A DNA stretch of 64,000 nucleotides. It comes from Cellulomonas soli. GTDB taxonomy: Bacteria; Actinomycetota; Actinomycetes; Actinomycetales; Cellulomonadaceae. Position numbers and translations under genes: made by a program. The notes beneath the pieces were generated by a model, which saw only the letters and a list, made by a program, of their open reading frames with translations, had not been told where the DNA came from and ran no database searches. This document shows, piece after piece, positions 1-64,000 of the stretch (within the stretch, counting starts at the first letter, position 1; every line of letters starts with the position of its first letter). The stretch is taken from NCBI RefSeq assembly GCF_013409305.1, contig NZ_JACBZJ010000001.1, positions 2,542,001-2,606,000 of the forward strand, given 5' to 3'.

Positions 1-53
1 CCAGTGGCGTCACCGGGATCAGCCGGCGCTCGGGTGCGAGGGGTTCTGGTGCA

Positions 54-146
54 GCGCCTGATCGGCTGGCGCGGTGCGGGGTCGTGACAACCTTGTCCGT
101 GCCACGCCCTCAGTGGGTGTCGGCAGTTCGAGTCTGCCCAGGCGCA
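54..146 (+). other. tRNA-like remnant or att scar (perfect acceptor and T-arm)
   Basis: Positions 122-138 form a textbook T-arm: stem GGCAG/CTGCC around the loop TTCGAGT. The next seven bases (139-145) pair perfectly with GCGCCTG at 54-60, and position 146 is A, the usual discriminator base. The middle (61-121) does not fold by hand into a D-arm plus a 7-nt anticodon loop with U33 and a sensible variable loop, so this is not a clear functional tRNA. The 3' half of a tRNA next to an accessory helicase is what an integrated element leaves behind. The 5' acceptor match could be chance in such GC-rich DNA. No CCA is encoded. Confidence 0.4.
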
Positions 147-334
147 CAGCGTGTGTCAGCAGGTCAGCGCGTTGTCAGCGCGACCACCGCCGCTGACGTG
201 GGTCGTAGGCGGCTCGCCCGGTCGGCCTGTGGTCGGCGGCGTGCCCGTCGGGGCGGCCCGTGAGGGCGCGTGGCCGCTGGCGTGGACGCGGAGGCTTCGT
301 GGGCGCATGTGTCGCCTGCGGCGAAGGAGGAGAT

Positions 335-2485
335 GTGGCACGACCAGGCCAGAGCAGGTCCGGTCGCGCGCGCAGCGAGTCCGGCACCCCGCGTCGCCGG
401 ACCACGCGCCGCCCCGACGAGGAGGGCATCATCCCGGTGCTCGCCGGGGTGGCCCGCGAGGTCGACAACGCCGTGCAGCGGCCCCCGACGCGTCCGGCGG
501 TGCGCACGAAGTTCCAGGTCGTGGCGTTGCTGGTGCGCGAGGAGCGGGCCCGTGTGATCGCCGACCGCACGCTGACCGAGTCGAAGCGCACCCAGGAGCT
601 GAAGCGGCTCGACGGTGTGGCGACGCAGCTGGCCAAGACCGCGGCGCGCGACACCTCGCTGCTGGCCCTGCTTGCGGAGGACGCCCGTGTCTCGGATGCG
701 GCGCGCGCCTACAAGGCCACCGTGATGCGTGCCGGCGGCCTGGAGCCTCCCGAGGAGCCCGAGCCCGTCGCACCGACCGCGCCGGCGCCGGTGGCCGAGA
801 ACCGGGTGGTGCCCCGCTCGGTGATCTCGCGGCAGCTGGCGAACCCGTTTCTGGCCCCCGACTTCGAGGCGGTTGCCGAGCGGCTCGCCGCGCGGCCACG
901 ACGGCTGGCAGGCTGGGAGCTGCTCGAACCGCTGTTCCGCTCGTTCGAGGTCGCCGGCCCGGGTGCGCCCGCCTGCATGACGCTGCCCGAGGCCCGCTCC
1001 AAGGTCGTCCTGCCCGGGCGTGAGCTGATGCCGCACCAGGCGCAGGTGGTCGCGGCCACGGCGCGTGGTCACCGCACGTTCCTGCTCGCGGACGAGCCCG
1101 GGCTCGGCAAGACCGCCCAGGCGCTGCTGGCCGCACAGGCCGCCGACGCGTACCCGCTGCTGGTCGTCGTCCCCAACGTCGTCAAGACGAACTGGGCGCA
1201 CGAGGTCGGGCTGTGGACGCCGCTGCGTGCGGCCACGGTGGTGCACGGTGACGGCGAACAGGTCGATGCGTTCGCGGACGTCGTCATCGTCAACTACGAG
1301 CTGCTGGACCGGCACGTCGGCTGGCTCGGGAACCTCGGGTTCCGCGGCATGGTCGTCGACGAGGCGCACTTCATCAAGAACAAGGGCTCCCAGCGGTCCC
1401 AGCACGTGCTGGCGCTGTCCGAGCGGATCCGTGAGCGCACGTCCCGGCCGCTGCTCATGGCGCTCACCGGCACGCCGCTGATCAACGACATCGAGGACTT
1501 CCGGGCGATCTGGCAGTTCCTCGGCTGGATCGACGACACGATGCCGCTCGGCCCGCTGATGACGGCACTGGAGGAGACCGGGCTGACCCCGGCCGACCGG
1601 GAGTTCTCCGCTGCGGCCAGGGCGGCTGTGATCGACCGGGGCATCGTGCGCCGCCGCAAGGTGGACGTGGTCGCCGACATCCCTGCCCGTCGGGTGGCGG
1701 ACCTGCCGGTCGAGCTCGACGGTGCGGTCGGTCGGTCGATCCGTGCCGCCGAGGCCGCGCTGGCCAGCCGACTGGTCAGCCGCTACCGGGCCGGCCTGGA
1801 GGTGCGCACCGGAGGCGTCGTCGTCGACGGCATCGACCACGAGCTCGCCCGCCGGGTGGCCGCCGCCGAGCTCAAGGACTCCAACGAGCGGTCCACCGGC
1901 GACAACGTGTTCACGATGGTCCGCCGCATCGGCCAGGCCAAGGCCGGGCTGGCCGCCGACTACGCCGCCCAGCTGGCCCGCAACGTCGGCAAGGTCGTGT
2001 TCTTCGCCAAGCACGTCGATGTGATGGACCAGGCCGAGCAGACGTTCGCCGACCGCGGCATCCGGTACGCCTCGATCCGGGGCGACCAGACGACCCGGGT
2101 GCGCGACAAGAACATCGCCGCGTTCGTCAACGACCCCGACGTGTCGATCGTCGTGTGCTCCCTGACGGCCGCGGGTGTGGGCATCAATCTGCAGGTCGCC
2201 TCCAACCTGGTGCTCGCCGAGCTGTCCTGGACCTACGCCGAGCAGACCCAGGCCATCGACCGCGTCCACCGGATCGGCCAGGCCGAGCCGGTGACCGCGT
2301 GGCGGATCATCGCCGCGCAGACCATCGACTCCAAGATCGCCGAGCTGATCGACAGCAAGTCCGGCCTGGCCGCACGGGCGCTGGACGGTGCGGGGGAGGA
2401 CGAGGGCTCCTCGTCGACCGACGTGCAGCTCGACGCGCTGGTCGCGCTGCTGACCGACGCGCTGGCCGCCGATGGGCTCGGCTGA
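335..2485 (+). CDS. SNF2-family DEAD/DEAH-like helicase
   Basis: A 716-residue superfamily 2 ATPase of the SNF2/RapA type, expected to translocate on double-stranded DNA. Visible motifs: the ATP-binding loop DEPGLGKT at about residues 253-260, the Walker B box VVDEAHF near 340, motif III LTGTPL near 378, and C-terminal motif VI QAIDRVHRIGQ near 639. The first 130 residues are basic and otherwise unrecognised. I chose GTG 335 because AAGGAGGAG at 324-332 is well placed; an upstream GTG at 260 is also in frame but has no such site. It is a stand-alone helicase with no methylase or nuclease partner here. It may belong to the element implied by the tRNA-like scar upstream; its biological role is unknown. 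Confidence 0.88.
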   Translation: MARPGQSRSGRARSESGTPRRRTTRRPDEEGIIPVLAGVAREVDNAVQRPPTRPAVRTKFQVVALLVREERARVIADRTLTESKRTQELKRLDGVATQLAKTAARDTSLLALLAEDARVSDAARAYKATVMRAGGLEPPEEPEPVAPTAPAPVAENRVVPRSVISRQLANPFLAPDFEAVAERLAARPRRLAGWELLEPLFRSFEVAGPGAPACMTLPEARSKVVLPGRELMPHQAQVVAATARGHRTFLLADEPGLGKTAQALLAAQAADAYPLLVVVPNVVKTNWAHEVGLWTPLRAATVVHGDGEQVDAFADVVIVNYELLDRHVGWLGNLGFRGMVVDEAHFIKNKGSQRSQHVLALSERIRERTSRPLLMALTGTPLINDIEDFRAIWQFLGWIDDTMPLGPLMTALEETGLTPADREFSAAARAAVIDRGIVRRRKVDVVADIPARRVADLPVELDGAVGRSIRAAEAALASRLVSRYRAGLEVRTGGVVVDGIDHELARRVAAAELKDSNERSTGDNVFTMVRRIGQAKAGLAADYAAQLARNVGKVVFFAKHVDVMDQAEQTFADRGIRYASIRGDQTTRVRDKNIAAFVNDPDVSIVVCSLTAAGVGINLQVASNLVLAELSWTYAEQTQAIDRVHRIGQAEPVTAWRIIAAQTIDSKIAELIDSKSGLAARALDGAGEDEGSSSTDVQLDALVALLTDALAADGLG

Positions 2486-2493
2486 CGGGAGGC

Positions 2494-2499
2494 TACGGT
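2494..2499 (+). promoter_or_regulatory. -10 box TACGGT of a leaderless transcript
   Basis: TACGGT lies 6 nt before the ATG at 2506, the spacing expected if transcription starts at or next to the start codon. There is no Shine-Dalgarno sequence. Confidence 0.5.
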
Positions 2500-2505
2500 C
2501 GAGGG

Positions 2506-2805
2506 ATGGCGCACCTCTTCGTCCTCGACCTGACCTACACCGCGGATCTTGCCGAGATCGATGCGCTGATGGCCGCGCACCGTGACTTCCTGGCGGTGCA
2601 CTACGCCTCGGGTGTGTTCCTCGCCTCCGGCCGCAAGGAGCCGCGCACCGGCGGGGTGATCCTGGCCCAGGGCGAGCGGACCGCACTCGAGGACATCGTC
2701 GCGCAGGACCCGTTCACGGCGGCGGGCGCGGTCGCCTACACGGTCACCGAGTTCATCCCCACCACCACGGCGCCCGAGCTCGCGCACCTGGCCGTCACCG
2801 CCTGA
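2506..2805 (+). CDS. YciI-like protein
   Basis: A 99-residue protein of the YCII family, small dimeric ferredoxin-like alpha/beta barrels of mostly unknown function. The pattern is typical of the family: an N-terminal strand LFVLDLTY, the helix AEIDALMAAHRDFL, a GRKEPRTGG turn, and the late motif DPFTAAGAVAYTVTEF. The ATG is 20 nt after the helicase stop but has its own TANNNT box 6 nt upstream, so it is probably transcribed separately. The enzymatic role cannot be inferred; YciI proteins often sit alone or with regulators. Confidence 0.85.
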   Translation: MAHLFVLDLTYTADLAEIDALMAAHRDFLAVHYASGVFLASGRKEPRTGGVILAQGERTALEDIVAQDPFTAAGAVAYTVTEFIPTTTAPELAHLAVTA

Positions 2806-2851
2806 CGGGGCGCCGGGCATCAGGCGGGTTCGCGCGGTCCAGCGACCTGCG

Positions 2852-2911
2852 TCAGCGTCCGCTGCGCTCGGCGAGCTCCTGCGGGAACGTCGGCATCCGA
2901 CCGGCGCCGGA
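2852..2911 (-). pseudogene. 3'-end remnant of a duplicated PPOX-family gene
   Basis: Read on the minus strand this ends SGAGRMPTFPQELAERSGR-stop, matching 16 of the last 19 residues of the intact gene at 3347-3835 and keeping the same stop position. The DNA is also clearly similar over about 60 bp. Nothing further upstream of the copy matches the intact gene, so only the last 20 codons remain. The two copies are direct repeats 495 bp apart, with the small gene at 3026 between them. Confidence 0.6.
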
Positions 2912-2971
2912 CGGCTCTCCGACGCGATCGGCCGTCGCAAGCCCTTCGTCGACGGCGCCGCCGCGGCGTAG
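2909..2971 (+). pseudogene. MFS transporter motif-A fragment
   Basis: The plus-strand reading GRLSDAIGRRKPFVDGAAAA-stop carries the signature of the loop between helices 2 and 3 of major facilitator transporters (G-x-L-x-D-x-x-G-R-R-K). No membrane helices precede it and a stop follows at once, so if real it is a gene fragment. It abuts the PPOX remnant, which makes this short gap look like a graveyard of rearranged pieces. The match is short and could be chance. Confidence 0.35.
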
Positions 2972-3025
2972 GGCCACCGCCTATCTCGCGGCGGAGGGGG
3001 GAGGTTTCCGGACGGTGGAGGCAGT

Positions 3026-3247
3026 GTGAGCGGTGAGATGTGGCGGCTGGATGTCGATGCGGACCGATTCTCGGTCGTCGAGCGTGCCCCAGGCACGTAC
3101 GACCTGACCTGGGAGACAGGGCCGAACCCGGGCTACGGCTTCACGATCGCGACCAGCGACCGCAACCCTCTGAGCCGCGGGCGCCTCGAGGAGGAGGCCA
3201 GGGGGTTCCTCCGGCAGGTCGACGCCGAGACCGGCTACCTCGAGTAG
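3026..3247 (+). CDS. small hypothetical protein
   Basis: A 73-residue, acidic, soluble-looking protein with no family I recognise. It is rich in D, E, R and G, with an aromatic centre (YDLTWETGPNPGYGF) and an amphipathic C-terminal segment ending in ETGYLE. GTG 3026 is preceded by GGTGGAGG at 3014-3021, a good ribosome binding site; an in-frame ATG at 3038 is the alternative. It is bracketed by the decayed and intact copies of the PPOX gene, so it may have arrived in, or split, a duplication. Confidence 0.55.
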   Translation: MSGEMWRLDVDADRFSVVERAPGTYDLTWETGPNPGYGFTIATSDRNPLSRGRLEEEARGFLRQVDAETGYLE

Positions 3248-3346
3248 TGCGCACGTGCCCGCCCCGGGCGGCGGGCTGACCGACGCGGGTGGATGAGCTC
3301 GTCGCGGGTCACGGTCGGCGGGCCTCGCGGATCGCCGCCACGTGCC

Positions 3347-3835
3347 TCAGCGTCCGCTGCGCTCCGCGAGCTCCTGCAGGAACACGGGCATCCGGCCGGC
3401 GCCGAAGTCGTAGTAGCGGGCCCAACGCGGCGTGATCGCGATGCGGGCCATCCGGTCGTACATCTGCCGACAGCTGCGCTCGAACTGCGCGGCGGCCTCG
3501 GTGTCCATGGTCTTGCGGGCCGCGGCGAGGAACTCCTCGACCACGCCGTCGACGATCCGGACGTCCGCGCGTCCCCGGACGGACAGCGCCCGGGCGTCGT
3601 CCGGTCGGCCGCCGGTGTCGATCGTCAGCGCGACGTCCGGGTTGGTCGACAGGGCAGCGACCTTGGGTGCCGTGTCAGCGGTGGAGACCACGAACTGATG
3701 GCCGGTCCACCAGAAGCCGACCGGGACCACCCGGGGTGTGCCGTCCGTCCCGGTGTACGCCAGGTGGGCGATGGGGGTCGAGTCGAGCAGGTCGCCGGCG
3801 CTGGCCAGCTCGGCCTCGATGACGTGCTGATCCAT
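3347..3835 (-). CDS. Pyridoxamine 5'-phosphate oxidase-fold (PPOX) family protein
   Basis: A 162-residue split-barrel flavin or F420 oxidoreductase-like protein. The opening AHLAYTGTDGTPRVVPVGFWWTG is the strand-turn-strand that binds the cofactor phosphate in this family, followed by NPDVALTIDTG and a long helical C-terminus ending RMPVFLQELAERSGR. ATG 3835 is preceded by AGGAAGGA on the minus strand. The substrate is unknown; actinobacteria carry many paralogues, some using F420 rather than FMN. The tail of this gene is duplicated at 2852-2911. Confidence 0.8.
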   Translation of the reverse strand: MDQHVIEAELASAGDLLDSTPIAHLAYTGTDGTPRVVPVGFWWTGHQFVVSTADTAPKVAALSTNPDVALTIDTGGRPDDARALSVRGRADVRIVDGVVEEFLAAARKTMDTEAAAQFERSCRQMYDRMARIAITPRWARYYDFGAGRMPVFLQELAERSGR

Positions 3836-4124
3836 CGCTGCGTCCTTCCTGTCGGGTACGAACCTGCCGACCGACCTTCCGCGGCCGCCCCTCGATCGTC
3901 ACACGGGCCCACGACGGCCGCGGCTCGAGGTAGGCGGCATCCGGGTGTGCGGTGCGCCGGTCGCGGTGCGTCCATGAACACCCCCGGGGCCGGGCGGGTA
4001 CCGAAGCGCCCCGGGCGAAGCCGCAGGTGCGGTACACCTGGCTGAGCGTCGCGTCAGAGGTCGCGACGCGTCAACGACGTGGCGGCGACGGTGCCGCCAC
4101 ACGAACCGGGGGGAGCAGATCCGG

Positions 4125-4292
4125 ATGTCGATGCGCGAACGGGTGCTGTGGCCGGTCTCCGTCGTCGAGATCGTCTTGGCAGTGGTCGGAGCCCGGATGC
4201 AGGAGTGGCTCTTCGTCTTCACGATGGTGTGCTGTGCGGCGGCAGCGCTCTCCACCATCCGGAAGGTCGGGAGGGACAGGCGCGCCGGGTGA
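4125..4292 (+). CDS. 55-aa two-helix membrane microprotein
   Basis: A short gene, not resembling any family I know. ATG 4125 follows GGGGGAG with about 9 nt spacing. The product has a short charged start (MSMRERV), two hydrophobic stretches (about residues 8-23 and 29-45) split by RMQE, and a basic tail ending RRAG: a helical hairpin with both ends probably inside. It lies 120 bp upstream of the Fic gene in the same direction but is separated from it by the operator-like palindrome. Confidence 0.5.
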   Translation: MSMRERVLWPVSVVEIVLAVVGARMQEWLFVFTMVCCAAAALSTIRKVGRDRRAG

Positions 4293-4351
4293 GCCCTCCG
4301 CGGCGCCCCTCCAGGCCACGACTTCTCGCCGAGGTCATCCTTCATCTCGAC

Positions 4352-4395
4352 CGCCCGTTGTTGAAGGCTCTACGCTGAGCCTTCAACAACGGGCG
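4352..4395 (+). promoter_or_regulatory. 18-bp inverted repeat operator upstream of fic
   Basis: CGCCCGTTGTTGAAGGCT at 4352-4369 and its exact reverse complement at 4378-4395 are separated by 8 nt. A further half-site, GTTGAAGGCT at 4401-4410, sits between the ribosome binding site GGAGGT (4395-4400) and the ATG at 4412. Protein bound here would block both transcription and ribosome access. The likely binder is the winged-helix end of the Fic protein itself. As RNA it would also form a strong hairpin. Confidence 0.65.
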
Positions 4396-4411
4396 GAGGT
4401 GTTGAAGGCTC

Positions 4412-5689
4412 ATGACAGGTGAGGGCGAGCAGGGGCGGGACCCCGCCCACAACGCCTGGCCGGCACTGACGACCGAGGCGCGCGACTGGACGTCCACCCT
4501 CGACGACGGCCGGGTGTCGGTGTGGGACCGCAGGCGTCTCGCGCGTCCGTACCAGGCGTCCGTGCTGCCCTCGATCGCGGGCCTGACGCCACACATCAGC
4601 GGCGCGGTCCAAGCCGTCGTCGACCAGGCGACCTCCGACGTCGCGCGGTTCGACAGCGAGGTCGCAGCCATGCCCGTCCCGATGCCGGCCGTGCTGCTGC
4701 GCACCGAGTCGGCGTCCAGCTCCCAGATCGAGCACCTGACCAGCAACGCGCGCAACCTCGCCATGGCAAGCCTCGGCGTGGGTGGGAAGCAGAACGCCGA
4801 GCTCGTCGCCGCGAACGTGCGCGCGATGAACGAGGCTCTCGCCGTCGGGGACGACGTCACCTCCGCGACGATCCTCGCCGTCCATCGGGCGCTCCTCGCA
4901 TCGTCCGATCCCGACGTCGCCGGTCACCTGCGCGCGGAGCAGGTGTGGGTGGGGAGCTCGGCCCTGAGCCCGCACGACGCGGACTTCGTCCCCCCGCACC
5001 ACGACCGTGTGCCGGCCACGCTCGAGGACCTGATCGTCTTCGCAGGCCGGGACGACATCCCGGCGCTGGTCCACGCCGCGCTGGTGCACGCCCAGTTCGA
5101 GACGATCCACCCGTTCGTCGACGGCAACGGCCGCACCGGCCGGGTGGTCCTCCACCAGGTCCTCCGCCGACGAGGCCTGACCCGCCACACGACCGTCCCC
5201 GTCTCGGCCGGACTGCTCCGCGACCCGGAGCGGTACTTCCGCGCGTTGACGAGCTACCGGCAGGGCGACATCGACGCGATCGTCGAGCAGGTCGCGCACG
5301 CCGCGCTGGCCGCGACGCTGAACGGACGACGGCTCGCACACGAGGTGACGAACCTGCGTGCCTCATGGCGAGAGCAGATCACCGCCCGCGCCGACTCGGC
5401 CGCGTGGAGGCTTGCCGATGCGCTGTTCGCTCAGCCGGTCGTGAACGCCGAGTACGTCGCGACAACGCTCGGCCTCTCGGACCGCGGTGCGCGCAACGCG
5501 ATCGAGGTCCTCGAGACCTCAGGCATCCTGCGTGCCGCGACTTCGGCCCACCGCAACCGGGTGTGGCAGGCGCCGACGGTGCTCACCGCGATGGACGCCT
5601 TCGCCGGGCGAGCCGGTCGCCGATCGATCGCCGATGCATCCGTCCTCCCCGGAGCGGCGCGCGGCCGGGGCTCCGGTCGACCGGGGTGA
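4412..5689 (+). CDS. Fic-domain protein with N-terminal inhibitory helix and C-terminal winged helix
   Basis: A 425-residue Fic enzyme, expected to transfer AMP or another nucleotide-derived group to hydroxyl side chains. The catalytic loop HPFVDGNGRTGR is intact at about residues 232-243. The upstream segment ESASSSQIEHLTSN resembles the inhibitory helix (S/T-x-x-x-E) of self-inhibited class II Fic proteins. The C-terminus (NAEYVATTLGLSDRGARNAIEVLETSGIL) is a winged helix-turn-helix, so the protein can probably bind DNA. It overlaps the next gene by 4 nt (GTGA). Self-regulation through the palindrome upstream is likely. Targets are unknown. Confidence 0.85.
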   Translation: MTGEGEQGRDPAHNAWPALTTEARDWTSTLDDGRVSVWDRRRLARPYQASVLPSIAGLTPHISGAVQAVVDQATSDVARFDSEVAAMPVPMPAVLLRTESASSSQIEHLTSNARNLAMASLGVGGKQNAELVAANVRAMNEALAVGDDVTSATILAVHRALLASSDPDVAGHLRAEQVWVGSSALSPHDADFVPPHHDRVPATLEDLIVFAGRDDIPALVHAALVHAQFETIHPFVDGNGRTGRVVLHQVLRRRGLTRHTTVPVSAGLLRDPERYFRALTSYRQGDIDAIVEQVAHAALAATLNGRRLAHEVTNLRASWREQITARADSAAWRLADALFAQPVVNAEYVATTLGLSDRGARNAIEVLETSGILRAATSAHRNRVWQAPTVLTAMDAFAGRAGRRSIADASVLPGAARGRGSGRPG

Positions 5690-6159
5690 GCCGCGTCCGG
5701 ACACGCGCGTCGCAGACCCTCGCCGTCGTCGGGTGGGCTGCCCTCGCTCTGGCGTGCGTCGGCGGCATGGTCGACCCGGAGCCGCCGGCACGGGCGGGGT
5801 GGTCCCCGATCGGGCTCGTCGTCGCGATCATCTCGGTCGTGGCGGCCGTCAGGGCGAGCCGGTCGGGCGTGATCGTCACCGGATCACAGGTGATCGTTCG
5901 GAACTTCCTCAGCACGCGCAGGGTCTCGCTCGCCGACGTCGAGCACGTGGGGGTGCTCAACTACGACGGCTTCCTCGTGTGGGACAGTCCCCGGACGTCG
6001 TGGTTGTGCACCGTCGCCGTCACCACCACCGCAGGCCGGGTCGTCAAGGCCTACGGGCTCGTCGGCTTCGCCGCCTCGGCGGAGCGGGCTGCCGCGCGCC
6101 TGCGTGACCTGATCGGTCTGCCGCACCGGTCGTCCGCGGCCGCACATCGCGCCCCGTAG
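5686..6159 (+). CDS. PH-domain-like membrane protein coupled to fic
   Basis: A 157-residue protein with two N-terminal membrane helices (about residues 9-26 and 40-57) followed by a strand-rich soluble part (VIVTGSQVIVRNFLSTRRVSLADVEHVGV) resembling the bacterial PH-like (bPH) domains of small membrane proteins. Its GTG start overlaps the fic stop codon, so the two are translated together. That coupling suggests a partner or membrane target for the Fic enzyme, but nothing in the sequence proves it. Confidence 0.65.
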   Translation: MSRVRTRASQTLAVVGWAALALACVGGMVDPEPPARAGWSPIGLVVAIISVVAAVRASRSGVIVTGSQVIVRNFLSTRRVSLADVEHVGVLNYDGFLVWDSPRTSWLCTVAVTTTAGRVVKAYGLVGFAASAERAAARLRDLIGLPHRSSAAAHRAP

Positions 6160-6215
6160 CTGCTCCCGGGCGAGCGGGCCATGGGCTCGGCCGCGCGCCC
6201 GACGGTGCGATCGGA

Positions 6216-6896
6216 TCAGTCGCCCCCGGTCCCGATGCGCACCAGCCCCGACTGGTAGGCGGCGACCACCAGCTGGGCCCGGTCGCGCAGCTCGAGCTTG
6301 GTCATCGAGCGGTTCACGTGGGTCTTGACCGTGAGCGGGGAGATGACGAGGCGTTCGGCGATCTCGTCGTTGGTCAGACCCTCGGCGACCAGGGCGACGA
6401 TCTCGCGCTCACGGTCGGTGAGCTGGCCGAGCTGGGTGGGGATGCCGGCCGAGGCGACGCGGCTGGGCTGCGAGAGGAAGCTCGAGATGAGGGAGCGGGT
6501 GGCGGTAGGGGAGAGCAGGGCCTCGCCGGCGGCGACCAGGCGGATGGCGTCGAGCAGGTCGTCGGGGTCGACACCCTTGCCGAGGAACCCGCTGGCCCCG
6601 GCGCGCAGCGCCAGGTAGACGTACTCGTCGAGCTCGAAGGTGGTCAGGACGAGGACCTTGACGCCGGCGAGGTCCTCGTCGGCGCTGATCCGGCGGGTGG
6701 CCTCCAAACCGTCGAGGCCGGGCATGCGGATGTCCATGAGGACGACGTCGGCGCGCTGCGACCGGGCCAGGGCCACGGCCTCCTCGCCGTTGGCGGCCTC
6801 GCCGACGACGACGAGGTCCTCGGCGCTGTCGACCAGCACGCGGAACCCGGCGCGGATGAGGGCCTGGTCGTCGGCGATGAGCACTCGGACGGTCAT
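6216..6896 (-). CDS. NarL/LuxR-family response regulator
   Basis: A 226-residue response regulator. The receiver domain has the acidic pair DD near residue 9, the phosphorylated Asp at about residue 54 (VVLMDIRMPG), the conserved T in VLVLTT and the K in FLGKG. The C-terminal LuxR helix-turn-helix reads LTDREREIVALVAEGLTNDEIAERL. Its ATG overlaps the stop of the histidine kinase gene by 4 nt, so the pair is translationally coupled and is the last part of the ABC transporter operon. The probable target is that operon's own promoter. Confidence 0.92.
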   Translation of the reverse strand: MTVRVLIADDQALIRAGFRVLVDSAEDLVVVGEAANGEEAVALARSQRADVVLMDIRMPGLDGLEATRRISADEDLAGVKVLVLTTFELDEYVYLALRAGASGFLGKGVDPDDLLDAIRLVAAGEALLSPTATRSLISSFLSQPSRVASAGIPTQLGQLTDREREIVALVAEGLTNDEIAERLVISPLTVKTHVNRSMTKLELRDRAQLVVAAYQSGLVRIGTGGD

Positions 6897-8113
6897 CGGT
6901 CCTCCACGGTGAGGGGCAGCAGTGCGGCGACACGGAACCCGCTGTCGGGGGTGGGGCCCACCTCGAGCGTGCCGCCGGCAGCCAGGACGCGCTCGCGCAT
7001 GCCGACCAGTCCGAGGCCGGAGCCGATCGGCTCGTGCGGGGGATCGGCGGCACGGGCCGGCGACGTGCGGGGCGGGGCGACGTTGGTCACCGTCAGGAGC
7101 AGGTGGTCGCCCGAGGTCTCGACGCGGACCGTGGTGGGCGCGCCCGTCGCATGCTTCTGCACGTTGGTCAGCGCCTCCTGGACGAGCCGGTACGCCGCGC
7201 TGCCGGCGGCCGGGCTCAGGGTGGGCGTCGGCCCGGATGCCTCGACCCGGACGGGGGTGCCCAGAGCTCGTGCCGTGGCGACGAGCCCGGCCAGGTCGGC
7301 CAGCCCGGGGGCGGGGGCCGTGGGCAGCGCGGTCTCGTCCTGGCGGAGCACGCCGAGCACGGACTGCAGCTCGGCGAGCACGGACCGGGCCGAGCCGCGC
7401 ACGTGGTGCAGGGCCTCGCGGGCGCCTGCCGGGTCGCGGTCGATCAGGTGCTCGGCCACGCCGGACTGCACGCTGATCACCGCGACATGGTGCGCGATGA
7501 CGTCGTGCAGCTCGCGGGCGATCCGCACCCGGTCCTCGGCCACGCGTCGGCGGGCCGTCTCCTCACGGGTCTCCTCGGCGCGCAGCGCGCGGTCGGTGAG
7601 CGCCACCATCGTCGCGCGCCGGCTCGCGATCGCCAGCGCGACGGCCGTCGCCGTCCACAGCCACAGGACGACGTCGATCCGCCCCCACTCGCCGGTCCGC
7701 AGCCCCGCGCTGAGGACAGACGTGATCCCGAGCAGCACGGACGTGATCGCGGCGGCCCGCACGGCCCGGGTCCGAGGCTCGTGCAGCGCGTAGCCGAACA
7801 TCGCGAGGGTGACACCGAACTGGGCCAGGTTGACCTGCCAGCCACCGATCATCGCCACGAGGTTCGCCACGGACGTGACGACCAGCGCCACCAGCGGGAG
7901 GCGCCGCACCTGCGTCAGCGCCAGCGCGCACACCACCGTCAGGGCGATGTCGACGGCGGTGAGATCCAGGTCCATGCCGCCCTTGTGGCGCAGGCGCGCA
8001 GCCACCGCCAGCGGGACGAGCAGGAACGCGGCGCCGAGCGCGAGGCCCAGCACCGCGTCCACCAGGGACGGACGTCGCCGCAACCGCTCGACGACCGGCC
8101 GCCCGAGGATCAT
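6893..8113 (-). CDS. Sensor histidine kinase (HisKA_3 type)
   Basis: A membrane histidine kinase of the NarX/DesK class. Four or five hydrophobic segments fill the first 150 residues. Then comes the dimerisation/phosphoacceptor helix RIARELHDVIAHHVAVIS with the phosphorylated His near residue 202, and a HATPase_c domain with NVQKHATG (N box) and GSGLGLVGMRERV (G box). There is almost no extracytoplasmic loop, as in intramembrane-sensing kinases that respond to envelope stress. I chose ATG 8113; a GTG at 8122 would add three residues. It lies 28 nt downstream of the permease gene. Confidence 0.9.
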   Translation of the reverse strand: MILGRPVVERLRRRPSLVDAVLGLALGAAFLLVPLAVAARLRHKGGMDLDLTAVDIALTVVCALALTQVRRLPLVALVVTSVANLVAMIGGWQVNLAQFGVTLAMFGYALHEPRTRAVRAAAITSVLLGITSVLSAGLRTGEWGRIDVVLWLWTATAVALAIASRRATMVALTDRALRAEETREETARRRVAEDRVRIARELHDVIAHHVAVISVQSGVAEHLIDRDPAGAREALHHVRGSARSVLAELQSVLGVLRQDETALPTAPAPGLADLAGLVATARALGTPVRVEASGPTPTLSPAAGSAAYRLVQEALTNVQKHATGAPTTVRVETSGDHLLLTVTNVAPPRTSPARAADPPHEPIGSGLGLVGMRERVLAAGGTLEVGPTPDSGFRVAALLPLTVEDR

Positions 8114-8141
8114 GGCCGCCACCCTACGGACCGCGAGCTGC

Positions 8142-9017
8142 TCACACGTCGCGGCGCGTCATCGACACGACGGCCGCACCCAGCGCCGCGACGACCCAGG
8201 CGGCGAGCACCCAGGCACCCGCGCCCGCGCCGAGCACGTCGCTCCCGGCGCCCTGCACCGAGGTGAACGCCGAGGCCGCCGAGCTGGGCAGGTACGCCAG
8301 GACCGGGTCCCAGCTGTCGGGCAGCAGCGCGCCGGCCAGCGGGGGCAGCACCATGAACACCGCGACGACCGCGCCGATCGAGCCGGCGACGCTGCGCAGC
8401 AGGATCCCCAGACCCATGCCGATCAGACCGACCGCCGTGATGTAGGCGGCCATGCCGAGCACCTGGCGCAGCACGCCGTCGTCGGTCAGGGCGAGCGTGG
8501 CGGCGTCCCCGCCGGACAGGACGGCCATGCCGATCGCGAAGGCGCCCAGGACGCCGACCACGGAGACCACGACCGACACCGCACCGAACACGGTCGCCTT
8601 GGCGGTCACCACCTGCCAGCGCCGCGGTACCGCGGCGACCGTCGTGGCGATCATCCGTGAGCCGTACTCGCGCGCGCCGGCGAGCGCACCGAGGATCCCC
8701 ATCAGCAGGACCGCGAAGTTCGCGCCCATGAGGACGGTCGAGACCGGGTCCGCGCCGCCGAACGGGCCGCCGCCGTCCCCGCCCTCGGGGGTCGCGACCG
8801 ATCCCGTCGAGACCGCCGCGGCGATCGCGCCGAAGCCGACGAGCACGGCGAGCGTGGAGGCCAGACCGATCCAGGTCGAGCGCAACGTGCGCAGCTTGAC
8901 CCACTCCGACCGGATCGCGGTGCCCAGCCCCTGCGGGCGGACAGGTGTCGCGTCGTTCGGCCGGGTGGCCGCGGCATCGAGGGCGGGCAGGGGACGCTCG
9001 AGCGTGGTGGCGGTCAT
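8142..9017 (-). CDS. ABC-2 type transporter permease
   Basis: A 291-residue integral membrane permease. The N-terminal cytoplasmic segment with GLGTAIRSEWVKLRTLRSTWIGL is typical of ABC-2 permeases that pair with a separate ATPase in drug or peptide efflux. About six membrane segments follow. The ATG shares one base with the ATPase stop (TGATG). With the kinase and regulator downstream, the operon resembles antibiotic- or envelope-stress exporters. The substrate cannot be told. Confidence 0.87.
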   Translation of the reverse strand: MTATTLERPLPALDAAATRPNDATPVRPQGLGTAIRSEWVKLRTLRSTWIGLASTLAVLVGFGAIAAAVSTGSVATPEGGDGGGPFGGADPVSTVLMGANFAVLLMGILGALAGAREYGSRMIATTVAAVPRRWQVVTAKATVFGAVSVVVSVVGVLGAFAIGMAVLSGGDAATLALTDDGVLRQVLGMAAYITAVGLIGMGLGILLRSVAGSIGAVVAVFMVLPPLAGALLPDSWDPVLAYLPSSAASAFTSVQGAGSDVLGAGAGAWVLAAWVVAALGAAVVSMTRRDV

Positions 9018-10012
9018 CAGGCGGCCCTCCGGGCGGTCTCGTCAGGGGAAGGAGAGGGGGAGTGGGCGGAGGTCGGAGCGGGTGCGCCGGTCGGTCGGGC
9101 GTGGTGCTGGACCGTGCCCGTGTACTCCACGCTGTCGCGCGTGAGCTCCAGGTAGGCCGTCTCCAACGACGTGGTCTGCGTGAGCAGCCCGTGGATCCGC
9201 AGCCCGTGCGCGGCAGCCAGGTCGCCGATCACCTCGGCGCTCGCCCCACGGACCTCCAGGTGGTCGGCCCGCGAGGACGCCACGACCACGTCCGGCCCGA
9301 TGATCAGCGGTGCCAGCGCACCCGCGTCGGGCGAGATCACCTCCACCACCCCGGGCGAGGACGTCGCGATGAACGTGTCCATCGCGGTGTCGGCCAGGAT
9401 GCGCCCCTGCCCGATGACCAGCAGGTGCTCGGCGACGAGCTCCATCTCGCTCATCAGGTGCGAGGACAGCAGCACGGTGCGCCCCTCCGCAGCCAGCTCG
9501 CTCAGCAGCGCCCGGATCCACTGGATGCCGTCCAGGTCCAGACCGTTGACCGGCTCGTCCAGGATCAGCACGCCCGGGTCGGCGAGCAGCGCAGCCGCCA
9601 GGCCCAGGCGCTGACCCATGCCCAGGGAGAACGTGCCGGCCGCCTTGCCCGCGACCTCGGTCAGCCCGACGGTGCCCAGCACCTCGTCGACCCGGCGCGC
9701 CCCGATGCCGACCGTCGCGCCGAGCGCGAGCAGGTGGTTGCGCGCCGAGCGACCCTTGTCGACCCCCTTGGCGTCCAGCAGCGCGCCCACCTCCGCGAGG
9801 GGTGCCGGTGCGTCGACGTAGGGGCGCCCGTTGACCAGCGCGACACCGGACGTAGGGCGGTCCAGGCCGACGATCGCGCGCATCGTCGTCGACTTCCCGG
9901 CGCCGTTGGGACCGAGGAACCCGGTCACCACACCCGGCCGCACGATCGCGCTGACGGCGTCGACGGCCGTCTTGTCGCCGTAGCGCTTGGTCAGTTCCCG
10001 CAGCTCGATCAT
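9017..10012 (-). CDS. ABC transporter ATP-binding protein
   Basis: A 331-residue ATPase. Walker A is FLGPNGAGKSTTM, the signature region is FSLGMGQRLGLAAALL, and Walker B is GVLILDEPVNGLD. The last 100 residues form the regulatory tail seen in DrrA/CcmA-like drug and lantibiotic exporters. I set the start at ATG 10012 (MIELRELTKRYG), where the family begins; the frame stays open for 350 nt upstream but that part looks non-coding. It is the first gene of the exporter/two-component operon and lies behind a 26-bp palindrome. Confidence 0.92.
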   Translation of the reverse strand: MIELRELTKRYGDKTAVDAVSAIVRPGVVTGFLGPNGAGKSTTMRAIVGLDRPTSGVALVNGRPYVDAPAPLAEVGALLDAKGVDKGRSARNHLLALGATVGIGARRVDEVLGTVGLTEVAGKAAGTFSLGMGQRLGLAAALLADPGVLILDEPVNGLDLDGIQWIRALLSELAAEGRTVLLSSHLMSEMELVAEHLLVIGQGRILADTAMDTFIATSSPGVVEVISPDAGALAPLIIGPDVVVASSRADHLEVRGASAEVIGDLAAAHGLRIHGLLTQTTSLETAYLELTRDSVEYTGTVQHHARPTGAPAPTSAHSPSPSPDETARRAA

Positions 10013-10092
10013 GGCCGTCCTTCGTCTCGTGGTGCCGTACGACCAGCCTTCCCGGCGACCGGCCGCACGTCGTCGTCCGGCCGCACGGATCT

Positions 10093-10118
10093 GCTCGTAC
10101 TGCGCCCGCAGTACGAGC
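10093..10118. promoter_or_regulatory. 26-bp perfect palindrome, probable operator
   Basis: GCTCGTACTGCG and its exact complement are separated by CC. It lies 81 bp upstream of the ABC ATPase start. A 12-bp-arm palindrome with no T-run is better read as a dimeric regulator site than as a terminator. The two-component regulator at 6216 is the nearest candidate binder. Confidence 0.55.
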
Positions 10119-10406
10119 CGCCCCCGGTGTCGTCCACCAGGTGGAGGACCGTGAGGGCACGGCGCACGAGCAGTCGACGCTCCACGAGCAGCCCCTCCCT
10201 CTCGCGAAGGAATTCCGTCGCCGGAACAGCAGGAGCGCGAATTCCTGGGCCGTTCTCTGCGGAGGTCCGGGCGCAGTCGTTCGCGCTCGGGCCGACCATT
10301 GATCGACGACGGAGAAACGGCATTCCTGCTGGTCATCCGCGATTCCTGGGCCGGCGCGCGCACCGCGTCCGGGCCCGGCGGACTTCCGATGCGGGTCGGC
10401 CGTCCC

Positions 10407-10412
10407 TATCGT
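10407..10412 (+). promoter_or_regulatory. -10 box TATCGT of a leaderless transcript
   Basis: TATCGT followed by GGGCCC and then GTG at 10419. The 6-nt gap and lack of a ribosome binding site point to a leaderless mRNA and decide the start of the XRE-TPR gene. Confidence 0.55.
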
Positions 10413-10418
10413 GGGCCC

Positions 10419-11756
10419 GTGAGCCCACTGAGTCGTCGCGTCCGCGAAGCCCGTGAGCGGGCCGGGCTCAGCCAGGGTGAGCTGGCACGGCGCGCCGGGG
10501 TGCACCCCACGTACATCTCGCACGTCGAGAGCGGGCGGCGCTCGCTGGGCGAGGACGCGCTCGCCCGGATCGCGCAGGTGCTCGACCTGCCGTTCGCGTT
10601 CCTGCGGGACGGTGAGGCGGCGCCCGGCTACCAGAGCGCCGACACGGCGATCGTCGAGGCCCGCCGGCTGACCCGCACGGGTGACCCGAGGGGCGCGGCC
10701 GAGGTGCTCGCCGGCGTCGACGTCTCCGGGCTCGACGTGGACGCCGCGGCCCGGGTCGGCCTCGCGCACGCCGAGGCGCTCGACCTGGCGGGCGAGCTCG
10801 AGGCCTCGATCGACGTGCTCGAACGGCTGTGCGCCCAGCTGCTCGACGCCCACCGCTACGACCGCGCCGCCTACGCGGCGATGCGCATCGTCATGGCGCT
10901 GACCGAGGCCGCCGACCTGCACCGTGCGGTGGCCCGTGGGGAGGACCTGCTCTCCCGGCTGCCCGCCGAGGCGACCGCCGGTGACGAGGTCGTGCGCCTG
11001 GAGTCGACGATCATCTGGGCGTACGTGGCCCGCGGTGACACGACGTACGCGCGCTACCGCGGCGGACAGCTGCTCGCGCGGGCCCGCGCGCACGGCACCC
11101 CCCGGGCGGTCTCCTCCGTGCACTGGAACCTCGCGTTCGTCGACGACGCCCTCGGCGAGCCCGGCTCGGCGCTGCTGCAGATCGAGTCGGCGATCGCGCT
11201 CGCGGGCGTCGACGAGGTCGACCGCGACCTTCCGCGGCTGCGTCTGGACCGGGCGGTCCTGCTCGTCTCGGTGGACCCGCCACGGCCCGTCGAGGCGCTC
11301 GCGGACCTGGACGCCGCCCAGACGGCGCTCGAGATCGGCGAGTCGCAGGTCGAGCTGGCCCGGGCCGCATCGGTGCGCTCGCGGGCCCTGCTGCTGCACG
11401 GCGACCCGGAGGCCGCGGTGCGGTACGCCGAGCAGGCGGTCGAGCTGCTGCGCGACGGGGTGCGTCGTGACGCCGCCTCCGCCCACGAGGTGCTCGGCGA
11501 CGCGCTGCTCGCCCAGACCCTGAGCACCGAGGCCGTCAAGGAGTACCGGTCCGCGGCCGACCTGCTCGACATGATCGTCTCGGGACGTCCGGCGGCGACG
11601 CTGTGGCGCCGCATCGGCGACCGGTTGAGGCTGGCCGGTGACGACGACGCCCGGGTCGCCGAGGCCTACGGGCGGGCACTGGCCGCGGCGGGAATCCGGG
11701 GGGACATGCCGCCACGTCCGAGGCGAACGGGTCTGGAGATTCATCCGGACAGGTGA
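10419..11756 (+). CDS. XRE-family regulator with TPR-like domain (RRNPP-like architecture)
   Basis: A 445-residue protein. Residues 5-60 are an XRE helix-turn-helix (VREARERAGLSQGELARRAG, then HPTYISHVESGRRSL). The rest is a run of paired helices of TPR type, for example ARVGLAHAEALDLAGELEASI and HEVLGDALLAQTLSTEAVKEY. This is the size and order of Firmicute peptide receptors such as PlcR, NprR and PrgX. I chose GTG 10419 for the leaderless box; ATG 10389 is in frame. A gene for a short exported peptide starts 113 bp downstream on the same strand. Peptide binding is an inference from layout; many actinobacterial XRE-TPR proteins have no known ligand. Confidence 0.85.
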   Translation: MSPLSRRVREARERAGLSQGELARRAGVHPTYISHVESGRRSLGEDALARIAQVLDLPFAFLRDGEAAPGYQSADTAIVEARRLTRTGDPRGAAEVLAGVDVSGLDVDAAARVGLAHAEALDLAGELEASIDVLERLCAQLLDAHRYDRAAYAAMRIVMALTEAADLHRAVARGEDLLSRLPAEATAGDEVVRLESTIIWAYVARGDTTYARYRGGQLLARARAHGTPRAVSSVHWNLAFVDDALGEPGSALLQIESAIALAGVDEVDRDLPRLRLDRAVLLVSVDPPRPVEALADLDAAQTALEIGESQVELARAASVRSRALLLHGDPEAAVRYAEQAVELLRDGVRRDAASAHEVLGDALLAQTLSTEAVKEYRSAADLLDMIVSGRPAATLWRRIGDRLRLAGDDDARVAEAYGRALAAAGIRGDMPPRPRRTGLEIHPDR

Positions 11757-11804
11757 CGTTCCCGGGCTGTCTATGGCGCAGTCGTGTGCGTCATTGCATC
11801 CACG

Positions 11805-11829
11805 ACATCGGGTAGGGACCATGCGATGT
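11805..11829 (+). promoter_or_regulatory. inverted repeat around a -10-like box before the peptide gene
   Basis: ACATCG (11805-11810) and CGATGT (11824-11829) flank TAGGGA (11813-11818), a possible -10 hexamer. A second small inverted repeat, CCGGA-AAG-TCCGG, follows at 11833-11845. The layout suggests a regulated promoter specific to the peptide gene, but no good -35 box is visible. Confidence 0.35.
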
Positions 11830-11869
11830 GTGCCGGAAAGTCCGGTACGCCCATCGAAAGGTACCTCTC

Positions 11870-12004
11870 GTGAAGAAGCTCAGCATCGCCCTCGTCCTGT
11901 CCCTCGCCGCGCTCACCGGTGTCGTCGGCACCACGGCGTCCTCCGCCCAGCCGGCCGTGGCCTCGCCGTGCTGCAAGAACGTCATCACCATCGCCGTCCG
12001 CTGA
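11870..12004 (+). CDS. 44-aa exported peptide precursor
   Basis: Too short for most gene callers. GTG 11870 follows AAAGG (11857-11861) with 8 nt spacing. The product starts MKKLSIALVLSLAALTGVVG, a classic signal peptide, continues to an AVA cleavage site, and leaves SPCCKNVITIAVR or a slightly longer peptide outside the cell. The tail has a Cys-Cys pair. It lies directly after an XRE-TPR regulator, as pheromone genes lie after their receptors in RRNPP systems. A small bacteriocin or a disulfide-bonded secreted peptide is the alternative. A hairpin follows at 12023-12051. Confidence 0.65.
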   Translation: MKKLSIALVLSLAALTGVVGTTASSAQPAVASPCCKNVITIAVR

Positions 12005-12022
12005 CGCGGGGGGCTGTCCCGT

Positions 12023-12051
12023 CGCCGCGCCTGCACGAGCAGGGTGCGGCG
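12023..12051 (+). terminator. hairpin after the peptide gene
   Basis: Stem CGCCGC/GCGGCG plus CCTGC/GCAGG around the loop ACGA, with a small internal loop, starting 19 nt after the peptide stop. There is no T-run, as is usual in such GC-rich genomes. Confidence 0.45.
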
Positions 12052-12119
12052 GCGCGTGCGGCCCTCCGCCCGTCGGGCCCCCGGGCGCGTCCCGGCAGCT
12101 CCCGTGGCACGGTGGCGGG

Positions 12120-12905
12120 ATGAACAGCGCCGACATGACGCGGGTCGCCCGGCGGGTCAACGACCACCCGACCACGGGTGCGCTCGCCCGCCTGGGCTAC
12201 GTCGCCAGCGGCGTGCTGCACCTCATGCTCGCCCTGGTCGTGGTGCAGGTCGCCTGGTTCGGGTCGGTCACCAGTGCCGACCAGTCGGGTGCCCTGGGCG
12301 CGCTCGCGTCCAGCCCCGGCGGCCGGGCTGCGCTGTGGGTCGTCGCCGTCGGGTTCGCCGGGCTCGCCGTGTGGCAGGTCAGTGAGGCCGTCGGCACCGG
12401 TGGCGGCGCGGGTGCGCGCGTGAAGGCCGCGTCCAAGGCGGTGCTGTACGCCGCGCTGGCGTGGACCTCGGTGCAGTTCGCCCAGGGCGCGCCCCGCTCG
12501 AGCGGCGAGCAGAGCCGGGACTTCACGGCCGAGCTGATGAGCCACCAGGGCGGCAGGTTCGCCGTGGCGGGCGTCGGTGCGGTCGTCCTCGGGGTGGCCG
12601 CGTACCACGTGCACAAAGGGTGGACCCGGGGGTTCCTGCGCGACCTGCGCGAGCACCCGGGGCGGTTCGTCGTCGCCCCAGGACGCCTGGGGTACGTCGC
12701 CAAGGGCGTGGCCCTCGGGGTCGTCGGCGCCCTGTTCGTCGCCGCGGCCTGGCACGCGCGCCCGGACGAGGCCGGTGGCCTGGACGCGGCCCTGCGGACC
12801 CTCGGCGACCAGCCGTTCGGGACCGCGCTGCTGACCGTCGTCGCGGCGGGGTTCGTCGCGTACGCGGTCTACTCCTTCGGCCGCGCACGGTACGCCCGGA
12901 CCTGA
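12120..12905 (+). CDS. DUF1206 membrane protein
   Basis: A 261-residue integral membrane protein with six hydrophobic segments in three pairs. The recurring pattern LARLGYVASGVLHLMLAL ... LGYVAKGVALGVVGAL shows the threefold internal repeat of the DUF1206 family, which is common in actinobacteria and of unknown function. ATG 12120 begins MNSADMTRVARRVNDHP. It lies convergent to the lipid kinase gene with only 6 nt between the ends. Confidence 0.85.
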   Translation: MNSADMTRVARRVNDHPTTGALARLGYVASGVLHLMLALVVVQVAWFGSVTSADQSGALGALASSPGGRAALWVVAVGFAGLAVWQVSEAVGTGGGAGARVKAASKAVLYAALAWTSVQFAQGAPRSSGEQSRDFTAELMSHQGGRFAVAGVGAVVLGVAAYHVHKGWTRGFLRDLREHPGRFVVAPGRLGYVAKGVALGVVGALFVAAAWHARPDEAGGLDAALRTLGDQPFGTALLTVVAAGFVAYAVYSFGRARYART

Positions 12906-12911
12906 TCCCGC

Positions 12912-13820
12912 TCAGCCCTCCGTCGTGCCGACCCGTACGAGCAGCGCGCCCGGGCGCACGCGGCACACCATCTGGCGATGCTCACCCACCGGGTCGCCGT
13001 CGAGCTGCGTCGCCGTCGGCTCCCCGGCGGCCACCCGGACCGTGGTGCCCTGCAGGCGCGCCAGATCGGCGTGACCCCGGCCGGACGTGATGATCGTGAC
13101 GATCGTGCGGACCCAGCCGGCCAGGCCGCGCGGGGCGATGACCGCCACGTCGAGCAGGCCGTCGTCGAGGCGGGCGTCCGGCATGAGCTCGATCCCACCC
13201 TGCAGCCGCCCGCTGTTGCCGACCACGACGGAGCGCACGGCCCGCCGGACGGTCGGACCGTCGTCGGTGCGCACATGCGCGGTGAACCCGCCGCCGATCG
13301 CGGCGCGCATCCCCGACACCAGGTAGGCCGGCCAGCCGACCGCACCCTTGAGCCGCTCGTCCGCGCGGTCCATCGTCTCGGCGTCCAGGCCCATCCCGGC
13401 CATCACGAGGAACACCTGCTCGTCGGTGGAGCCGTCGACCCGCAGCGTCCCGACGTCGATCCGTGCGGTGCGGCCGGTCAGTGCGACCGTCATGGCGTCC
13501 TCGAGGGAGTCCAGCGTGAGGTCGAGCGCACGGGCCAGCAGGTTGCCCGTTCCCGCGGGCAGCAGGCCGAGCGGCACGTCACCGCCGGCCAGCACCTCGG
13601 CGACCGCCCGCACCGTGCCGTCCCCGCCGAGCGCGCACACCAGGTCCGCGCCCTGAGCGAGCGCCTCCCGGGTCTGCCCGCCGCCCGGGTCCTCCTCGGT
13701 CGTCTCGACCCACAAGGGGCGGTCCCACCCGTGGGTCTCGGACACCTCCTCGAGGACCCGGCGGGTCGCCTCGGCGTCGTCGAGCTTGGACGGGTTCGCC
13801 ACGACGGCGGCCCGGCTCAT
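12912..13820 (-). CDS. Diacylglycerol/lipid kinase family protein
   Basis: A 302-residue lipid kinase of the YegS/DgkB family. The nucleotide loop CALGGDGTVRAVAEVL, the GLLPAGTGNLLARAL motif and the late acidic segment DARLDDGLLDVAVI are all present. It should phosphorylate diacylglycerol or a related lipid at the inner membrane. Its ATG overlaps the stop of the PAP2 phosphatase gene by 4 nt, so a kinase and two phosphatases form one operon, probably for recycling lipid head groups or carrier lipids. Confidence 0.88.
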   Translation of the reverse strand: MSRAAVVANPSKLDDAEATRRVLEEVSETHGWDRPLWVETTEEDPGGGQTREALAQGADLVCALGGDGTVRAVAEVLAGGDVPLGLLPAGTGNLLARALDLTLDSLEDAMTVALTGRTARIDVGTLRVDGSTDEQVFLVMAGMGLDAETMDRADERLKGAVGWPAYLVSGMRAAIGGGFTAHVRTDDGPTVRRAVRSVVVGNSGRLQGGIELMPDARLDDGLLDVAVIAPRGLAGWVRTIVTIITSGRGHADLARLQGTTVRVAAGEPTATQLDGDPVGEHRQMVCRVRPGALLVRVGTTEG

Positions 13821-14593
13821 CGGGCACCCCCGGCAGCGGCGGCGTGCGAGCCGTCGGCGGCGGGCCGGTCCGTGGACCGAGGCGCGCGGCGCAGGTAGTT
13901 CCAGGCCAGCACCACGCACACCAGGCCGTTGAGGACACCGACCACGACATCGCTGACGTGGTGCATGCCCCGGTACAGGCGCGAGTACACGACGAGCGCC
14001 GGCACCACGAGCAGCACCACGGTCAGCGTCACCCGCAGCCAGGTGCGTTCGACGCGCTGGGCCATCAGCGCGAGCGTCACGTACAGCGCGGTCGACGCGC
14101 CGGAGTGCCCGCTCGGGAAGCTCGACGTCGGCGGGGCGTCGTCCAGCCGCTCCACGTCGGGGCGGTCCCTGCCGACGACGAGCGCCGCCAGCATGAACAC
14201 CGCCGCCTGCGTGCCGATCGCGATCGCGGGCACGACCGCGTACCACCACTGCCGGGTGCGCCACCAGACGACCGCGACCACCACCACGCAGATCCCGATG
14301 ACCGACTCGGTCGTCCCGAGGTCGCTCCACCAGAGCGTGAGGGTGTCGAGGGTGGCCGTGCGTCGCTCGACCAGCCAGTCGTTGACGGCCACCTCCCGCT
14401 CGCCGAGGCTCGCCCACGGTCCGGTGAGCAGGAACCCGAGCCCGACGACCACCGCCCACAGCGCGACGGCCGGCACGGCGACCCGGACCCCCAGGTCGCG
14501 CCACACCTCACGTCCGGAGGGGCGCGACGGGTCGTCGGCGTAGCGGTCGAGGTCGAGGGCCAGCGGTCCGAGCCGCAGCACGCCGGCGCTCAT
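13817..14593 (-). CDS. PAP2-family membrane phosphatase
   Basis: A 258-residue type 2 phosphatidic acid phosphatase. The three catalytic motifs can be read: GRDRPDVERL (motif 1, slightly divergent from K-x6-R-P), SFPSGHSGAS (motif 2) and SRLYRGMHHVSDVVVG (motif 3). Five or six membrane segments surround them. An extended N-terminal cytoplasmic piece (LDLDRYADDPSRPSGREVW) is present. Both flanking genes in the operon overlap it by 4 nt. Possible substrates are phosphatidic acid or undecaprenyl diphosphate. Confidence 0.87.
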   Translation of the reverse strand: MSAGVLRLGPLALDLDRYADDPSRPSGREVWRDLGVRVAVPAVALWAVVVGLGFLLTGPWASLGEREVAVNDWLVERRTATLDTLTLWWSDLGTTESVIGICVVVVAVVWWRTRQWWYAVVPAIAIGTQAAVFMLAALVVGRDRPDVERLDDAPPTSSFPSGHSGASTALYVTLALMAQRVERTWLRVTLTVVLLVVPALVVYSRLYRGMHHVSDVVVGVLNGLVCVVLAWNYLRRAPRSTDRPAADGSHAAAAGGAR

Positions 14594-15327
14594 CGGGCCG
14601 CTCCCGCAGGGCTCTCGTGCGTCGGAGACCAGCCGCGGTAGCCCAGGTACGACGCGAGCACGAACCCGACGCCGAACACCGTCCCCGCGATCACGTCGGT
14701 CGGGTAGTGCACGCCCAGCAGCACCCGGTCGGCCGACGTGAGCAGCATGAGGACCACCGCCGAGACCACGGCGAGCACGCGCAGCCACATGCTGCGCAGC
14801 ACCGGCCACACGAGCACGACCAGGGCCGTCGTCATCGCCGCGGTGTTGGCGGCGTGGCCTGACGGGAACGAGTACCCCGGCGCCTGCGCGACCGGCTCGT
14901 CGAGCACGGGGCGTGCCCGCCGGACCAGCTCCTTGGCCAGGTTGGACAGGCTCCAGGCCGCGAGCACCGTGCCCAGCGCCCACACGGTCCGCGTCGTGCG
15001 ACGGGTGCGCCACCAGAACAGCGCGCACACGACGACGAACGGCACGAACAGCCGCGAGGCGGCGAACGCCCACTGCCAGCCGAGCAGCACCCGCACGAGC
15101 CCGGGGGAGGTCGCCGCGAAGGCCGTCGCCGCGGCCACGACCTGCTCGTCGAACGCGACCAGCGGGTGCCACTGCTCGCGCACCAGCACCGCCAGCAGCA
15201 GCACGACGAGCCCGACCGCGGCGGCCGCGACGGCGGCGCGCACCAGCCTGCGGCCTCGGCCCTCGGTCGCTCGCGCAGGCGCGGTGGAGTCCGAGGTGCT
15301 CGGGTCGGTGGTGCGGGGCATCGTCAT
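14590..15327 (-). CDS. PAP2-family membrane phosphatase (second copy)
   Basis: A 245-residue PAP2 phosphatase, first in the operon. It has a better motif 1 than its neighbour (KELVRRARP), then YSFPSGHAANT and LLGVHYPTDVIAG. An N-terminal basic segment precedes the first helix. ATG 15327 is preceded by CCGGGAGA on the minus strand. The two PAP2 proteins differ too much to be a recent tandem copy, so they probably act on different lipids or on different sides of one pathway. Confidence 0.88.
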   Translation of the reverse strand: MTMPRTTDPSTSDSTAPARATEGRGRRLVRAAVAAAAVGLVVLLLAVLVREQWHPLVAFDEQVVAAATAFAATSPGLVRVLLGWQWAFAASRLFVPFVVVCALFWWRTRRTTRTVWALGTVLAAWSLSNLAKELVRRARPVLDEPVAQAPGYSFPSGHAANTAAMTTALVVLVWPVLRSMWLRVLAVVSAVVLMLLTSADRVLLGVHYPTDVIAGTVFGVGFVLASYLGYRGWSPTHESPAGAAR

Positions 15328-15437
15328 GGTCTCCCGGGGAGTCGAGCGGCGGGGTCGTCCCGGACACGCTGCCACAGCCCGGCCGGACCGGCCCCTCGGG
15401 CTGCCCGAAAGCGCGGACGCGGGACGCGGGGCGCGGC

Positions 15438-15443
15438 TAGGGT
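15438..15443 (+). promoter_or_regulatory. -10 box TAGGGT of a leaderless transcript
   Basis: TAGGGT lies 6 nt before ATG 15450 with no ribosome binding site between. Confidence 0.5.
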
Positions 15444-15449
15444 CGCCGC

Positions 15450-15920
15450 ATGGTCGTCCGCCCGCCCGTCACGCCCCCGGTCACCGACGAGGGGCTCGTG
15501 CGCGTGTTCACGGGCATCACCGCGAGCTTCTGCGGCGCTCTGCTGGTCGTCGGGGTCATCGGCGTCCTCTTCCTCGCCGTCGACCCCCAGGTCAGCGGAC
15601 CCGGGCTCGTCATCGGCGTCGCGCTCGCCCTGGTCTCGTGGTTCGGGTCCGCCTGGGCCACGGGCGCCGTGCTCGCCTGGGCGTGCCGCACGGACGTGGC
15701 GGACCGCGACGTGCACGGTTCGGTGCGCACAGCCGCGTTCGTCGGCATCGCCGTCGCGGAGCTGCCCGCGCTCCTGGGGCTCGTCCTGCTGTTCGCGGTC
15801 GGCGACGGCTCGGAGGTCGGGCCGCTGCTCGTCGCGGTGCCGGTCGCGATCGCGGCGATCCTCGTGCACGCCTCGGGCCCGGCTGCCCTGCGCCGGCACC
15901 TGGCGCGGCTGCGCGGCTGA
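15450..15920 (+). CDS. four-helix membrane protein of unknown function
   Basis: A 156-residue protein with four hydrophobic segments (about residues 20-43, 52-75, 92-116 and 124-142) and a short basic tail. I recognise no family. It is divergent from the PAP2 operon, separated by 120 bp, and appears to be transcribed alone from a leaderless promoter. Confidence 0.65.
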   Translation: MVVRPPVTPPVTDEGLVRVFTGITASFCGALLVVGVIGVLFLAVDPQVSGPGLVIGVALALVSWFGSAWATGAVLAWACRTDVADRDVHGSVRTAAFVGIAVAELPALLGLVLLFAVGDGSEVGPLLVAVPVAIAAILVHASGPAALRRHLARLRG

Positions 15921-15977
15921 CCTCCGGCGCGCTCTGCTTCTCTGCGACAGCCGTCGTCGCGCGGTGCCGAGCGCGAG

Positions 15978-16658
15978 TCAGCCGACGGAGAGCGGTTCGA
16001 CGACCGAACCCTCGGCCGGGATGCCGGTCTCGCGGTCGTGGGGCGCGGGACCTCGCCGCGGCCACTCGCGGAAGCTGCGGAACAGCAGGGGGATGCCTCG
16101 GGCGACCGTGAGGTCCGGGCTGTCCATCGCCTGCACGTGCACGTGCGGCTGGGTCGAGTTGCCCGAGTTGCCGCACGCGGCGACCGGCTGACCGGCGGCC
16201 ACCCGGTCGCCGACGGCGACGCGCAGCGAGCCGGCCCGCAGGTGGACCAGCGCCACGAACGCGCCGCTGTCGCGGTCCTCGACGATCAGGTGGTTGCCGG
16301 CGATGGCCGGGATCCCCCGCCGGAGCCGGGACGCCTGCCCCAGCGCGTACGGCACCAGCGCGAGCGGTGAGCGGCGGGCCTCGTGGTCGGTCTCGCCGTC
16401 GTGAGCCGTCACCACGACGCCGGAGGCGGGCGCCAGGATCGCCCGGCCGAAGGCGAGGAACCGTTCCGGCGGCTCGGTGGTCAGGAACGTCCGCCAGTCG
16501 CGGACGGGTGCGGTCCGGCCCCGGTCGTCCACCCCGACGAAGTCGATGGCGTACCGCTGGCCCAGCAGGTCGACGCCGTGGCTGGGCACCCGACGGGCCG
16601 GGCTGTTCTGCGTGACCCAGCGTCCGGTGAACGGCAGCGTCAGCGCGATCGGGTCCAT
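15978..16658 (-). CDS. M23-family (LytM-like) metallopeptidase
   Basis: A 226-residue peptidase-fold protein. The zinc ligands of the M23 family are in place: H and D in SHGVDLLGQRYAIDF and the H-x-H of QPHVHVQ. The core strand motifs ILAPASGVVV and GNHLIVED match the family. No signal peptide is visible at ATG 16658, so it may act in the cytoplasm or be exported another way; several cytosolic actinobacterial M23 proteins of this length exist. It is divergent from the uxa operon. Confidence 0.8.
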   Translation of the reverse strand: MDPIALTLPFTGRWVTQNSPARRVPSHGVDLLGQRYAIDFVGVDDRGRTAPVRDWRTFLTTEPPERFLAFGRAILAPASGVVVTAHDGETDHEARRSPLALVPYALGQASRLRRGIPAIAGNHLIVEDRDSGAFVALVHLRAGSLRVAVGDRVAAGQPVAACGNSGNSTQPHVHVQAMDSPDLTVARGIPLLFRSFREWPRRGPAPHDRETGIPAEGSVVEPLSVG

Positions 16659-16743
16659 GCGCCAGCAGTCTGCCTCGACGTGAGGTCCGATCACCACAAC
16701 CCGGACGTTCGTCCCTAGGGCGGCCCGTCGCGAGGCACCACGA

Positions 16744-16772
16744 TGCAAACGTGTGCACTGCAAACGTGTGCA
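16744..16772 (+). promoter_or_regulatory. two tandem LacI-type operators before uxaC
   Basis: TGCAAACGTGTGCA occurs at 16744-16757 and again at 16759-16772, a 15-bp period. It is a near-perfect palindrome and differs at one base from TGCACACGTGTGCA at the lacI promoter (24037-24050). The central CG and symmetric arms fit a LacI-family repressor. The sites lie 43-71 bp before the uxaC start. Confidence 0.75.
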
Positions 16773-16814
16773 CGACACGCCTCGACTCTCGGCCCCTCGG
16801 ACAAAGGACGTCCC

Positions 16815-18263
16815 ATGGCTTCGACCGCACCGACCGCCCCCACCCGCCTGACGATCCACCCCGACCGTGCGCTGCCGCTCGACCCGCAGCAGCGCGAGGT
16901 GGCCCGCGAGATCTACGCCGAGACCGCGACGCTGCCGCTGATCTGCATGCACGGCCACGTCGAGGTCGAGGCGTTCGCGCAGAACCGCCCGTTCGCCGAC
17001 CCGGCGCAGCTGCTCGTCGTTCCCGACCACTACGTGACCCGGATGATCGTGTCGCAGGGCGCGACGCCCGAGTCCCTGGGCATCCCGCGCGTCGACGGCG
17101 GCCCGGTCGAGACCGACTCCCGCGAGATCTTCCGACGGTTCTGCTCGTCCTGGAAGCTCTACCGCGGCACGCCCTCGCGGTACTGGCTCGAGCACGAGCT
17201 CGTGAACGTCTTCGGCGTCGACGTCGAGCCCGGCCCGGACACCGCCGACCTGGTGTTCGACCAGATCGCGGCACGCCTCGCCGCCCCCGACTTCCGGCCG
17301 CGCCAGCTGCTCGACCAGTTCCGGATCGAGCTCATCGCGACGACCGACGCCGCCACCAGCCGCCTCGAGCACCACGCGCTGCTGGCCGCCGACGGCCTCG
17401 GCGCCCGGGTCGTCCCGACGTTCCGCCCCGACGCGGTCGTGCACCTGGACCGTCCGACGTGGCGCGCCGACATCGCCGAGCTCGGCGCGGTCTCCGGCAT
17501 CGACACCGGCTCGTACGCCGGGTACCTCGCGGCGCTCCGCGAGCGCCGGGCCGCCTTCGTCGCAGCCGGCGCGCTGGCCAGCGACCACGGTCACCTCAGC
17601 GCCGACACCACGCCCATGGACGCGAGCGCCGCCGCCGAGCTCTACGCGCAGGCGTTGCACGGCGAGCCCGGTTCGGTCACCGCGGCGCAGGTGCACGCGT
17701 TCGCCGCGCACATGCTCTTCCAGATGGCCGCGATGGCCTGCGAGGACGGGCTCGTCATGCAGATCCACCCCGGGGTGCTGCGCGACCACCACGACGGCGT
17801 CTTCGCCGCGCACGGGCAGGACAAGGGCTTCGACATCCCCGTCGCCACCGAGTACACCCGGGCGCTGCGCCCGCTGCTGCAGGCGTTCGGCACCGACCCG
17901 CGGTTCCGCGCGATCCTCTTCACCGTCGACGAGACCGTCTACAGCCGTGAGCTCGCCCCGCTCGCCGGCGCGTACCCCTCGCTGCGGCTCGGGGCGCCCT
18001 GGTGGTTCCTCGACTCGCCCGAGGGCATGCGCCGCTTCCGCGAGACCGCGACCGAGACCGCCGGCTTCTACAACACCTCCGGCTTCGTCGACGACACCCG
18101 TGCGTACGCCTCGATCCCGGCACGGCACGACCTGTCCCGCCGCGTCGACGCCGGGTTCCTCGCGCGCCTCGTGCTCGAGCACCGGCTGCGCCTCGACGAG
18201 GCGATCGAGACCGCCGTCGACCTGGCCTACCACCTGCCCAAGCTCGCCTACGCGCGCCGCTGA
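16815..18263 (+). CDS. uxaC: Uronate isomerase
   Basis: A 482-residue uronate isomerase of the amidohydrolase fold (E. coli UxaC is about 470). It converts D-glucuronate to D-fructuronate and D-galacturonate to D-tagaturonate. The N-terminal metal-site motif MHGHVEVEAFAQN and the late segment SLRLGAPWWFLDSPEGMRRFRE followed by GFYNTSGFVDD identify it. I chose ATG 16815, with AAAGGA 7 nt upstream, over an in-frame start that would lie inside the operators. It is the first gene of the uxaC-transporter-uxaA-uxaB operon. Confidence 0.93.
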   Translation: MASTAPTAPTRLTIHPDRALPLDPQQREVAREIYAETATLPLICMHGHVEVEAFAQNRPFADPAQLLVVPDHYVTRMIVSQGATPESLGIPRVDGGPVETDSREIFRRFCSSWKLYRGTPSRYWLEHELVNVFGVDVEPGPDTADLVFDQIAARLAAPDFRPRQLLDQFRIELIATTDAATSRLEHHALLAADGLGARVVPTFRPDAVVHLDRPTWRADIAELGAVSGIDTGSYAGYLAALRERRAAFVAAGALASDHGHLSADTTPMDASAAAELYAQALHGEPGSVTAAQVHAFAAHMLFQMAAMACEDGLVMQIHPGVLRDHHDGVFAAHGQDKGFDIPVATEYTRALRPLLQAFGTDPRFRAILFTVDETVYSRELAPLAGAYPSLRLGAPWWFLDSPEGMRRFRETATETAGFYNTSGFVDDTRAYASIPARHDLSRRVDAGFLARLVLEHRLRLDEAIETAVDLAYHLPKLAYARR

Positions 18264-18310
18264 GCCGGCTCGCCGTCCCCGCACGACCCCACCCCGACAC
18301 AAGGACAACG

Positions 18311-19759
18311 ATGACCACCGCAACTGAGGCAACGTCGCCCAGCGCCCCCACGATGGCCGGACTGCAGGACAAGCTCCCCCTGCGCGCCAAGATCGCCTAC
18401 GGCCTGGGCGACATGGGCAACGGGTTCATGTTCGACCTCGGGCAGGCCTACCTGCTCAAGTTCTACACGGACGTCGCCGGCATCCCGCCGGCCGCGGCCG
18501 CCGGCGTCTTCGTCTTCACCAAGCTGTTCGACGCGTTCATGGACCCGCTGGCCGGCATCATGGTCGACCGCCGCAAGGGCGGCGGCAAGCACGGCCGGTT
18601 CAAGCCCGTGATGATGTACTCCGCGATCGCCCTCGGCGTGCTCACGGTGTTCAGCTTCCTCACGCCGGGCGGCACCGACGGGGTCAACCTCGTCTACGCC
18701 TACGGCTCCTACATGGCCTGGGGCGTCCTGTACTCCTTCACGAACGTGCCCTACGGCTCGCTCTCGTCGGTGATGACGCAGAACTCCGAGCAGCGGGCCC
18801 AGCTCGCCTCGTTCCGCCAGGCCGGATCGGTCACCGCGCTGCTGGTCACCGGCATGGCGTTCATGCCGATCGTCGCCGCGTTCGGCTCCGACCGTGTCGG
18901 CTTCGCCGCCGCCGCGGGCGCCATGGCCGTCGTCGGCGTGCTCGGCTTCTACGCGACGTTCCGCGGCACCAAGGAGACCGTGCCCGTCGTCCGCAACACC
19001 GAGAAGGTCACGCTGCGCACCTTCGCCCGGACCGTCGGCCAGAACCGTGCGCTGCTCGTGCTCATCCTCATGACCGTGTTCTCGATCTCGGCCTACAACA
19101 TCAAGCCGGCGATGATCGTCTACTTCACGGACTACAACCTGCACAACCAGGACCTGCTCGCCATCGTCAACTTCTTCGGCATCGGCTCCTCGATCATCGC
19201 GATCCTGGCGATCCCGTTCCTCGTCAAGAAGTTCAGCAAGAAGAGCGTCGCGATCTTCGGGTTCGGCCTGGCCGCCGTCGCCGACGGGCTCAACTTCGTG
19301 CTGCCGACGCACACCGTGACGTTCACGATCCTGTACAGCCTGTCGTTCGTCGGGATCGCGCTGCCCAACGGCATCACCTGGGCGCTCGTCTCCGACGCGA
19401 TCGACTTCGGCCACTGGCGCTCAGGCGTGCGCCGCGAGGGCATCACGTACTCGATGTTCAACTTCTCCCGCAAGATCGCCCAGGCGGTCGCGGGCGGCGC
19501 CGCCGGGTTCGGCCTCTCGCTCATCGGCTACGTGCCCGACTTCACGTCCAAGCCCGGGATGGCCGACCAGGTCGACGGCATCCTGCTCGGCATCAAGGGC
19601 CTGCAGACCCTCTACCCGGCCATCGCGCTCGCCGTCGCCGGCGCGGTCCTGTTCTTCCTCTACCCCCTCACCGACCAGCGCATCACCGAGCTGGTCGTCG
19701 AGACCCGTGAGCGCGAGGCCGGCCTGGCCGTCGCCGACGAACCCGGAGCGACCTCATGA
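18311..19759 (+). CDS. GPH-family sugar:cation symporter (MFS), probable hexuronate importer
   Basis: A 482-residue, 12-helix transporter of the glycoside-pentoside-hexuronide family. The signature AYGLGDMGNGFMFDL after the N-terminus, DAFMDPLAGIMVDR, and the amphipathic segment FGHWRSGVRREGITYSMFNF are typical of UidB/MelB-like carriers. It lies between uxaC and uxaA, so free or oligomeric hexuronates are the likely cargo. ATG 18311 follows AAGGACAACG. Its stop overlaps the uxaA start by 4 nt. Confidence 0.9.
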   Translation: MTTATEATSPSAPTMAGLQDKLPLRAKIAYGLGDMGNGFMFDLGQAYLLKFYTDVAGIPPAAAAGVFVFTKLFDAFMDPLAGIMVDRRKGGGKHGRFKPVMMYSAIALGVLTVFSFLTPGGTDGVNLVYAYGSYMAWGVLYSFTNVPYGSLSSVMTQNSEQRAQLASFRQAGSVTALLVTGMAFMPIVAAFGSDRVGFAAAAGAMAVVGVLGFYATFRGTKETVPVVRNTEKVTLRTFARTVGQNRALLVLILMTVFSISAYNIKPAMIVYFTDYNLHNQDLLAIVNFFGIGSSIIAILAIPFLVKKFSKKSVAIFGFGLAAVADGLNFVLPTHTVTFTILYSLSFVGIALPNGITWALVSDAIDFGHWRSGVRREGITYSMFNFSRKIAQAVAGGAAGFGLSLIGYVPDFTSKPGMADQVDGILLGIKGLQTLYPAIALAVAGAVLFFLYPLTDQRITELVVETREREAGLAVADEPGATS

Positions 19760-21315
19760 CGACCGGACGTGCCCTGACCGCCGACCTGCTCGACCTCGAC
19801 CGCTGCACGTTGCGGCTGGCCGCCGCCGACGAGGTCGTGGTGGCCATCCGCGACCTGCCCGCCGGCACCCGGCTGAGCACCCCCGAGGGCGTGCTGACCG
19901 TGGCGACCGACGTGCCCCGCGGCCACAAGCTCGCGGTGCGCGACGTGCCCGCCGGCGGCCAGGTGCACAAGTACGGCCAGTCGATCGGGCGGGCCACGGC
20001 CGACATCGCCGCGGGCGAGCACGTGCACGTGCAGAACCTCGGCATGGACTCCGGGGCCGACGCGCACGAGCTGGCCACCGTGCACACCACGCTGCCGGCA
20101 CCCACCGGCCCGGTCCGCACGTTCCAGGGCTACCGCCGGGCCGACGGCAAGGTCGGCACGCGCAACTACGTCGGCATCCTCACCTCGGTGAACTGCTCGG
20201 CGTCGACCGCCCGGATGATCGCCGACCGGGTGACGCCGCTGCTCGCGCAGTACCCGCACGTGGACGGCGTCATGGCGCTGACCCACCAGAGCGGGTGCGG
20301 GATGATCCCGGCGTCCACCGGCGGCGGCGTGCTGCAGCGCACCCTGCACGGGTACGCGGCGCACCCGAACTTCGGCGGGCTCCTGGTGCTCGGCCTGGGC
20401 TGCGAGATGATCCAGGTCCAGTCGATCGTCGACACCCTGCCGGTGCTGTCCGACACCCTCGTCGAGAGCCTGGCCATCCAGGAGCAGGGCGGGATCCGGG
20501 CGACCGTCGAGGCCGGTGTCGCCGCCGTCGTCCGCATGCTGCCCCTGCTCGACGCCCGTCGCCGCGAGCCCGCACCGGTCTCCGAGCTCGTGCTCGGGCT
20601 CAACTGCGGCGGTTCGGACGGGTACTCGGGCATCACCGCGAACCCCGCCCTCGGTCACGCGTCCGACCTGCTGGTCGCGGCGGGCGGGATCTCGGTGCTG
20701 GGGGAGACCCCGGAGGTCTACGGCGCCGAGCACCTGCTGACCCGTCGTGCGGTCAGCGAGGACGTCGCCCGGGCGCTGCTCGAGCGCATCGACTGGTGGA
20801 AGACCTACGCCGAGGAGGGTGGCGGCAGCCTCGACAACAATCCCTCGCCAGGCAACAAGGCCGGCGGCCTGACGACCATCCTCGAGAAGTCGCTCGGCGC
20901 GGTCGCCAAGGCCGGGCACGCGGACCTGTCGGCCGTCTACCAGTACGCCGAGCCGATGACGACGCGCGGCATGGGGTTCATGGACACCCCCGGCTACGAC
21001 CCCGTCTCCGTGACCGGCCTGGTCGCCGGCGGTGCCACGGTCGTGTGCTTCACCACCGGGCGCGGCTCGGTGCTCGGCACCCGCCCGGCCCCGACGCTCA
21101 AGCTCGCGACGAACACCGAGATGTACCAGCGCATGAGCGAGGACATGGACCTCAACTGCGGGCGCATCGTCGACGGCACCGCGAGCGTCGCGCAGGTCGG
21201 CGAGGAGATCTTCGAGCGGATCATCGCCGTCGCCTCGGGGGAGCGGACCGCGAGCGAGGAGCTCGGGCTCGGGCAGGACGAGTTCGTGCCGTGGCAGTTC
21301 GGGACGGTCACGTGA
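19756..21315 (+). CDS. uxaA: Altronate dehydratase
   Basis: A 519-residue dehydratase that converts D-altronate to 2-keto-3-deoxygluconate (KDG). Residues 1-95 form a SAF domain; the catalytic part starts near FQGYRRADGKVGTRNYVGI, the signature of the altronate/galactarate dehydratase family, and contains HQSGCGM and GLGCEMIQ. Family members need Fe2+. It starts within the transporter stop codon. Galactarate dehydratase is the nearest alternative, but uxaC and uxaB alongside favour altronate. Confidence 0.92.
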   Translation: MTTGRALTADLLDLDRCTLRLAAADEVVVAIRDLPAGTRLSTPEGVLTVATDVPRGHKLAVRDVPAGGQVHKYGQSIGRATADIAAGEHVHVQNLGMDSGADAHELATVHTTLPAPTGPVRTFQGYRRADGKVGTRNYVGILTSVNCSASTARMIADRVTPLLAQYPHVDGVMALTHQSGCGMIPASTGGGVLQRTLHGYAAHPNFGGLLVLGLGCEMIQVQSIVDTLPVLSDTLVESLAIQEQGGIRATVEAGVAAVVRMLPLLDARRREPAPVSELVLGLNCGGSDGYSGITANPALGHASDLLVAAGGISVLGETPEVYGAEHLLTRRAVSEDVARALLERIDWWKTYAEEGGGSLDNNPSPGNKAGGLTTILEKSLGAVAKAGHADLSAVYQYAEPMTTRGMGFMDTPGYDPVSVTGLVAGGATVVCFTTGRGSVLGTRPAPTLKLATNTEMYQRMSEDMDLNCGRIVDGTASVAQVGEEIFERIIAVASGERTASEELGLGQDEFVPWQFGTVT

Positions 21316-21374
21316 GCACCACCCCTGACGTGCGCCCCGCCGACCCGTCCGTGACCGACCTCCCGGAGTCCCCC

Positions 21375-22844
21375 ATGCAGCAGCTCGACGCCACCACCGT
21401 GGCCCGCACGCCCCGACCGATCACCGTCCTGCAGTTCGGCGGCGGCAACTTCCTGCGCGGCTTCGTCGACTGGATGGTCCAGGTCGCCAACGACGCAGGC
21501 GTCACCGACGCGGGTGTGGCCGTCGTGCACGCCACCGCCCAGCCCGACCCGGCGTTCGACCTGCTGCGCGAGCAGGACGGGCTCTACCACGTCGTCCTCG
21601 AGGGTGTCCGCGACGGGCAGCCCGTCCGTGAGGTCACGCGCGTCGACTGCGTGCAGGCCGTCGTCGCCGCGCACGGCGAGTTCGAGCGGTACCGCGAGCT
21701 CTACCTCGCCCCCGAGCTGCAGGTCGTCGTGTCCAACACGACCGAGGCCGGCATCGTCTACGTCGAGGGCGACGACCTGATGGCGACACCGCCCGTCTCG
21801 TTCCCCGCCAAGGTCACCGCGCTCCTGCACGACCGGTTCCGGCACTACGCCGGTGCGGCCGACAAGGGGCTCGCGATCGTGGCGTGCGAGCTCATCGAGG
21901 ACAACGGGTCGACGCTGCGCGCGCACGTGCTGCGGCACGCCGAGGCGGCCGGCCTGGGTGCCGACTTCGTCGCCTGGGTGCAGGAGGCGTGCAGCTTCTA
22001 CGACACCCTCGTCGACCGGATCGTGCCCGGCTTCCCGCGGGCCGACATCGACCGGATCCAGGCCGAGCTCGGGTTCGCCGACCGGCTCGTCGTGCAGGCC
22101 GAGTACTTCCACGTGTGGGCGATCGGCGGCGACGCGCGGATCCGTGCGCTGCTGCCGCTCGACCGGGCCGGGCTCGACGTGCGGTTCATGGACGACATCC
22201 GCCCGTTCCGTGCGCAGAAGGTCCGGGTGCTCAACGGCGCCCACACCGCCCTGAGCGCGCTCGGCCTGGAGTGCGGGTTCACGTCCGTGCGTGAGGCCTA
22301 CGGCGATCCGGACCTGCGCGGCTACGTCGAGCGGCTCGTCGGCGAGGAGGTGCTCGGCACGATCGCCGGCGACCGTGCCGGCCTCGAGGCGTTCGCCGCG
22401 GGGATCCTCGAGCGCTTCACGAACCCGTACCTGCACCACCGGCTGGCCGACATCGCCCTCAACGCGGTCGCGAAGTGGCGGACCCGGAACCTGCCGGTCT
22501 ACGTCGACCGCGTCCGTGCGGGGCAGCCGGCGCCGCTGACCGCCCTCTCGCTCGCCGCGGTCCTGCTGCTGCAGGCCGGTCAGGGCGGGGTCGAGGGCTT
22601 CGCGCCCGCGGACGACGCGGACACCCTGGAGTACCTGGCCGACACGTTCGACGCCGAGGCGCTCGAGGGCTGGGTGCGCGGCGCGGTCGCTCATCTCGAC
22701 CTGGCCTCCGGGCTTGACCCGGAGCAGACCGAGGTGCTCGTGCAGGACGCCGCCGCCTGGGCGACGACCATCCGGACCTCCGGCGCGCGGGCGACCCTCC
22801 TCGCCGCGCTCGCCGGGGCACAGACGTCGGGCGCGCTGCGGTAG
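21375..22844 (+). CDS. uxaB: Tagaturonate reductase (mannitol dehydrogenase family)
   Basis: A 489-residue NAD-dependent reductase that turns D-tagaturonate into D-altronate. The nucleotide-binding start VLQFGGGNFLRGFVDWM and the VSNTTEAGI motif match UxaB rather than UxuB. I preferred ATG 21375 because GGAG lies 7 nt upstream and the N-terminus then matches E. coli UxaB; a GTG at 21312, which overlaps the uxaA stop, would add 21 residues. Last gene of the operon, followed by a bidirectional terminator. Confidence 0.88.
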   Translation: MQQLDATTVARTPRPITVLQFGGGNFLRGFVDWMVQVANDAGVTDAGVAVVHATAQPDPAFDLLREQDGLYHVVLEGVRDGQPVREVTRVDCVQAVVAAHGEFERYRELYLAPELQVVVSNTTEAGIVYVEGDDLMATPPVSFPAKVTALLHDRFRHYAGAADKGLAIVACELIEDNGSTLRAHVLRHAEAAGLGADFVAWVQEACSFYDTLVDRIVPGFPRADIDRIQAELGFADRLVVQAEYFHVWAIGGDARIRALLPLDRAGLDVRFMDDIRPFRAQKVRVLNGAHTALSALGLECGFTSVREAYGDPDLRGYVERLVGEEVLGTIAGDRAGLEAFAAGILERFTNPYLHHRLADIALNAVAKWRTRNLPVYVDRVRAGQPAPLTALSLAAVLLLQAGQGGVEGFAPADDADTLEYLADTFDAEALEGWVRGAVAHLDLASGLDPEQTEVLVQDAAAWATTIRTSGARATLLAALAGAQTSGALR

Positions 22845-22869
22845 CCGACCCCCTGCGGGCCCGACGGCG

Positions 22870-22901
22870 CCCCGCACCGAGGGGAGACCTTCGGTGCGGG
22901 G
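22870..22901. terminator. bidirectional terminator between uxaB and lacI
   Basis: CCCCGCACCGA pairs with TCGGTGCGGGG over a 10-nt loop. It lies between convergent genes and can serve both. Confidence 0.7.
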
Positions 22902-22957
22902 TGTTCCTCCAGGCGTCGTCGCTCGCCCGTGCCGCACGAGCGACGGTGCGAGCAGGT

Positions 22958-23971
22958 TCAGCGGTTCGGGGGGACCCGGACCGCCGCCGTGCTCGCCCGG
23001 ACCACGAGCTCCGTCGGCAACGGTGCGGGCTCGTCGTCCTCGCCGCCGCTGCCCGTCAGGTACGCGTGCACCCGGTCGACCGCGACGGCCCCGGCGCGCT
23101 CGAGCGGGATGTGCACCGTGGTCAGGGCAGGCGTGAGCAGTGCCGCCAGCGCGATGTCGTCGAACCCGACGATGCTCAACCGGTCGGGCACGACCACACC
23201 CAGGCGCGTGAGCCGACCCATGAGCCCGGCGGCCATCACGTCGTTGTAGACCACCACGGCGCTGACCCCCGCCAGCAGCGCGTCGTCGGCTGCGGCGGCC
23301 CCGCCCTCGACCGTCGGCTGGTAGCTGCCGATCACGACGCCCTCCATGCCCTCGGTCAGGGTCGAGCCGGTGAACGCCTGCAACCGGTCCTGCGCGGAGC
23401 GGCTCGTCGCCGTACCCGAGACGAACCCGACCCGCCGGTGCCCCAGCGCGCGCAGGTGCCGCACCGCCTGCTGGACGCCGCCGACGTTGTCGATCGTCAC
23501 CGACGGCAGCAGGTCCGGGGAGGTGACCGGGGTCGTGCGGTTGACCAGGACCAGCGGGCGCAGCAGGGCCGCCTCCGCGAGCTCGGCGTCGGGCATCCGC
23601 GGTGAGCAGAGCACGAGCGCGTCGACGTTGCGGGCCAGCGTGCGCACGAGCGCGAGCTCGGCCGCCGGGTCCTCGCCGGAGTCGGCCAGCAGCACCGGGT
23701 AGCCGTGGTCGCGGGCACGGTGCTGCATGCCGCGCACGACGTCGGGGAAGAACGGGTTCGACAGGTCGGGGACCATGATCCCCAGTGCGCCCGTGCGCCC
23801 GGTCTTGAGGGAGCGGGCGGCGCTGCTCGGCTCGTAGCCCAGCTGCTCGGCGAGGGCCAGGACACGCTGCCGGGTCGCACCGTCGACCTTCTCGGGCCGC
23901 GTGAACGCCCGTGAGACGGTCGCGGCCGAGACCCCGGCCCTGGCCGCCACGTCCCGGATCGTCGCTGGCAC
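22958..23971 (-). CDS. LacI-family transcriptional regulator
   Basis: A 337-residue repressor. The helix-turn-helix ATIRDVAARAGVSAATVSRAF opens the protein, with the hinge helix near EPSSAARSLKTG and a periplasmic-binding-protein-like core (LGIMVPDLSNPFFPDVVRGM). GTG 23971 has GGGGAGA upstream. Its -10 box TAGGAT (minus strand, 24025-24030) lies 4 bp from the palindrome at 24035-24052, so it probably represses itself. Because the same sequence appears twice before uxaC, it is the likely uxa repressor, with an uronate or pathway intermediate as inducer. Confidence 0.9.
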   Translation of the reverse strand: MPATIRDVAARAGVSAATVSRAFTRPEKVDGATRQRVLALAEQLGYEPSSAARSLKTGRTGALGIMVPDLSNPFFPDVVRGMQHRARDHGYPVLLADSGEDPAAELALVRTLARNVDALVLCSPRMPDAELAEAALLRPLVLVNRTTPVTSPDLLPSVTIDNVGGVQQAVRHLRALGHRRVGFVSGTATSRSAQDRLQAFTGSTLTEGMEGVVIGSYQPTVEGGAAAADDALLAGVSAVVVYNDVMAAGLMGRLTRLGVVVPDRLSIVGFDDIALAALLTPALTTVHIPLERAGAVAVDRVHAYLTGSGGEDDEPAPLPTELVVRASTAAVRVPPNR

Positions 23972-24034
23972 CGCCTGGTCTCCCCGCTCGAGGCGCCCGG
24001 GCAGGACGCCCCGACGGCGTCCTCATCCTAGGTT

Positions 24035-24052
24035 GCTGCACACGTGTGCAGC
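24035..24052. promoter_or_regulatory. 18-bp perfect palindrome, LacI operator
   Basis: GCTGCACACGTGTGCAGC is fully symmetric with a central CG. It occupies the -10/-35 region of the lacI promoter and lies about 105 bp upstream of the divergent IclR gene. The core differs by one base from the two sites before uxaC. Confidence 0.75.
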
Positions 24053-24144
24053 GGGAGGCGCTGCCGCAGTCCGGCACCCGGGCCGAGAGGCCGCCCGACG
24101 CGCCGCAGGGCCGTTGGGCCGGGTGGACCCCGTCGGCCCGTCCC

Positions 24145-24150
24145 TACGCT
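24145..24150 (+). promoter_or_regulatory. -10 box TACGCT of a leaderless transcript
   Basis: TACGCT, then 7 nt, then ATG 24158; there is no ribosome binding site. Confidence 0.5.
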
Positions 24151-24157
24151 GGTGCCC

Positions 24158-24949
24158 ATGCCCTCCGCCCCGAGCCAGCCGCAGCCGTCCGCGTCCCCGG
24201 TCGAGGCCGTCGACCGGGCGCTGCTCGTGCTCGAGGCCCTCGCGCAGGCCGGTGCGAACGGCGTCGCGCTCGCCGACCTCAGTGCCGGGCTCGGGCTCAA
24301 CAAGACGACCGTGCACCGCACCCTGGCCGCGCTGCGGCACCGCGACTTCGCCGTGCAGGCGGGCTCGGGCGCCTACCGGCTCGGACCGGCGGCGACCCGG
24401 CTCGCGGACGGGTACTTCGGCGAGGAGAACCTGCCGGTCCTGATGCACCCCGCCCTGGTCGCGCTGTGCGGCGCGGTCGACGAGCTCGTGCACCTGGGCG
24501 TGCTCGACGGGACGCGCGTGCTCTACCTCGACAAGGTCGAGCCCGAGCGGTCCGTGCGCGTCTGGTCGGCCGTCGGACGCCGCAGCGCCGCGGTCACCAC
24601 GGCGCTCGGGCGCGCGATGCTCGCGTTCCGCGGCACCGACCGGGCGATGCTGACCGGCTACGTGGACGCCGCCGCGGCGGACAGGGTCGTCGACGCCGAC
24701 CGCGTGTGGTCGACCCTCGAGGCGGCCCGTGCCCGCGGCTACGCGACCGAGGAGCAGGAGAACGAGGCCGGCATCAGCTGCGTCGCGGTGCCGCTGCTGC
24801 GCTCGGGGTCGGCCGTCGCCGCCGTGAGCATCGCCGCACCCGCCGAGCGCATGACGGGCGAACGCGTAGCGTGGCTGCACGACCAGATGCGGCGGGTGCT
24901 GCCTGCCCTTCTGCCGGCCGGGCTCGCCCTGGTGCCCGACCCGTCCTGA
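24158..24949 (+). CDS. IclR-family transcriptional regulator
   Basis: A 263-residue regulator with an N-terminal winged helix (VEAVDRALLVLEALAQ, then LADLSAGLGLNKTTVHRTLAAL) and a C-terminal IclR effector domain (LVHLGVLDGTRVLYLDKVE, later AVTTALGRAMLAF and AGISCVAVPLL). KdgR-type IclR proteins sense KDG. It lies between the uxa and kdg gene groups, so it may control the KDPG aldolase/KDG kinase pair, whose upstream region has a tandem repeat. Confidence 0.9.
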   Translation: MPSAPSQPQPSASPVEAVDRALLVLEALAQAGANGVALADLSAGLGLNKTTVHRTLAALRHRDFAVQAGSGAYRLGPAATRLADGYFGEENLPVLMHPALVALCGAVDELVHLGVLDGTRVLYLDKVEPERSVRVWSAVGRRSAAVTTALGRAMLAFRGTDRAMLTGYVDAAAADRVVDADRVWSTLEAARARGYATEEQENEAGISCVAVPLLRSGSAVAAVSIAAPAERMTGERVAWLHDQMRRVLPALLPAGLALVPDPS

Positions 24950-24965
24950 CCGCAGGGGGTTCCCG

Positions 24966-25223
24966 ATGCGCTACAGCACGACGATCCTGGCCACCGGCGG
25001 GACGACGACCGGCATCCCCGTGCCCGAGGAGGTGCTGACCGCGCTCGGCGCAGGCGGCCGGCCGAAGGTCGTCGTCACGATCGGCACCTTCGTCTACCGG
25101 ACGAGCGTGGGGCACCGCGGGGGTCTGGCCCTGCTCCCGTTGAGCGCCGAGCGTCGGGCCGCGTCCGGGCTGGCCGCGGGCGACGACATCGAGGTGGAGC
25201 TCGAGCTCGACGGTCCGATCTAG
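24966..25223 (+). CDS. DUF1905 small protein
   Basis: An 85-residue protein matching DUF1905: an ATG start after GCAGGGGG, then GIPVPEEVLTALGAGGRPKVVVTI, and a C-terminal strand DDIEVELEL. The family is a small beta barrel that often occurs as half of a YdeI-like pair; here it stands alone. It is 16 nt after the IclR gene and may be co-transcribed. Function unknown. Confidence 0.75.
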   Translation: MRYSTTILATGGTTTGIPVPEEVLTALGAGGRPKVVVTIGTFVYRTSVGHRGGLALLPLSAERRAASGLAAGDDIEVELELDGPI

Positions 25224-25256
25224 GTCCCGAGGTCGGCTGCGGCCGACGTGCGCCGT

Positions 25257-26819
25257 TCAGCTCGTCGGGGCCAGCACGAGGCGGACGTCGCCGCTCCCGT
25301 GCGGGTCGAGGACGAGCACGCCGTCGTCGCCCACGGGTGTCGGTGCCATCAGGCTGCTGGCCTCGCTGCGCACCGTGCGGAGCCGTCGGCCCGTCCCGGC
25401 CTCGTACATCACGACGGTGGTCGTGCGGGCGTCGCGCGGTGCGAACCACTCGTGCAGGAGCAACGGGTGGTTGTAGGTCTCGACGACGACGACCTCGCCG
25501 AACGCGTGGACCGAGCGCACGTCGGAGGCGCGGACGCGCGCGTGCCAGATCTCGGTGCCCGTCGCCGGGTCCCGGACGGTGAGCGCTTCGGTGTCCACGT
25601 CCACCCGCACCCCGGCGCCGAGCACGGTGAGGCCGTCGCCGTCGCCGGACGGGTGGGTGCCGGACACGACGTAGTCGTCCGGACCCACGGCGGTCGTGCC
25701 GTCGCGCAGGTCGACGACGAGGGTCGGTCCGTCCGCGGTGGCGTCGGTCCAGAACACGTCACCCTCTCTCCACCCGCCGAGCCGCATCGCGTCGTCGATC
25801 GTGTCGTCCATCGCGCAGTCCACCTCCGTCCGCCAGAGGGACTCTCCGGCGCGGAACAGCTCGAGAGGGCAGGTGCCGGAGCCGGGTGTGAGCACGAGCA
25901 GGGCGTCGCCGAGCAGCCACGGGCGCACCCCGGCAGCGACCTCGAGGACGACGTCCCCCGTGGCCGCGTCGCGGATCTGGGACCCGCTGCCAGCTGCGAC
26001 GGACGTGGCGAAGGCGGCCGGGAGCGCCGGCTCGACGGTGGTGTCGGCCCGTGCGTCGTCCGGTAGGACCGCGTCACCGGCGGTCGCGTCGACGGTCCAC
26101 GTCGTGCGGCCGTCCAGGGTGTCGATGCCGGTCCAGGTGCACTGCTGCGGGCCCGACGCTGCGTCGGCGCACTCGCGCATGACGACCGTGTGCCCGCTCG
26201 AGGCGACCACCCATGCGCCGGGGTCGTCGGGGAGCCGCCAGTCGATCGTCCCGGCCGGTCCGAGCCCGAACCAGCCGTTCTCGGCGTCGATCACGAGGCG
26301 GTCGCCGGCGACGGGCCAGATCCGCACGACTCGACCGATGTCGGACGGCGCCCACCAGGCGGTCTCGGCCTCTCGCGTCAACGCGCGGACCCGGGAACCC
26401 AGCGACACGCGCAGGAGGTCGTCGTCCGAGGGCAGCGACGTGGCCCCGGTCAGGTCGTCGTCGGCGTCCGTGCCGGCGTACCCGTAGGCGAGCTGGACGG
26501 CGGCCCAGGGGCCCACGATCCCGAGGAGCAACGCCAGCGGTGGCAGCATCCCGACCGCCACCCGCGGGTGCAGACGTGGTCCTTGCGGCAGGGCGACAGC
26601 GACGAACGCGAGCCCCCCGAGGTAGACCCAGCTCATTCCCGACCGCCACCCGACGAGGAGGACGAGCGCACCGACGGCGACCAGCACCCAGCGGCCCGCG
26701 TGAGCGGTGGGGTGCCGACGAGGCCCGCCCGTGCGCTCCGGGAGTCCGATGCGGTGGGGCGGCGGAGCCTCGTCTGCGGTGACGGGCCGTTCCCCGAACG
26801 GGCTCTCCTGGTCGTCCAT
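25257..26819 (-). CDS. membrane-anchored beta-propeller-like (PQQ-type) protein
   Basis: A 520-residue protein. It starts with a 45-residue polar segment, then three hydrophobic segments (about residues 48-112), and a large extracytoplasmic region with repeated blades such as GDRLVIDAENGWFGLG, GRTTWTVDATAG and ATGTEIWHARVRAS, similar to PQQ-like beta-propellers. Several Cys suggest oxidised extracellular folding. ATG 26819 has GAGGGAGA upstream. No substrate or partner is evident; it is divergent from the aldolase gene. Confidence 0.65.
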   Translation of the reverse strand: MDDQESPFGERPVTADEAPPPHRIGLPERTGGPRRHPTAHAGRWVLVAVGALVLLVGWRSGMSWVYLGGLAFVAVALPQGPRLHPRVAVGMLPPLALLLGIVGPWAAVQLAYGYAGTDADDDLTGATSLPSDDDLLRVSLGSRVRALTREAETAWWAPSDIGRVVRIWPVAGDRLVIDAENGWFGLGPAGTIDWRLPDDPGAWVVASSGHTVVMRECADAASGPQQCTWTGIDTLDGRTTWTVDATAGDAVLPDDARADTTVEPALPAAFATSVAAGSGSQIRDAATGDVVLEVAAGVRPWLLGDALLVLTPGSGTCPLELFRAGESLWRTEVDCAMDDTIDDAMRLGGWREGDVFWTDATADGPTLVVDLRDGTTAVGPDDYVVSGTHPSGDGDGLTVLGAGVRVDVDTEALTVRDPATGTEIWHARVRASDVRSVHAFGEVVVVETYNHPLLLHEWFAPRDARTTTVVMYEAGTGRRLRTVRSEASSLMAPTPVGDDGVLVLDPHGSGDVRLVLAPTS

Positions 26820-26947
26820 GGTCTCCCTCGCGTGGCCGGCCCGGCATGGTGGCAGGACGCCCGCGCCTCTCGCCGGCGTCATCCACAGCCCGGTGGCGGG
26901 ACGGGGACCTAGGACCCGCCCAGCGCGGCCGACCCGTCTGCCATGCT

Positions 26948-26985
26948 GTTCCGGACAACGACACGCCCGTTCCGCCCAACGGAAC
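26948..26985 (+). promoter_or_regulatory. tandem operator-like repeats before the KDPG aldolase gene
   Basis: GTTCCGGACAACGACAC (26948-26964) and GTTCCGCCCAACGGAAC (26969-26985) are related sequences starting 21 bp apart, two helical turns. The second is an inverted repeat, GTTCCG-N5-CGGAAC. IclR-family regulators often bind such sites; the IclR gene at 24158 is the nearest candidate. Confidence 0.5.
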
Positions 26986-27004
26986 GACGACGAACGGCCT
27001 CACC

Positions 27005-27628
27005 GTGGACACACTGCTCGCCCTCCGGACCGCACGCCTCGTCCCCGTCGTGGTGCTCGACGACTGGCGGTCCGCCGACCCGCTCGCCGCCGCCCTGGTC
27101 GCCGGGGGACTGCCCGTCGCCGAGGTCACCTTCCGCACCGCCGCCGCCGAGGACTCCATCCGCGCCATGGCGGACCGCGGCGACATGCTCGTCGGGGCGG
27201 GCACCGTGCTCAGCGCCGCGCAGGTCGACCGCGCGGTCGACGCCGGAGCCTCCTACGTCGTCTCGCCGGGCCTGAGCGCCGAGGTCGTCGAACGGTGCCG
27301 CGAACGCGGCGTCCTCGCACTGCCCGGCGCCGTGAGCGCCACCGAGATCCAGGCCGCGCTCGAGCTCGGGCTGACCACCGTCAAGTTCTTCCCGGCCGGC
27401 ACCTCCGGCGGGGCGCCGGCGATCGCCGCGCTGGCCGCACCGTTCGGCGACCTGGCGTTCGTGCCCACCGGCGGCATCGGTCCGGGCAACCTGCACGAGT
27501 ACCTCGCGATCCCGGCCGTCGCGGCCGTCGGCGGCTCGTGGATGGTGCCTCGCGACGCCGTGCGTGCCGGTGACTTCGACACGGTCACCCGGCTCACCGC
27601 CGAGGCCGTGGCGCTCGCCGCCGCCTGA
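27005..27628 (+). CDS. eda: KDPG aldolase (2-keto-3-deoxy-6-phosphogluconate aldolase)
   Basis: A 207-residue class I aldolase that cleaves KDPG to pyruvate and glyceraldehyde 3-phosphate. Family marks: the Glu of VAEVTFRT, the loop VGAGTVLSAAQVDRAVDAGA, the Schiff-base Lys in TVKFFPAG and the phosphate site FVPTGGIGPGN. GTG 27005 gives the usual family length. It is followed 47 nt later by the KDG kinase gene, so the two complete hexuronate degradation. There is only a weak ribosome binding site. Confidence 0.92.
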   Translation: MDTLLALRTARLVPVVVLDDWRSADPLAAALVAGGLPVAEVTFRTAAAEDSIRAMADRGDMLVGAGTVLSAAQVDRAVDAGASYVVSPGLSAEVVERCRERGVLALPGAVSATEIQAALELGLTTVKFFPAGTSGGAPAIAALAAPFGDLAFVPTGGIGPGNLHEYLAIPAVAAVGGSWMVPRDAVRAGDFDTVTRLTAEAVALAAA

Positions 27629-27675
27629 CGCCCCTCGCCCGCCAGCACCCCGACACGACCCCCGAGGACCACACG

Positions 27676-28779
27676 ATGACCGCCCTGACCATCCGCCCCG
27701 CCGCCGAGTGCCGCTACGACGTCGTGTCCCTCGGCGAGGTGATGCTCCGGCTCGACCCCGGCGAGGGGCGCATCCGCACGGCCCGCTCGTTCCGGGCGTG
27801 GGAGGGCGGCGGGGAGTACAACGTCGCGCGGGGTCTGCGGCGTGCGTTCGGTCTGCGCGGGGCCGTCGTCACCGCGCTCGCGGACAACGAGGTCGGGCGC
27901 CTCGTCGAGGACTTCGTGCTGGCCGGTGGCCTGGACACCCAGCACATCCGGTGGGTGCCGTACGACGGCATCGGACGCGAGGTGCGCAACGGGCTCAACT
28001 TCACCGAACGCGGGTTCGGCGTGCGCGGGGCCGTCGGCGTCTCCGACCGTGGGAACACCGCGGCCTCGCAGATGAAGCCCGGCGACGTCGACTGGGACCA
28101 CCTGTTCGGCGAGCTCGGCGTGCGCTGGCTGCACACCGGTGGCATCTTCGCCGCGCTCAGCGAGACCACGGCCGCGACCGTCCTCGAAGCCGTGACCGCG
28201 GCCAAGCGGTACGGCACGGTCGTGTCCTACGACCTCAACTACCGGCCCAGCCTGTGGCGCTCCATCGGCGGCCAGGCCAAGGCGCAGGAGGTGAACCGCG
28301 AGATCGCGCGGTCGATCGACGTGATGATCGGCAACGAGGAGGACTTCACCGCGAGCCTCGGCTTCGAGGTCGAGGGCGTCGACGAGCACCTGTCCGCCCT
28401 CGAGGTCGGCACGTTCGCCGCCATGATCGAGCGTGCCGCCGCCGCCTACCCGAACTTCGCGGTCATCGGCACGACGCTGCGCACCGTGCACAGCGCAAGC
28501 GTCAACGACTGGGGCGCGCTCGCCTGGTCCCGCGAGACCGGTGTCGTGCAGGCCACCCACCGCGAGCGCCTGGAGATCCTCGACCGTGTCGGTGGCGGCG
28601 ACTCCTTCGCCTCCGGCCTGATCTACGGGCTGCTCGACGGTCAGGACCTGAGCACAGCCGTCGAGTACGGCGCCGCGCACGGTGCGCTCGCCATGACGAC
28701 GCCCGGCGACACGACCATGGTCACCAAGGCCGAGGTGCTCAAGCTCGCCGGCGGCGGGAACGCACGCGTCGACCGCTGA
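27676..28779 (+). CDS. kdgK: 2-keto-3-deoxygluconate kinase (PfkB family)
   Basis: A 367-residue ribokinase-fold kinase. The N-terminal VVSLGEVMLRLDPGEGRIRTARSFRAWEGG (in part) with GGGEYNVARGL binds the sugar acid, and LDRVGGGDSFASGLIYGL holds the anion hole and the catalytic Asp. It is longer than E. coli KdgK (about 310) because of extra loops around residues 110-130 and 240-260. Phosphorylation of KDG follows from the aldolase next to it and the uxa genes nearby. Confidence 0.85.
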   Translation: MTALTIRPAAECRYDVVSLGEVMLRLDPGEGRIRTARSFRAWEGGGEYNVARGLRRAFGLRGAVVTALADNEVGRLVEDFVLAGGLDTQHIRWVPYDGIGREVRNGLNFTERGFGVRGAVGVSDRGNTAASQMKPGDVDWDHLFGELGVRWLHTGGIFAALSETTAATVLEAVTAAKRYGTVVSYDLNYRPSLWRSIGGQAKAQEVNREIARSIDVMIGNEEDFTASLGFEVEGVDEHLSALEVGTFAAMIERAAAAYPNFAVIGTTLRTVHSASVNDWGALAWSRETGVVQATHRERLEILDRVGGGDSFASGLIYGLLDGQDLSTAVEYGAAHGALAMTTPGDTTMVTKAEVLKLAGGGNARVDR

Positions 28780-28785
28780 GCCGGG

Positions 28786-29721
28786 TCAGGGGCGCCGGAG
28801 CAAGTCGGCCAGCGCCCCGGCCAGGTCCGGGTACCGGAAGTCGAAGCCCGCGTCGGTCAGGCGGGCGGGGACCGCGCGGCGACCGGTCAGCCCCAGCGCG
28901 GGGTCGGTGCGCAGTACCACGGAGCCGGCACGGACCAGCCAGGTCGGCGTCGGCGGGGCGGGCGGCCGGTGCAGGGTCGCGCGCAGCGTGCGCATCAGCT
29001 CGTCGTTGCGGACCGGGTGCGGGGCGGTCGCGACGACCACGCCGCGCAGACCGTCCGCAGGCAGCGTGCGCACCGGCCCATCGGCGGACGTCGGGACACC
29101 CAGCGACAGGTGCACGATCCGCAGCCAGTCGGCGACGTGGATCCAGCTGAACCACTGCCGCCCGCTGCCGACCCGGCCGCCGAGGCCCCACCGGGTCAGC
29201 CCGGCGAGCCGGTCGAGGGCCGGGGTGCCGCGGTCGAGCACGATGCTCGTGCGCAGCACCACCAGCCGGTCGGCGGGTGCGTCCGCGGCGGCGGCCTCCC
29301 ACGCCCGTGCCACGCCGACCATCTGCGGCGGGCCGTCACCGGGGGGTGTGGTCTCGGTGACCAGCGCCTCGCCGGCGTCGCCGTGCAGGGCCAGCGTGCT
29401 GGCCTGGACCCACACGCCGACCGACCTCCCGACGGCCGCGGCGGCCAGGGCGCGGGTCGGCTCGACGCGGGAGCGGGTGAGCAGGGCGACGTTCGCCGGG
29501 GTCGGCCGACGGTCGACGAGCTCGCCGGCCAGGTTCACCACAGCGCTGCCGTCCAGCTCCCGCGCCCAGGGCCCGGGCGTCGCGCCGTCCCAGAGCACCT
29601 GACGGAACGAGCCCTCCCGCGGCCGACGGGTCAGGACGACGACCTCGTGCCCCTCGTCGGTCAACGACCGGCACAGTGCGCGGCCGAGCGCGCCGGACCC
29701 CCCTGCGACCACGACCTTCAT
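28786..29721 (-). CDS. TIGR01777-family NAD(P)-binding epimerase
   Basis: A 311-residue short-chain-dehydrogenase-like protein of the YfcH/TIGR01777 type. The Rossmann loop KVVVAGGSGALGRALC, the NLAGE motif and a C-terminal DUF1731 segment (GRRAVPARLTDAGFDFRYPDL) are typical. The substrate is unknown; relatives in plants and cyanobacteria act near cell division. It converges with kdgK, 6 nt apart. A TAGGTT box lies 6 nt upstream of its ATG, so it looks leaderless. Confidence 0.88.
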   Translation of the reverse strand: MKVVVAGGSGALGRALCRSLTDEGHEVVVLTRRPREGSFRQVLWDGATPGPWARELDGSAVVNLAGELVDRRPTPANVALLTRSRVEPTRALAAAAVGRSVGVWVQASTLALHGDAGEALVTETTPPGDGPPQMVGVARAWEAAAADAPADRLVVLRTSIVLDRGTPALDRLAGLTRWGLGGRVGSGRQWFSWIHVADWLRIVHLSLGVPTSADGPVRTLPADGLRGVVVATAPHPVRNDELMRTLRATLHRPPAPPTPTWLVRAGSVVLRTDPALGLTGRRAVPARLTDAGFDFRYPDLAGALADLLRRP

Positions 29722-29727
29722 GCCTCG

Positions 29728-29733
29728 AACCTA
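29728..29733 (-). promoter_or_regulatory. -10 box TAGGTT of a leaderless transcript
   Basis: On the minus strand TAGGTT is followed by 6 nt and then ATG 29721. Confidence 0.45.
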
Positions 29734-30750
29734 CCGACCGGCCGCCGGGACGCGCCCGGCCACGACCTCGCGGAAGAGGTGCTCGTACGCGTCGACCATC
29801 GTGTCGGCGGAGAAGCGCGCGATCGCGTCGGCCCGGCAGGCTGCGCGGTCGATCCTGTGCACGGCCGCGACCGCCCGGACGGCCTCGTCGATGCCGTCGA
29901 CGAGGTGCCCGGACACCCCGGGCCGCACGAGCTCGGGCATCGACCCGCGGGCGTGCGCGATCACCGGGGTCCCCGTGACGAGCGACTCGGCGACCGACAG
30001 GCCGAAGGGCTCGTCGAAGTCGATGGGGTGCAGCAGGGCGAGCGCACCGCCGAGCAGCCGGTCGCGCTCCTGCGGCCCGACGGGCCCGACGTACCGCACG
30101 GCCGAGCCGTCGATCGCGGGGGCCACGGCACGGCGGAAGTACTCCTCGTCCTGCACCGGCCCGGCGATCACCAGCGGCAGCCCCGCGCGGCGCGCCACCT
30201 CGATCGCGGTGGCGGTGCCCTTGTCGGGGTGGATGCGACCGAGGAACAGCAGGTGACCGCCCTGCCCGTCCCCGGCGGAGAACCGGTCGACCTCGATGCC
30301 GTGGTGGATGGTCGCCGCGTAGTGCAGGTCCGGGTGCCGGTCCGCGTCGCTGATCGACACGTAGTGCACGACGTCGTCGTACGCGCGGTAGACGGGCACG
30401 ATCCGCTCCGAGGAGAACCCGTGGACGGTCGTCACGACGGGTGTGCCGACCAGCCGGCTGAACGCGAGCGGCAGGAAGTCGAACTGGTTGCTGATCACGT
30501 CGAACTGCGCCGCCCGCTCGAAGACGGCCGCGATGTGCAGCGCCTCGGACACCTTGGCGTCGACCGTCGGGTCCTCCTCGTACCCGGCCGGTGCCTGCGC
30601 GTGCAGGCGGGCCGAGGTCGTGGAGTCGGCGGTGGCGAAGAGCGTGACGTCGTGGCCGCGAGCCACCAGGCCCTCGGTGAGCGTGGCGGCGACCTGTTCC
30701 CACGGGCCGTAGTCGAGCGGGGGGACGCGGTGGGCGATCGAGGCGAGCAC
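29731..30750 (-). CDS. GT4-family glycosyltransferase
   Basis: A 339-residue retaining glycosyltransferase with two Rossmann domains. The acceptor-side start LASIAHRVPPLDYGPWEQVAATLTEGL resembles enzymes using small soluble acceptors. The donor-binding E-x7-E motif is EPFGLSVAESLVTGTPVIA. The GTG start is preceded by AAGG at 5 nt. It is divergent from a second GT4 gene and the GH130-like gene, so the group probably makes or trims one glycoside. Confidence 0.85.
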   Translation of the reverse strand: MLASIAHRVPPLDYGPWEQVAATLTEGLVARGHDVTLFATADSTTSARLHAQAPAGYEEDPTVDAKVSEALHIAAVFERAAQFDVISNQFDFLPLAFSRLVGTPVVTTVHGFSSERIVPVYRAYDDVVHYVSISDADRHPDLHYAATIHHGIEVDRFSAGDGQGGHLLFLGRIHPDKGTATAIEVARRAGLPLVIAGPVQDEEYFRRAVAPAIDGSAVRYVGPVGPQERDRLLGGALALLHPIDFDEPFGLSVAESLVTGTPVIAHARGSMPELVRPGVSGHLVDGIDEAVRAVAAVHRIDRAACRADAIARFSADTMVDAYEHLFREVVAGRVPAAGR

Positions 30751-30982
30751 GGCGACCTTGACGGTGACCTCCGGTGGGGACGTGGCGGCGGGTGCGAGCG
30801 GAGCATGCGGTCCCGGGAGGGGCTGGTGCCCCGCTGCTAGGGTGGCACCTCACCCGAAAGTCTGGACGCCTCGAGCGTCCGTGGGTCTTCTCCCTGGTTG
30901 AGCGACCGTCTGGCACGGCCTCCCTCCCTTCCGCGTACGGCAGCATCTCGGCTGCACACAGGCACACGGAAGCAGGGCCCAC
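30751..30982. other. divergent promoter region of the glycosyltransferase cluster
   Basis: 232 bp with a TAGGGT box at about 30837 on the plus strand and a small hairpin GGACGC-CTCGA-GCGTCC near 30864, leaving a leader of roughly 140 nt before the ATG at 30983. I see no known riboswitch in it. Confidence 0.35.
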
Positions 30983-32128
30983 ATGGCCGTCCGTCTTGGC
31001 ATGCTCTCCACCTTCACGCCCACCCAGTGCGGCATCGCCACGTTCACTGCGGCGCTCACGACCCATCTGACCGCCGGCGGCGACCAGGTCGGTGTCGTCC
31101 GTCTCGTCGACGAGCCCCAGCAGGAGCCCTGGCCGGTCGTGGCCGAGTGGGTGACAAGCCGCCGGGAGGACGCCGAGCACGTCGCCCGGGTCCTCGACGG
31201 GTACGACGTCGCCGTCGTGCAGCACGAGTACGGCATCTTCGGCGGAGCCGACGGCGAGGACGTGCTCGAGGTGGTCGCCCGCCTGCACGTGCCGGTCATC
31301 ACGGTGCTGCACACCGTCCTCACCCAGCCGACACCCGGGCAGCACCGGGTCGTCGACTGGCTCGTCGGCTACTCGGTCGCCGTCATCACGATGACCGAGA
31401 CCGCGCGGGACCGGCTGATCGCCGGCTGGGGGGTCGATCCCGAGCGGGTGCACGTCATCCCGCACGGCGCGGACGACAACCGTTCGCCCGACGTGGCGCC
31501 CGTCGCGCGGCCGCTGGTCGCAGCCCGCCGGACGCCCACGGTCCTCACCTGGGGGCTGCTGTCGGAGGGCAAGGGGATCGAGTGGGCGCTCCTGGCCCTC
31601 GCCGAGCTGCGCGACCGGATGCCGCTGCCCGAGTACCGGGTCGTCGGTCAGACCCACCCGCGCGTCCTCGAGCGCGAGGGGGAGGCCTACCGCGACCGGC
31701 TGCTCGCCCTCACCCGCGACCTCGGGCTGACCGGGTCGGTGCACTTCGACGCCCGGTACCTGGCCGGGCCCGAGCTGCGGCGCGTGGTGCGCGAGGCCGA
31801 CGTCGTCCTGCTGCCCTACGACTCGCTCGAGCAGGTGACCTCGGGTGTGCTGACCGAGGCGGTCGCCGCCGGCAAGCCGGTGATCTCCACCCGGTTCCCG
31901 CACGCGGTCGAGCTGTTGTCCGGCGGTGCCGGCGAGCTCGTGCCGCAGCGGGACGCGTCGGCGATCGCGGATGCGCTCGAGCACGTGCTGGGCGGTGACG
32001 GCGTGGCCGGGCGCATGGCCGCGGTGTCGAACGGGCTCGCCGGCTCGTTGCTGTGGCCGGCCGTGGCCGAGCGGTACAGCGCGCTCGCCTCCTCGGTCCG
32101 CATCGCCGCCGCACCCGTGGGCCTGTGA
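30983..32128 (+). CDS. GT4-family glycosyltransferase
   Basis: A 381-residue retaining glycosyltransferase. It starts RLGMLSTFTPTQCGIATFT, which resembles enzymes annotated near mannosyl-transfer genes, then VVQHEYGIFGGADGED, the donor-side VLTWGLLSEGKGIEWAL, and a late segment SLEQVTSGVLTEAVAAGKPVIS in the position of the E-x7-E motif. It is the first of three co-directional genes; the next starts 7 nt after its stop. Donor and acceptor sugars cannot be told. Confidence 0.85.
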   Translation: MAVRLGMLSTFTPTQCGIATFTAALTTHLTAGGDQVGVVRLVDEPQQEPWPVVAEWVTSRREDAEHVARVLDGYDVAVVQHEYGIFGGADGEDVLEVVARLHVPVITVLHTVLTQPTPGQHRVVDWLVGYSVAVITMTETARDRLIAGWGVDPERVHVIPHGADDNRSPDVAPVARPLVAARRTPTVLTWGLLSEGKGIEWALLALAELRDRMPLPEYRVVGQTHPRVLEREGEAYRDRLLALTRDLGLTGSVHFDARYLAGPELRRVVREADVVLLPYDSLEQVTSGVLTEAVAAGKPVISTRFPHAVELLSGGAGELVPQRDASAIADALEHVLGGDGVAGRMAAVSNGLAGSLLWPAVAERYSALASSVRIAAAPVGL

Positions 32129-32135
32129 TGAGGCC

Positions 32136-34715
32136 GTGACGGGCGAGGCGCTCCGGTTCGACCACCTGCGCACCCTGACCACCGCGACGGGCCTGTACGA
32201 GCACGCGCTCGGCACGACCCCGCGGATCGAGCACGGCATGTGCGTCGACGACGTGGCCCGTGGGCTCGTCGTGACCACCCGGGTGCCCGAGCCCTCGACG
32301 CAGGTCCGGGCGATGGCGGACGTCTACCTGACGTTCCTGCTCGACGCGCAGGCCGCCGACGGGTCGATGCACAACCGCCGCTCGCCTGACGGGCGCTGGC
32401 TCGACGAGCCGTCCACCGACGACCACTGGGGTCGGGCGCTGTGGGCATTCGGCACGGCGGTCGCGCACAGCGACGACCCTGACCTCGTCGTGCGGGCCCG
32501 CGAGGGTGCGGCACGGGCGCTGGCCGTCCGCTCGGTGCACCCCCGGGCCATGGCGTACGCGGCGCTCGGTGCCGCCCAGCTGCTCGGCGTCCACGTCGAG
32601 GAGCTGGCCGCCCGGCGTCTGATGCGCGACGTACGACCCCTCCTGCTGCCCGGGCGACGCCAGACGTCCTGGCCGTGGCCCTACGGGCGGCTGACCTACG
32701 CCAACGCCGTGCTCCCCGAGGCGATGATCGCCGTCGGCGACACGCTGCACGACGTCGGCCTGCGGGCCGACGGGCTGGCCCTGCTGAGCTGGCTCGTGCG
32801 CGAGCAGACCGTCGACGGGCACCTGTCGACCGTTCCGGCCGGTGGCCGCTCGCCCGGCGACCCGCAGCCCGCGTTCGACCAGCAGCCGATCGAGGTCGCC
32901 GCGCTCGCCGAGGCCGCCTGGACCGCGTACGGCAGCACCCACGAGCGCACCTGGGTCGAGGTGACCGCGCGCTGCCTGGCGTGGTTCGACGGCGACAACG
33001 ACAGCGCCCTGCCGATGCACGACCGCGCGACCGGCGGCGGGTACGACGGCCTCGAGCGCGCGTCGGTCAACCAGAACCAGGGGGCGGAGTCGACCCTGGC
33101 CTGGTTGTCCACCGCCCAGCTGGCGGCCCGGCTCGGCGTGCCCGCCGGCGACCGGGGTCACCAGGGTCGCGCGACCTCGACGCGGACCGGCAGCCCGGCG
33201 TGGGTGCGCCGCACCGACCACGTCCTGCTGCCCGACCCGGAGCGGGTCGTCGACCTGCTGTTCCTGCCGGGGCAGGAGCAGGCCGCGTCGGGGGAGTCCC
33301 GCTCGACGCTCGTGCTCGAACGCGTCCGGCAGCTGTCCGACGCGCAGGTCGCCGACCAGCTGCACCGGTTGGCGGTCCGGTTCGGGCACCGGGACCGCAC
33401 GCTGGACCGCACCTGGCGCGCCGGCTACCGCCTCGTGGAGCACCGGCTCGCCGACGACGGTCCGCCGCTGTCGCCCGACCGCCAGCAGCTCGCGGGCGCC
33501 TACCTCACGCAGCAGTACGCGCTGGAAGGCTCGGCCCTGTGCAACCCGTCGATGGTCGCGCACCCCGACCAGAGCGGCACCGCGCCCGGCAGCACCCGGT
33601 TCGTGCTCACGCTGCGTGCCATCGGCGAGGGGCACCGGTCGAGCGTCGAGTTCCGCACCGGCACGATCGGCGCCTCGGACGTGCTGACGTTCGACGCGCC
33701 GCCACGGACCGCCCGGCTGGCCGTGCCGCACGCCGCGCGCTACTCGCGGGCGACGTTCGCCCACCAGATCCACGACCTGCACGGTGACGACGCCTCGTCG
33801 GGCGTCGTGCTCGACGCGCTCGAGCCCGAGTTCGACCGCGAGGACCTCGCCCGGGCCTGTGCCCGGCTGCACGAGCAGCAGCTGACCCGCGGCGGTGCGG
33901 AGCAGACGATCCGCCGCCTCGACGAGCTGGCGGGCAGCACCTACGCGGTGCGCTTCCCGCGCGAGTCGACCCTCCAGGAGCGCGTCCTGATGCCACGCGC
34001 CCCCTCGGAGAGCCAGGGCATGGAGGACGTGCGGCTCGTGCGGTTCGACGACCCGACCGCGCCGGGGGGAGCGGGCGGTGAGCCGGAGTACCTGGGCACC
34101 TACACGGCCTACGACGGGCACCAGGTGTCGATGCAGCTGCTGCGCACCCGCGACTTCCGCACGTTCACCAGCACCCGGCTGAGCGGACCGGGTGCCCGCA
34201 ACAAGGGCATGGCCCTGTTCCCGCGTCGCGTCGGCGGCCGGGCGCTCGCGCTCTCACGCGCCGACCGGGAGAGCAACGCCGTGTCCGCCTCGGACGACCT
34301 GCTGCACTGGGAGGAACCCGTCCTCGTGCAGGCTCCCGCCGAGCCCTGGGAGATCGTGCAGCTCGGCAACTGCGGTGCGCCGATCGAGACCGCGCAGGGC
34401 TGGCTCGTCCTCACCCACGGCGTGGGGCCCATGCGCACCTACAGCATCGGGGCGATGCTGCTCGACCTCGACGAGCCGACCCGGGTGCTCGGGCGGCTGC
34501 GCCGCCCCTTGCTCGCACCGGAGGACGACGACCGCGCGGGGTACGTGCCCGACGTCGTCTACTCGTGCGGCGCGATGCGGCACGGGCGCACGCTCGTGCT
34601 GCCCTACGGGTGCGCCGACACCCGCACCCGGATCGCCCTGGTCGACCTCGACGCGCTCCTCGACGAGCTGCTCGGGGCGTCCTCGGTGGACGACGGAGAG
34701 CCGGTGGCGCCATGA
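32136..34715 (+). CDS. fusion: alpha/alpha-barrel glycosidase-like domain plus GH130-like domain
   Basis: An 859-residue protein. Residues 1 to about 340 look like a six-hairpin alpha/alpha barrel (repeated WGRALWAFGTAVAH, PEAMIAVGDTLHDVG, IEVAALAEAAWTAYG). From about 430 on it matches GH130 (mannoside phosphorylases/mannosidases): ALEGSALCNPSMVAH, GMEDVRLVRFDDP, NKGMALFPRRVGGR and the closing VPDVVYSCGAMRHGRTLVLPYG (in part) with CADT. GTG 32136 has only a tight GAGG before it. The 3' end overlaps the cupin gene by 4 nt. Whether it degrades or phosphorolyses a mannoside made by the adjacent GT4 enzymes is open. Confidence 0.75.
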   Translation: MTGEALRFDHLRTLTTATGLYEHALGTTPRIEHGMCVDDVARGLVVTTRVPEPSTQVRAMADVYLTFLLDAQAADGSMHNRRSPDGRWLDEPSTDDHWGRALWAFGTAVAHSDDPDLVVRAREGAARALAVRSVHPRAMAYAALGAAQLLGVHVEELAARRLMRDVRPLLLPGRRQTSWPWPYGRLTYANAVLPEAMIAVGDTLHDVGLRADGLALLSWLVREQTVDGHLSTVPAGGRSPGDPQPAFDQQPIEVAALAEAAWTAYGSTHERTWVEVTARCLAWFDGDNDSALPMHDRATGGGYDGLERASVNQNQGAESTLAWLSTAQLAARLGVPAGDRGHQGRATSTRTGSPAWVRRTDHVLLPDPERVVDLLFLPGQEQAASGESRSTLVLERVRQLSDAQVADQLHRLAVRFGHRDRTLDRTWRAGYRLVEHRLADDGPPLSPDRQQLAGAYLTQQYALEGSALCNPSMVAHPDQSGTAPGSTRFVLTLRAIGEGHRSSVEFRTGTIGASDVLTFDAPPRTARLAVPHAARYSRATFAHQIHDLHGDDASSGVVLDALEPEFDREDLARACARLHEQQLTRGGAEQTIRRLDELAGSTYAVRFPRESTLQERVLMPRAPSESQGMEDVRLVRFDDPTAPGGAGGEPEYLGTYTAYDGHQVSMQLLRTRDFRTFTSTRLSGPGARNKGMALFPRRVGGRALALSRADRESNAVSASDDLLHWEEPVLVQAPAEPWEIVQLGNCGAPIETAQGWLVLTHGVGPMRTYSIGAMLLDLDEPTRVLGRLRRPLLAPEDDDRAGYVPDVVYSCGAMRHGRTLVLPYGCADTRTRIALVDLDALLDELLGASSVDDGEPVAP

Positions 34716-35122
34716 GCCCGACCACCGCGGTCCCGCGCGCGGAGTTCTTCGTCGCCGCCACGCAGCACAAGCCCTGGGGCCACGAGACGCTCTTCGCCAC
34801 GGGGGAGCAGGGCTACGTCGGCAAGCTGATCTCGGTGGGTGCAGGCCAGTCGCTGAGCCTGCAGCTGCACCGGGAGAAGGACGAGACGATCACCGTGGTC
34901 TCGGGTGCGGCGACGTTCGAGCACGGTCCGTCGGCGGACAGCCTGACCGCCCGCACGCTGCGCCCGGGCGACACCGTGCACGTCCCGGCCTTGGTCGTGC
35001 ACCGCATCACCGCGCTCGCGGACCTGCTGTTCGCCGAGGTGTCCACGGGTGCGCCCGGCTGGCGGGAGGACGTCGTGCGGCTCGCCGACCGGTACGGGCG
35101 GGTGGGGACCACCGCGCCGTGA
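34712..35122 (+). CDS. Cupin, C-terminal phosphomannose isomerase-like
   Basis: A 136-residue single cupin resembling the isomerase half of type II phosphomannose isomerase/GDP-mannose pyrophosphorylase: KPWGHETLF at the start, then SLQLHREKDETITVVSGA with two His and one Glu as metal ligands, and LRPGDTVHVPALVVHRI with the last His. Starts in the stop codon of the GH130-like gene. Mannose-6-phosphate handling would fit the cluster; catalysis is not proven. Confidence 0.8.
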   Translation: MSPTTAVPRAEFFVAATQHKPWGHETLFATGEQGYVGKLISVGAGQSLSLQLHREKDETITVVSGAATFEHGPSADSLTARTLRPGDTVHVPALVVHRITALADLLFAEVSTGAPGWREDVVRLADRYGRVGTTAP

Positions 35123-35137
35123 GCTGGCCCTGCGCGG

Positions 35138-35599
35138 TCACGGGACCACCGTGACGGGCCAGTGCGCCTTGCGCACGAGCCGCACGGCCAGCGACCCGGC
35201 GATCCGGTGCCCGAAGCTCGTCGAGGACCCCACGACGAGGCAGTCCGCGCGCACCTCGCGCGCCACCTGGCACAGCACCTGGAACGGGTCGCCGACCCGG
35301 ACGACGAGCTCGGTGCGCGTCCCGATCGCCAGGGCCTGCTCGAGCAGCTCGCGCAGCATGACCTCGATCCGGTCCTGCTCACCCATCGCGGCCGCCTGCC
35401 CGGTGCCGGTCGTGTCCATCATCGCGCCGATGCCACCGCCGGGGGTGCGGGCGTACACGATCACCAGCCGCGTGCCCTGCCTGCGGGCGAAGCCGATCGC
35501 GTAGGCGACGGCCCGCATCGAGGTGTCCGAGCCGTCGGCACCGACCACGATCGCGGACGGACCGTCGTGCGGCCCTTCCGGACCAGGCCGGTGGCTCAT
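35138..35599 (-). CDS. Universal stress protein (UspA family)
   Basis: A 153-residue single-domain USP. The ATP-binding signs are present: IVVGADGSDTSMRAV at the start and the late G-2x-G-9x-G(S/T) loop read in VVGSSTSFGHRIAGSLAVRLV. It converges with the cupin gene and is divergent from corA. Stand-alone ATP-binding USPs of actinobacteria act in hypoxia and stress survival; its trigger cannot be told. Confidence 0.88.
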   Translation of the reverse strand: MSHRPGPEGPHDGPSAIVVGADGSDTSMRAVAYAIGFARRQGTRLVIVYARTPGGGIGAMMDTTGTGQAAAMGEQDRIEVMLRELLEQALAIGTRTELVVRVGDPFQVLCQVAREVRADCLVVGSSTSFGHRIAGSLAVRLVRKAHWPVTVVP

Positions 35600-35778
35600 C
35601 CGTGCACCCGCCGGGGGCCGGGGGTCACCTGGTCGGAGAGGGCCGTCGTCGGCTGCGTCGCCATGCGTGAAGTATCCCGCCGGTCACGGGCCTCTCGGGC
35701 CACGTCGGGGGCCGGGAACCCTGGGTCGACGACCTCTCGGATATGGTCGCGGCACCACGCCCGGAAGGAGCATCGACG

Positions 35779-36882
35779 ATGTCCGTCGGTCACGGTCCCC
35801 GACATCCCCGCGCCAGCGAGAGCGATGCGCTCGAGGACGCCTTCGGCGGCCCGGTGCTGCCCGAGGGGCGCGGCAGCGAGTCCGTCGTCGGTGACTGCGC
35901 CTGGTACCGCGACGGTCGACGGCGCGGGCCGAGGCTCGCCCTGCCGGATGCGGCCGCGGCGGCGCGGCAGGGCGACGGGTTCGTCTGGGTGGGCCTGCGC
36001 CACCCCACCGACGACGACATCGCGGAGGTCGCGGCCGAGTTCGGGCTCCCGGCGCTCGCGGTCGAGGACGCGGTGCACGCCCACCAGCGGCCCAAGCTCG
36101 AGGTCTACGGCGAGGTCGTGTTCGTCGTGCTCAAGCCGGCGCGGTACGTGGACCACGTCGAGGTGGTCGACATCGCCGAGCTGGCCTTCTTCCTCGGCCC
36201 GACGTTCGTGGTGACCGTGCGCCACGGCGAGTGCGACACCCTCCTGCGGGTCCGCGCCGAGCTGGAGGAGGGCCTGTCGGACCCGTACGCCGGGTTCGGC
36301 CAGGTGGCGGTGCTGCACCGTGCCGCGGACCTGGTGGCGGACGGCTACGAGCAGGCGCTCGAGCTGATCAACGAGGACGTCGACGAGATCGAGGCGCTCG
36401 TCTTCGGCCCCGGCGCCGACGACCACGCCGAGCGCATCTACAAGCTCAAGAGCGAGGTCGCCGAGCTGCGCCGGGCCGTCCTGCCGTTGATCCGCCCGCT
36501 GGAGCGGCTGGCCGCCGGGGGAGTGCCGCACGTGCCCGACGTCGCCGACCAGTACTTCCGCGACGTGCACGACCACGTCATGCGTGCGGCCGAGGGCGTC
36601 GAGCTCGTGGACCGGCAGCTGAGCGACGTGCTGCAGGCCAACACCGCACGCGTGACGACGGGGCAGAGCAAGGTGGCGCTCCGGCAGAACGAGGACATGC
36701 GCAAGATCTCGGCGTGGGCGGCGATCGCGCTGGTGCCCACGGCGATCGCCGGGATCTACGGCATGAACTTCGACCACATGCCCGAGCTGCGCTGGCGGTA
36801 CGGCTATTTCGTGGTGCTCGCGGTCATCGCGGCGACGTGCACCGGGTTGCACCGCCTGTTCCGCCGCAACGGGTGGCTCTGA
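35779..36882 (+). CDS. corA: CorA-family magnesium/cobalt transporter
   Basis: A 367-residue CorA channel. Near the C-terminus is the selectivity motif YGMNFDHMPEL (GMN at about residue 327) between two membrane helices, preceded by the long stalk helix. ATG 35779 is preceded by GGAAGGAG at 8 nt; an upstream in-frame start would run over the promoter box TATGGT (35742-35747). An N-terminal 40-residue extension is poorly conserved. Confidence 0.92.
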   Translation: MSVGHGPRHPRASESDALEDAFGGPVLPEGRGSESVVGDCAWYRDGRRRGPRLALPDAAAAARQGDGFVWVGLRHPTDDDIAEVAAEFGLPALAVEDAVHAHQRPKLEVYGEVVFVVLKPARYVDHVEVVDIAELAFFLGPTFVVTVRHGECDTLLRVRAELEEGLSDPYAGFGQVAVLHRAADLVADGYEQALELINEDVDEIEALVFGPGADDHAERIYKLKSEVAELRRAVLPLIRPLERLAAGGVPHVPDVADQYFRDVHDHVMRAAEGVELVDRQLSDVLQANTARVTTGQSKVALRQNEDMRKISAWAAIALVPTAIAGIYGMNFDHMPELRWRYGYFVVLAVIAATCTGLHRLFRRNGWL

Positions 36883-36911
36883 GCGGGCTGATCGGCCCGG
36901 TCGGAGCGCGG

Positions 36912-37505
36912 CTACGCGTCGAGGTCCCACTCGTGGACCTGTTCGACGGCGGTGCGCAGCGTGGCCACGGCCTCGGCCCGGTTGATCCGCGCGAGCACGA
37001 GCGCGGCGACGGTCAGTGACGTGATCTGCCGCGCTCGCCGGGTGTGCCGGGCGTCCGAGGCGGCGGGGTAGCGGGCGACGAGTGCTGTGCGGAACGCCTC
37101 GGTGAGCTCGGCCCGGTAGTCGTCGACGACCTGCTGCAGCGCGGTGTCGTGCGAGGCGGTGCCTGCCGTGCAGGTCAGCAGGAGGCAGCCGCGGCGGGGC
37201 GAGTCGTCAGGCAGCGTCGCGATCGTGTCGGTGAGCCCGCGCAGGTACACCAGCACGGCCTCTGGTTGTACAGGTGAGGTGACGAGGACCTGCAGCCGCG
37301 GTCGGACGACGGTGGTGAGGTAGTCCTGCACCGCTGCGCCGAACAGCCCGCGCTTGCTCCCGAAGGCGTGGTAGATGCTGGACCGGGACAGTCCGGTGGC
37401 CCGCTCGAGCTCCGGCAGCGAGGCGCCGTCGACGCCCCAGTCCCAGAAGACGTCGCGTGCCGCCTGCACGACCTCGGTCGTGTCGAAGCCCTGGTGCCGC
37501 CCCAT
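36912..37505 (-). CDS. TetR-family regulator
   Basis: A 197-residue regulator. The N-terminal helix-turn-helix reads VVQAARDVFWDWGVDGASLPELERATGLSRSSIYHAFGSKRGLF (residues 11-54, in part). The C-terminal ligand domain has a Cys-rich helix SPRRGCLLLTCTAG typical of the TetR_C subgroup near oxidoreductases. It is divergent from the DUF1304/oxidoreductase pair with three operators between them, so it probably represses both directions and releases on an electrophile or quinone-like ligand. Confidence 0.88.
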   Translation of the reverse strand: MGRHQGFDTTEVVQAARDVFWDWGVDGASLPELERATGLSRSSIYHAFGSKRGLFGAAVQDYLTTVVRPRLQVLVTSPVQPEAVLVYLRGLTDTIATLPDDSPRRGCLLLTCTAGTASHDTALQQVVDDYRAELTEAFRTALVARYPAASDARHTRRARQITSLTVAALVLARINRAEAVATLRTAVEQVHEWDLDA

Positions 37506-37528
37506 CCTGCCCCGCCCCGCTCCCGTTG

Positions 37529-37606
37529 TGAACCGTGTGGTCCACTATAGTCCTCGTTGTGAACCATGCGGTCCACAATTCTCGATATAGTGGACCGATC
37601 GGTACA
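37529..37606. promoter_or_regulatory. three TetR operators at exact 31-bp spacing
   Basis: TGAACCGTGTGGTCCA (37529-37544), TGAACCATGCGGTCCA (37560-37575) and TGGACCGATCGGTACA (37591-37606) share the form TGRACC-N4-GGTNCA and start exactly 31 bp apart. Two TATAGT -10 boxes (37546-37551, 37586-37591) lie between or over them; the first is within the palindrome ACTATAGT and can serve either strand. Confidence 0.75.
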
Positions 37607-37630
37607 CCAGCACTCGTGGAAGGCACTCAC

Positions 37631-38017
37631 ATGATCGCCACCGGGCTCGTCCTCACCGGCGTCGCCGCCCTGATCCACGTGTACATCTTCACCATGGAGT
37701 CCCTGACGTGGACCTCACCACGGACGCGCGCCACGTTCGGCACGACGCCCGAGGCGGCCGAGGCGACCCGTGAGATGGCGTTCAACCAGGGCTTCTACAA
37801 CCTGTTCCTCGCGATCCTCGTGGCGATCGGCACCGTGCTCGTGGCGGTCGGCCAGCAGGGCGTCGGCGCCGCGCTCGTGCTCGCCGGCGCCGGGTCCATG
37901 GTGGCCGCCGGCCTGGTCCTGCTCGTGTCCTCGCCGGGCAAGGCACGAGCCGCGCTCGTCCAGCTCACGGCACCCGCGCTCGGCGTCGCCCTCCTCGTCG
38001 TCGGGCTGCTCGTCTGA
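37631..38017 (+). CDS. DUF1304 membrane protein
   Basis: A 128-residue protein with four membrane helices. GLVLTGVAALIHVYIFTMES and the conserved NQGFYNLFLA motif identify DUF1304, a family of unknown function often controlled by TetR or MarR regulators. ATG 37631 is preceded by GGAAGG. It is 60 nt upstream of the oxidoreductase gene and shares its promoter. Confidence 0.85.
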   Translation: MIATGLVLTGVAALIHVYIFTMESLTWTSPRTRATFGTTPEAAEATREMAFNQGFYNLFLAILVAIGTVLVAVGQQGVGAALVLAGAGSMVAAGLVLLVSSPGKARAALVQLTAPALGVALLVVGLLV

Positions 38018-38077
38018 GCGCCGGCACCCGCCGCGCATCCTTCCCGATCGTCCGCACCACCCCTGACCGGAGACATC

Positions 38078-39100
38078 GTGACCCCCAGCATCAGCACCCA
38101 GGTCCAGCTCGTCGCGCGCCCGCACGGCTGGCCCACGCGCGAGGACTTCCGCACCGTCGCCGTCGAGCTGCCGCCCCTGGGGCCCGGCCAGGTCCGGGTC
38201 GAGAACGCGTTCGTCTCGGTCGACCCCTACATGCGCGGTCGGATGAACGACCAGAAGAGCTACACGCCCCCGTTCGCCCTCGGCGAGACGATGACCGGCG
38301 GGGCGATCGGCACCGTTGTCGCGTCCACGGCTGACGGGTACGCCGTGGGTGACGTCGTGCTGCACCAGCTCGGCTGGCGCGACGTGGCCCAGGGCGACGC
38401 CGCCGGGTTCCGTGTCGTGCCCGCGCTGCCGGGCGTGCCGCTGTCCGCCTACCTCGGCGTGCTCGGCATGACGGGCTACACGGCCTACGTGGGGCTCACG
38501 CAGATCGCGCCCGTCGCGGCGGGCGAGACCGTGTTCATCTCCGGTGCCGCGGGGGCCGTCGGCACCGCAGCCGGTCAGATCGCCCGGCTGCTGGGCGCTT
38601 CGCGGGTCGTCGGCTCGGCGGGCTCGGCCGAGAAGGTCGCGCTGCTCACCGACCGGTACGGCTTCGACGCCGCGCTGGACTACAAGCAGGCTCCGGTGCG
38701 TGCCCAGCTGCCGGCCCTCGTGCCCGAGGGGGTCGACGTGTACTTCGACAACGTCGGCGGCGACCACCTCGAGGCTGCGCTCGACGTCATGAACCGTGGC
38801 GGGCGCGTCGCGCTGTGCGGTGCGATCGCCGGGTACAACGCCACCGGGCGCACTCCCGGCCCGGACAACATGGCCACGATCATCACCCAGGGCCTCACGC
38901 TGCGCGGATTCACGCTGGGGGACCACCTGCAGCACTACGGGCAGTTCACCACCGACATGAGTGCCTGGTTCCAGGCCGGTCGCATCGTGTTCGACGAGAC
39001 CGTGGTGGACGGGATCGACCATGCGGTCGACGCGTTCCTGGACCTCCTGCGAGGCGCGAACATCGGCAAGATGGTCGTCCGCACGACGCCGGGGTCCTGA
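38078..39100 (+). CDS. NADP-dependent zinc-less oxidoreductase (MDR family)
   Basis: A 340-residue medium-chain dehydrogenase/reductase without zinc ligands, of the prostaglandin reductase/CurA type. The start has the family motif FVSVDPYMRGRMND, the nucleotide site is VFISGAAGAVGTAAGQIARLLGA (in part), followed by FDNVGGDHLEAAL. It reduces activated double bonds of enones or quinones. With DUF1304 and TetR it forms a small inducible detoxification unit. Confidence 0.88.
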   Translation: MTPSISTQVQLVARPHGWPTREDFRTVAVELPPLGPGQVRVENAFVSVDPYMRGRMNDQKSYTPPFALGETMTGGAIGTVVASTADGYAVGDVVLHQLGWRDVAQGDAAGFRVVPALPGVPLSAYLGVLGMTGYTAYVGLTQIAPVAAGETVFISGAAGAVGTAAGQIARLLGASRVVGSAGSAEKVALLTDRYGFDAALDYKQAPVRAQLPALVPEGVDVYFDNVGGDHLEAALDVMNRGGRVALCGAIAGYNATGRTPGPDNMATIITQGLTLRGFTLGDHLQHYGQFTTDMSAWFQAGRIVFDETVVDGIDHAVDAFLDLLRGANIGKMVVRTTPGS

Positions 39101-39110
39101 CGTCCGCAGC

Positions 39111-39138
39111 GCACCCGGGCCCGTGAGAGCCCGGGTGC
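39111..39138 (+). terminator. hairpin after the oxidoreductase gene
   Basis: GCACCCGGGC pairs with GCCCGGGTGC over an 8-nt loop, 11 nt after the stop codon. No T-run follows. Confidence 0.6.
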
Positions 39139-39378
39139 GCGCGACGCGCCGGAACGACTCGCCGGGCGATTCACCGCATTTGCTGTGACGTATCTGTGAA
39201 CGCGAACATCGCGAACACGACGAATGCCGTGGTCATCGGGCTCGAGCCCCCCGCAGAGCCGCAGAATCACCCCGCGAGACGCCTTTCAGGTGTTTGACCG
39301 GGGGGTGCTTCGTGCCGCACACTCGTCCTGACGGTGCGCATCGCCTGCCCCCTGCGCGGTGCGCACCGTCTCAACGTC

Positions 39379-39420
39379 CGAGGGGCGGAGCCGGTCACCA
39401 GACCGCTCCGCCCCTCGTTC
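39379..39420 (+). terminator. strong rho-independent terminator
   Basis: CGAGGGGCGGAGC pairs with GCTCCGCCCCTCG (13 bp), extended inside by GGTC/GACC, and is followed by TTC. It stands about 280 bp after the last gene end, so it does not belong to the oxidoreductase operon. Confidence 0.7.
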
Positions 39421-39516
39421 TTCCCGGCACGTCTCAGCGAGGGGCGGCGCGTGACGGCCGAGGTGCAATCACCCGGGCCCACGGCGCGCCCACCGTGCCC
39501 CGCCCGTGCACCCGGT

Positions 39517-39522
39517 TAGCGT
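39517..39522 (+). promoter_or_regulatory. -10 box TAGCGT of a leaderless transcript
   Basis: TAGCGT, 7 nt, then GTG 39530; there is no ribosome binding site. An in-frame ATG or GTG further upstream at 39506 would lie before the box. Confidence 0.5.
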
Positions 39523-39529
39523 TCGCAGG

Positions 39530-42500
39530 GTGAGCACCGTCCCCGCGCGCACGCCCGGCACGGGAACCTCCTCGGGCACGGAGCAGGTTCCCGGTGCCGA
39601 CGTGAACCCCGCCAGCCGCACCGCCGACAGCACCGTCGACCCCGCCGCTCGTACGGCGGACGCAGTCGTCGCGCTCGTCGAGCCGCCGTCGGCGACCGAG
39701 ATCCTCGAGGGCGCCGTCGCGACCTGGCGAGCCGCGCTGGTCGAGGCCGCCGGTGGCTCCACCCTCGCCGACGTCGAGCTGCTCGGGGAGGCTGCGCTCG
39801 ACCTGTCGGCCGCGCACCCCTCGGGGCTCGCCCAGCTGTTCGCCGGCCGTGAGACACGGCTGTCGAACCTCGTCCGCGAAGGCGCGGCGCTGTCCACCGC
39901 ACGTCGACGCTCGCGGGCCGTGAGCGCGCGCGCCGCGTCGTACGCCCAGCGGTACGGCATCGCCCCGACCTACCTGGCCATCGGCGTGGCGACCTGGACG
40001 GAGCGGACCACCCCCGACGTCGCGACCGACGACGTCGCCGCGCTCGCCGCGATCACACGCGCGCCGGCAGCCCGACCGACCGACGACGACGGAGCGGACC
40101 TCACGCCCGAGGACGCGTCCGACGCCCAGCAGCCGCGCACCGTGCGCGCACCCGTGCTGCTGCGCCCGGTGACCCTGCACCCGCGCGGCTCGGGGGAGAG
40201 CGACTACGCCCTCGAGCTCGAGCCGTCCGTCGAGGTCAACCCCGTGCTCGCCCGGGCTCTGCGCTCGCGCGGCGCCCTGCTCGACCCCGGTTCGGTGGCC
40301 CGCGGCACGTTCACGTCCGCCGGCTTCGACCCCCGCAGCGCGCTCGACCGCATCACCTCGCTCGGTGCCGCCGTGCTCGAGGGCTTCACGCTCACCGAGC
40401 GCATCGTCGTGGGCACGTTCGTGCACCCCGGGCAGGTGCTGGTCGACGACCTCGACAACCTCGCCGGTGCGCTGGGCAGGCACGAGGTCGTGGCCGCGCT
40501 CGCCGGCATCGACGACGCCCGCCTCCTGCTGCAGAACCCGCTGCCCGAACCCGTCGTGGGTGACCGTGAGCCCGGCATGGAGCGCGGGGTCGGCGACCTC
40601 GACCCGGCCCAGCAGCACGTGCTCGACGTCGTCGCGACCGGCATGCACGCCTTCGTCGACGCGCCCGCGGGAGCCGACGTCACCGGCACGCTCGCCGCCC
40701 TCGTCGCCGACGCGGCCGCCTCCGGCCGGACCGTGCTCTACGTCCCCGGGCACCGACGAGCCGCGACCGCCCTTGCCGCCCACCTCGACGCGCTCGGCGT
40801 GGGCGACCTGCTGCTCGACATCGCCCCCGACGCCGGGTGGCGCACCGCGACGGCGCGCCGGCTGCTCGGTGCCATGACCCTCGAGGCCCCGCTCGTCGAC
40901 GCCGCCCACCTGCAGGGTCTGCGCGCCGACCTGGTCGCCCAGCGCGAGGTCCTGCGCGCCTACGTCGACGCGCTGCACGCCCCGCGCGAACCCTGGGGTG
41001 CGTCCGCCTACGACGCGCTCCAGCACCTGGCCATGCTCACCTCGACCCGCCCGGCACCCCGCACCACGGTGCGGCTGCCCGCCGACGTCGCCCGGCAGAT
41101 GGACGCCCCGGCGCGCGCGGCGCTCGCGGCCGACCTGGTCCGGGCCGGCGAGCTCGGCGCGTTCGCCGTGCGGCCCTCCGACACGCCCTGGTACGGCGCC
41201 GACCTGCGCACCGACGCCGACGCGGACGTCGTGCGGCACCGCCTCGACCGGCTCCTTGAGTCCACGCTGCCCGGCCTGGTCGCACGCACGCAGGAGGTGG
41301 CCGACGAGACCGGCCTGGTGCGAGCCACCAGCCTGGACGCCTGGGCGCAGCAGCTGCGGATGCTCGACGGCGTCCGCGGCGCGCTCGACGTGTTCCAGCC
41401 GCTCGTCTTCGAACGCACCGCCGCCGACCTCGTCGCCGCGACCGCCACCAAGGAATGGCGCGCCGCACGCGGTGTCGAGATGGGCTACTGGGTGCGTCGG
41501 CGGCTGCGCAAGCAGGCCAAGGACATGGTGCGCCCGGGCCGGCCCGTCGCCGACCTGCACACCGCGCTCATCGACGTGCAGGCGCAGCGCGAGATCTGGC
41601 AGCAGCACTGCCCGTCCGGGGGCTGGCCGCGGCTGCCCGACGGTCTCGGGCTCATCGACGAGGAGTACCTCGCCGTGCGCGCCGACATCGACGCGCTCGA
41701 CGAGGTCCTGGCGACCACGCCCGCCGGTGCCGACCTGGCCTCCGCAGGGTTCGCCGACCTGCTCGAACGGCTCGGCCGTCTGCGCGCCGGGGCCGAGGCG
41801 CTCATCACGCTGCCGCGCCGCACGACCCTGCTGCACCACGTGCGCGCCGCAGGGCTGGGCGAGCTCCTGGACGACCTCGCGCAACGCCGCGCCGACCCGG
41901 CGCTCGCACCCGCCGAGCTGGACCTGGCCTGGTGGACCACCGTCTTCGAGCAGATCCTCACCGCCGACCCGGCGCTCGCCGGGTACGACGGGACCGCGCT
42001 GGGGGCGATGTCCGCGCAGTACGCGGCGCTCGACCGTGCCCACGTCGCGAGCCTGTCCCGCCCCGTGATGTCCGCCGTCGTCGGGCACGTCGGGGGCGCC
42101 CTGCGCGTGCACCGCGAGCAGGCCGAGGGGCTGTTCGCCGAGCTGGTCGAGGAGCGCCTGACCTCCGTCAGGGACACCGTGGCCCGATACCCGGACGTCG
42201 CCCGTCGCCTGCGACCCGTGCTCGCCGCGAGCCCCATGCTCGTACCGCAGGTGCTGCCGCCGACCCGCACGGTCGACCTCGTCGTGATCGACGCCGCCGC
42301 GCACCTGCCCGTCGAGGTCGCCCTGGCCGCGGTCGCCCGTGGCCGCCAGGTCGTCGTCGTCGGTGACGCTCGCTGCGCGTCGGGCAGCGCGCTGCGTGAG
42401 CTCTCGGCCGTCCTGCCCACCGTGGCCCTGCACGCCGACGCGTCCCGACGGGACCCGTACCTGACGACGTTCCTGGCCGGGCACGGCTACGCGGGTGTCC

Positions 42501-44221
42501 TCAGCCCGACACCCCTGCCGCAGTCCGGGCCGCTCGTCCACCTCGACGTCGTCGACGGCACGGGCATGCCCTCGGAGCGGACCGGGACGGTCGACTCGAC
42601 GCGCGAGGAGACCGAGCGGGTCGTCGAGCTCGTCATCACGCACGCGCTGACCCGGTCCGAGGAGTCCCTCGCGGTCGTCACGCCCTCGCCGACGCACGCC
42701 GAGAACATCCGTGAGGCCGTGCTCGCCGAGGTGCGCGACAACCCGGCGCTCGCCGCGTTCTTCGACGCGGCACGGCCCGAGCCGTTCACGGTCGTCGACC
42801 TGGCCAACGTCGCCGGTCTGCGCCGCGAGGCGGTCGTCCTCACGCTCGGCTACGGGCGCACGCCGCACCGGCGGATCCTGCACCGGTTCGGACCGATCAG
42901 TCTCCCGGGCGGAGACGCGCTCCTGCTCGACGCGCTCGGCGCCACGCGGCACCGACTCTCGGTCGTGGCATGCTTCGGTGCCGACGACCTGGACCCCGAG
43001 CGGCTGCGCGGTCCCGGTGCACGCCTGCTCGCCGACCTGCTCGCGTTCGCCGCCGAGCGGGGGGCCGGTGGTACCCCTTCCGCCGACCGCCCCGGGTCGT
43101 CGGCCCCACGCGGAGACCTGCCAGCGGGCCGTGTCGTGGACGGAGCTGCGGGCGACCCTTCAGCGGACACCTCGGCCGACACCTCAGTCGGCACCTCAGC
43201 CGGCACCGAGGGCGGCACGCCGGACGGCGGAACGAGCAGCAACAGACCGGTATCGGCGGACGCCGCCGAGGCGGATCGCCTCGTGCTCGACCTGGCCGAA
43301 CGGCTCTGGCGGGCGGGCCTCACCGTCGAGGTCGACCACGGCATCGCCGGGGGCACGCGCATCCCGCTCGCGGTCGGTCACCCGTCGCTGCCCGACCGCA
43401 TGCTCGTCGCGGTGCTCACCGACGACGAGGCCTACGTCGCCGAGCCGAGCATCCGCGTGCGCGACCGTCAGGTCGCCGAGCGGCTCGCCCGCCTCGGATG
43501 GTCGGTCGTCCGGGTCTGGTCCGCGGCCGCGTTCCTGGACCCGCAGGCCGAGGCCGACCGGGTCGTCGCCGCCGTGCTCGCCGCGGTTCCCGCGCCGCCG
43601 TCGACCCCGGTGGCCCCGACCTCCGTCGGCACGGTTGGCCCGGACGGAGACGTCGTCGAGCCCGAGGGCGTCGGCGCGGTCGTGGCGACGACCTCCCCGG
43701 CGGGCGGCGAGGGATCCGTGACCGTGGTCGACGTGCAGGACGTCCCGGCAGCGACCCCCGTTCCGACGGCACCGTCCGCCCCCGCGCGACCTGTCACCGG
43801 GGCGATCCCGGTGTGGGCCCCGACCGGGGCGACCCCCGTCGTGCCCGAGGCCTCCGTCCCGGCTGCTCCCACCGGCGCGGTGCCGCAGGTGGCGTCCTCC
43901 ACGGGCACCGTTGCGACCGGCAGCGTCCCGACGGTGACGGGTTCCGTCCCCGCTGCACCGCCGGCCACGACCGGTGCGGTGCCGCTGCAGGGCGCGTTCG
44001 GCTTCTCGACGGAACGTCGGCCCGACGTGCGTGCGGGGCTGCCGATCAGCGCGTACAGCGACGACGAGCTCGACGCGCTCGTGGGCTGGCTGGTCTCCGA
44101 CGGTCAGCACCGCACGCGTGACGAGCTGGCGGCCGCGCTGCGGTTCGAGCTCGGCATCACGCGTCGCTCGTACCGGATCGACACCGCGGTGCGTGCCGCG
44201 ATCGCCCGCGCCGGGGTCTGA
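39530..44221 (+). CDS. giant helicase/nuclease-like protein with degenerate motifs
   Basis: A 1563-residue protein. The plan is that of SF1 helicases with an N-terminal DUF4011-like part, a split helicase core, a restriction-endonuclease-fold domain (about 1247-1357: RIPLAVGHPSLPDRMLVAVLTDD and RDRQVAERLARLGWSVVRVWS, in part) and a C-terminal DUF3320 (about 1505-1563). Catalytic motifs are lost: the P-loop position reads DAPAGADVTGT (about 377) with no GKT, and the Walker B position reads VVIDAAAH (about 918) rather than DEA. A V/P/T/A-rich linker fills 1360-1500. The frame is intact, so it is probably expressed in a non-ATPase role. Confidence 0.75.
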   Translation: MSTVPARTPGTGTSSGTEQVPGADVNPASRTADSTVDPAARTADAVVALVEPPSATEILEGAVATWRAALVEAAGGSTLADVELLGEAALDLSAAHPSGLAQLFAGRETRLSNLVREGAALSTARRRSRAVSARAASYAQRYGIAPTYLAIGVATWTERTTPDVATDDVAALAAITRAPAARPTDDDGADLTPEDASDAQQPRTVRAPVLLRPVTLHPRGSGESDYALELEPSVEVNPVLARALRSRGALLDPGSVARGTFTSAGFDPRSALDRITSLGAAVLEGFTLTERIVVGTFVHPGQVLVDDLDNLAGALGRHEVVAALAGIDDARLLLQNPLPEPVVGDREPGMERGVGDLDPAQQHVLDVVATGMHAFVDAPAGADVTGTLAALVADAAASGRTVLYVPGHRRAATALAAHLDALGVGDLLLDIAPDAGWRTATARRLLGAMTLEAPLVDAAHLQGLRADLVAQREVLRAYVDALHAPREPWGASAYDALQHLAMLTSTRPAPRTTVRLPADVARQMDAPARAALAADLVRAGELGAFAVRPSDTPWYGADLRTDADADVVRHRLDRLLESTLPGLVARTQEVADETGLVRATSLDAWAQQLRMLDGVRGALDVFQPLVFERTAADLVAATATKEWRAARGVEMGYWVRRRLRKQAKDMVRPGRPVADLHTALIDVQAQREIWQQHCPSGGWPRLPDGLGLIDEEYLAVRADIDALDEVLATTPAGADLASAGFADLLERLGRLRAGAEALITLPRRTTLLHHVRAAGLGELLDDLAQRRADPALAPAELDLAWWTTVFEQILTADPALAGYDGTALGAMSAQYAALDRAHVASLSRPVMSAVVGHVGGALRVHREQAEGLFAELVEERLTSVRDTVARYPDVARRLRPVLAASPMLVPQVLPPTRTVDLVVIDAAAHLPVEVALAAVARGRQVVVVGDARCASGSALRELSAVLPTVALHADASRRDPYLTTFLAGHGYAGVLSPTPLPQSGPLVHLDVVDGTGMPSERTGTVDSTREETERVVELVITHALTRSEESLAVVTPSPTHAENIREAVLAEVRDNPALAAFFDAARPEPFTVVDLANVAGLRREAVVLTLGYGRTPHRRILHRFGPISLPGGDALLLDALGATRHRLSVVACFGADDLDPERLRGPGARLLADLLAFAAERGAGGTPSADRPGSSAPRGDLPAGRVVDGAAGDPSADTSADTSVGTSAGTEGGTPDGGTSSNRPVSADAAEADRLVLDLAERLWRAGLTVEVDHGIAGGTRIPLAVGHPSLPDRMLVAVLTDDEAYVAEPSIRVRDRQVAERLARLGWSVVRVWSAAAFLDPQAEADRVVAAVLAAVPAPPSTPVAPTSVGTVGPDGDVVEPEGVGAVVATTSPAGGEGSVTVVDVQDVPAATPVPTAPSAPARPVTGAIPVWAPTGATPVVPEASVPAAPTGAVPQVASSTGTVATGSVPTVTGSVPAAPPATTGAVPLQGAFGFSTERRPDVRAGLPISAYSDDELDALVGWLVSDGQHRTRDELAAALRFELGITRRSYRIDTAVRAAIARAGV

Positions 44222-44291
44222 GGCGACGTACGGCGTCCGCTCGGGGCGCCTGCGGGGCGCGGTCGCGACCCGGCTGCGCGTCGCGCGATGG

Positions 44292-44297
44292 GATGAT
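44292..44297 (+). promoter_or_regulatory. -10-like box GATGAT, leaderless spacing
   Basis: GATGAT lies 6 nt before GTG 44304. It is a weaker match to TANNNT than the others. Confidence 0.3.
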
Positions 44298-44303
44298 CGG
44301 CGG

Positions 44304-44768
44304 GTGAGCTCCGACCACCCCGACACCGCACCTCGCTCGGTCGGCGGCCCTGACTCCCCGGTGGGTGTCGAGTCGGCGGGCACCGAACCGGTGGGTGCCG
44401 AGCGGCCGCGTGGCAGGCGTCCACGGCGTGCGGTCCGGCTCTCCGACACGGTCGGCTCCGACGAGTCGGTGCTGCGCAGCACGCTGCCCGCGTACCGCAC
44501 GTCCGGCGCTGCGCCCGACGCCGACCAGGACCCCGGCGTCCCGACGGTGGGGGAACTCGACGCTCAGAGCGGCACGGCCGATCCCGCACCCGCGACCTTG
44601 GGTGGCGACGAGCCCGCCGTCGGGGACGCGTCGGCGGCGTCGCTCGCACGGCTCTTGGATCGTGCGGGTGACCTCAGCAGGTCCGCCGACGACGGTGACC
44701 AGGGGTGGGGCGACGGCGCCGGGACGAACGACGAACGCCTCGCGCGGGACCGCCCACCGCACTGGTGA
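44304..44768 (+). CDS. disordered acidic protein of unknown function
   Basis: A 154-residue protein, rich in D, P, G, A, E and S, with an RGRRPRRAVRLSD patch near residue 36 and no hydrophobic core or family I recognise. The only likely helix is SAASLARLLDRAGDL near residue 110. It follows the giant helicase-like gene by 82 nt and may be its partner or an unrelated low-complexity protein. Codon use and third-position GC support coding. Confidence 0.5.
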   Translation: MSSDHPDTAPRSVGGPDSPVGVESAGTEPVGAERPRGRRPRRAVRLSDTVGSDESVLRSTLPAYRTSGAAPDADQDPGVPTVGELDAQSGTADPAPATLGGDEPAVGDASAASLARLLDRAGDLSRSADDGDQGWGDGAGTNDERLARDRPPHW

Positions 44769-44806
44769 ACGACCTGCCCGAGGCGTGGTCGGTGCTCTGG
44801 TGCCCG

Positions 44807-45286
44807 TCAGACGGTCGGGCCGTCCTTCTGCGCCAGCAGGTCGCGGATCTCCGTCAGCAGGCGCACGTCCTCGGCCGGTGCGGCCGGCTCGGGCTCGAGC
44901 CCCCGCTTGCGGCGCTCGGCCAGGTGGTTGAGCGGCACGACGATGAGGAAGTAGACCGCGGCCGCCGTCCCGAGGAAGGTGACCAGGGCGTTGATCACGA
45001 CGCCGAGGCTGATGGTCGTCGGCAGACCCTTGCCCGTCCACGGGTCGATCTCGAAGGTGAGCACGTTCGAGAGGTTCGGTGACCCCAGGATCCAGCCGAC
45101 GAGCGGGCTGATGAGCCCGTCGACGATCGACTTCACGACCGCGCCGAACGCCGCGCCGATGACGACGCCGACGGCCAGGTCGACCGCGTTGCCGCGCGAG
45201 ATGAAGTCCTTGAACCCACCGAAGACCTTGGCGAGCCCCTTCAGCTGGGCGCCCGCGCCCGAGAATCCCGTGCGTCCGTCCGTCAC
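44807..45286 (-). CDS. mscL: Large-conductance mechanosensitive channel
   Basis: A 159-residue MscL homologue. GGFKDFISRGNAVDLAVGVVIGAAFGAVV is the conserved S1/TM1 segment (in part), followed by an extracellular loop, TM2 (SLGVVINALVTFLGTAAAVYF) and an extended charged C-terminal helix. It opens under membrane tension to release solutes. GTG 45286 has GGAGG at 7 nt. The N-terminal 20 residues are longer than in M. tuberculosis MscL. Confidence 0.93.
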   Translation of the reverse strand: MTDGRTGFSGAGAQLKGLAKVFGGFKDFISRGNAVDLAVGVVIGAAFGAVVKSIVDGLISPLVGWILGSPNLSNVLTFEIDPWTGKGLPTTISLGVVINALVTFLGTAAAVYFLIVVPLNHLAERRKRGLEPEPAAPAEDVRLLTEIRDLLAQKDGPTV

Positions 45287-45347
45287 GATGCAACCTCCAT
45301 GGAGCTCGATCAGCAGGTTCGTCCCCTTTGTCGGGGTCCGGCCGCGA

Positions 45348-46043
45348 TCATTCCACGATGACGGCCGACAACAGGGCTCCGCCGGTGGCTCCGGCGAGGG
45401 CGGACGCCTCCTGCGGGGTGACGGCGAGCAGCACCGGACCGGCATCGGCCTGCGTGCCGCCGCCCAGGATCCCGGTGCCGTCCGTGCCGTCCCGGGCGGG
45501 TGCGCGATCAGGGAGCACGAGCGCACGGCTGGCGAGCGTCCCGCCCGGGCCGCCGTCGGGCGTCGCAGCGAGCACGTCGACCCGGTCCCCGGGCTGCAGG
45601 TAGTCCGCGACCGCCGCGTCCGCGAACCGGACGGCCGCCACGACGGTGCCGGACGGACCGACGAACGACTGCGCGAGCGTGCCCGGGACGAGCGGGGTGC
45701 CCGCGGTCAGGGGCACCGCCGTGGTCGCGCCGATCACGGTCTGCGGGTCGGTCGGCGCACCGGAGACGGCGACGTCCCGGGGCAGGTCGACCGTCCGCAG
45801 GTCGGCTGCGGTCAGCGGTTCGCCTGCGGCGACGTCGTGCGCGGCCACGACCGTGCGCACGGTGACCGGATCGGGCGGCCTGAGCGCGGTCAGGGCGGTG
45901 GCGCAGCCGAGCGCGAGGCACAGCGCGGCGATCGGCGCCCGCGCGCGCCACAGGACGGCGCGGACCCGCGCGCGTGGCGGCGGACGCCGTCGGGCGAGCC
46001 GCGCGGGCAGGCGACCGGTCGGGTCAGGTCGGGTGGACGGCAT
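45348..46043 (-). CDS. SAF-domain (CpaB/RcpC-like) membrane protein
   Basis: A 231-residue protein: a basic N-terminus, one membrane helix (about residues 38-58), then a SAF domain (VVAAHDVAAGEPLTAADLRTVDLP) and a C-terminal RcpC-like region (YLQPGDRVDVLAATPDG). CpaB/RcpC proteins help assemble type IVb (Tad/Flp) pili, but no pilus gene lies nearby, so the role is open. It is in the same direction as mscL, 61 nt upstream. Confidence 0.8.
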   Translation of the reverse strand: MPSTRPDPTGRLPARLARRRPPPRARVRAVLWRARAPIAALCLALGCATALTALRPPDPVTVRTVVAAHDVAAGEPLTAADLRTVDLPRDVAVSGAPTDPQTVIGATTAVPLTAGTPLVPGTLAQSFVGPSGTVVAAVRFADAAVADYLQPGDRVDVLAATPDGGPGGTLASRALVLPDRAPARDGTDGTGILGGGTQADAGPVLLAVTPQEASALAGATGGALLSAVIVE

Positions 46044-46183
46044 CCCGCGACGCTAGGTGGCGGGCGTCGTCCGCGGTCGGTCGGCAACGGTCGACCAGCG
46101 CGCACGGCGTGACGGGCCGGGGCTGGGGTCGGCTCGCGCAGGCCGGGGGATCGCAGGCCGGGTAGCTCGCGCCCCGGCGGCCC

Positions 46184-46534
46184 TCAGGACGACGCGGCGG
46201 GCTTCGCGGCGGCAGGCGCAGGCGAGGAGGACGACGTGCTGCTGGACGAGCCGCTCCCGGACGTGCTGCCCGAGGACCCCGAGGAGGACCCCGAGGAGGA
46301 GCTGCTCGAGCCGGACGTCCCCGTCGAGGACGAGCTCGAGGCGGTCGACGTCTTCGTGCCGCGCGAGTCGGTCCGGTAGAAGCCCGACCCCTTGAACACG
46401 ACGCCGACGGTCGAGAAGACCTTCCGCAGGCGCCCGGAGCACTCCGGGCAGACCGTGAGGGAGTCGTCGCTGAACGACTGCTGGATCTCGAAGGCGTGAC
46501 CGCACGCCGTGCACGTGTAGGCGTAGGTGGGCAC
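46184..46534 (-). CDS. FmdB-family zinc-ribbon protein with serine-rich tail
   Basis: A 116-residue protein. Residues 1-60 are the FmdB zinc ribbon: PTYAYTCTACGHAFEIQQSF, then CPECSGRLRKVFS, with two CxxC pairs to hold one zinc. The last 50 residues are nearly all Ser, Gly and Thr, a low-complexity disordered tail. GTG 46534 has GGGAGA upstream. Its promoter has TAGAAT (minus strand) directly before a CIRCE element, so the repressor HrcA should make it heat-inducible. Confidence 0.88.
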   Translation of the reverse strand: MPTYAYTCTACGHAFEIQQSFSDDSLTVCPECSGRLRKVFSTVGVVFKGSGFYRTDSRGTKTSTASSSSSTGTSGSSSSSSGSSSGSSGSTSGSGSSSSTSSSSPAPAAAKPAASS

Positions 46535-46586
46535 TTGCTCTCCCGGGGGACTCGTCCGCCGTCGCCGCTCCCGCAGGGGCTGCGAC

Positions 46587-46611
46587 TGGCACTCGCGCTG
46601 ACCGAGTGCCA
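46587..46611 (-). promoter_or_regulatory. CIRCE element (HrcA operator)
   Basis: TGGCACTC-N9-GAGTGCCA matches the known consensus (TTAGCACTC-N9-GAGTGCTAA and its actinobacterial TTGGCACTC form), including the exact 9-nt spacing. On the minus strand it follows the -10 box TAGAAT at 46612-46617, the standard position of CIRCE over the transcription start. The gene downstream is fmdB-like. Confidence 0.85.
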
Positions 46612-46721
46612 ATTCTACCCGACGGCCCCGAGCCGCCGACCAGCGCCGACGCCGGGCCACCCGCGAGCGCCCGCGTCGGCCGGGCGGCCGTGCGGGCGCG
46701 CCCGAGGTCACCGCGGCCCGA

Positions 46722-46727
46722 TACCCT
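46722..46727 (+). promoter_or_regulatory. -10 box TACCCT of a leaderless transcript
   Basis: TACCCT, 7 nt, then GTG 46735; there is no ribosome binding site. Confidence 0.5.
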
Positions 46728-46734
46728 CCGTGAC

Positions 46735-49335
46735 GTGAGCCGCCGCCGTACCGCCCGTCGCATCCTCGTCGCCGTCGCCTCGGTGCTCGTGGTGGTGATC
46801 GCCGCCGCGGCCGTCTCGGCCGTCGTCGTCGTGCGCCGCCCCCTCCCGCAGGTCGACGGCACCCTGGCGCTGCCGGGGCTCGACGCCGAGGTCACGGTCA
46901 CCCGGGACGCCCAGGGCGTGCCGACGATCACCGCCGAGACGGCCGACGACCTGTTCATGGCGCAGGGCTACGTCGCCGCGCAGGACCGGTTCTTCGAGAT
47001 GGACTACCGACGGCACGTCACCTCAGGCCGCCTGTCGGAGCTCGTCGGGGAGAACGAGGACGCGCTCGCGGCCGACAAGGTGATCCGCACGTTCGGCTGG
47101 CGCCGCGTCGCCGAGCAGGAGTGGTCGCTGCTCGAGCAGGACACCCGCGACCACCTGCAGGCCTACGCCGACGGGGTCAACGCCTACCTCGAGGGCCGCG
47201 ACCCCTCCGAGATCGCGGTGGAGTACACGGTGCTCGGGCTCAAGGTCGACCAGGCGGCACCGGAGCCCTGGGACCCGATCGACTCGGTGGCCTGGCTCAA
47301 GGCGATGGCCTGGGACCTGCGCGGCAACTACGACGACGAGCTCGACCGTGCCCTGACCTACTCCTCGGTGCGCGACGTGGCGCGCGTCGGCGAGCTGTTC
47401 CCGGTCTACCCGCAGGACGTGAACCAGCCGATCCTCAGCGCGGACGACCTGGCCGCGTCCGGGACCGGCACGGTCGAGCCCGCGAGCGCCACGGACTTCG
47501 ACGCCGATCTCGCCGACTCCGGCCTGCAGGCAGCGCTGGAGGCCGCCTCGGCTGCGCTCGACGCCGTGCCGCACCTGCTCGGCGAGGGCGAGGGCGTCGG
47601 CTCGAACTCCTGGGTCGTCTCGGGCGAGCACACCGCGTCCGGCTCGCCGATCCTGGCCAACGACCCGCACCTGTCGATCTCGGCCCCCGGCATCTGGTCG
47701 CAGGTCGGCCTGCGCTGCGCGGATGTCAGCACGGCGTGCCCGTTCGACGTCAGCGGCTTCGCCTTCGCCGGCATGCCCGGCGTCATCATCGGTCACAACG
47801 ACGACCTCGCCTGGGGGCTGACGAACCTGGGCGCGGACGTCACGGACTTCTTCGTCGAACGGGTCGACGGCGCCGCGGACGACCCCGGCGGCCAGACGAG
47901 CAGGCTGGACGGCGAGGACGTGCCGGTGACCTCCCGTACCGAGGTCATCAAGGTGGCCGGGGCCGAGGACGTCGAGCTGACCGTCCGCGAGACCGTGCAC
48001 GGCCCGATCGTCTCGGACGTGCTCGACATCGACGAGGTCCGCGCCGCACCTGTCCCCGACGGGTCCCCGGGTGGTCGCTACGAGGTGGCGCTGGCGTGGA
48101 CCGCCCTGAGCCCGGGGTCGACCGCCGACGCGATCTTCGCCTTCGACCTCGCGCACGACGCCGAGGACGTGGCCGCCGCGGCCGCGCTGTTCGACGTCCC
48201 CTCGCAGAACATCGTCTTCGCCACGACCGACGGGCACATCGGCTACCAGGCCCCGGGCAAGATCCCGGTGCGGGCGAGCGTCGTCGGTGCGGTCGTGCCG
48301 TCCGACGGCACCTGGCCGCGGCCCGGCTGGGACAGCGCGTACGACTGGCAGGGTTTCGTGGACGACGCCGCGATGCCGCACGTGCTCGACCCCGCCGACG
48401 GCATCGTCGTGGCGGCCAACCAGGCGGTCACACCCTCCGGTGTCGGACCGTTCCTGACGACCGACTGGGACTACGGCTACCGCGCCCAGCGCATCCGTGA
48501 CCTGCTCACCGAGCAGATCGCCGACGGCACCGCGATCGACGTGGCCACGACCTCCGAGCTCCAGCTCGACCAGCACTCGCCGTACGCGGACGTCCTGGTC
48601 CCGGCCCTGGTGAGCCTGCCGATCGACGACACGTTCTACGACGACGGCCAGGAGCTGCTGCGTGCGTGGGACGGCGAGGCGAGCTCGGACTCGGCGGCGG
48701 CCGCCTACCTCGCGGCGGTGTGGAAGACGCTGCTGCACCTGACGTTCGCCGACGACCTGCCCGACGGCCACGACCCGAGCGGGGACTCACGCTGGCTCGA
48801 GGTCGTGCGCCGGCTGCTCGACCAGCCCGACTCGCCCTGGTGGGACGACCGGTCGACGCCCGGGCTCGTCGAGGGTCGTGATGAGATCCTCACCCAGGCT
48901 CTCGTGCAGGCACGCAAGGAGCTGACGGCGCAGCTCGGGCGCAATGCCGAGGACTGGGAGTGGGGCCGGCTGCACGCCGCCGCCCCCGAGCACCCGGTGC
49001 TCGGCGGCGACTCCCTGCCCGCGCTCGTGCGGAGCCTGGTGAACCCGTCCTCGCGTGCGGTGGGTGGCGGTTCCTCGATCGTCGACGCGACCGCGTGGGA
49101 CGCGTCCTCGGGGTCGTACGAGGTCACGGCGGCGCCCTCGATGCGCATGGTCGTCGACCTGGGCGACCTGGACTCCTCGACGTGGGTCACCTTGACGGGC
49201 ACGTCCGGACACCCGGCGAGCGAGCACTACGCCGACCAGTTCGGCGCCTGGGCCGCCGGTGACACGTTCGCCTGGCCGTTCAGCCAGACGGCCACGGACG
49301 ACGGCGCGCAGGACACGCTCACGCTCACGCCGTGA
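46735..49335 (+). CDS. Penicillin acylase family protein
   Basis: An 866-residue N-terminal-nucleophile hydrolase precursor. An uncleaved-looking membrane anchor lies at residues 9-33; then the alpha part, DAQGVPTITAETADDLFMAQGYVAAQDRFFEMD, and the self-cleavage site GVGSNSWVVSG with the nucleophile Ser near residue 292. NDPHLSISAPGIW, GLTNLGADVTDFFVE and a late NQAVTP segment complete the family. Natural substrates in this family include acyl-homoserine lactones and N-acyl amino acids as well as penicillins. It appears leaderless and transcribed alone. Confidence 0.9.
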   Translation: MSRRRTARRILVAVASVLVVVIAAAAVSAVVVVRRPLPQVDGTLALPGLDAEVTVTRDAQGVPTITAETADDLFMAQGYVAAQDRFFEMDYRRHVTSGRLSELVGENEDALAADKVIRTFGWRRVAEQEWSLLEQDTRDHLQAYADGVNAYLEGRDPSEIAVEYTVLGLKVDQAAPEPWDPIDSVAWLKAMAWDLRGNYDDELDRALTYSSVRDVARVGELFPVYPQDVNQPILSADDLAASGTGTVEPASATDFDADLADSGLQAALEAASAALDAVPHLLGEGEGVGSNSWVVSGEHTASGSPILANDPHLSISAPGIWSQVGLRCADVSTACPFDVSGFAFAGMPGVIIGHNDDLAWGLTNLGADVTDFFVERVDGAADDPGGQTSRLDGEDVPVTSRTEVIKVAGAEDVELTVRETVHGPIVSDVLDIDEVRAAPVPDGSPGGRYEVALAWTALSPGSTADAIFAFDLAHDAEDVAAAAALFDVPSQNIVFATTDGHIGYQAPGKIPVRASVVGAVVPSDGTWPRPGWDSAYDWQGFVDDAAMPHVLDPADGIVVAANQAVTPSGVGPFLTTDWDYGYRAQRIRDLLTEQIADGTAIDVATTSELQLDQHSPYADVLVPALVSLPIDDTFYDDGQELLRAWDGEASSDSAAAAYLAAVWKTLLHLTFADDLPDGHDPSGDSRWLEVVRRLLDQPDSPWWDDRSTPGLVEGRDEILTQALVQARKELTAQLGRNAEDWEWGRLHAAAPEHPVLGGDSLPALVRSLVNPSSRAVGGGSSIVDATAWDASSGSYEVTAAPSMRMVVDLGDLDSSTWVTLTGTSGHPASEHYADQFGAWAAGDTFAWPFSQTATDDGAQDTLTLTP

Positions 49336-49342
49336 CCTCGAT

Positions 49343-49373
49343 GGTGGGCTCCCGCCGCTGAGCGGGACCCACC
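49343..49373. terminator. bidirectional terminator
   Basis: GGTGGGCTCCCGC pairs with GCGGGACCCACC, with one bulged C, over a 6-nt loop, between convergent genes. Confidence 0.65.
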
Positions 49374-49385
49374 ACGGGTGCGGTG

Positions 49386-50021
49386 TCAGCGCAGGCAGTG
49401 CCAGCCCTCGGTCGTGGCGACCGCGTCGACCCGGCGGTCGTGGTGCTCGCGCGGCAGCGGCCGCGTGCCCGCCTCGTAGAGCTCCTCGGGGAAGACGAGC
49501 GCGACGGTGCGCACCCCCGGGCGGGCGTGCGCGAGGGCCCTGTCGTACCAGCCGCCGCCCTGACCCAGCCGGGTTCCGGCGGAGTCGACCGCGAGCGCGG
49601 GCACGATGATGACCTCGGCCTCGGCGAGCGCATCAGGGCCGAGGGCGGGGCCGCTGGGCTCCGGCGGGCGGCCGGGCGCGCGTTCGCGCAGGTCGTCGGC
49701 GCCGGCGAACGCGGCCCAGTCGCGCTGCAGCCCGTCGCCGAGGACCGGCATGAGGACCTGCACCCCGCGCGCGTGCAGCTGTTCGAGGAGCGGCCCGGTG
49801 CCCGGCTCGGTGGGACGGGAGGCGTAGACCGACACGCAGCGTGCCTGCGCGAGCTCGGGGATGGTGCCGACGACCTGCGCGAACGCCTGCGCGGCCTCCT
49901 CGCGGCGACGCGGTGATCGCTCCTTGCGCGCCGTGCGGATGGCGAGCCTCAGCTGCTCCTTGACGTCCTCGATCTCGTCGGGTTCGGTCGCGTGCAGGTA
50001 GGGCTGGGCGGCGCTGCTCAT
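49386..50021 (-). CDS. 5-formyltetrahydrofolate cyclo-ligase
   Basis: A 211-residue enzyme of folate metabolism that turns 5-formyl-THF into 5,10-methenyl-THF with ATP. The basic N-terminal KEQLRLAIRTARKERSPRRR and the nucleotide-binding VPALAVDSAGTRLGQGGGWYDR are family signatures. ATG 50021 begins MSSAAQPYLHATEP. A GACACT box lies 7 nt upstream on the minus strand (50029-50034), so it may be leaderless. It is divergent from galU. Confidence 0.9.
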   Translation of the reverse strand: MSSAAQPYLHATEPDEIEDVKEQLRLAIRTARKERSPRRREEAAQAFAQVVGTIPELAQARCVSVYASRPTEPGTGPLLEQLHARGVQVLMPVLGDGLQRDWAAFAGADDLRERAPGRPPEPSGPALGPDALAEAEVIIVPALAVDSAGTRLGQGGGWYDRALAHARPGVRTVALVFPEELYEAGTRPLPREHHDRRVDAVATTEGWHCLR

Positions 50022-50182
50022 GGTGACCAGTGTCTCAAACCTCGCGGACCGATCCGGACAGCCGCTGTGAGGATCGGGTGAAGCGTGCCGTCCCAGGTCA
50101 CGGCGCCGGGCGGTGCTCGAGGCGGTCGGTACGGCCTCGGCCACGGCTGCGGACGCCTCTGTGGTTGTGCCCGTGACCCGGG

Positions 50183-50188
50183 TAACCT
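50183..50188 (+). promoter_or_regulatory. -10 box TAACCT of a leaderless transcript
   Basis: TAACCT, 6 nt, then ATG 50195; there is no ribosome binding site. Confidence 0.5.
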
Positions 50189-50194
50189 CGGTGC

Positions 50195-51097
50195 ATGACG
50201 ATCCACAAGGCAGTCATCCCCGCCGCTGGTCTGGGCACGCGGTTCCTGCCCGCCACGAAGTCGACGCCGAAGGAGATGCTCCCCGTCGTCGACACCCCGG
50301 CGATCGAGTACGTGGTCGCCGAGGCCGCCGCTTCCGGGCTCGACGACGTCCTGCTCGTCACCGGACGCGGCAAGGACAGCCTCGCCGCGCACTTCGACGC
50401 CGCTCCCGAGCTGGAGGCCGCGCTCGAGGCCAAGGGAGACGCGGGCCGGCTGGCCGCGGTCCGCCGTTCGTCCGAGCTCGCCTCCGTGCACACCGTCCGT
50501 CAGGGCCAGCCGCGCGGCCTCGGCCATGCGGTCCTCGTCGCGAAGCAGCACGTCGGGCACGAGCCGTTCGCCGTCATGCTCGGCGACGACCTCATCGACG
50601 AGCGCGACGACCTGCTCTCCACCATGGTCGCCCTGCAGGAGAGGGTCGGTGGCTCGGTCGTCGCCCTCCTCGAGGTGCCGCCCTCGCAGATCTCGCTGTA
50701 CGGGTGCGCCGCGGTCGAGCCGTCCGACGCCACGGGCGACCCGGACCAGGTCCGGGTGACCGCCCTCGTCGAGAAGCCCGCGGTGCAGGACGCCCCCAGC
50801 AACCTCGCCATCATCGGTCGCTACGTGCTGCACCCCGCCGTGTTCGAGGTCCTCGAGAGCACCGCACCCGGCCGCGGGGGCGAGATCCAGCTCACCGACG
50901 CGCTCGCGACGCTCGCCTCGATGCCCCCCGAGCAGGGCGGCGGCGTGCACGGCGTGATCTTCCGGGGTCGCAGGTACGACACCGGGGACCGGCTGGACTA
51001 CCTCAAGGCCGTCGTCCAGCTCGCCTCCGAGCGCACGGACCTCGGTCCGGAGTTCCGGACGTGGCTCACGCAGTTCGTCGCCACGCTGAGCGACTGA
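50195..51097 (+). CDS. galU: UTP-glucose-1-phosphate uridylyltransferase
   Basis: A 300-residue nucleotidyltransferase that makes UDP-glucose for cell-wall glycans. It starts IHKAVIPAAGLGTRFLP, with ATKSTPKEMLPVVD next; FAVMLGDDLIDE binds the metal, and a late GRRYDTGDRLDYLKA matches the family. In actinobacteria galU, glp (moeA-like), rimJ-like and sepX/glpR genes keep this order, as they do here. Confidence 0.94.
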   Translation: MTIHKAVIPAAGLGTRFLPATKSTPKEMLPVVDTPAIEYVVAEAAASGLDDVLLVTGRGKDSLAAHFDAAPELEAALEAKGDAGRLAAVRRSSELASVHTVRQGQPRGLGHAVLVAKQHVGHEPFAVMLGDDLIDERDDLLSTMVALQERVGGSVVALLEVPPSQISLYGCAAVEPSDATGDPDQVRVTALVEKPAVQDAPSNLAIIGRYVLHPAVFEVLESTAPGRGGEIQLTDALATLASMPPEQGGGVHGVIFRGRRYDTGDRLDYLKAVVQLASERTDLGPEFRTWLTQFVATLSD

Positions 51098-51153
51098 GCC
51101 ACAGCGCGTCACCCGCCCCGCCCCGTCTGCGTCAGGACCCGCGCGCGGCGGGG

Positions 51154-51159
51154 CAGAAT
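51154..51159 (+). promoter_or_regulatory. -10 box CAGAAT of a leaderless transcript
   Basis: CAGAAT, 6 nt, then ATG 51166; there is no ribosome binding site. It gives glp its own promoter independent of galU. Confidence 0.45.
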
Positions 51160-51165
51160 GCGGCC

Positions 51166-52401
51166 ATGAGATCGGTGCAGGACCACCTCGCGGCCGTGCT
51201 CGCCGCCGCCGGACCGGTCACCCCGCTCGACGTGGTGCTCGCCGACGCCGTCGGCTGCATCCTCGCGGCGGACGTGACGGCCGCGGCGGACGTCCCCGGG
51301 GTGGCCGTGGCCGCCCGCGACGGCTACGCCGTGGCCGCGCACGACACCGCCGCGACGCACCACGGCCAGCCGCCGACGCTCCCCGTCGCGCACGACCTGC
51401 GACCGGGCGCGCCGGCAGGGTTGCGGCTCGTGCCCGGGCAGGCCGTCCGGGTCGCCTCGGGTGCCCCCCTGCCGTTGGGTGCCGACGCGGTCGTGCCGCT
51501 CGAGGAGACGGACCGGGGGACGGCACGGGTCGCGTTCCAGCGACCGGCCCTCGCCGGCCAGCACGTGCGGACGGCCGGGTCCGACGTGCGCGGCGGGGAC
51601 GTCGTCCTCACCGTCGGCACGCGGCTCGGTGCCCGACAGCTCGCGCTCGCCGCCGCCATGGGGCGCGGGCGGCTGCACGTGCACCCCACACCCCGCGTCG
51701 TGCTGCTCTCCGTCGGCGACGAGCTCGTCGAGCCGGGCGGGGCCGCAGCCCCTCCGGGTGCGGTCTTCGAGGCCGACGGGCACGCGCTCGAGGCGGCGGT
51801 GCGCGACGCCGGCGCCGCCCCCGTGCGGGTCGGCATCGTGCCCGACGACCGCGCCACGCTGCGCGAGGCGCTCGAGGACCAGCTCGTGCGGGCCGACCTG
51901 GTCGTCACGACCGGCGGGCTGTCCGAGCTCGCGCACGACACGGTCAAGGACGTGCTCGCCCCGCTGGGCACCGTGCGGCTCGACCACGTCGCGATGACGC
52001 CCGGCTACCGGCACGGCTTCGGCACGGTGGGTACCGCCGTCGGGCGCGAGCGAGCCGTGCCGATCTTCGCGCTGCAGGGCCACCCGGTCGCGGCACAGGT
52101 GTCGTTCGAGGTCTTCGTGCGCCCGGCGCTACGGACCATGGGTGGGCACGCCGACATCTTCCGCCCGTCGGTGGCCGCGCACGCCACGGTCGGGTGGCCC
52201 TCGCCCGCGGGGATGCGGCAGTTCGTGCCGGCGACCGTCGTGGGCAGTCCCGACGACGGCTACCAGGTCACGCCCGTGGGCGACCCCGGGTCACCGTCCG
52301 TGCAGGGTCTCGCGCAGGCGAACGCGCTCGCGGTCGTCGGCGAGCAGGACCTGGCCGTTCAGGCCGGCCAGGTGGTGCACTGCCTGGTGCTGGAGGGCTG
52401 A
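51166..52401 (+). CDS. glp: Gephyrin-like protein / molybdopterin molybdenumtransferase (Glp/MoeA)
   Basis: A 411-residue MoeA-fold protein. The opening DVVLADAVGCILAADVTAAADVPG, VAARDGYAV, ASGAPLPLGADAVVPLEET, and the molybdopterin-binding-like domain (SVGDELVEPGG, VTTGGLSELAHDTVKDVL, LQGHPVAAQVSFEVFV) are all present. In this gene neighbourhood corynebacterial Glp has been shown to bind FtsZ and to work with the receptor GlpR in cell division, so a structural role is more likely than, or added to, Moco synthesis; no other Moco gene is in the window. The stop shares one base with the next ATG. Confidence 0.85.
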   Translation: MRSVQDHLAAVLAAAGPVTPLDVVLADAVGCILAADVTAAADVPGVAVAARDGYAVAAHDTAATHHGQPPTLPVAHDLRPGAPAGLRLVPGQAVRVASGAPLPLGADAVVPLEETDRGTARVAFQRPALAGQHVRTAGSDVRGGDVVLTVGTRLGARQLALAAAMGRGRLHVHPTPRVVLLSVGDELVEPGGAAAPPGAVFEADGHALEAAVRDAGAAPVRVGIVPDDRATLREALEDQLVRADLVVTTGGLSELAHDTVKDVLAPLGTVRLDHVAMTPGYRHGFGTVGTAVGRERAVPIFALQGHPVAAQVSFEVFVRPALRTMGGHADIFRPSVAAHATVGWPSPAGMRQFVPATVVGSPDDGYQVTPVGDPGSPSVQGLAQANALAVVGEQDLAVQAGQVVHCLVLEG

Positions 52402-53036
52402 TGGCGACCGGATGGCCCGCCGTCCTCACCGACGGCGAGGTGCGGCTGCGACCGCTGCGTCGCCGCGACCAGGACGCATGGCTCATGCTCCGTGCCCGCA
52501 ACGCGGCATGGCTCGACCCGTGGGACGCGACGAGCCCGGTCCCCGTCAGCGGACCCGCGCCCACGTTCGGCCAGTTCGTCCGCATGCTCGCCTCGCAGGC
52601 GCGTGCCGGTACGGCGCTGCCGTTCGCGGTCGACGTCGACGGCGAGCTCGCCGGTCAGCTGACGGTCTCCTCGATCGTGCACGGGTCGCTGCGCGGGGCC
52701 ACCGTCGGGTACTGGCTGGGCGAGGAGTTCGCGGGGCGCGGCGTCATGCCGACCGCCGTCGCGCTGGCCACCGACCACTGCTTCGGGGCGCTCGGCCTGC
52801 ACCGCGTCGAGGTGAACATCCGACCCGAGAACGCGCCTTCGCTGCGGGTCGTGCACAAGCTCGGCTTCCGCGACGAGGGCCTGCGCGAGCGATACCTGCA
52901 CATTCAGGGCAGATGGTGCGACCACCGCTCGTTCGCGCTCACGACCGAGGACGTACCGGGGGGTTTGCTGGCGCGTTGGCACGCGACACGCCGCAACGGT
53001 GCGGCGCGCCCGTCCGACGGACACCTACCGTCGTGA
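52401..53036 (+). CDS. RimJ/RimL-type GNAT acetyltransferase
   Basis: A 211-residue acetyltransferase. VRLRPLRRRDQDAWLMLR opens the fold; the acetyl-CoA site is YWLGEEFAGRGVMPTAVAL (with Q/R-x-x-G-x-G/A read as EFAGRG), then LGLHRVEVNIRPENAPSLRVVHKLGF. The ribosomal-protein N-acetyltransferase RimJ is the usual annotation at this locus; the target could equally be a division protein. Starts in the glp stop. Confidence 0.88.
   Translation: MATGWPAVLTDGEVRLRPLRRRDQDAWLMLRARNAAWLDPWDATSPVPVSGPAPTFGQFVRMLASQARAGTALPFAVDVDGELAGQLTVSSIVHGSLRGATVGYWLGEEFAGRGVMPTAVALATDHCFGALGLHRVEVNIRPENAPSLRVVHKLGFRDEGLRERYLHIQGRWCDHRSFALTTEDVPGGLLARWHATRRNGAARPSDGHLPS
53026..53031 (+). promoter_or_regulatory. -10 box TACCGT of a leaderless transcript
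   Basis: TACCGT, 6 nt, then GTG 53038; it lies inside the end of the preceding gene. Confidence 0.45.
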
Positions 53037-53037
53037 C

Positions 53038-54174
53038 GTGAACGATCTCGCCGGCCCCGTCGCTCTGGCGCTCGTGGGCCTGTGGGTCGCCTACCTGGTG
53101 CCGCACAAGTTGCGGTACCGGCAACAGCTGCTCGAGTCACGCACCGACGACCGCTTCTCCGAGGCGCTGCGCGTCCTGGCCGTGACCGACCGGTCGCACC
53201 GTGGCCACCTGCGCGGTCGGGCGGTACGGTCCGGACGGGCCCGCGACGCACGAGAGGCGACCTCGGCCGACTGCGGCCCGGCAGCGCAAGGACGGACGGG
53301 GTTGCTGACCCCGGGCTGGGGGGTCCCGGTGCTCGCCACCGGACCCGTGACAGGAGGCACCACCGTGGACCGACCGCACGCGACCCAGGACCGCATCACC
53401 GCGGACGCGGCTCGACGCGCCGCCCAGGCGCGCGCCGCTCGGGCCGCCGCTGCTGCGCGCCGTGCGGCTGCCTCACGCCGTCGTGCTGCCCTCGTGACGG
53501 TGCTGGCCGTCGTCGCGGTCGCCGGCTGGGGGGCGGCCGGGCTGCTTCCCGCGGTCACGTGGGTCGCCGGGCTCGTGCCCTCGGTCCTGCTGGTCGGGGT
53601 GCTGACCCTCGGGCGTCGTGCCGTGGTCGCGGGCGAGGCCGCGGACGCCGCGTGGGCGCAGGAGATCGAACGTGCGGCGGCACGCCAGCAGGCAGCGCGG
53701 GAGCGACGGGCGGGGATCGCCACCGGGGCTGTGCCGGTCGTGACGGGACGCGCCGTGCACCCTTCGGACACCAGCACCGAGATGTTCAGCCGTGTCGTCC
53801 TCGACGAGGACGGCCGGGCGCACGCGCCGGTGGCCTCCGCCACGGGCCGGACGCCGGTCGTCGCGACGGATGCGCCTGAGACCCGCGACGCCGCCGAGGA
53901 CGGGTGGTCGCCGGTCCCGGTGCCGCGTCCGACCTACACGATGAAGCCCGCCGCGCCGCGCCGCGAGCCCATCCCGCTCGCCGATCTCGAGGGGTCCACG
54001 GCCGCCGCGGCGCGAACCTCGTCCGAGCAGGTCACGGGCGCATCCGGTGTCGCAGCCCTGGCTGCCGCCGCGCACACCGGCGATCCGCGGACCCCGCTCG
54101 AGCGGCCGGCGACCACCACCGGCAGCATCGACCTGGACGCGGTCCTGGCCAAGCGTCGGGCCGCAGGGGAGTGA
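53038..54174 (+). CDS. sepX: SepX/GlpR-like divisome membrane protein
   Basis: A 378-residue protein. A first membrane helix (LAGPVALALVGLWVAYLVPH) is followed by the conserved cytoplasmic segment LRYRQQLLESRTDDRFSEALRVLA. Then comes an Arg/Ala-rich stretch (AQARAARAAAAARRAAASRR), two more helices at about 155-200, and a disordered tail. Helix plus RFS-ALRVL is the mark of SepX of Streptomyces and GlpR of Corynebacterium, which link the division ring to DivIVA/Wag31. Its place after glp and rimJ supports this. Confidence 0.75.
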   Translation: MNDLAGPVALALVGLWVAYLVPHKLRYRQQLLESRTDDRFSEALRVLAVTDRSHRGHLRGRAVRSGRARDAREATSADCGPAAQGRTGLLTPGWGVPVLATGPVTGGTTVDRPHATQDRITADAARRAAQARAARAAAAARRAAASRRRAALVTVLAVVAVAGWGAAGLLPAVTWVAGLVPSVLLVGVLTLGRRAVVAGEAADAAWAQEIERAAARQQAARERRAGIATGAVPVVTGRAVHPSDTSTEMFSRVVLDEDGRAHAPVASATGRTPVVATDAPETRDAAEDGWSPVPVPRPTYTMKPAAPRREPIPLADLEGSTAAAARTSSEQVTGASGVAALAAAAHTGDPRTPLERPATTTGSIDLDAVLAKRRAAGE

Positions 54175-54220
54175 CGCCTCGGGGGCTGCGCCGATTTCGC
54201 GATCGGCGCCTGGGCGGTGC

Positions 54221-54226
54221 TAGTCT
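54221..54226 (+). promoter_or_regulatory. -10 box TAGTCT of the tRNA-Ala promoter
   Basis: TAGTCT lies 13 nt before the mature 5' end of the tRNA. No clear -35 box is seen. Confidence 0.45.
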
Positions 54227-54239
54227 GTAGCCCGCCCGC

Positions 54240-54314
<75 letters not shown>

Positions 54315-54317
54315 CGC

Positions 54318-54373
54318 CGATGTCGGGAACGACATCGACAACGGCCCGGACCATCACGGTCCGGGCCGTTGTC
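54318..54373 (+). terminator. tandem hairpins ending the tRNA transcript
   Basis: A small hairpin, CGATGTC-GGGAAC-GACATCG, runs into a 16-bp stem, GACAACGGCCCGGACC over a 5-nt loop (54337-54373). ATTGC follows rather than a T-run. Confidence 0.7.
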
Positions 54374-54419
54374 ATTGCAGGGCGCAGCAACCGTCAGTCA
54401 GACCAGGGAGGCCGTCACG

Positions 54420-55412
54420 GTGCAGGGCCGCTGGGCTGGCGTACGCGGTGTCGTCGGTCGGTGGGCCGACCCGCTCGTCCTCATGATCGTCGCGGTGCTC
54501 GTGCTGGGTCTCCTGGTGCCTGCAGACGGCTCGTTCGCCGCCGTGCTCGACCACGTCCGGACCGCGGCGATCGTCCTGCTGTTCTTCCTCTACGGCGCCC
54601 GCATGCACGCGACCGAGGTCCGCGCCGGCCTGCGCAACTGGAAGCTGCAGGGCTCGATGCTCGCGGCCACGTACGTCGTCTTCCCGCTGCTCGGCCTGGC
54701 GGTGCAGCTGCTGCCCGACCACGTCATGGCGCCCGACCTGCGCACCGGGATGCTGTTCCTGTCCGTGCTGCCGTCCACCGTGCAGTCCTCGGTCGTCTTC
54801 ACCTCGATCGCTCGCGGGAACGTGGCCGGGGCGATCACCGGCGCGACGGTGTCCAACGTGCTCGGCATCGTCGTCACGCCGCTGCTCGTCGGCGTGCTCA
54901 TGAGCCGGACGGGCGGGTCGACCGGCGGGTCGCTCGCGGCGACCCTGCTGCAGCTGCTGCTGCCGTTCGCCGCAGGGCAGGCCGTCCAGCCGTGGATCGG
55001 CGGCTGGGTGCGTGCGCACCCGCACCTGCTCAAGATCAGCGACCGCAGCACCATCCTGCTCGTCGCCTACACCTCGGTCAGCGAGGCGCAGACCTCGGGC
55101 GCCTGGTCGCACATCACCTGGGTCGCGCTCCTCGTGCTGGTCGTGGTCTGCGCGGCGCTGCTCGCCGCGATGCTGAGCCTGACCTGGCGTGCCGGTGCCG
55201 GCCTGCGCCTGCCCTACCCGGATCGCATCGCCCTGCTCATGTGCGGGTCGAAGAAGTCGCTCGCGACCGGGCTGCCGATGGCGGCCGTGCTCTTCTCGCC
55301 GGTCGTCGCGGCGAGCGTCACGCTCCCGGTGGTCGTCTTCCACCAGCTGCAGCTCGCCACCTGCGCGGTCGTCGCGCGCCGTCTGGCGGACCGCGACGGG
55401 CAGAGTGTGTAG
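54420..55412 (+). CDS. Bile acid:sodium symporter family protein (SBF-like)
   Basis: A 330-residue membrane protein with nine or ten helices. FFLYGARMHATEVRAGLRNWKLQG (in part), LPSTVQSSVVFTSIARGN and CGSKKSLATGLPMAAVLF match the SBF-like (PF13593, YfeH-type) branch of the family, which may move organic anions. GTG 54420 is preceded by GGGAGG at 8 nt. It is transcribed alone or with the GH20 gene 33 nt downstream. Confidence 0.88.
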   Translation: MQGRWAGVRGVVGRWADPLVLMIVAVLVLGLLVPADGSFAAVLDHVRTAAIVLLFFLYGARMHATEVRAGLRNWKLQGSMLAATYVVFPLLGLAVQLLPDHVMAPDLRTGMLFLSVLPSTVQSSVVFTSIARGNVAGAITGATVSNVLGIVVTPLLVGVLMSRTGGSTGGSLAATLLQLLLPFAAGQAVQPWIGGWVRAHPHLLKISDRSTILLVAYTSVSEAQTSGAWSHITWVALLVLVVVCAALLAAMLSLTWRAGAGLRLPYPDRIALLMCGSKKSLATGLPMAAVLFSPVVAASVTLPVVVFHQLQLATCAVVARRLADRDGQSV

Positions 55413-55445
55413 GTTTCCCTCGACGTCCCTGCGAACCAGGTCGAG

Positions 55446-56927
55446 GTGGCCGTGCCCGAGATCGCCGTGGTCCCACGGCCCGTGTCGCTCGTCCCGTCCC
55501 CGGAGGCCCCGTTCGTGGTGGCCCCGGACACGCCCCTGCTGGTCGACCCGCGTCCTGAGCTGATCACCGTCGCGGTCCTGGCGGCCGACCTGCTGGGTCG
55601 GGTCATCGGTGACGCGATCGAGGTCCGCTACGGCGACGACGGCAGCGACGGGGCGATCCGCCTGCGGCTGACCGAGGCGCTGCCGGGCGGCGACGAGGCC
55701 TACCGGTTGGTCGTCGGTCCCGGACGTGTGCTCGTCGAGGCCCGCACGGCCACGGGGCTCGTGCACGGCGTCGTCACGCTGCGCCAGCTCGTGCGGCACG
55801 CCCCTGACGGGACCGTGAGCGTGCCGGCCGTCCGCATCGAGGACGTGCCCCGGTACGCCTGGCGAGGTCTCTCGCTCGACGTGGCGCGGCACTTCTTCGG
55901 TCTGGACGACCTCAAGCTCGTGGTCGGCCTGCTCGCGCACTACAAGCTCAACGTGCTGCACCTGCACCTGACGGACGACCAGGGCTGGCGGCTGGAGATG
56001 CCGTCCCGGCCGCTGCTGACCGCGCGGTCGTCCGGTACCGCGGTCGGCGGCGGGCCGGGCGGGTTCCTCACCACGGCACAGTTCGCCGAGCTGGTCACCT
56101 ACGCGCACACCCGCGGGGTCACGGTCGTGCCGGAGATCGACGTGCCGGGGCATGTCAACGCGGCCCTGCACGCCTATGGTGCGCTGACGCCGTCGGGCGA
56201 GCCGACCGAGCCCTACACCGGGATCGAGGTCGGCTTCAGCCGGCTGCACGCCGACGTGCCCGCCACGGGTCCTTTCCTCGCCGACGTGCTCGGTGACGTC
56301 GCCGCACTGACCCCGGGCGACTACCTGCACATCGGCGGCGACGAGGCGCTCGAGCTGACGCCCACGGAGTACGCGCGCCTGGTCACGCTCGCCTCGGACG
56401 CGGTGCGGGCGTACGGCAAGCAGGTCGTGGGCTGGCAGGAGATCGCGCACGCCCCCGTCACCCCGGGCACGGTCGTGCAGTACTGGGACGACCGCGAAGG
56501 TGCCCGCGCCGACCGGGACGCGGTGGTCGCGGCGGCACGTGCGGGTGCCCGCGTCCTGATGTCGCCGGGGAACCGCACCTACCTCGACATGGTCTACGAC
56601 TCCTCGACCCCGCTCGGCCAGGACTGGGCCGGGGCGATCGAGCTGCGCGACGCCTACGAGTGGGAGCCGTCGACGCTCGTCCCCGGCCTGCCCACCGACG
56701 CCGTCGTCGGTGTCGAGGCGGCGATCTGGACCGAGACGATCGCCACGCTGCCCGAGCTCACCCAGATGCTGCTGCCTCGGCTCGCCGCGGTCGCCGAGGT
56801 CGCGTGGACGCAGCCGGAGCGCCGCGACTGGCCCGGGTTTCGTGCACGGGTCGCCGGGCAGGCCGCGTTCTGGGACCGCCTCGGGCTCAGCTGGTACCCG
56901 AGCCCGCAGGTGGACTGGCGGCGCTGA
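55446..56927 (+). CDS. GH20 beta-N-acetylhexosaminidase
   Basis: A 493-residue exo-hexosaminidase. The N-terminal domain (GH20b) is followed by the barrel with YAWRGLSLDVARHFFGLDDLK, LHLHLTDDQGWRLEMP, and the catalytic pair HIGGDEAL near residue 295 that uses the substrate acetamido group as nucleophile. W/Y residues of the sugar pocket are present. No signal peptide is seen at GTG 55446 (another GTG lies 6 nt later), so it likely splits imported chitobiose or peptidoglycan-derived GlcNAc in the cytoplasm. Confidence 0.88.
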   Translation: MAVPEIAVVPRPVSLVPSPEAPFVVAPDTPLLVDPRPELITVAVLAADLLGRVIGDAIEVRYGDDGSDGAIRLRLTEALPGGDEAYRLVVGPGRVLVEARTATGLVHGVVTLRQLVRHAPDGTVSVPAVRIEDVPRYAWRGLSLDVARHFFGLDDLKLVVGLLAHYKLNVLHLHLTDDQGWRLEMPSRPLLTARSSGTAVGGGPGGFLTTAQFAELVTYAHTRGVTVVPEIDVPGHVNAALHAYGALTPSGEPTEPYTGIEVGFSRLHADVPATGPFLADVLGDVAALTPGDYLHIGGDEALELTPTEYARLVTLASDAVRAYGKQVVGWQEIAHAPVTPGTVVQYWDDREGARADRDAVVAAARAGARVLMSPGNRTYLDMVYDSSTPLGQDWAGAIELRDAYEWEPSTLVPGLPTDAVVGVEAAIWTETIATLPELTQMLLPRLAAVAEVAWTQPERRDWPGFRARVAGQAAFWDRLGLSWYPSPQVDWRR

Positions 56928-56951
56928 GGCATCGGCACGCTCGGGCCGGGA

Positions 56952-56967
56952 CGCCCCGGTCGGGGCG
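56952..56967. terminator. short terminator hairpin
   Basis: CGCCCC-GGTC-GGGGCG between the convergent GH20 and mannosyltransferase genes. Confidence 0.45.
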
Positions 56968-56969
56968 CC

Positions 56970-59126
56970 TCAGACCCAGGAGGGCAACCACATGTGCGCG
57001 TGCCAGAAGTCGTACGGCACCACCCACGCCGTCCAGATCGGGTAGAAGAACGCGCTGACCGCGACCACGAGCACGAGGAACGCGCTCACCCAGGCGATCG
57101 CCGCACGCCGACCGCGCGCGTCGGTGGTGCGCGGGCCGACCACGAGGCCGAGCACGTACGTCAGGGTCAGCATCACCCACGGCGTGAACGCGATCGAGTA
57201 GAACGTGAAGATCGTGCGCTGCGCGTACAGGAACCAGGGCAGCCAGCCGGCCACGATGCCGGAGAGCACCGCCCCCGCGCGCCAGTCACGGAACCACAGC
57301 AGCCACACGACCGCGACCAGCAACGCGGCGGCGCCCGCCCACCAGATCACCGGGTTGCCCATCGAGGTGATGGCCTGCGAGCACGAGCTCGCGCCGCACG
57401 CGTCGAGCGCCTGCTGACCGGTCAGGCCCGAGATCTCGGTCGGGTAGAAGTACGACGTCGGACGCCACTGCACGATCCAGCCCAGCGGGTGGGCGGCGTA
57501 GGCGTGCTCCGCGGTCAGCGAGGTGTGGAAGGCGTACATGTCGGTGTGGAACTTCCAGAGCGACCGCAGCGCCGGTGGCAACCACTGGACGCCCTCGCCG
57601 GGGTTCTGCACGGCCCACTGCCGCAGGTACCCGTCCGTCGAGGCGAACCACGACCACCACGAGGCCAGGTAGACCGAGCCGGCGATGAGCACCATCGAGA
57701 TGCCGGCGACGATGCCGTCACGCCAGACGCCGGCCCACGCCCAGAACCGGACGCCGACGGCCCGACGGGCTGTGAGGTCCCACAGGACGCTCATCAGGCC
57801 GAAGACGGCCAGGAAGTACACGCCGGACCACTTGGTGCCGATGGCGAGGCCGAGCAGCACGGCCGCGGCGAGCCGCCACCAGCGCCAGCCGATCCGGGGA
57901 CCGAGGCCGAGGGGCCGCCCCTCGTCGAGCAGGACCGCGGTGCGCTCGGCGAGCCGTCGTCTCATCTGGTCCCGGTCGATGAGCAGCGCGCCGAACGCGG
58001 CCAGCACGAAGAACATGAGGAACGGGTCGAGCAGGCTGACCCGGGAGTGCACGATCGCCTCGCCGTCGACCGCGAGGAGCAGGCCCGCGACGGTGCCCAG
58101 TGCGGTGGAGGCGAACAGCCGCCGGCCGATGCGCGCGATCATGAGGATCGCGAGCGTGCCGCACACCGCGGCGGACAGCCGCCAGGCGGCCGAGCTCTCC
58201 ACACCGCCGCCGAGCTGGATGCCGAGGGCGATCATCCACTTGCCGACAGGCGGGTGGACGACGTACTCGGCGACCCAGCCGAGGCTGCTCGTGTCGCCCG
58301 CCTCGAACGCCGGGTTCGGGTTGTCGCCCCACTGGGCCTCGAACCCGCGCGCGAGCAGCGAGTACGCCTGCTTGACGTAGTAGGTCTCGTCGAACACGAG
58401 CGCGTGCGGTCGCGACAGGTCCCAGAACCGGGCCACCCCGCCGAGCACGGTCACCGCGAGCGGCCAGAGCCAGCCGAGCAGGCGGGCCCGCGGCGTCGCG
58501 TCGAGTGCCAGACGGTCCTCGCCGAGCAGTCGCCGCAGCAGGCGGGTGCGCGTCGGCTCCTCGGGCTCCGTGGGCTCGTCCGCAGCCGCGTCGAGGGGGT
58601 GGGTGCCCTCCGCGAGGAGCCCGTCGTCCCGAGGGTCGGGGGAGTCGCCCTCCGGCCGGTGGGCCGACGCAGCCTCGTCCGTCGAGGGCCGGGTGGCGGA
58701 CACGTCGCCCGCCACCTCTCCGTCGTGGTCCGTGATGTCTCCCGGACGGTCGTTCTCGGCGGAGTGCTGCACGCCGTCGCCCTCGTCGGGCGCGTCGGCT
58801 GTGCGACCGATCGACGCGGCGCGGGCCGCCGCCGCCACGGTCGAGCCCGGTGGCACCGTCAGGTCGTCGCCGTCTGCGGCGATGTAGGCCTCGACCGCCT
58901 GGTCCGGCTCCCCGGGCACATGCCCGGACGGCTCGCGCCGGGCGCCCTCACCCGGCGCGGCAGCGGCATCCTCGTCGTGCGGCTCGTCGACCGGTGGGCC
59001 GGCGGGCGGGTCGACGGGCGGGGACTGCGGTGCTCCGGCGGTCGGGTCGGTGCCCGGGCTGGACGGCGGGCCTGGCAGCGGGAGCGGACCCACAGGGGTG
59101 GGCTCGTCGTCGGGCGTGGGCGGCAC
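56970..59126 (-). CDS. Protein O-mannosyltransferase (PMT, GT39 family)
   Basis: A 718-residue membrane enzyme that transfers mannose from polyprenyl phosphate to secreted proteins. The first 200 residues are a Pro/Asp/Glu-rich disordered cytoplasmic tail, unusual in length. Then helices begin at LLGWLWPLAVTVLGGVARFW, with the catalytic acidic motif FDETYYVKQAY in the first outer loop and KWSGVYFLAVFG further on; the end, YDFWHAHMWLPSWV, is typical of actinobacterial Pmt. GTG 59126 is 6 nt after TACGAT, so it is probably leaderless. It is divergent from rsmI. Confidence 0.9.
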   Translation of the reverse strand: MPPTPDDEPTPVGPLPLPGPPSSPGTDPTAGAPQSPPVDPPAGPPVDEPHDEDAAAAPGEGARREPSGHVPGEPDQAVEAYIAADGDDLTVPPGSTVAAAARAASIGRTADAPDEGDGVQHSAENDRPGDITDHDGEVAGDVSATRPSTDEAASAHRPEGDSPDPRDDGLLAEGTHPLDAAADEPTEPEEPTRTRLLRRLLGEDRLALDATPRARLLGWLWPLAVTVLGGVARFWDLSRPHALVFDETYYVKQAYSLLARGFEAQWGDNPNPAFEAGDTSSLGWVAEYVVHPPVGKWMIALGIQLGGGVESSAAWRLSAAVCGTLAILMIARIGRRLFASTALGTVAGLLLAVDGEAIVHSRVSLLDPFLMFFVLAAFGALLIDRDQMRRRLAERTAVLLDEGRPLGLGPRIGWRWWRLAAAVLLGLAIGTKWSGVYFLAVFGLMSVLWDLTARRAVGVRFWAWAGVWRDGIVAGISMVLIAGSVYLASWWSWFASTDGYLRQWAVQNPGEGVQWLPPALRSLWKFHTDMYAFHTSLTAEHAYAAHPLGWIVQWRPTSYFYPTEISGLTGQQALDACGASSCSQAITSMGNPVIWWAGAAALLVAVVWLLWFRDWRAGAVLSGIVAGWLPWFLYAQRTIFTFYSIAFTPWVMLTLTYVLGLVVGPRTTDARGRRAAIAWVSAFLVLVVAVSAFFYPIWTAWVVPYDFWHAHMWLPSWV

Positions 59127-59132
59127 GGGGTC

Positions 59133-59138
59133 ATCGTA
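59133..59138 (-). promoter_or_regulatory. -10 box TACGAT of a leaderless transcript
   Basis: On the minus strand TACGAT is followed by 6 nt and GTG 59126. An ATG overlapping the box is in another frame. Confidence 0.5.
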
Positions 59139-59166
59139 GGGGCGGGGCCCGTGGGAGGCTGGCGGG

Positions 59167-60021
59167 ATGTGCACACCCCCGTCCCCGGTCGGTCGGCTCG
59201 TGCTGGCCGCGACCCCGATCGGCGACGTCGAGGACGCCTCGGCGCGTCTGCGTCGACTGCTCGCGGAGGCCGATGTCGTCGCCGCGGAGGACACCCGGCG
59301 ACTGCGGGCGCTCGCGGCCCGGCTGGGTGTCGAGATCGGCGGTCGGGTGGTGAGCCACCACGAGCACAACGAGGCCGAGCGGGCCGCGGACCTGCTCGAG
59401 GTCGTCGCGGGCGGCGGGACGGTCGTCGTCGTGACGGACGCGGGGATGCCGGCGGTGTCCGACCCGGGCTTCCGGGTGGTCACCGCGGCGGTCGCGGCCG
59501 GGCTGCCCGTCACGGCCGCCCCGGGACCGAGCGCGGTGCTGACGGCCCTCGCGCTTTCCGGCCTGCCGACCGACCGGTTCTGCTTCGAGGGTTTCGTCCC
59601 GCGCAAGCCGGGGGAGCGGGCCCGTGCACTGGCCGACCTGGCGGCCGAACGGCGCACGATGATCTTCTTCGAGGCGCCGCACCGGCTCGGTGAGCTGCTC
59701 GCGGCGATGGTCGACGCCTTCGGGGCGGACCGGCCCGCCGCCGTGTGCCGCGAGCTGACCAAGACGTACGAGGAGGTCCGCCGTGCCCCGCTCGCCGAGC
59801 TCGCGCAGTGGGCGACGGGTGAGGTGCGCGGCGAGATCGTCGTCGTCGTGGGCGGAGCGGTGCGCGGTGCGGGGCTGACGACCGCCGACCTGGTCGCAGA
59901 GGTGCTCGCGCGGGCGGACGCCGGGGAGCGGCTCAAGGACGCCGTGGCGGACGTCGCGGTGAGTGCGGGGGTCGTCAAGCGCGACCTGTACGCAGCGGCG
60001 CTGTCCGCTCGCAAGGGCTGA
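59167..60021 (+). CDS. rsmI: 16S rRNA (cytidine(1402)-2'-O)-methyltransferase
   Basis: A 284-residue SAM-dependent methyltransferase of the tetrapyrrole-methylase fold that modifies C1402 of 16S r[60 protein letters not shown] and [15 protein letters not shown] are family motifs in order. ATG 59167 has GGGAGG at 8 nt. The pmt-rsmI-metG-tatD order is typical of actinobacteria. Confidence 0.94.
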
Positions 60022-60097
60022 GCCGACCACAGCCCCGGTGCAGCGCCGGTGCAGTGTCGCGGGCCGGTCGGGTGGCCCTCGGACCAGCCTGCTCACC

Positions 60098-60103
60098 TAG
60101 GAT
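60098..60103 (+). promoter_or_regulatory. -10 box TAGGAT of a leaderless transcript
   Basis: TAGGAT, 7 nt, then ATG 60111; there is no ribosome binding site. Confidence 0.55.
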
Positions 60104-60110
60104 CGGCGGC

Positions 60111-61904
60111 ATGTCCCGCATCCTGTCGGCCGTCGCGTGGCCCTACGCGAACGGCCCCCGCCACATCGGTCACGTCGCCGGCTTCGGTGTCCCCTCGGAC
60201 GTCTTCTCCCGGTACATGCGCATGGCGGGCCACGACGTGCTGATGGTCTCGGGCACCGACGAGCACGGCACGCCGATCCTGGTGCAGGCCGAGCAGGAGG
60301 GCGTGGCCCCGCAGGAGCTCGCCGACCGGTACAACCGCGTCATCGTCGAGGACCTGACCGCCCTGGGCCTGTCGTACGACCTGTTCACCCGCACCACGAC
60401 GCGCAACCACTACGCGGTCGTGCAGGAGATGTTCCGCACGGTGCACAAGAACGGCTACATGGTCGAGCAGTCGACCATGGGCGCGATCAGCCCGTCGACG
60501 GGGCGCACGCTGCCCGACCGCTACATCGAGGGCACGTGCCCGATCTGCGGCTACGACGGCGCGCGCGGCGACCAGTGCGACAACTGCGGCAACCAGCTCG
60601 ACGCGATCGACCTGATCAACCCCAAGAGCCGGATCAACGGCGAGGCCCCGAAGTTCGTGGAGTCCACGCACTTCTTCCTCGACCTGCCGGCGTTCGCCGA
60701 CGCGCTCGGTTCCTGGCTGCGCACGCGCGGCGACTGGCGCCCGAACGTCCTGAACTTCTCCCTCAACCTCATCGACGACATGCGCCCGCGGGCCATGACG
60801 CGTGACATCGACTGGGGCATCCCCGTGCCGCTCGAGGGCTGGGAGGACAACCCGTCCAAGCGCCTGTACGTGTGGTTCGACGCGGTCATCGGCTACCTGT
60901 CCGCGTCGGTGGAGTGGGCGCGTCGCAGCGGCGACCCCGAGGCGTGGCGCGCGTACTGGAACGACCCCGAGGCCCGCTCGTACTACTTCATGGGCAAGGA
61001 CAACATCACCTTCCACTCCCAGATCTGGCCGGCGGAGCTGCTCGGCTACGACGGGAAGGGCACGAAGGGTGGTGCACCGGGCGTCTTCGGCGACCTGCAG
61101 CTGCCCACCGAGGTCGTCTCGAGCGAGTTCCTGACCATGGAGGGCAAGCAGTTCTCCTCCTCGCGCGGCGTGGTCATCTACGTGCGCGACATGCTGGCCC
61201 GCTACCAGCCGGACGCGCTGCGCTACTTCATCTCGGTGGCCGGTCCGGAGAACCAGGACGCCGACTTCACCTGGTCGGACTTCAAGCGCCGCACCAACGA
61301 CGAGCTCGTCGCCGGCTGGGGCAACCTGGTCAACCGCACGGCCAGCATGATCCACAAGAACTTCGGCGAGATCCCCACCCCGACGCAGGTGCAGCCGGTC
61401 GACGCGGCACTCCTGGAGACCACGGGCACGGCCTTCGGCCGCATCGGCGAGCTGGTCGGCACGCACCGGCACCGCGCGGCCGTCGGCGAGGCGATGCGCG
61501 TCGTGCAGGAGGCCAACCGGTACATCTCCGAGACCGAGCCGTGGAAGCTGACGGGTGATCGCGAGCGCCTGGCCACGGTCCTGCACACGGCCGCGCAGGC
61601 CGTCAACGACGCGAACACGCTGCTCTCGCCGTTCCTGCCGCACTCGGCGCAGAAGGTGCACGAGGCGCTCGGTGGCACCGGAGAGGTCTCGCCGCTGCCG
61701 CGCATCGAGGAGGTCACGGACCTGGACGACGCCTCCCGGCAGTACCCGGTGATCACCGGGTACTACAGGCTGGGCGAGGGTGTCCGCGCGTGGGCGTCGA
61801 CCCCGGTGGTGCCCGGTGCGCCGGTGGCCAAGCCGACGCCGGTGTTCACCAAGCTCGACGACTCGATCGTCGAGGAGGAGCTCGACCGGCTGCGCAAGGC
61901 CTGA
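60111..61904 (+). CDS. metG: Methionyl-tRNA synthetase
   Basis: A 597-residue class I synthetase. The HIGH box is PRHIGHV near residue 17, the zinc knuckle is CPICG-x8-CDNCG near 143, and the KMSKS position reads FSSSR near 347, as in many actinobacterial MetG proteins. The anticodon-binding helices end the protein; no C-terminal tRNA-binding domain is attached. The ATG is set by the leaderless box; an upstream start at 60054 would have no conserved residues. Confidence 0.95.
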
Positions 61905-61908
61905 GCGC

Positions 61909-62895
61909 GTGGGTCGCAACCGGTCGCGTGACCGCGGCTGGCCCGCGCCGCCCGCGCCGCTGCCCGTGCCGGTGGTCGACGACCACACGCACCTGGACGC
62001 GGTGCTCGGCGTGCGCGCCGCGGGCTGGGCGCGGGACGCCGACGGCACGCCTCGTGAGGCTGCCGAGCACGCGGACCCGGCCGCGCTCGAGGTCGCAGCC
62101 ACGGCACCCTCGGTCCAGGACCACCTGGACCGGGCTGCGGCCGTCGGGGTCACGCGCATGGTCCAGGTCGGTTGCGACCTGGACGCCGTGGCCTGGACCG
62201 TCGCCGCCCTCGACGCCCACCCCGCGCTGCTGGGGGCGCTGGCCATCCACCCCAACGAGGCGGTGCTGCACGCGCGCGTGCACGAGATCGCCCCGGACGG
62301 CCTGACGCCCGACCCCCAGGAGCGGCACCGCGTCGGGCTCGACGACGCGCTCGCCGCGGTCGCCGCGGCCGCCCGGCACCCGCGCGTGCGGGCGATCGGC
62401 GAGACCGGCCTGGACCACTTCCGGGCGGGGGAGCGCGGTCGTGCCGTGCAGGTCGAGGCGTTCCGGGCGCACGTCGCGCTCGCCAAGGAGCTCGGCCTGG
62501 CGCTGCAGATCCACGACCGTGACGCCCACGCCGAGGTGATCGAGGTCCTGCTGGCCGACGGGGCACCCGAGCGCACCGTGTTCCACTGCTTCTCCGGGGA
62601 TGCCGCGATGGCCCGGCTGGCCGCCGAGCACGGCTGGTACTGCTCGTTCGCCGGCCCGGTGTCGTTCCCGTCGAACGACGGGCTGCGGGCCGCCCTGCTC
62701 GAGCTGCCCGCCTCGTTGGTGCTCGTCGAGACCGACGCGCCGTACCTCACCGTGCACCCGCACCGCGGACGTCCGAACGCGCCCTACCTGCTGCCCGGCA
62801 CGGTCCGGACCGTCGCCGAGGTGACCGGTCGGCCGCTCGAGGACGTCTGCGTGCAGGTCGCGACGGTCGCCGAGCAGGTCTACGGCCCGTGGTGA
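61909..62895 (+). CDS. tatD: TatD-family metal-dependent deoxyribonuclease
   Basis: A 328-residue TIM-barrel hydrolase. Metal ligands: H-x-H in VVDDHTHLDA, E in AIGETGLDHF, H in LQIHDRDAH, H in TVFHCFSGD and D in VETDAPYL. A 60-residue insertion after the first strand is longer than in E. coli TatD. It acts on DNA 3' ends in DNA repair or breakdown. GTG 61909 is 4 nt after the metG stop, so the pair is one operon. Confidence 0.9.
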   Translation: MGRNRSRDRGWPAPPAPLPVPVVDDHTHLDAVLGVRAAGWARDADGTPREAAEHADPAALEVAATAPSVQDHLDRAAAVGVTRMVQVGCDLDAVAWTVAALDAHPALLGALAIHPNEAVLHARVHEIAPDGLTPDPQERHRVGLDDALAAVAAAARHPRVRAIGETGLDHFRAGERGRAVQVEAFRAHVALAKELGLALQIHDRDAHAEVIEVLLADGAPERTVFHCFSGDAAMARLAAEHGWYCSFAGPVSFPSNDGLRAALLELPASLVLVETDAPYLTVHPHRGRPNAPYLLPGTVRTVAEVTGRPLEDVCVQVATVAEQVYGPW

Positions 62896-62995
62896 ATCTC
62901 CGCGGACAATCCGGACGCCGACTACCGGCCCACGTCACGGATCGGTTACGGTCGGACCGACCTGCCCACGACCGTCCGACGGAAGGACCCACCGC

Positions 62996-64000
62996 GTGAC
63001 TGCCGGCGATCCCGCTGCGACCACCCGTCGCGGTGCCCGCCGTGCTGCTGAGCAGGCCGCTCTGGCGCCGCTCTCGCGTGCGGCCCGCTGGCGTCGGGTC
63101 GGCGCGCAGGGGGCGGTCCTGGCCATGGTCGTCGGCGCGACCAGCGCGTTCACCGTCCTGCACAAGGAGGTGACCGTCGACGTCGACGGTCGGGCGGTCG
63201 TCGTCGAAGGCTTCGGCCGCACGGTCGGCGACGTGCTCGCCAGCGCTGACATCGACGTGGCCGAGCGTGACCTGGTGGCCCCGTCGTTGTCCGAGCCGGC
63301 GATCCGGGGCGGGCAGATCGTGGTGCGGCACGCCCGGCAGATCGACGTCGAGGTCGACGGCTCCGAGCAGACGGTCTGGACGACGGCGCTGACCGTCGGC
63401 GAGGCGGTCGACGACCTGGGCCTGCGCGACTCCGACGTGCGCCTGTCCGCCTCCCGGTCCTCGTCGCTGGGCCGCGAGACGATTCGGGTGTCGACGCAGA
63501 AGACGATCCACCTCGTGGTCGACGGCCAGGTCATCGACGGTGTGAGCAGTTCCTCGACCGTCCGCGACGCGCTCAAGGACATCGGCCTGGTGCTCGAGGA
63601 GGGTGACCACGTGTCGGTCCCGCTCGACGCCACCGCGGTCGACGGTCTCGTGGTCCTCGTGACGCGGGCGAGCAGCAGCGGCGAGACGGTCACCGAGGCG
63701 GTCCCGTTCGAGACCCAGGAGGTCGAGGACGCGACGCTGATCAAGGGCAACACGAAGGTCAAGGTGGCTGGCAAGGCGGGCGTGCGCACGTCGACGTACG
63801 AGCTGCAGGTCGTCAACGGCGTCGTGGTCGGGCGCACGCTGCTGACCTCGATCGTGACGACGGAGCCGGTGACCCAGGTCGTGCGGGTCGGCACGGCGGA
63901 GCTGCCGGACCCGAGCACCGTGGCTGTCGAGCCGGGGACCGCGCAGGCACTCGGCAAGGAGATGGCTGCGGCCCGCGGTTGGGGCGACGACCAGTTCGCC
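62996..64000 (+). CDS. DUF348/G5-domain secreted cell-wall protein (partial)
   Basis: Runs off the window; 335 codons are seen. A membrane helix or signal at residues 36-55 (VGAQGAVLAMVVGATSAF) is followed by three DUF348 repeats (VTVDVDGRAVVVEGFGRTVGDVL; IDVEVDGSEQTVWTTALTVGEAV; IHLVVDGQVIDGVSSSSTVRDAL, each in part) and a G5 domain (VPFETQEVEDATLIKGNTKV). The last residues, AARGWGDDQFA, begin a transglycosylase-like domain. This is the plan of actinobacterial Rpf-like and G5 lytic enzymes. GTG 62996 has GGAAGGA at 8 nt. It may be rpfB-like, often next to tatD and ksgA. Confidence 0.85.
   Translation, partial: MTAGDPAATTRRGARRAAEQAALAPLSRAARWRRVGAQGAVLAMVVGATSAFTVLHKEVTVDVDGRAVVVEGFGRTVGDVLASADIDVAERDLVAPSLSEPAIRGGQIVVRHARQIDVEVDGSEQTVWTTALTVGEAVDDLGLRDSDVRLSASRSSSLGRETIRVSTQKTIHLVVDGQVIDGVSSSSTVRDALKDIGLVLEEGDHVSVPLDATAVDGLVVLVTRASSSGETVTEAVPFETQEVEDATLIKGNTKVKVAGKAGVRTSTYELQVVNGVVVGRTLLTSIVTTEPVTQVVRVGTAELPDPSTVAVEPGTAQALGKEMAAARGWGDDQFA

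Follow-up and report, generated by a model that had tools for sequence, protein, structure and literature searches.

Peptide signalling of the RRNPP type is known mainly from Firmicutes; a receptor-then-peptide layout is also that of the AimR-AimP (arbitrium) system, which is phage-borne. One RRNPP survey covered Firmicutes (PMC9765709), and another covered Firmicutes and viruses (PMC10075063). The latter gives a five-point signature, namely a propeptide of 10-100 aa, a Sec signal, a receptor of about 250-500 aa, TPRs and direct neighbourhood of the two genes; it also describes the signals of Actinomycetota as small molecules made by enzymes, with peptides as the Firmicutes way (PMC10075063). 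Repeated pheromones in one precursor are described for RRNPPA systems (PMC9765709, PMC11343458). Among the papers listed for searches of the open PMC literature, none described such a system from Actinomycetota, and the peptide sequence strings returned from open PMC papers, among the matches listed, nothing related by title or abstract.

Here we consider a gene pair in the window, i.e., the whole 64-kb stretch of actinobacterial DNA that was analysed. An XRE-HTH and TPR regulator is followed, 113 nt past its stop and on the same strand, by the gene of a small peptide of exported type (Table 1). The layout that a sequence-only reading had described for this pair was borne out; the same is true of the peptide gene's own Shine-Dalgarno sequence, of the hairpin after that gene, although the latter lacks a T-run, and of the clear signal sequence. 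Signal peptides were judged throughout by a rule of thumb (charge, hydrophobic core, AxA-like site).

Table 1. Features of the regulator-peptide locus (window positions)
Feature	Position	Strand	Details or basis
XRE-HTH + TPR regulator, candidate intracellular peptide receptor	10419..11756	+	445 aa, GTG start
Box GTCATTGC-N17-GGGACCAT, conserved; candidate promoter or operator for the peptide gene	11790..11822	+	
Inverted repeat gtgccgga-AAG-tccggtac	11830..11848	+	Operator or 5'-UTR hairpin; RNA fold z -3.9
Shine-Dalgarno-like GAAAGG	11856..11861	+	Sequence
44-aa pre-pro-peptide gene MKKLSIALVLSLAALTGVVGTTASSAQPAVASPCCKNVITIAVR	11870..12004	+	GTG start, 44 codons
Signal-sequence part, residues 1-26	11870..11947	+	Rule of thumb; S-S-A cleavage site by eye
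Predicted exported tail, residues 27-44, with conserved PCCK core (11966-11977)	11948..12001	+	Orthologue comparison
Strong hairpin 3' of the peptide gene, no U-tract	12006..12069	+	-56.3 kcal/mol, z -5.2

Compared with the five-point signature, the locus looks as follows. The propeptide has 44 aa, and most relatives have 28-100 aa (a few multi-copy precursors of family f6 reach 166 aa); the signal is of Sec type by the rule of thumb; the receptor has 445 aa; the regulator and peptide genes adjoin. The TPRs are present in the AF2 model, the window protein itself scoring below the cut-offs of the Pfam TPR models and the relatives L262 and L120 exceeding them (TPR_12 and TPR_14). The HTH is recognised by Pfam directly (HTH_3 9.9e-16, HTH_31 5e-15). 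A prediction of the TPR structure had been proposed; the AF2 model (mean pLDDT 94.1) consists of the HTH and then 18 helices, which by our reading of the model are nine TPRs. It aligns with TPR proteins, RRNPP folds among them; however, LGN, APC/C and MalT score like the RRNPP folds, so the fold matches are not specific, and a viral structure library returned generic TPR proteins. The regulator matches the PlcR profile at E 5e-8 over positions 3-189, a match carried partly by the HTH.

PlcR-PapR and NprR-NprX of the Bacillus cereus group differ from the present pair in belonging to another phylum. The model has nine TPRs here, the pheromone gene is found on either side of the receptor gene and on either strand, and the cores are PCCK, GxxGCC(R/K), -CC or GNWPD. 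To our knowledge, none of the known RRNPP pheromones has any of these cores.

The association of the two genes was seen at all 30 loci read first (L001-L030, from a search of 58 genomes, among the matches listed): next to each regulator there is a small ORF of exported type whose tail carries Cys-Cys. Twelve of these loci form the orthologue group of the window gene (itself and 11 others, 58-78% identical), and in 12/12 the peptide gene follows the regulator on its strand; 16 represent a second Cellulomonas regulator family (37-42% identical), where it lies upstream on the same strand in 16/16; the remaining two belong to other families of the order, and their peptide gene is divergent in one case and upstream in the same orientation in the other. 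The peptide was kept in 16/16 Cellulomonas loci taken from named records (L031-L046, eight of which share contigs with L002-L009), while five other window genes, namely the DUF1206 gene, two ABC genes and, as identified by eye, one kinase gene and one resembling diacylglycerol kinase, were found within 2.5 kb in none of the 16 at E <= 1e-8; hence, the pair travels as a unit. It persists in spite of the varying position of the peptide gene relative to the regulator (downstream, upstream on the same strand, divergent or convergent). Conservation of the two genes goes far beyond what chance would give, and none of the other neighbours compared is conserved with them. In the window, minus-strand genes for a kinase-like protein (by eye), an ABC permease and an ABC ATPase lie just upstream of the regulator (6893-10012), and a DUF1206 protein is encoded downstream of the peptide gene.

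Since the first scans used a CC rule and were therefore circular, a scan ignoring CC was run, which required of an ORF a signal-like sequence, a length of 34-70 aa, a Shine-Dalgarno sequence and a distance of at most 450 nt from the regulator. At regulator scores of at least 230, such an ORF was present at 138 of the 158 distinct loci; the C-terminal conservation anticipated by the sequence-only reading was seen as CC in the last 14 residues of 141/150 signal-like ORFs, with CC no part of the rule, and seven of the nine ORFs lacking CC have the alternative tails of family f35. At scores below 230, the ORF was found at 7/41 loci, six times with CC. As to the background, a loose scan of the window gave two CC ORFs and a tight scan only 11870-12004. 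Under a further rule, the window has 10 signal-like small ORFs, of which this one alone has CC; 16 control loci (63,409 bases; 14 own-genome loci from other searches and two viral contigs, not a random draw) have 27, with 1 CC and 0 WP; and 280 family loci (1,331,719 bases, not deduplicated) have 498, with 191 CC and 39 WP. The window CC scans, the CC-blind scan and these background rates rule out a chance ORF. When 150 of 306 candidates in the own genome were scored with a profile of 60 peptides, two full-length matches (E 2e-8 and 2e-6) were obtained, at 3134751 and 2553873, each next to one of its two full-length regulators; a further 16 matches are weaker and mostly concern the signal part inside long frames.

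As to the peptide itself, its frame is also open from an alternative start at 11828 (58 codons), but it is the start of M(K/N)K- or MK- type that the orthologues have in common. Tails diverge faster than signals in 4/4 peptide groups, and the group of the window peptide is weakly constrained (pN/pS 0.78, tail 0.86). As far as sequence comparison goes, the tail is a fixed short core in variable surroundings. Its mature form might be QPAVASPCCKNVITIAVR, SPCCKNVITIAVR or a shorter piece. Neither NCBIfam nor Pfam offered a convincing known family: for 60 peptides the best E was 0.0018 and 0.0042, respectively, and no family matched more than 3/60. The peptide profile gave 18 matches at E <= 1 among 5.8 billion proteins, the names shown being 'hypothetical protein' or none.

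A RiPP or bacteriocin precursor, made on the ribosome and then modified, could also be short, present in several copies and provided with Cys residues, and one match was to a bacteriocin-type NCBIfam family, BLB8/JUQZ-1 (NF053514). This candidate was rejected: it scored 14.7 bits, far under the cut-off of 40 (E 0.028, residues 1-33 only). The signal is of Sec type, unlike a RiPP leader, the family searches above gave no consistent match, and none of the five flanking genes compared is conserved with the pair (0/16); we consider this explanation very improbable.

Vicinal cysteines could bind metal or form a disulphide, and this speaks for another possibility, namely that the regulator senses something else and controls an adjacent secreted peptide that is itself an effector, be it antimicrobial or active on metals, redox state or the cell wall, with the CC as its active part. 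The conserved sites upstream of the peptide genes would fit such control, as would the several tandem peptide genes at L010, L011 and L040. The tails, however, are not always of CC type: WP tails are found in family f6, at the f17 locus L327 and at 10/23 loci outside the class, the short core is repeated within the precursor in f6 and L327, and receptors devoid of the HTH keep their peptide neighbour. We therefore regard a secreted effector as unlikely. Rows of two to five peptide genes were observed at L002, L004, L005, L010, L011 and L040; at L010, L011 and L040, four to five tandem CC-peptide genes with differing tails stand behind a single regulator.

The evidence for a pheromone comes to a large extent from family f6, in which 30 of 61 genomes gave a match and 30 loci were obtained. 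At 19 of the 30 loci the divergent precursor carries 2-8 tandem cores of GNWPD/GDWPH type: 3x GNWPDPM (L262), two copies (L263, L264), 4x GNWPDP (L267, L268), 5x GNWPDA (L270), 8x GDWPH/GNWPH (L273), 6x GDWPH (L275), 8x VGNWPDRF (L286) and 2x NNNWPL (L290, L291), among others. The remainder includes five clear single-copy precursors (e.g., VGYWPF), a doubtful one (L284), WP-ended frames without a clear signal (L276, L281) and three loci where the peptide is none or doubtful (L277-L279; only a 16-residue WP-ended frame at L278). Judged on the sequences, the tandem cores inside one precursor are the decisive clue for the pheromone reading. By eye, six of the f6 receptors start without an HTH (L280, L283, L285, L287-L289), Pfam finding neither HTH nor TPR in that of L285; receptors with and without the HTH have the same xWP tail type. 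In both respects f6 resembles Rap-Phr, where the TPR receptor has no HTH and precursors can carry repeated cores, cf. Phr105/Phr3T (PMC11343458); unlike Rap-Phr, f6 is actinobacterial, has up to eight copies, and shares xWP tails between HTH-bearing and HTH-less receptors.

With the pair conservation, the repeated f6 cores and the HTH-less receptors in its favour, the RRNPP-like receptor and pheromone proposed from the sequence alone gained support, and we believe that such a system in Actinomycetota is, with good confidence, the best explanation.

The peptide was also looked for more widely. The proposal to check relatives for a small exported ORF was followed in a census of 253 distinct loci (255 minus the double entries L207 = L262 and L215 = L264), with rules that were fixed but after-the-fact and class labels set once the sequences had been seen. 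In Cellulomonadaceae the peptide was present at 87/88 loci. Other families of the class gave 54 CC and 4 WP among 75 loci; the 17 loci without an ORF include several rule misses or contig-end cuts. Outside the class, 13/23 loci were positive (10 WP, 3 CC) and 10/23 had no ORF. Peptides missed by the census rules are visible at L085, L121, L137, L148, L161, L168, L169, L263 and L276. Probable chance labels are one CC in f6 and one WPrepeat in f37. In the order-wide search, scored by rules close to, not identical with, those of the census, there were 29 new loci, of which 20 were read (the rest had been read before) and 18/20 were positive; without L329 (= L217) and the already-seen peptides L302 and L303 the count is 16/17, the new miss being L312. 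The f17 locus L327 has a precursor with 3x GGSWPT.

Class-wide, the regulator was found at E <= 1e-15 in 85/394 genomes, and 110 of the 116 places listed were taken (the omitted ones being the window's own gene and five that were short, at contig ends or overlapping); tails ending in -CC include WPGMCC, PGEFCC, HPPTCC, NVWCC and GGIWCC. The phylum-wide search matched 40/396 genomes at E <= 1e-20, other classes among them; 30 loci were read, and divergent peptides of about 28-35 aa in other classes end in NWPHVP, GWPKH, PWPPCC or PWPHCC. The related pairs across Actinomycetota suggest a widespread cell-to-cell signalling system. Family f38 was identified as Jiangellaceae by a 92%-identical Jiangella protein; its loci L120, L127, L129 and L132 have two peptides, the divergent one and, after the regulator, another exported CC peptide in convergent orientation (...DGGSDFCC type).

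CC as the defining mark of the family had to be abandoned, as WP and AANAGP tails exist and the CC-blind scan says likewise. In a subclade of f35 the signal is kept and tails of GWNHPG/GWVYPG type stand in place of CC; receptor-tail covariation there (7 vs 7 rows, i.e., few) gave eight positions that separate the two groups, helices A4-A5 containing two of them. In f37, with genomes of 6-10 Mb, a divergent exported ORF with a AVAALVTAANAGP-like core, a variable hydrophilic tail and neither CC nor WP lies by the XRE-TPR gene at L205, L206, L208-L210, L213, L252, L255, L257 and L258. Families f37 and f6 were discarded as negative controls, since f6 has WP precursors and 8/15 distinct f37 loci in the census have the AANAGP-type exported ORF. 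For the same reason the receptor set 'f37none' (15 rows, including two of f6) is to be called CC-less only, not peptide-less; the second CC-less set comprises 14 rows of f35 second copies, with no peptide found there. Twelve receptor positions are conserved in the CC type and below 30% in these two sets, nine of them between residues 197 and 287.

No small exported ORF was found beside the related XRE-TPR regulators of f35 at L138, L139, L141 and L178-L195, the census giving 0/22 distinct loci for f35 second and DUF5685-type copies. We presume that the Cys-rich ORF behind L138 and L139 resembles DUF5685-type proteins. Considering these copies, the other census misses and L277-L279, some members of the regulator family may function with no peptide encoded next to them.

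A mobile-element origin of the window gene was considered and rejected, as no full-length viral or phage relative was found: viral contigs gave two HTH-only matches, phages one match over 23%, and plasmids one over 57%, which is a Nonomuraea chromosome filed as a plasmid (with a divergent peptide, ...MTGDAGCC). The window pair shares the receptor-then-peptide gene order with AimR-AimP, and differs from that phage-borne system in having no such relative. The f6 receptor matched 19 plasmid records, 17 of them of Streptomyces, with five matches over at least 80% of the length at 25-28% identity; the Streptomyces, Embleya and Dermacoccus records H3-H17 are distant plasmid relatives of it.

Turning to the flanking DNA, the claim of a promoter region with inverted repeats stands in part: the repeat is there, as is a conserved box, and a sigma-70 scan of the locus found no promoter. 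The degenerate Cellulomonas box pattern has a single occurrence in the 4.26-Mb genome, before the peptide gene, so the regulon search found no further target of the regulator. In 19/20 distinct orthologue leaders, the first peptide gene is preceded at a distance of 17-22 nt by an inverted repeat of this type, with paired changes in several; the exception is L007, where the script picked another repeat. The terminator scan was empty because the hairpin after the peptide gene has no T-run. The varying layout and the conserved upstream sites point to control of the peptide gene by the receptor.

A hydrophobic ORF of about 40 aa with hairpins around it might also be a small membrane peptide, a type-I-toxin-like ORF or a leader/attenuator ORF, with no secretion involved. 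The signal with its AxA-like site and the C-terminal core argue otherwise, and the multi-copy f6 cores are hard to reconcile with it; we find this idea scarcely credible.

For the RRNPP-like system we propose the following course of events, whose steps of export, trimming, re-import and groove binding are taken from the RRNPP design that it has in common. The small gene would make a pre-pro-peptide, whose N-terminal signal is seen in the sequence. Export by Sec and cleavage by signal peptidase would leave the 18-aa tail, perhaps trimmed further around PCCK-NVITIAVR. The peptide would be re-imported, probably via an Opp-type importer (eight SBP_bac_5 proteins over the cut-off in the own genome are candidates), and would bind the concave TPR groove of the adjoining regulator. 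Binding may alter the contact of the XRE domain with the conserved sites before the peptide gene, and the outcome would be a density-dependent autoregulatory switch.

More broadly, Actinomycetota probably own a phylum-wide peptide quorum-sensing superfamily of XRE-TPR receptors and TPR receptors lacking the HTH, each with an exported pheromone of its own. Their core, Pro-x-Cys-Cys or Trp-Pro in hypervariable surroundings and in up to eight copies per precursor, would be read by a conserved patch of TPR 4-6. This superfamily would be older than the split of the phylum's classes, and presumably it escaped notice owing to the tiny size of its genes and the restriction of RRNPP surveys to Firmicutes and viruses. 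Among the Actinomycetota are producers of antibiotics and bacteria that abound in soil and water; if the proposal is true, a peptide receptor and pheromone family across the phylum would be an added regulatory layer addressable with short synthetic peptides. As the putative pheromone adjoins its receptor and many such pairs are given here, specificity is directly testable.

Two minor observations concern regulator copies. The f15 contig C158 (G901) carries four regulator relatives in tandem, three of which match only beyond the HTH start. The second regulator of the own genome is 40% identical to that of the window (L111 1174-1317 and 1501-2820, C1:3134751-3136388) and has an upstream CC peptide, ...SGGASGCCKQ; a relative of this locus (L013 3137-3397) adjoins a gene that we take by eye to be that of ribosomal protein S20.
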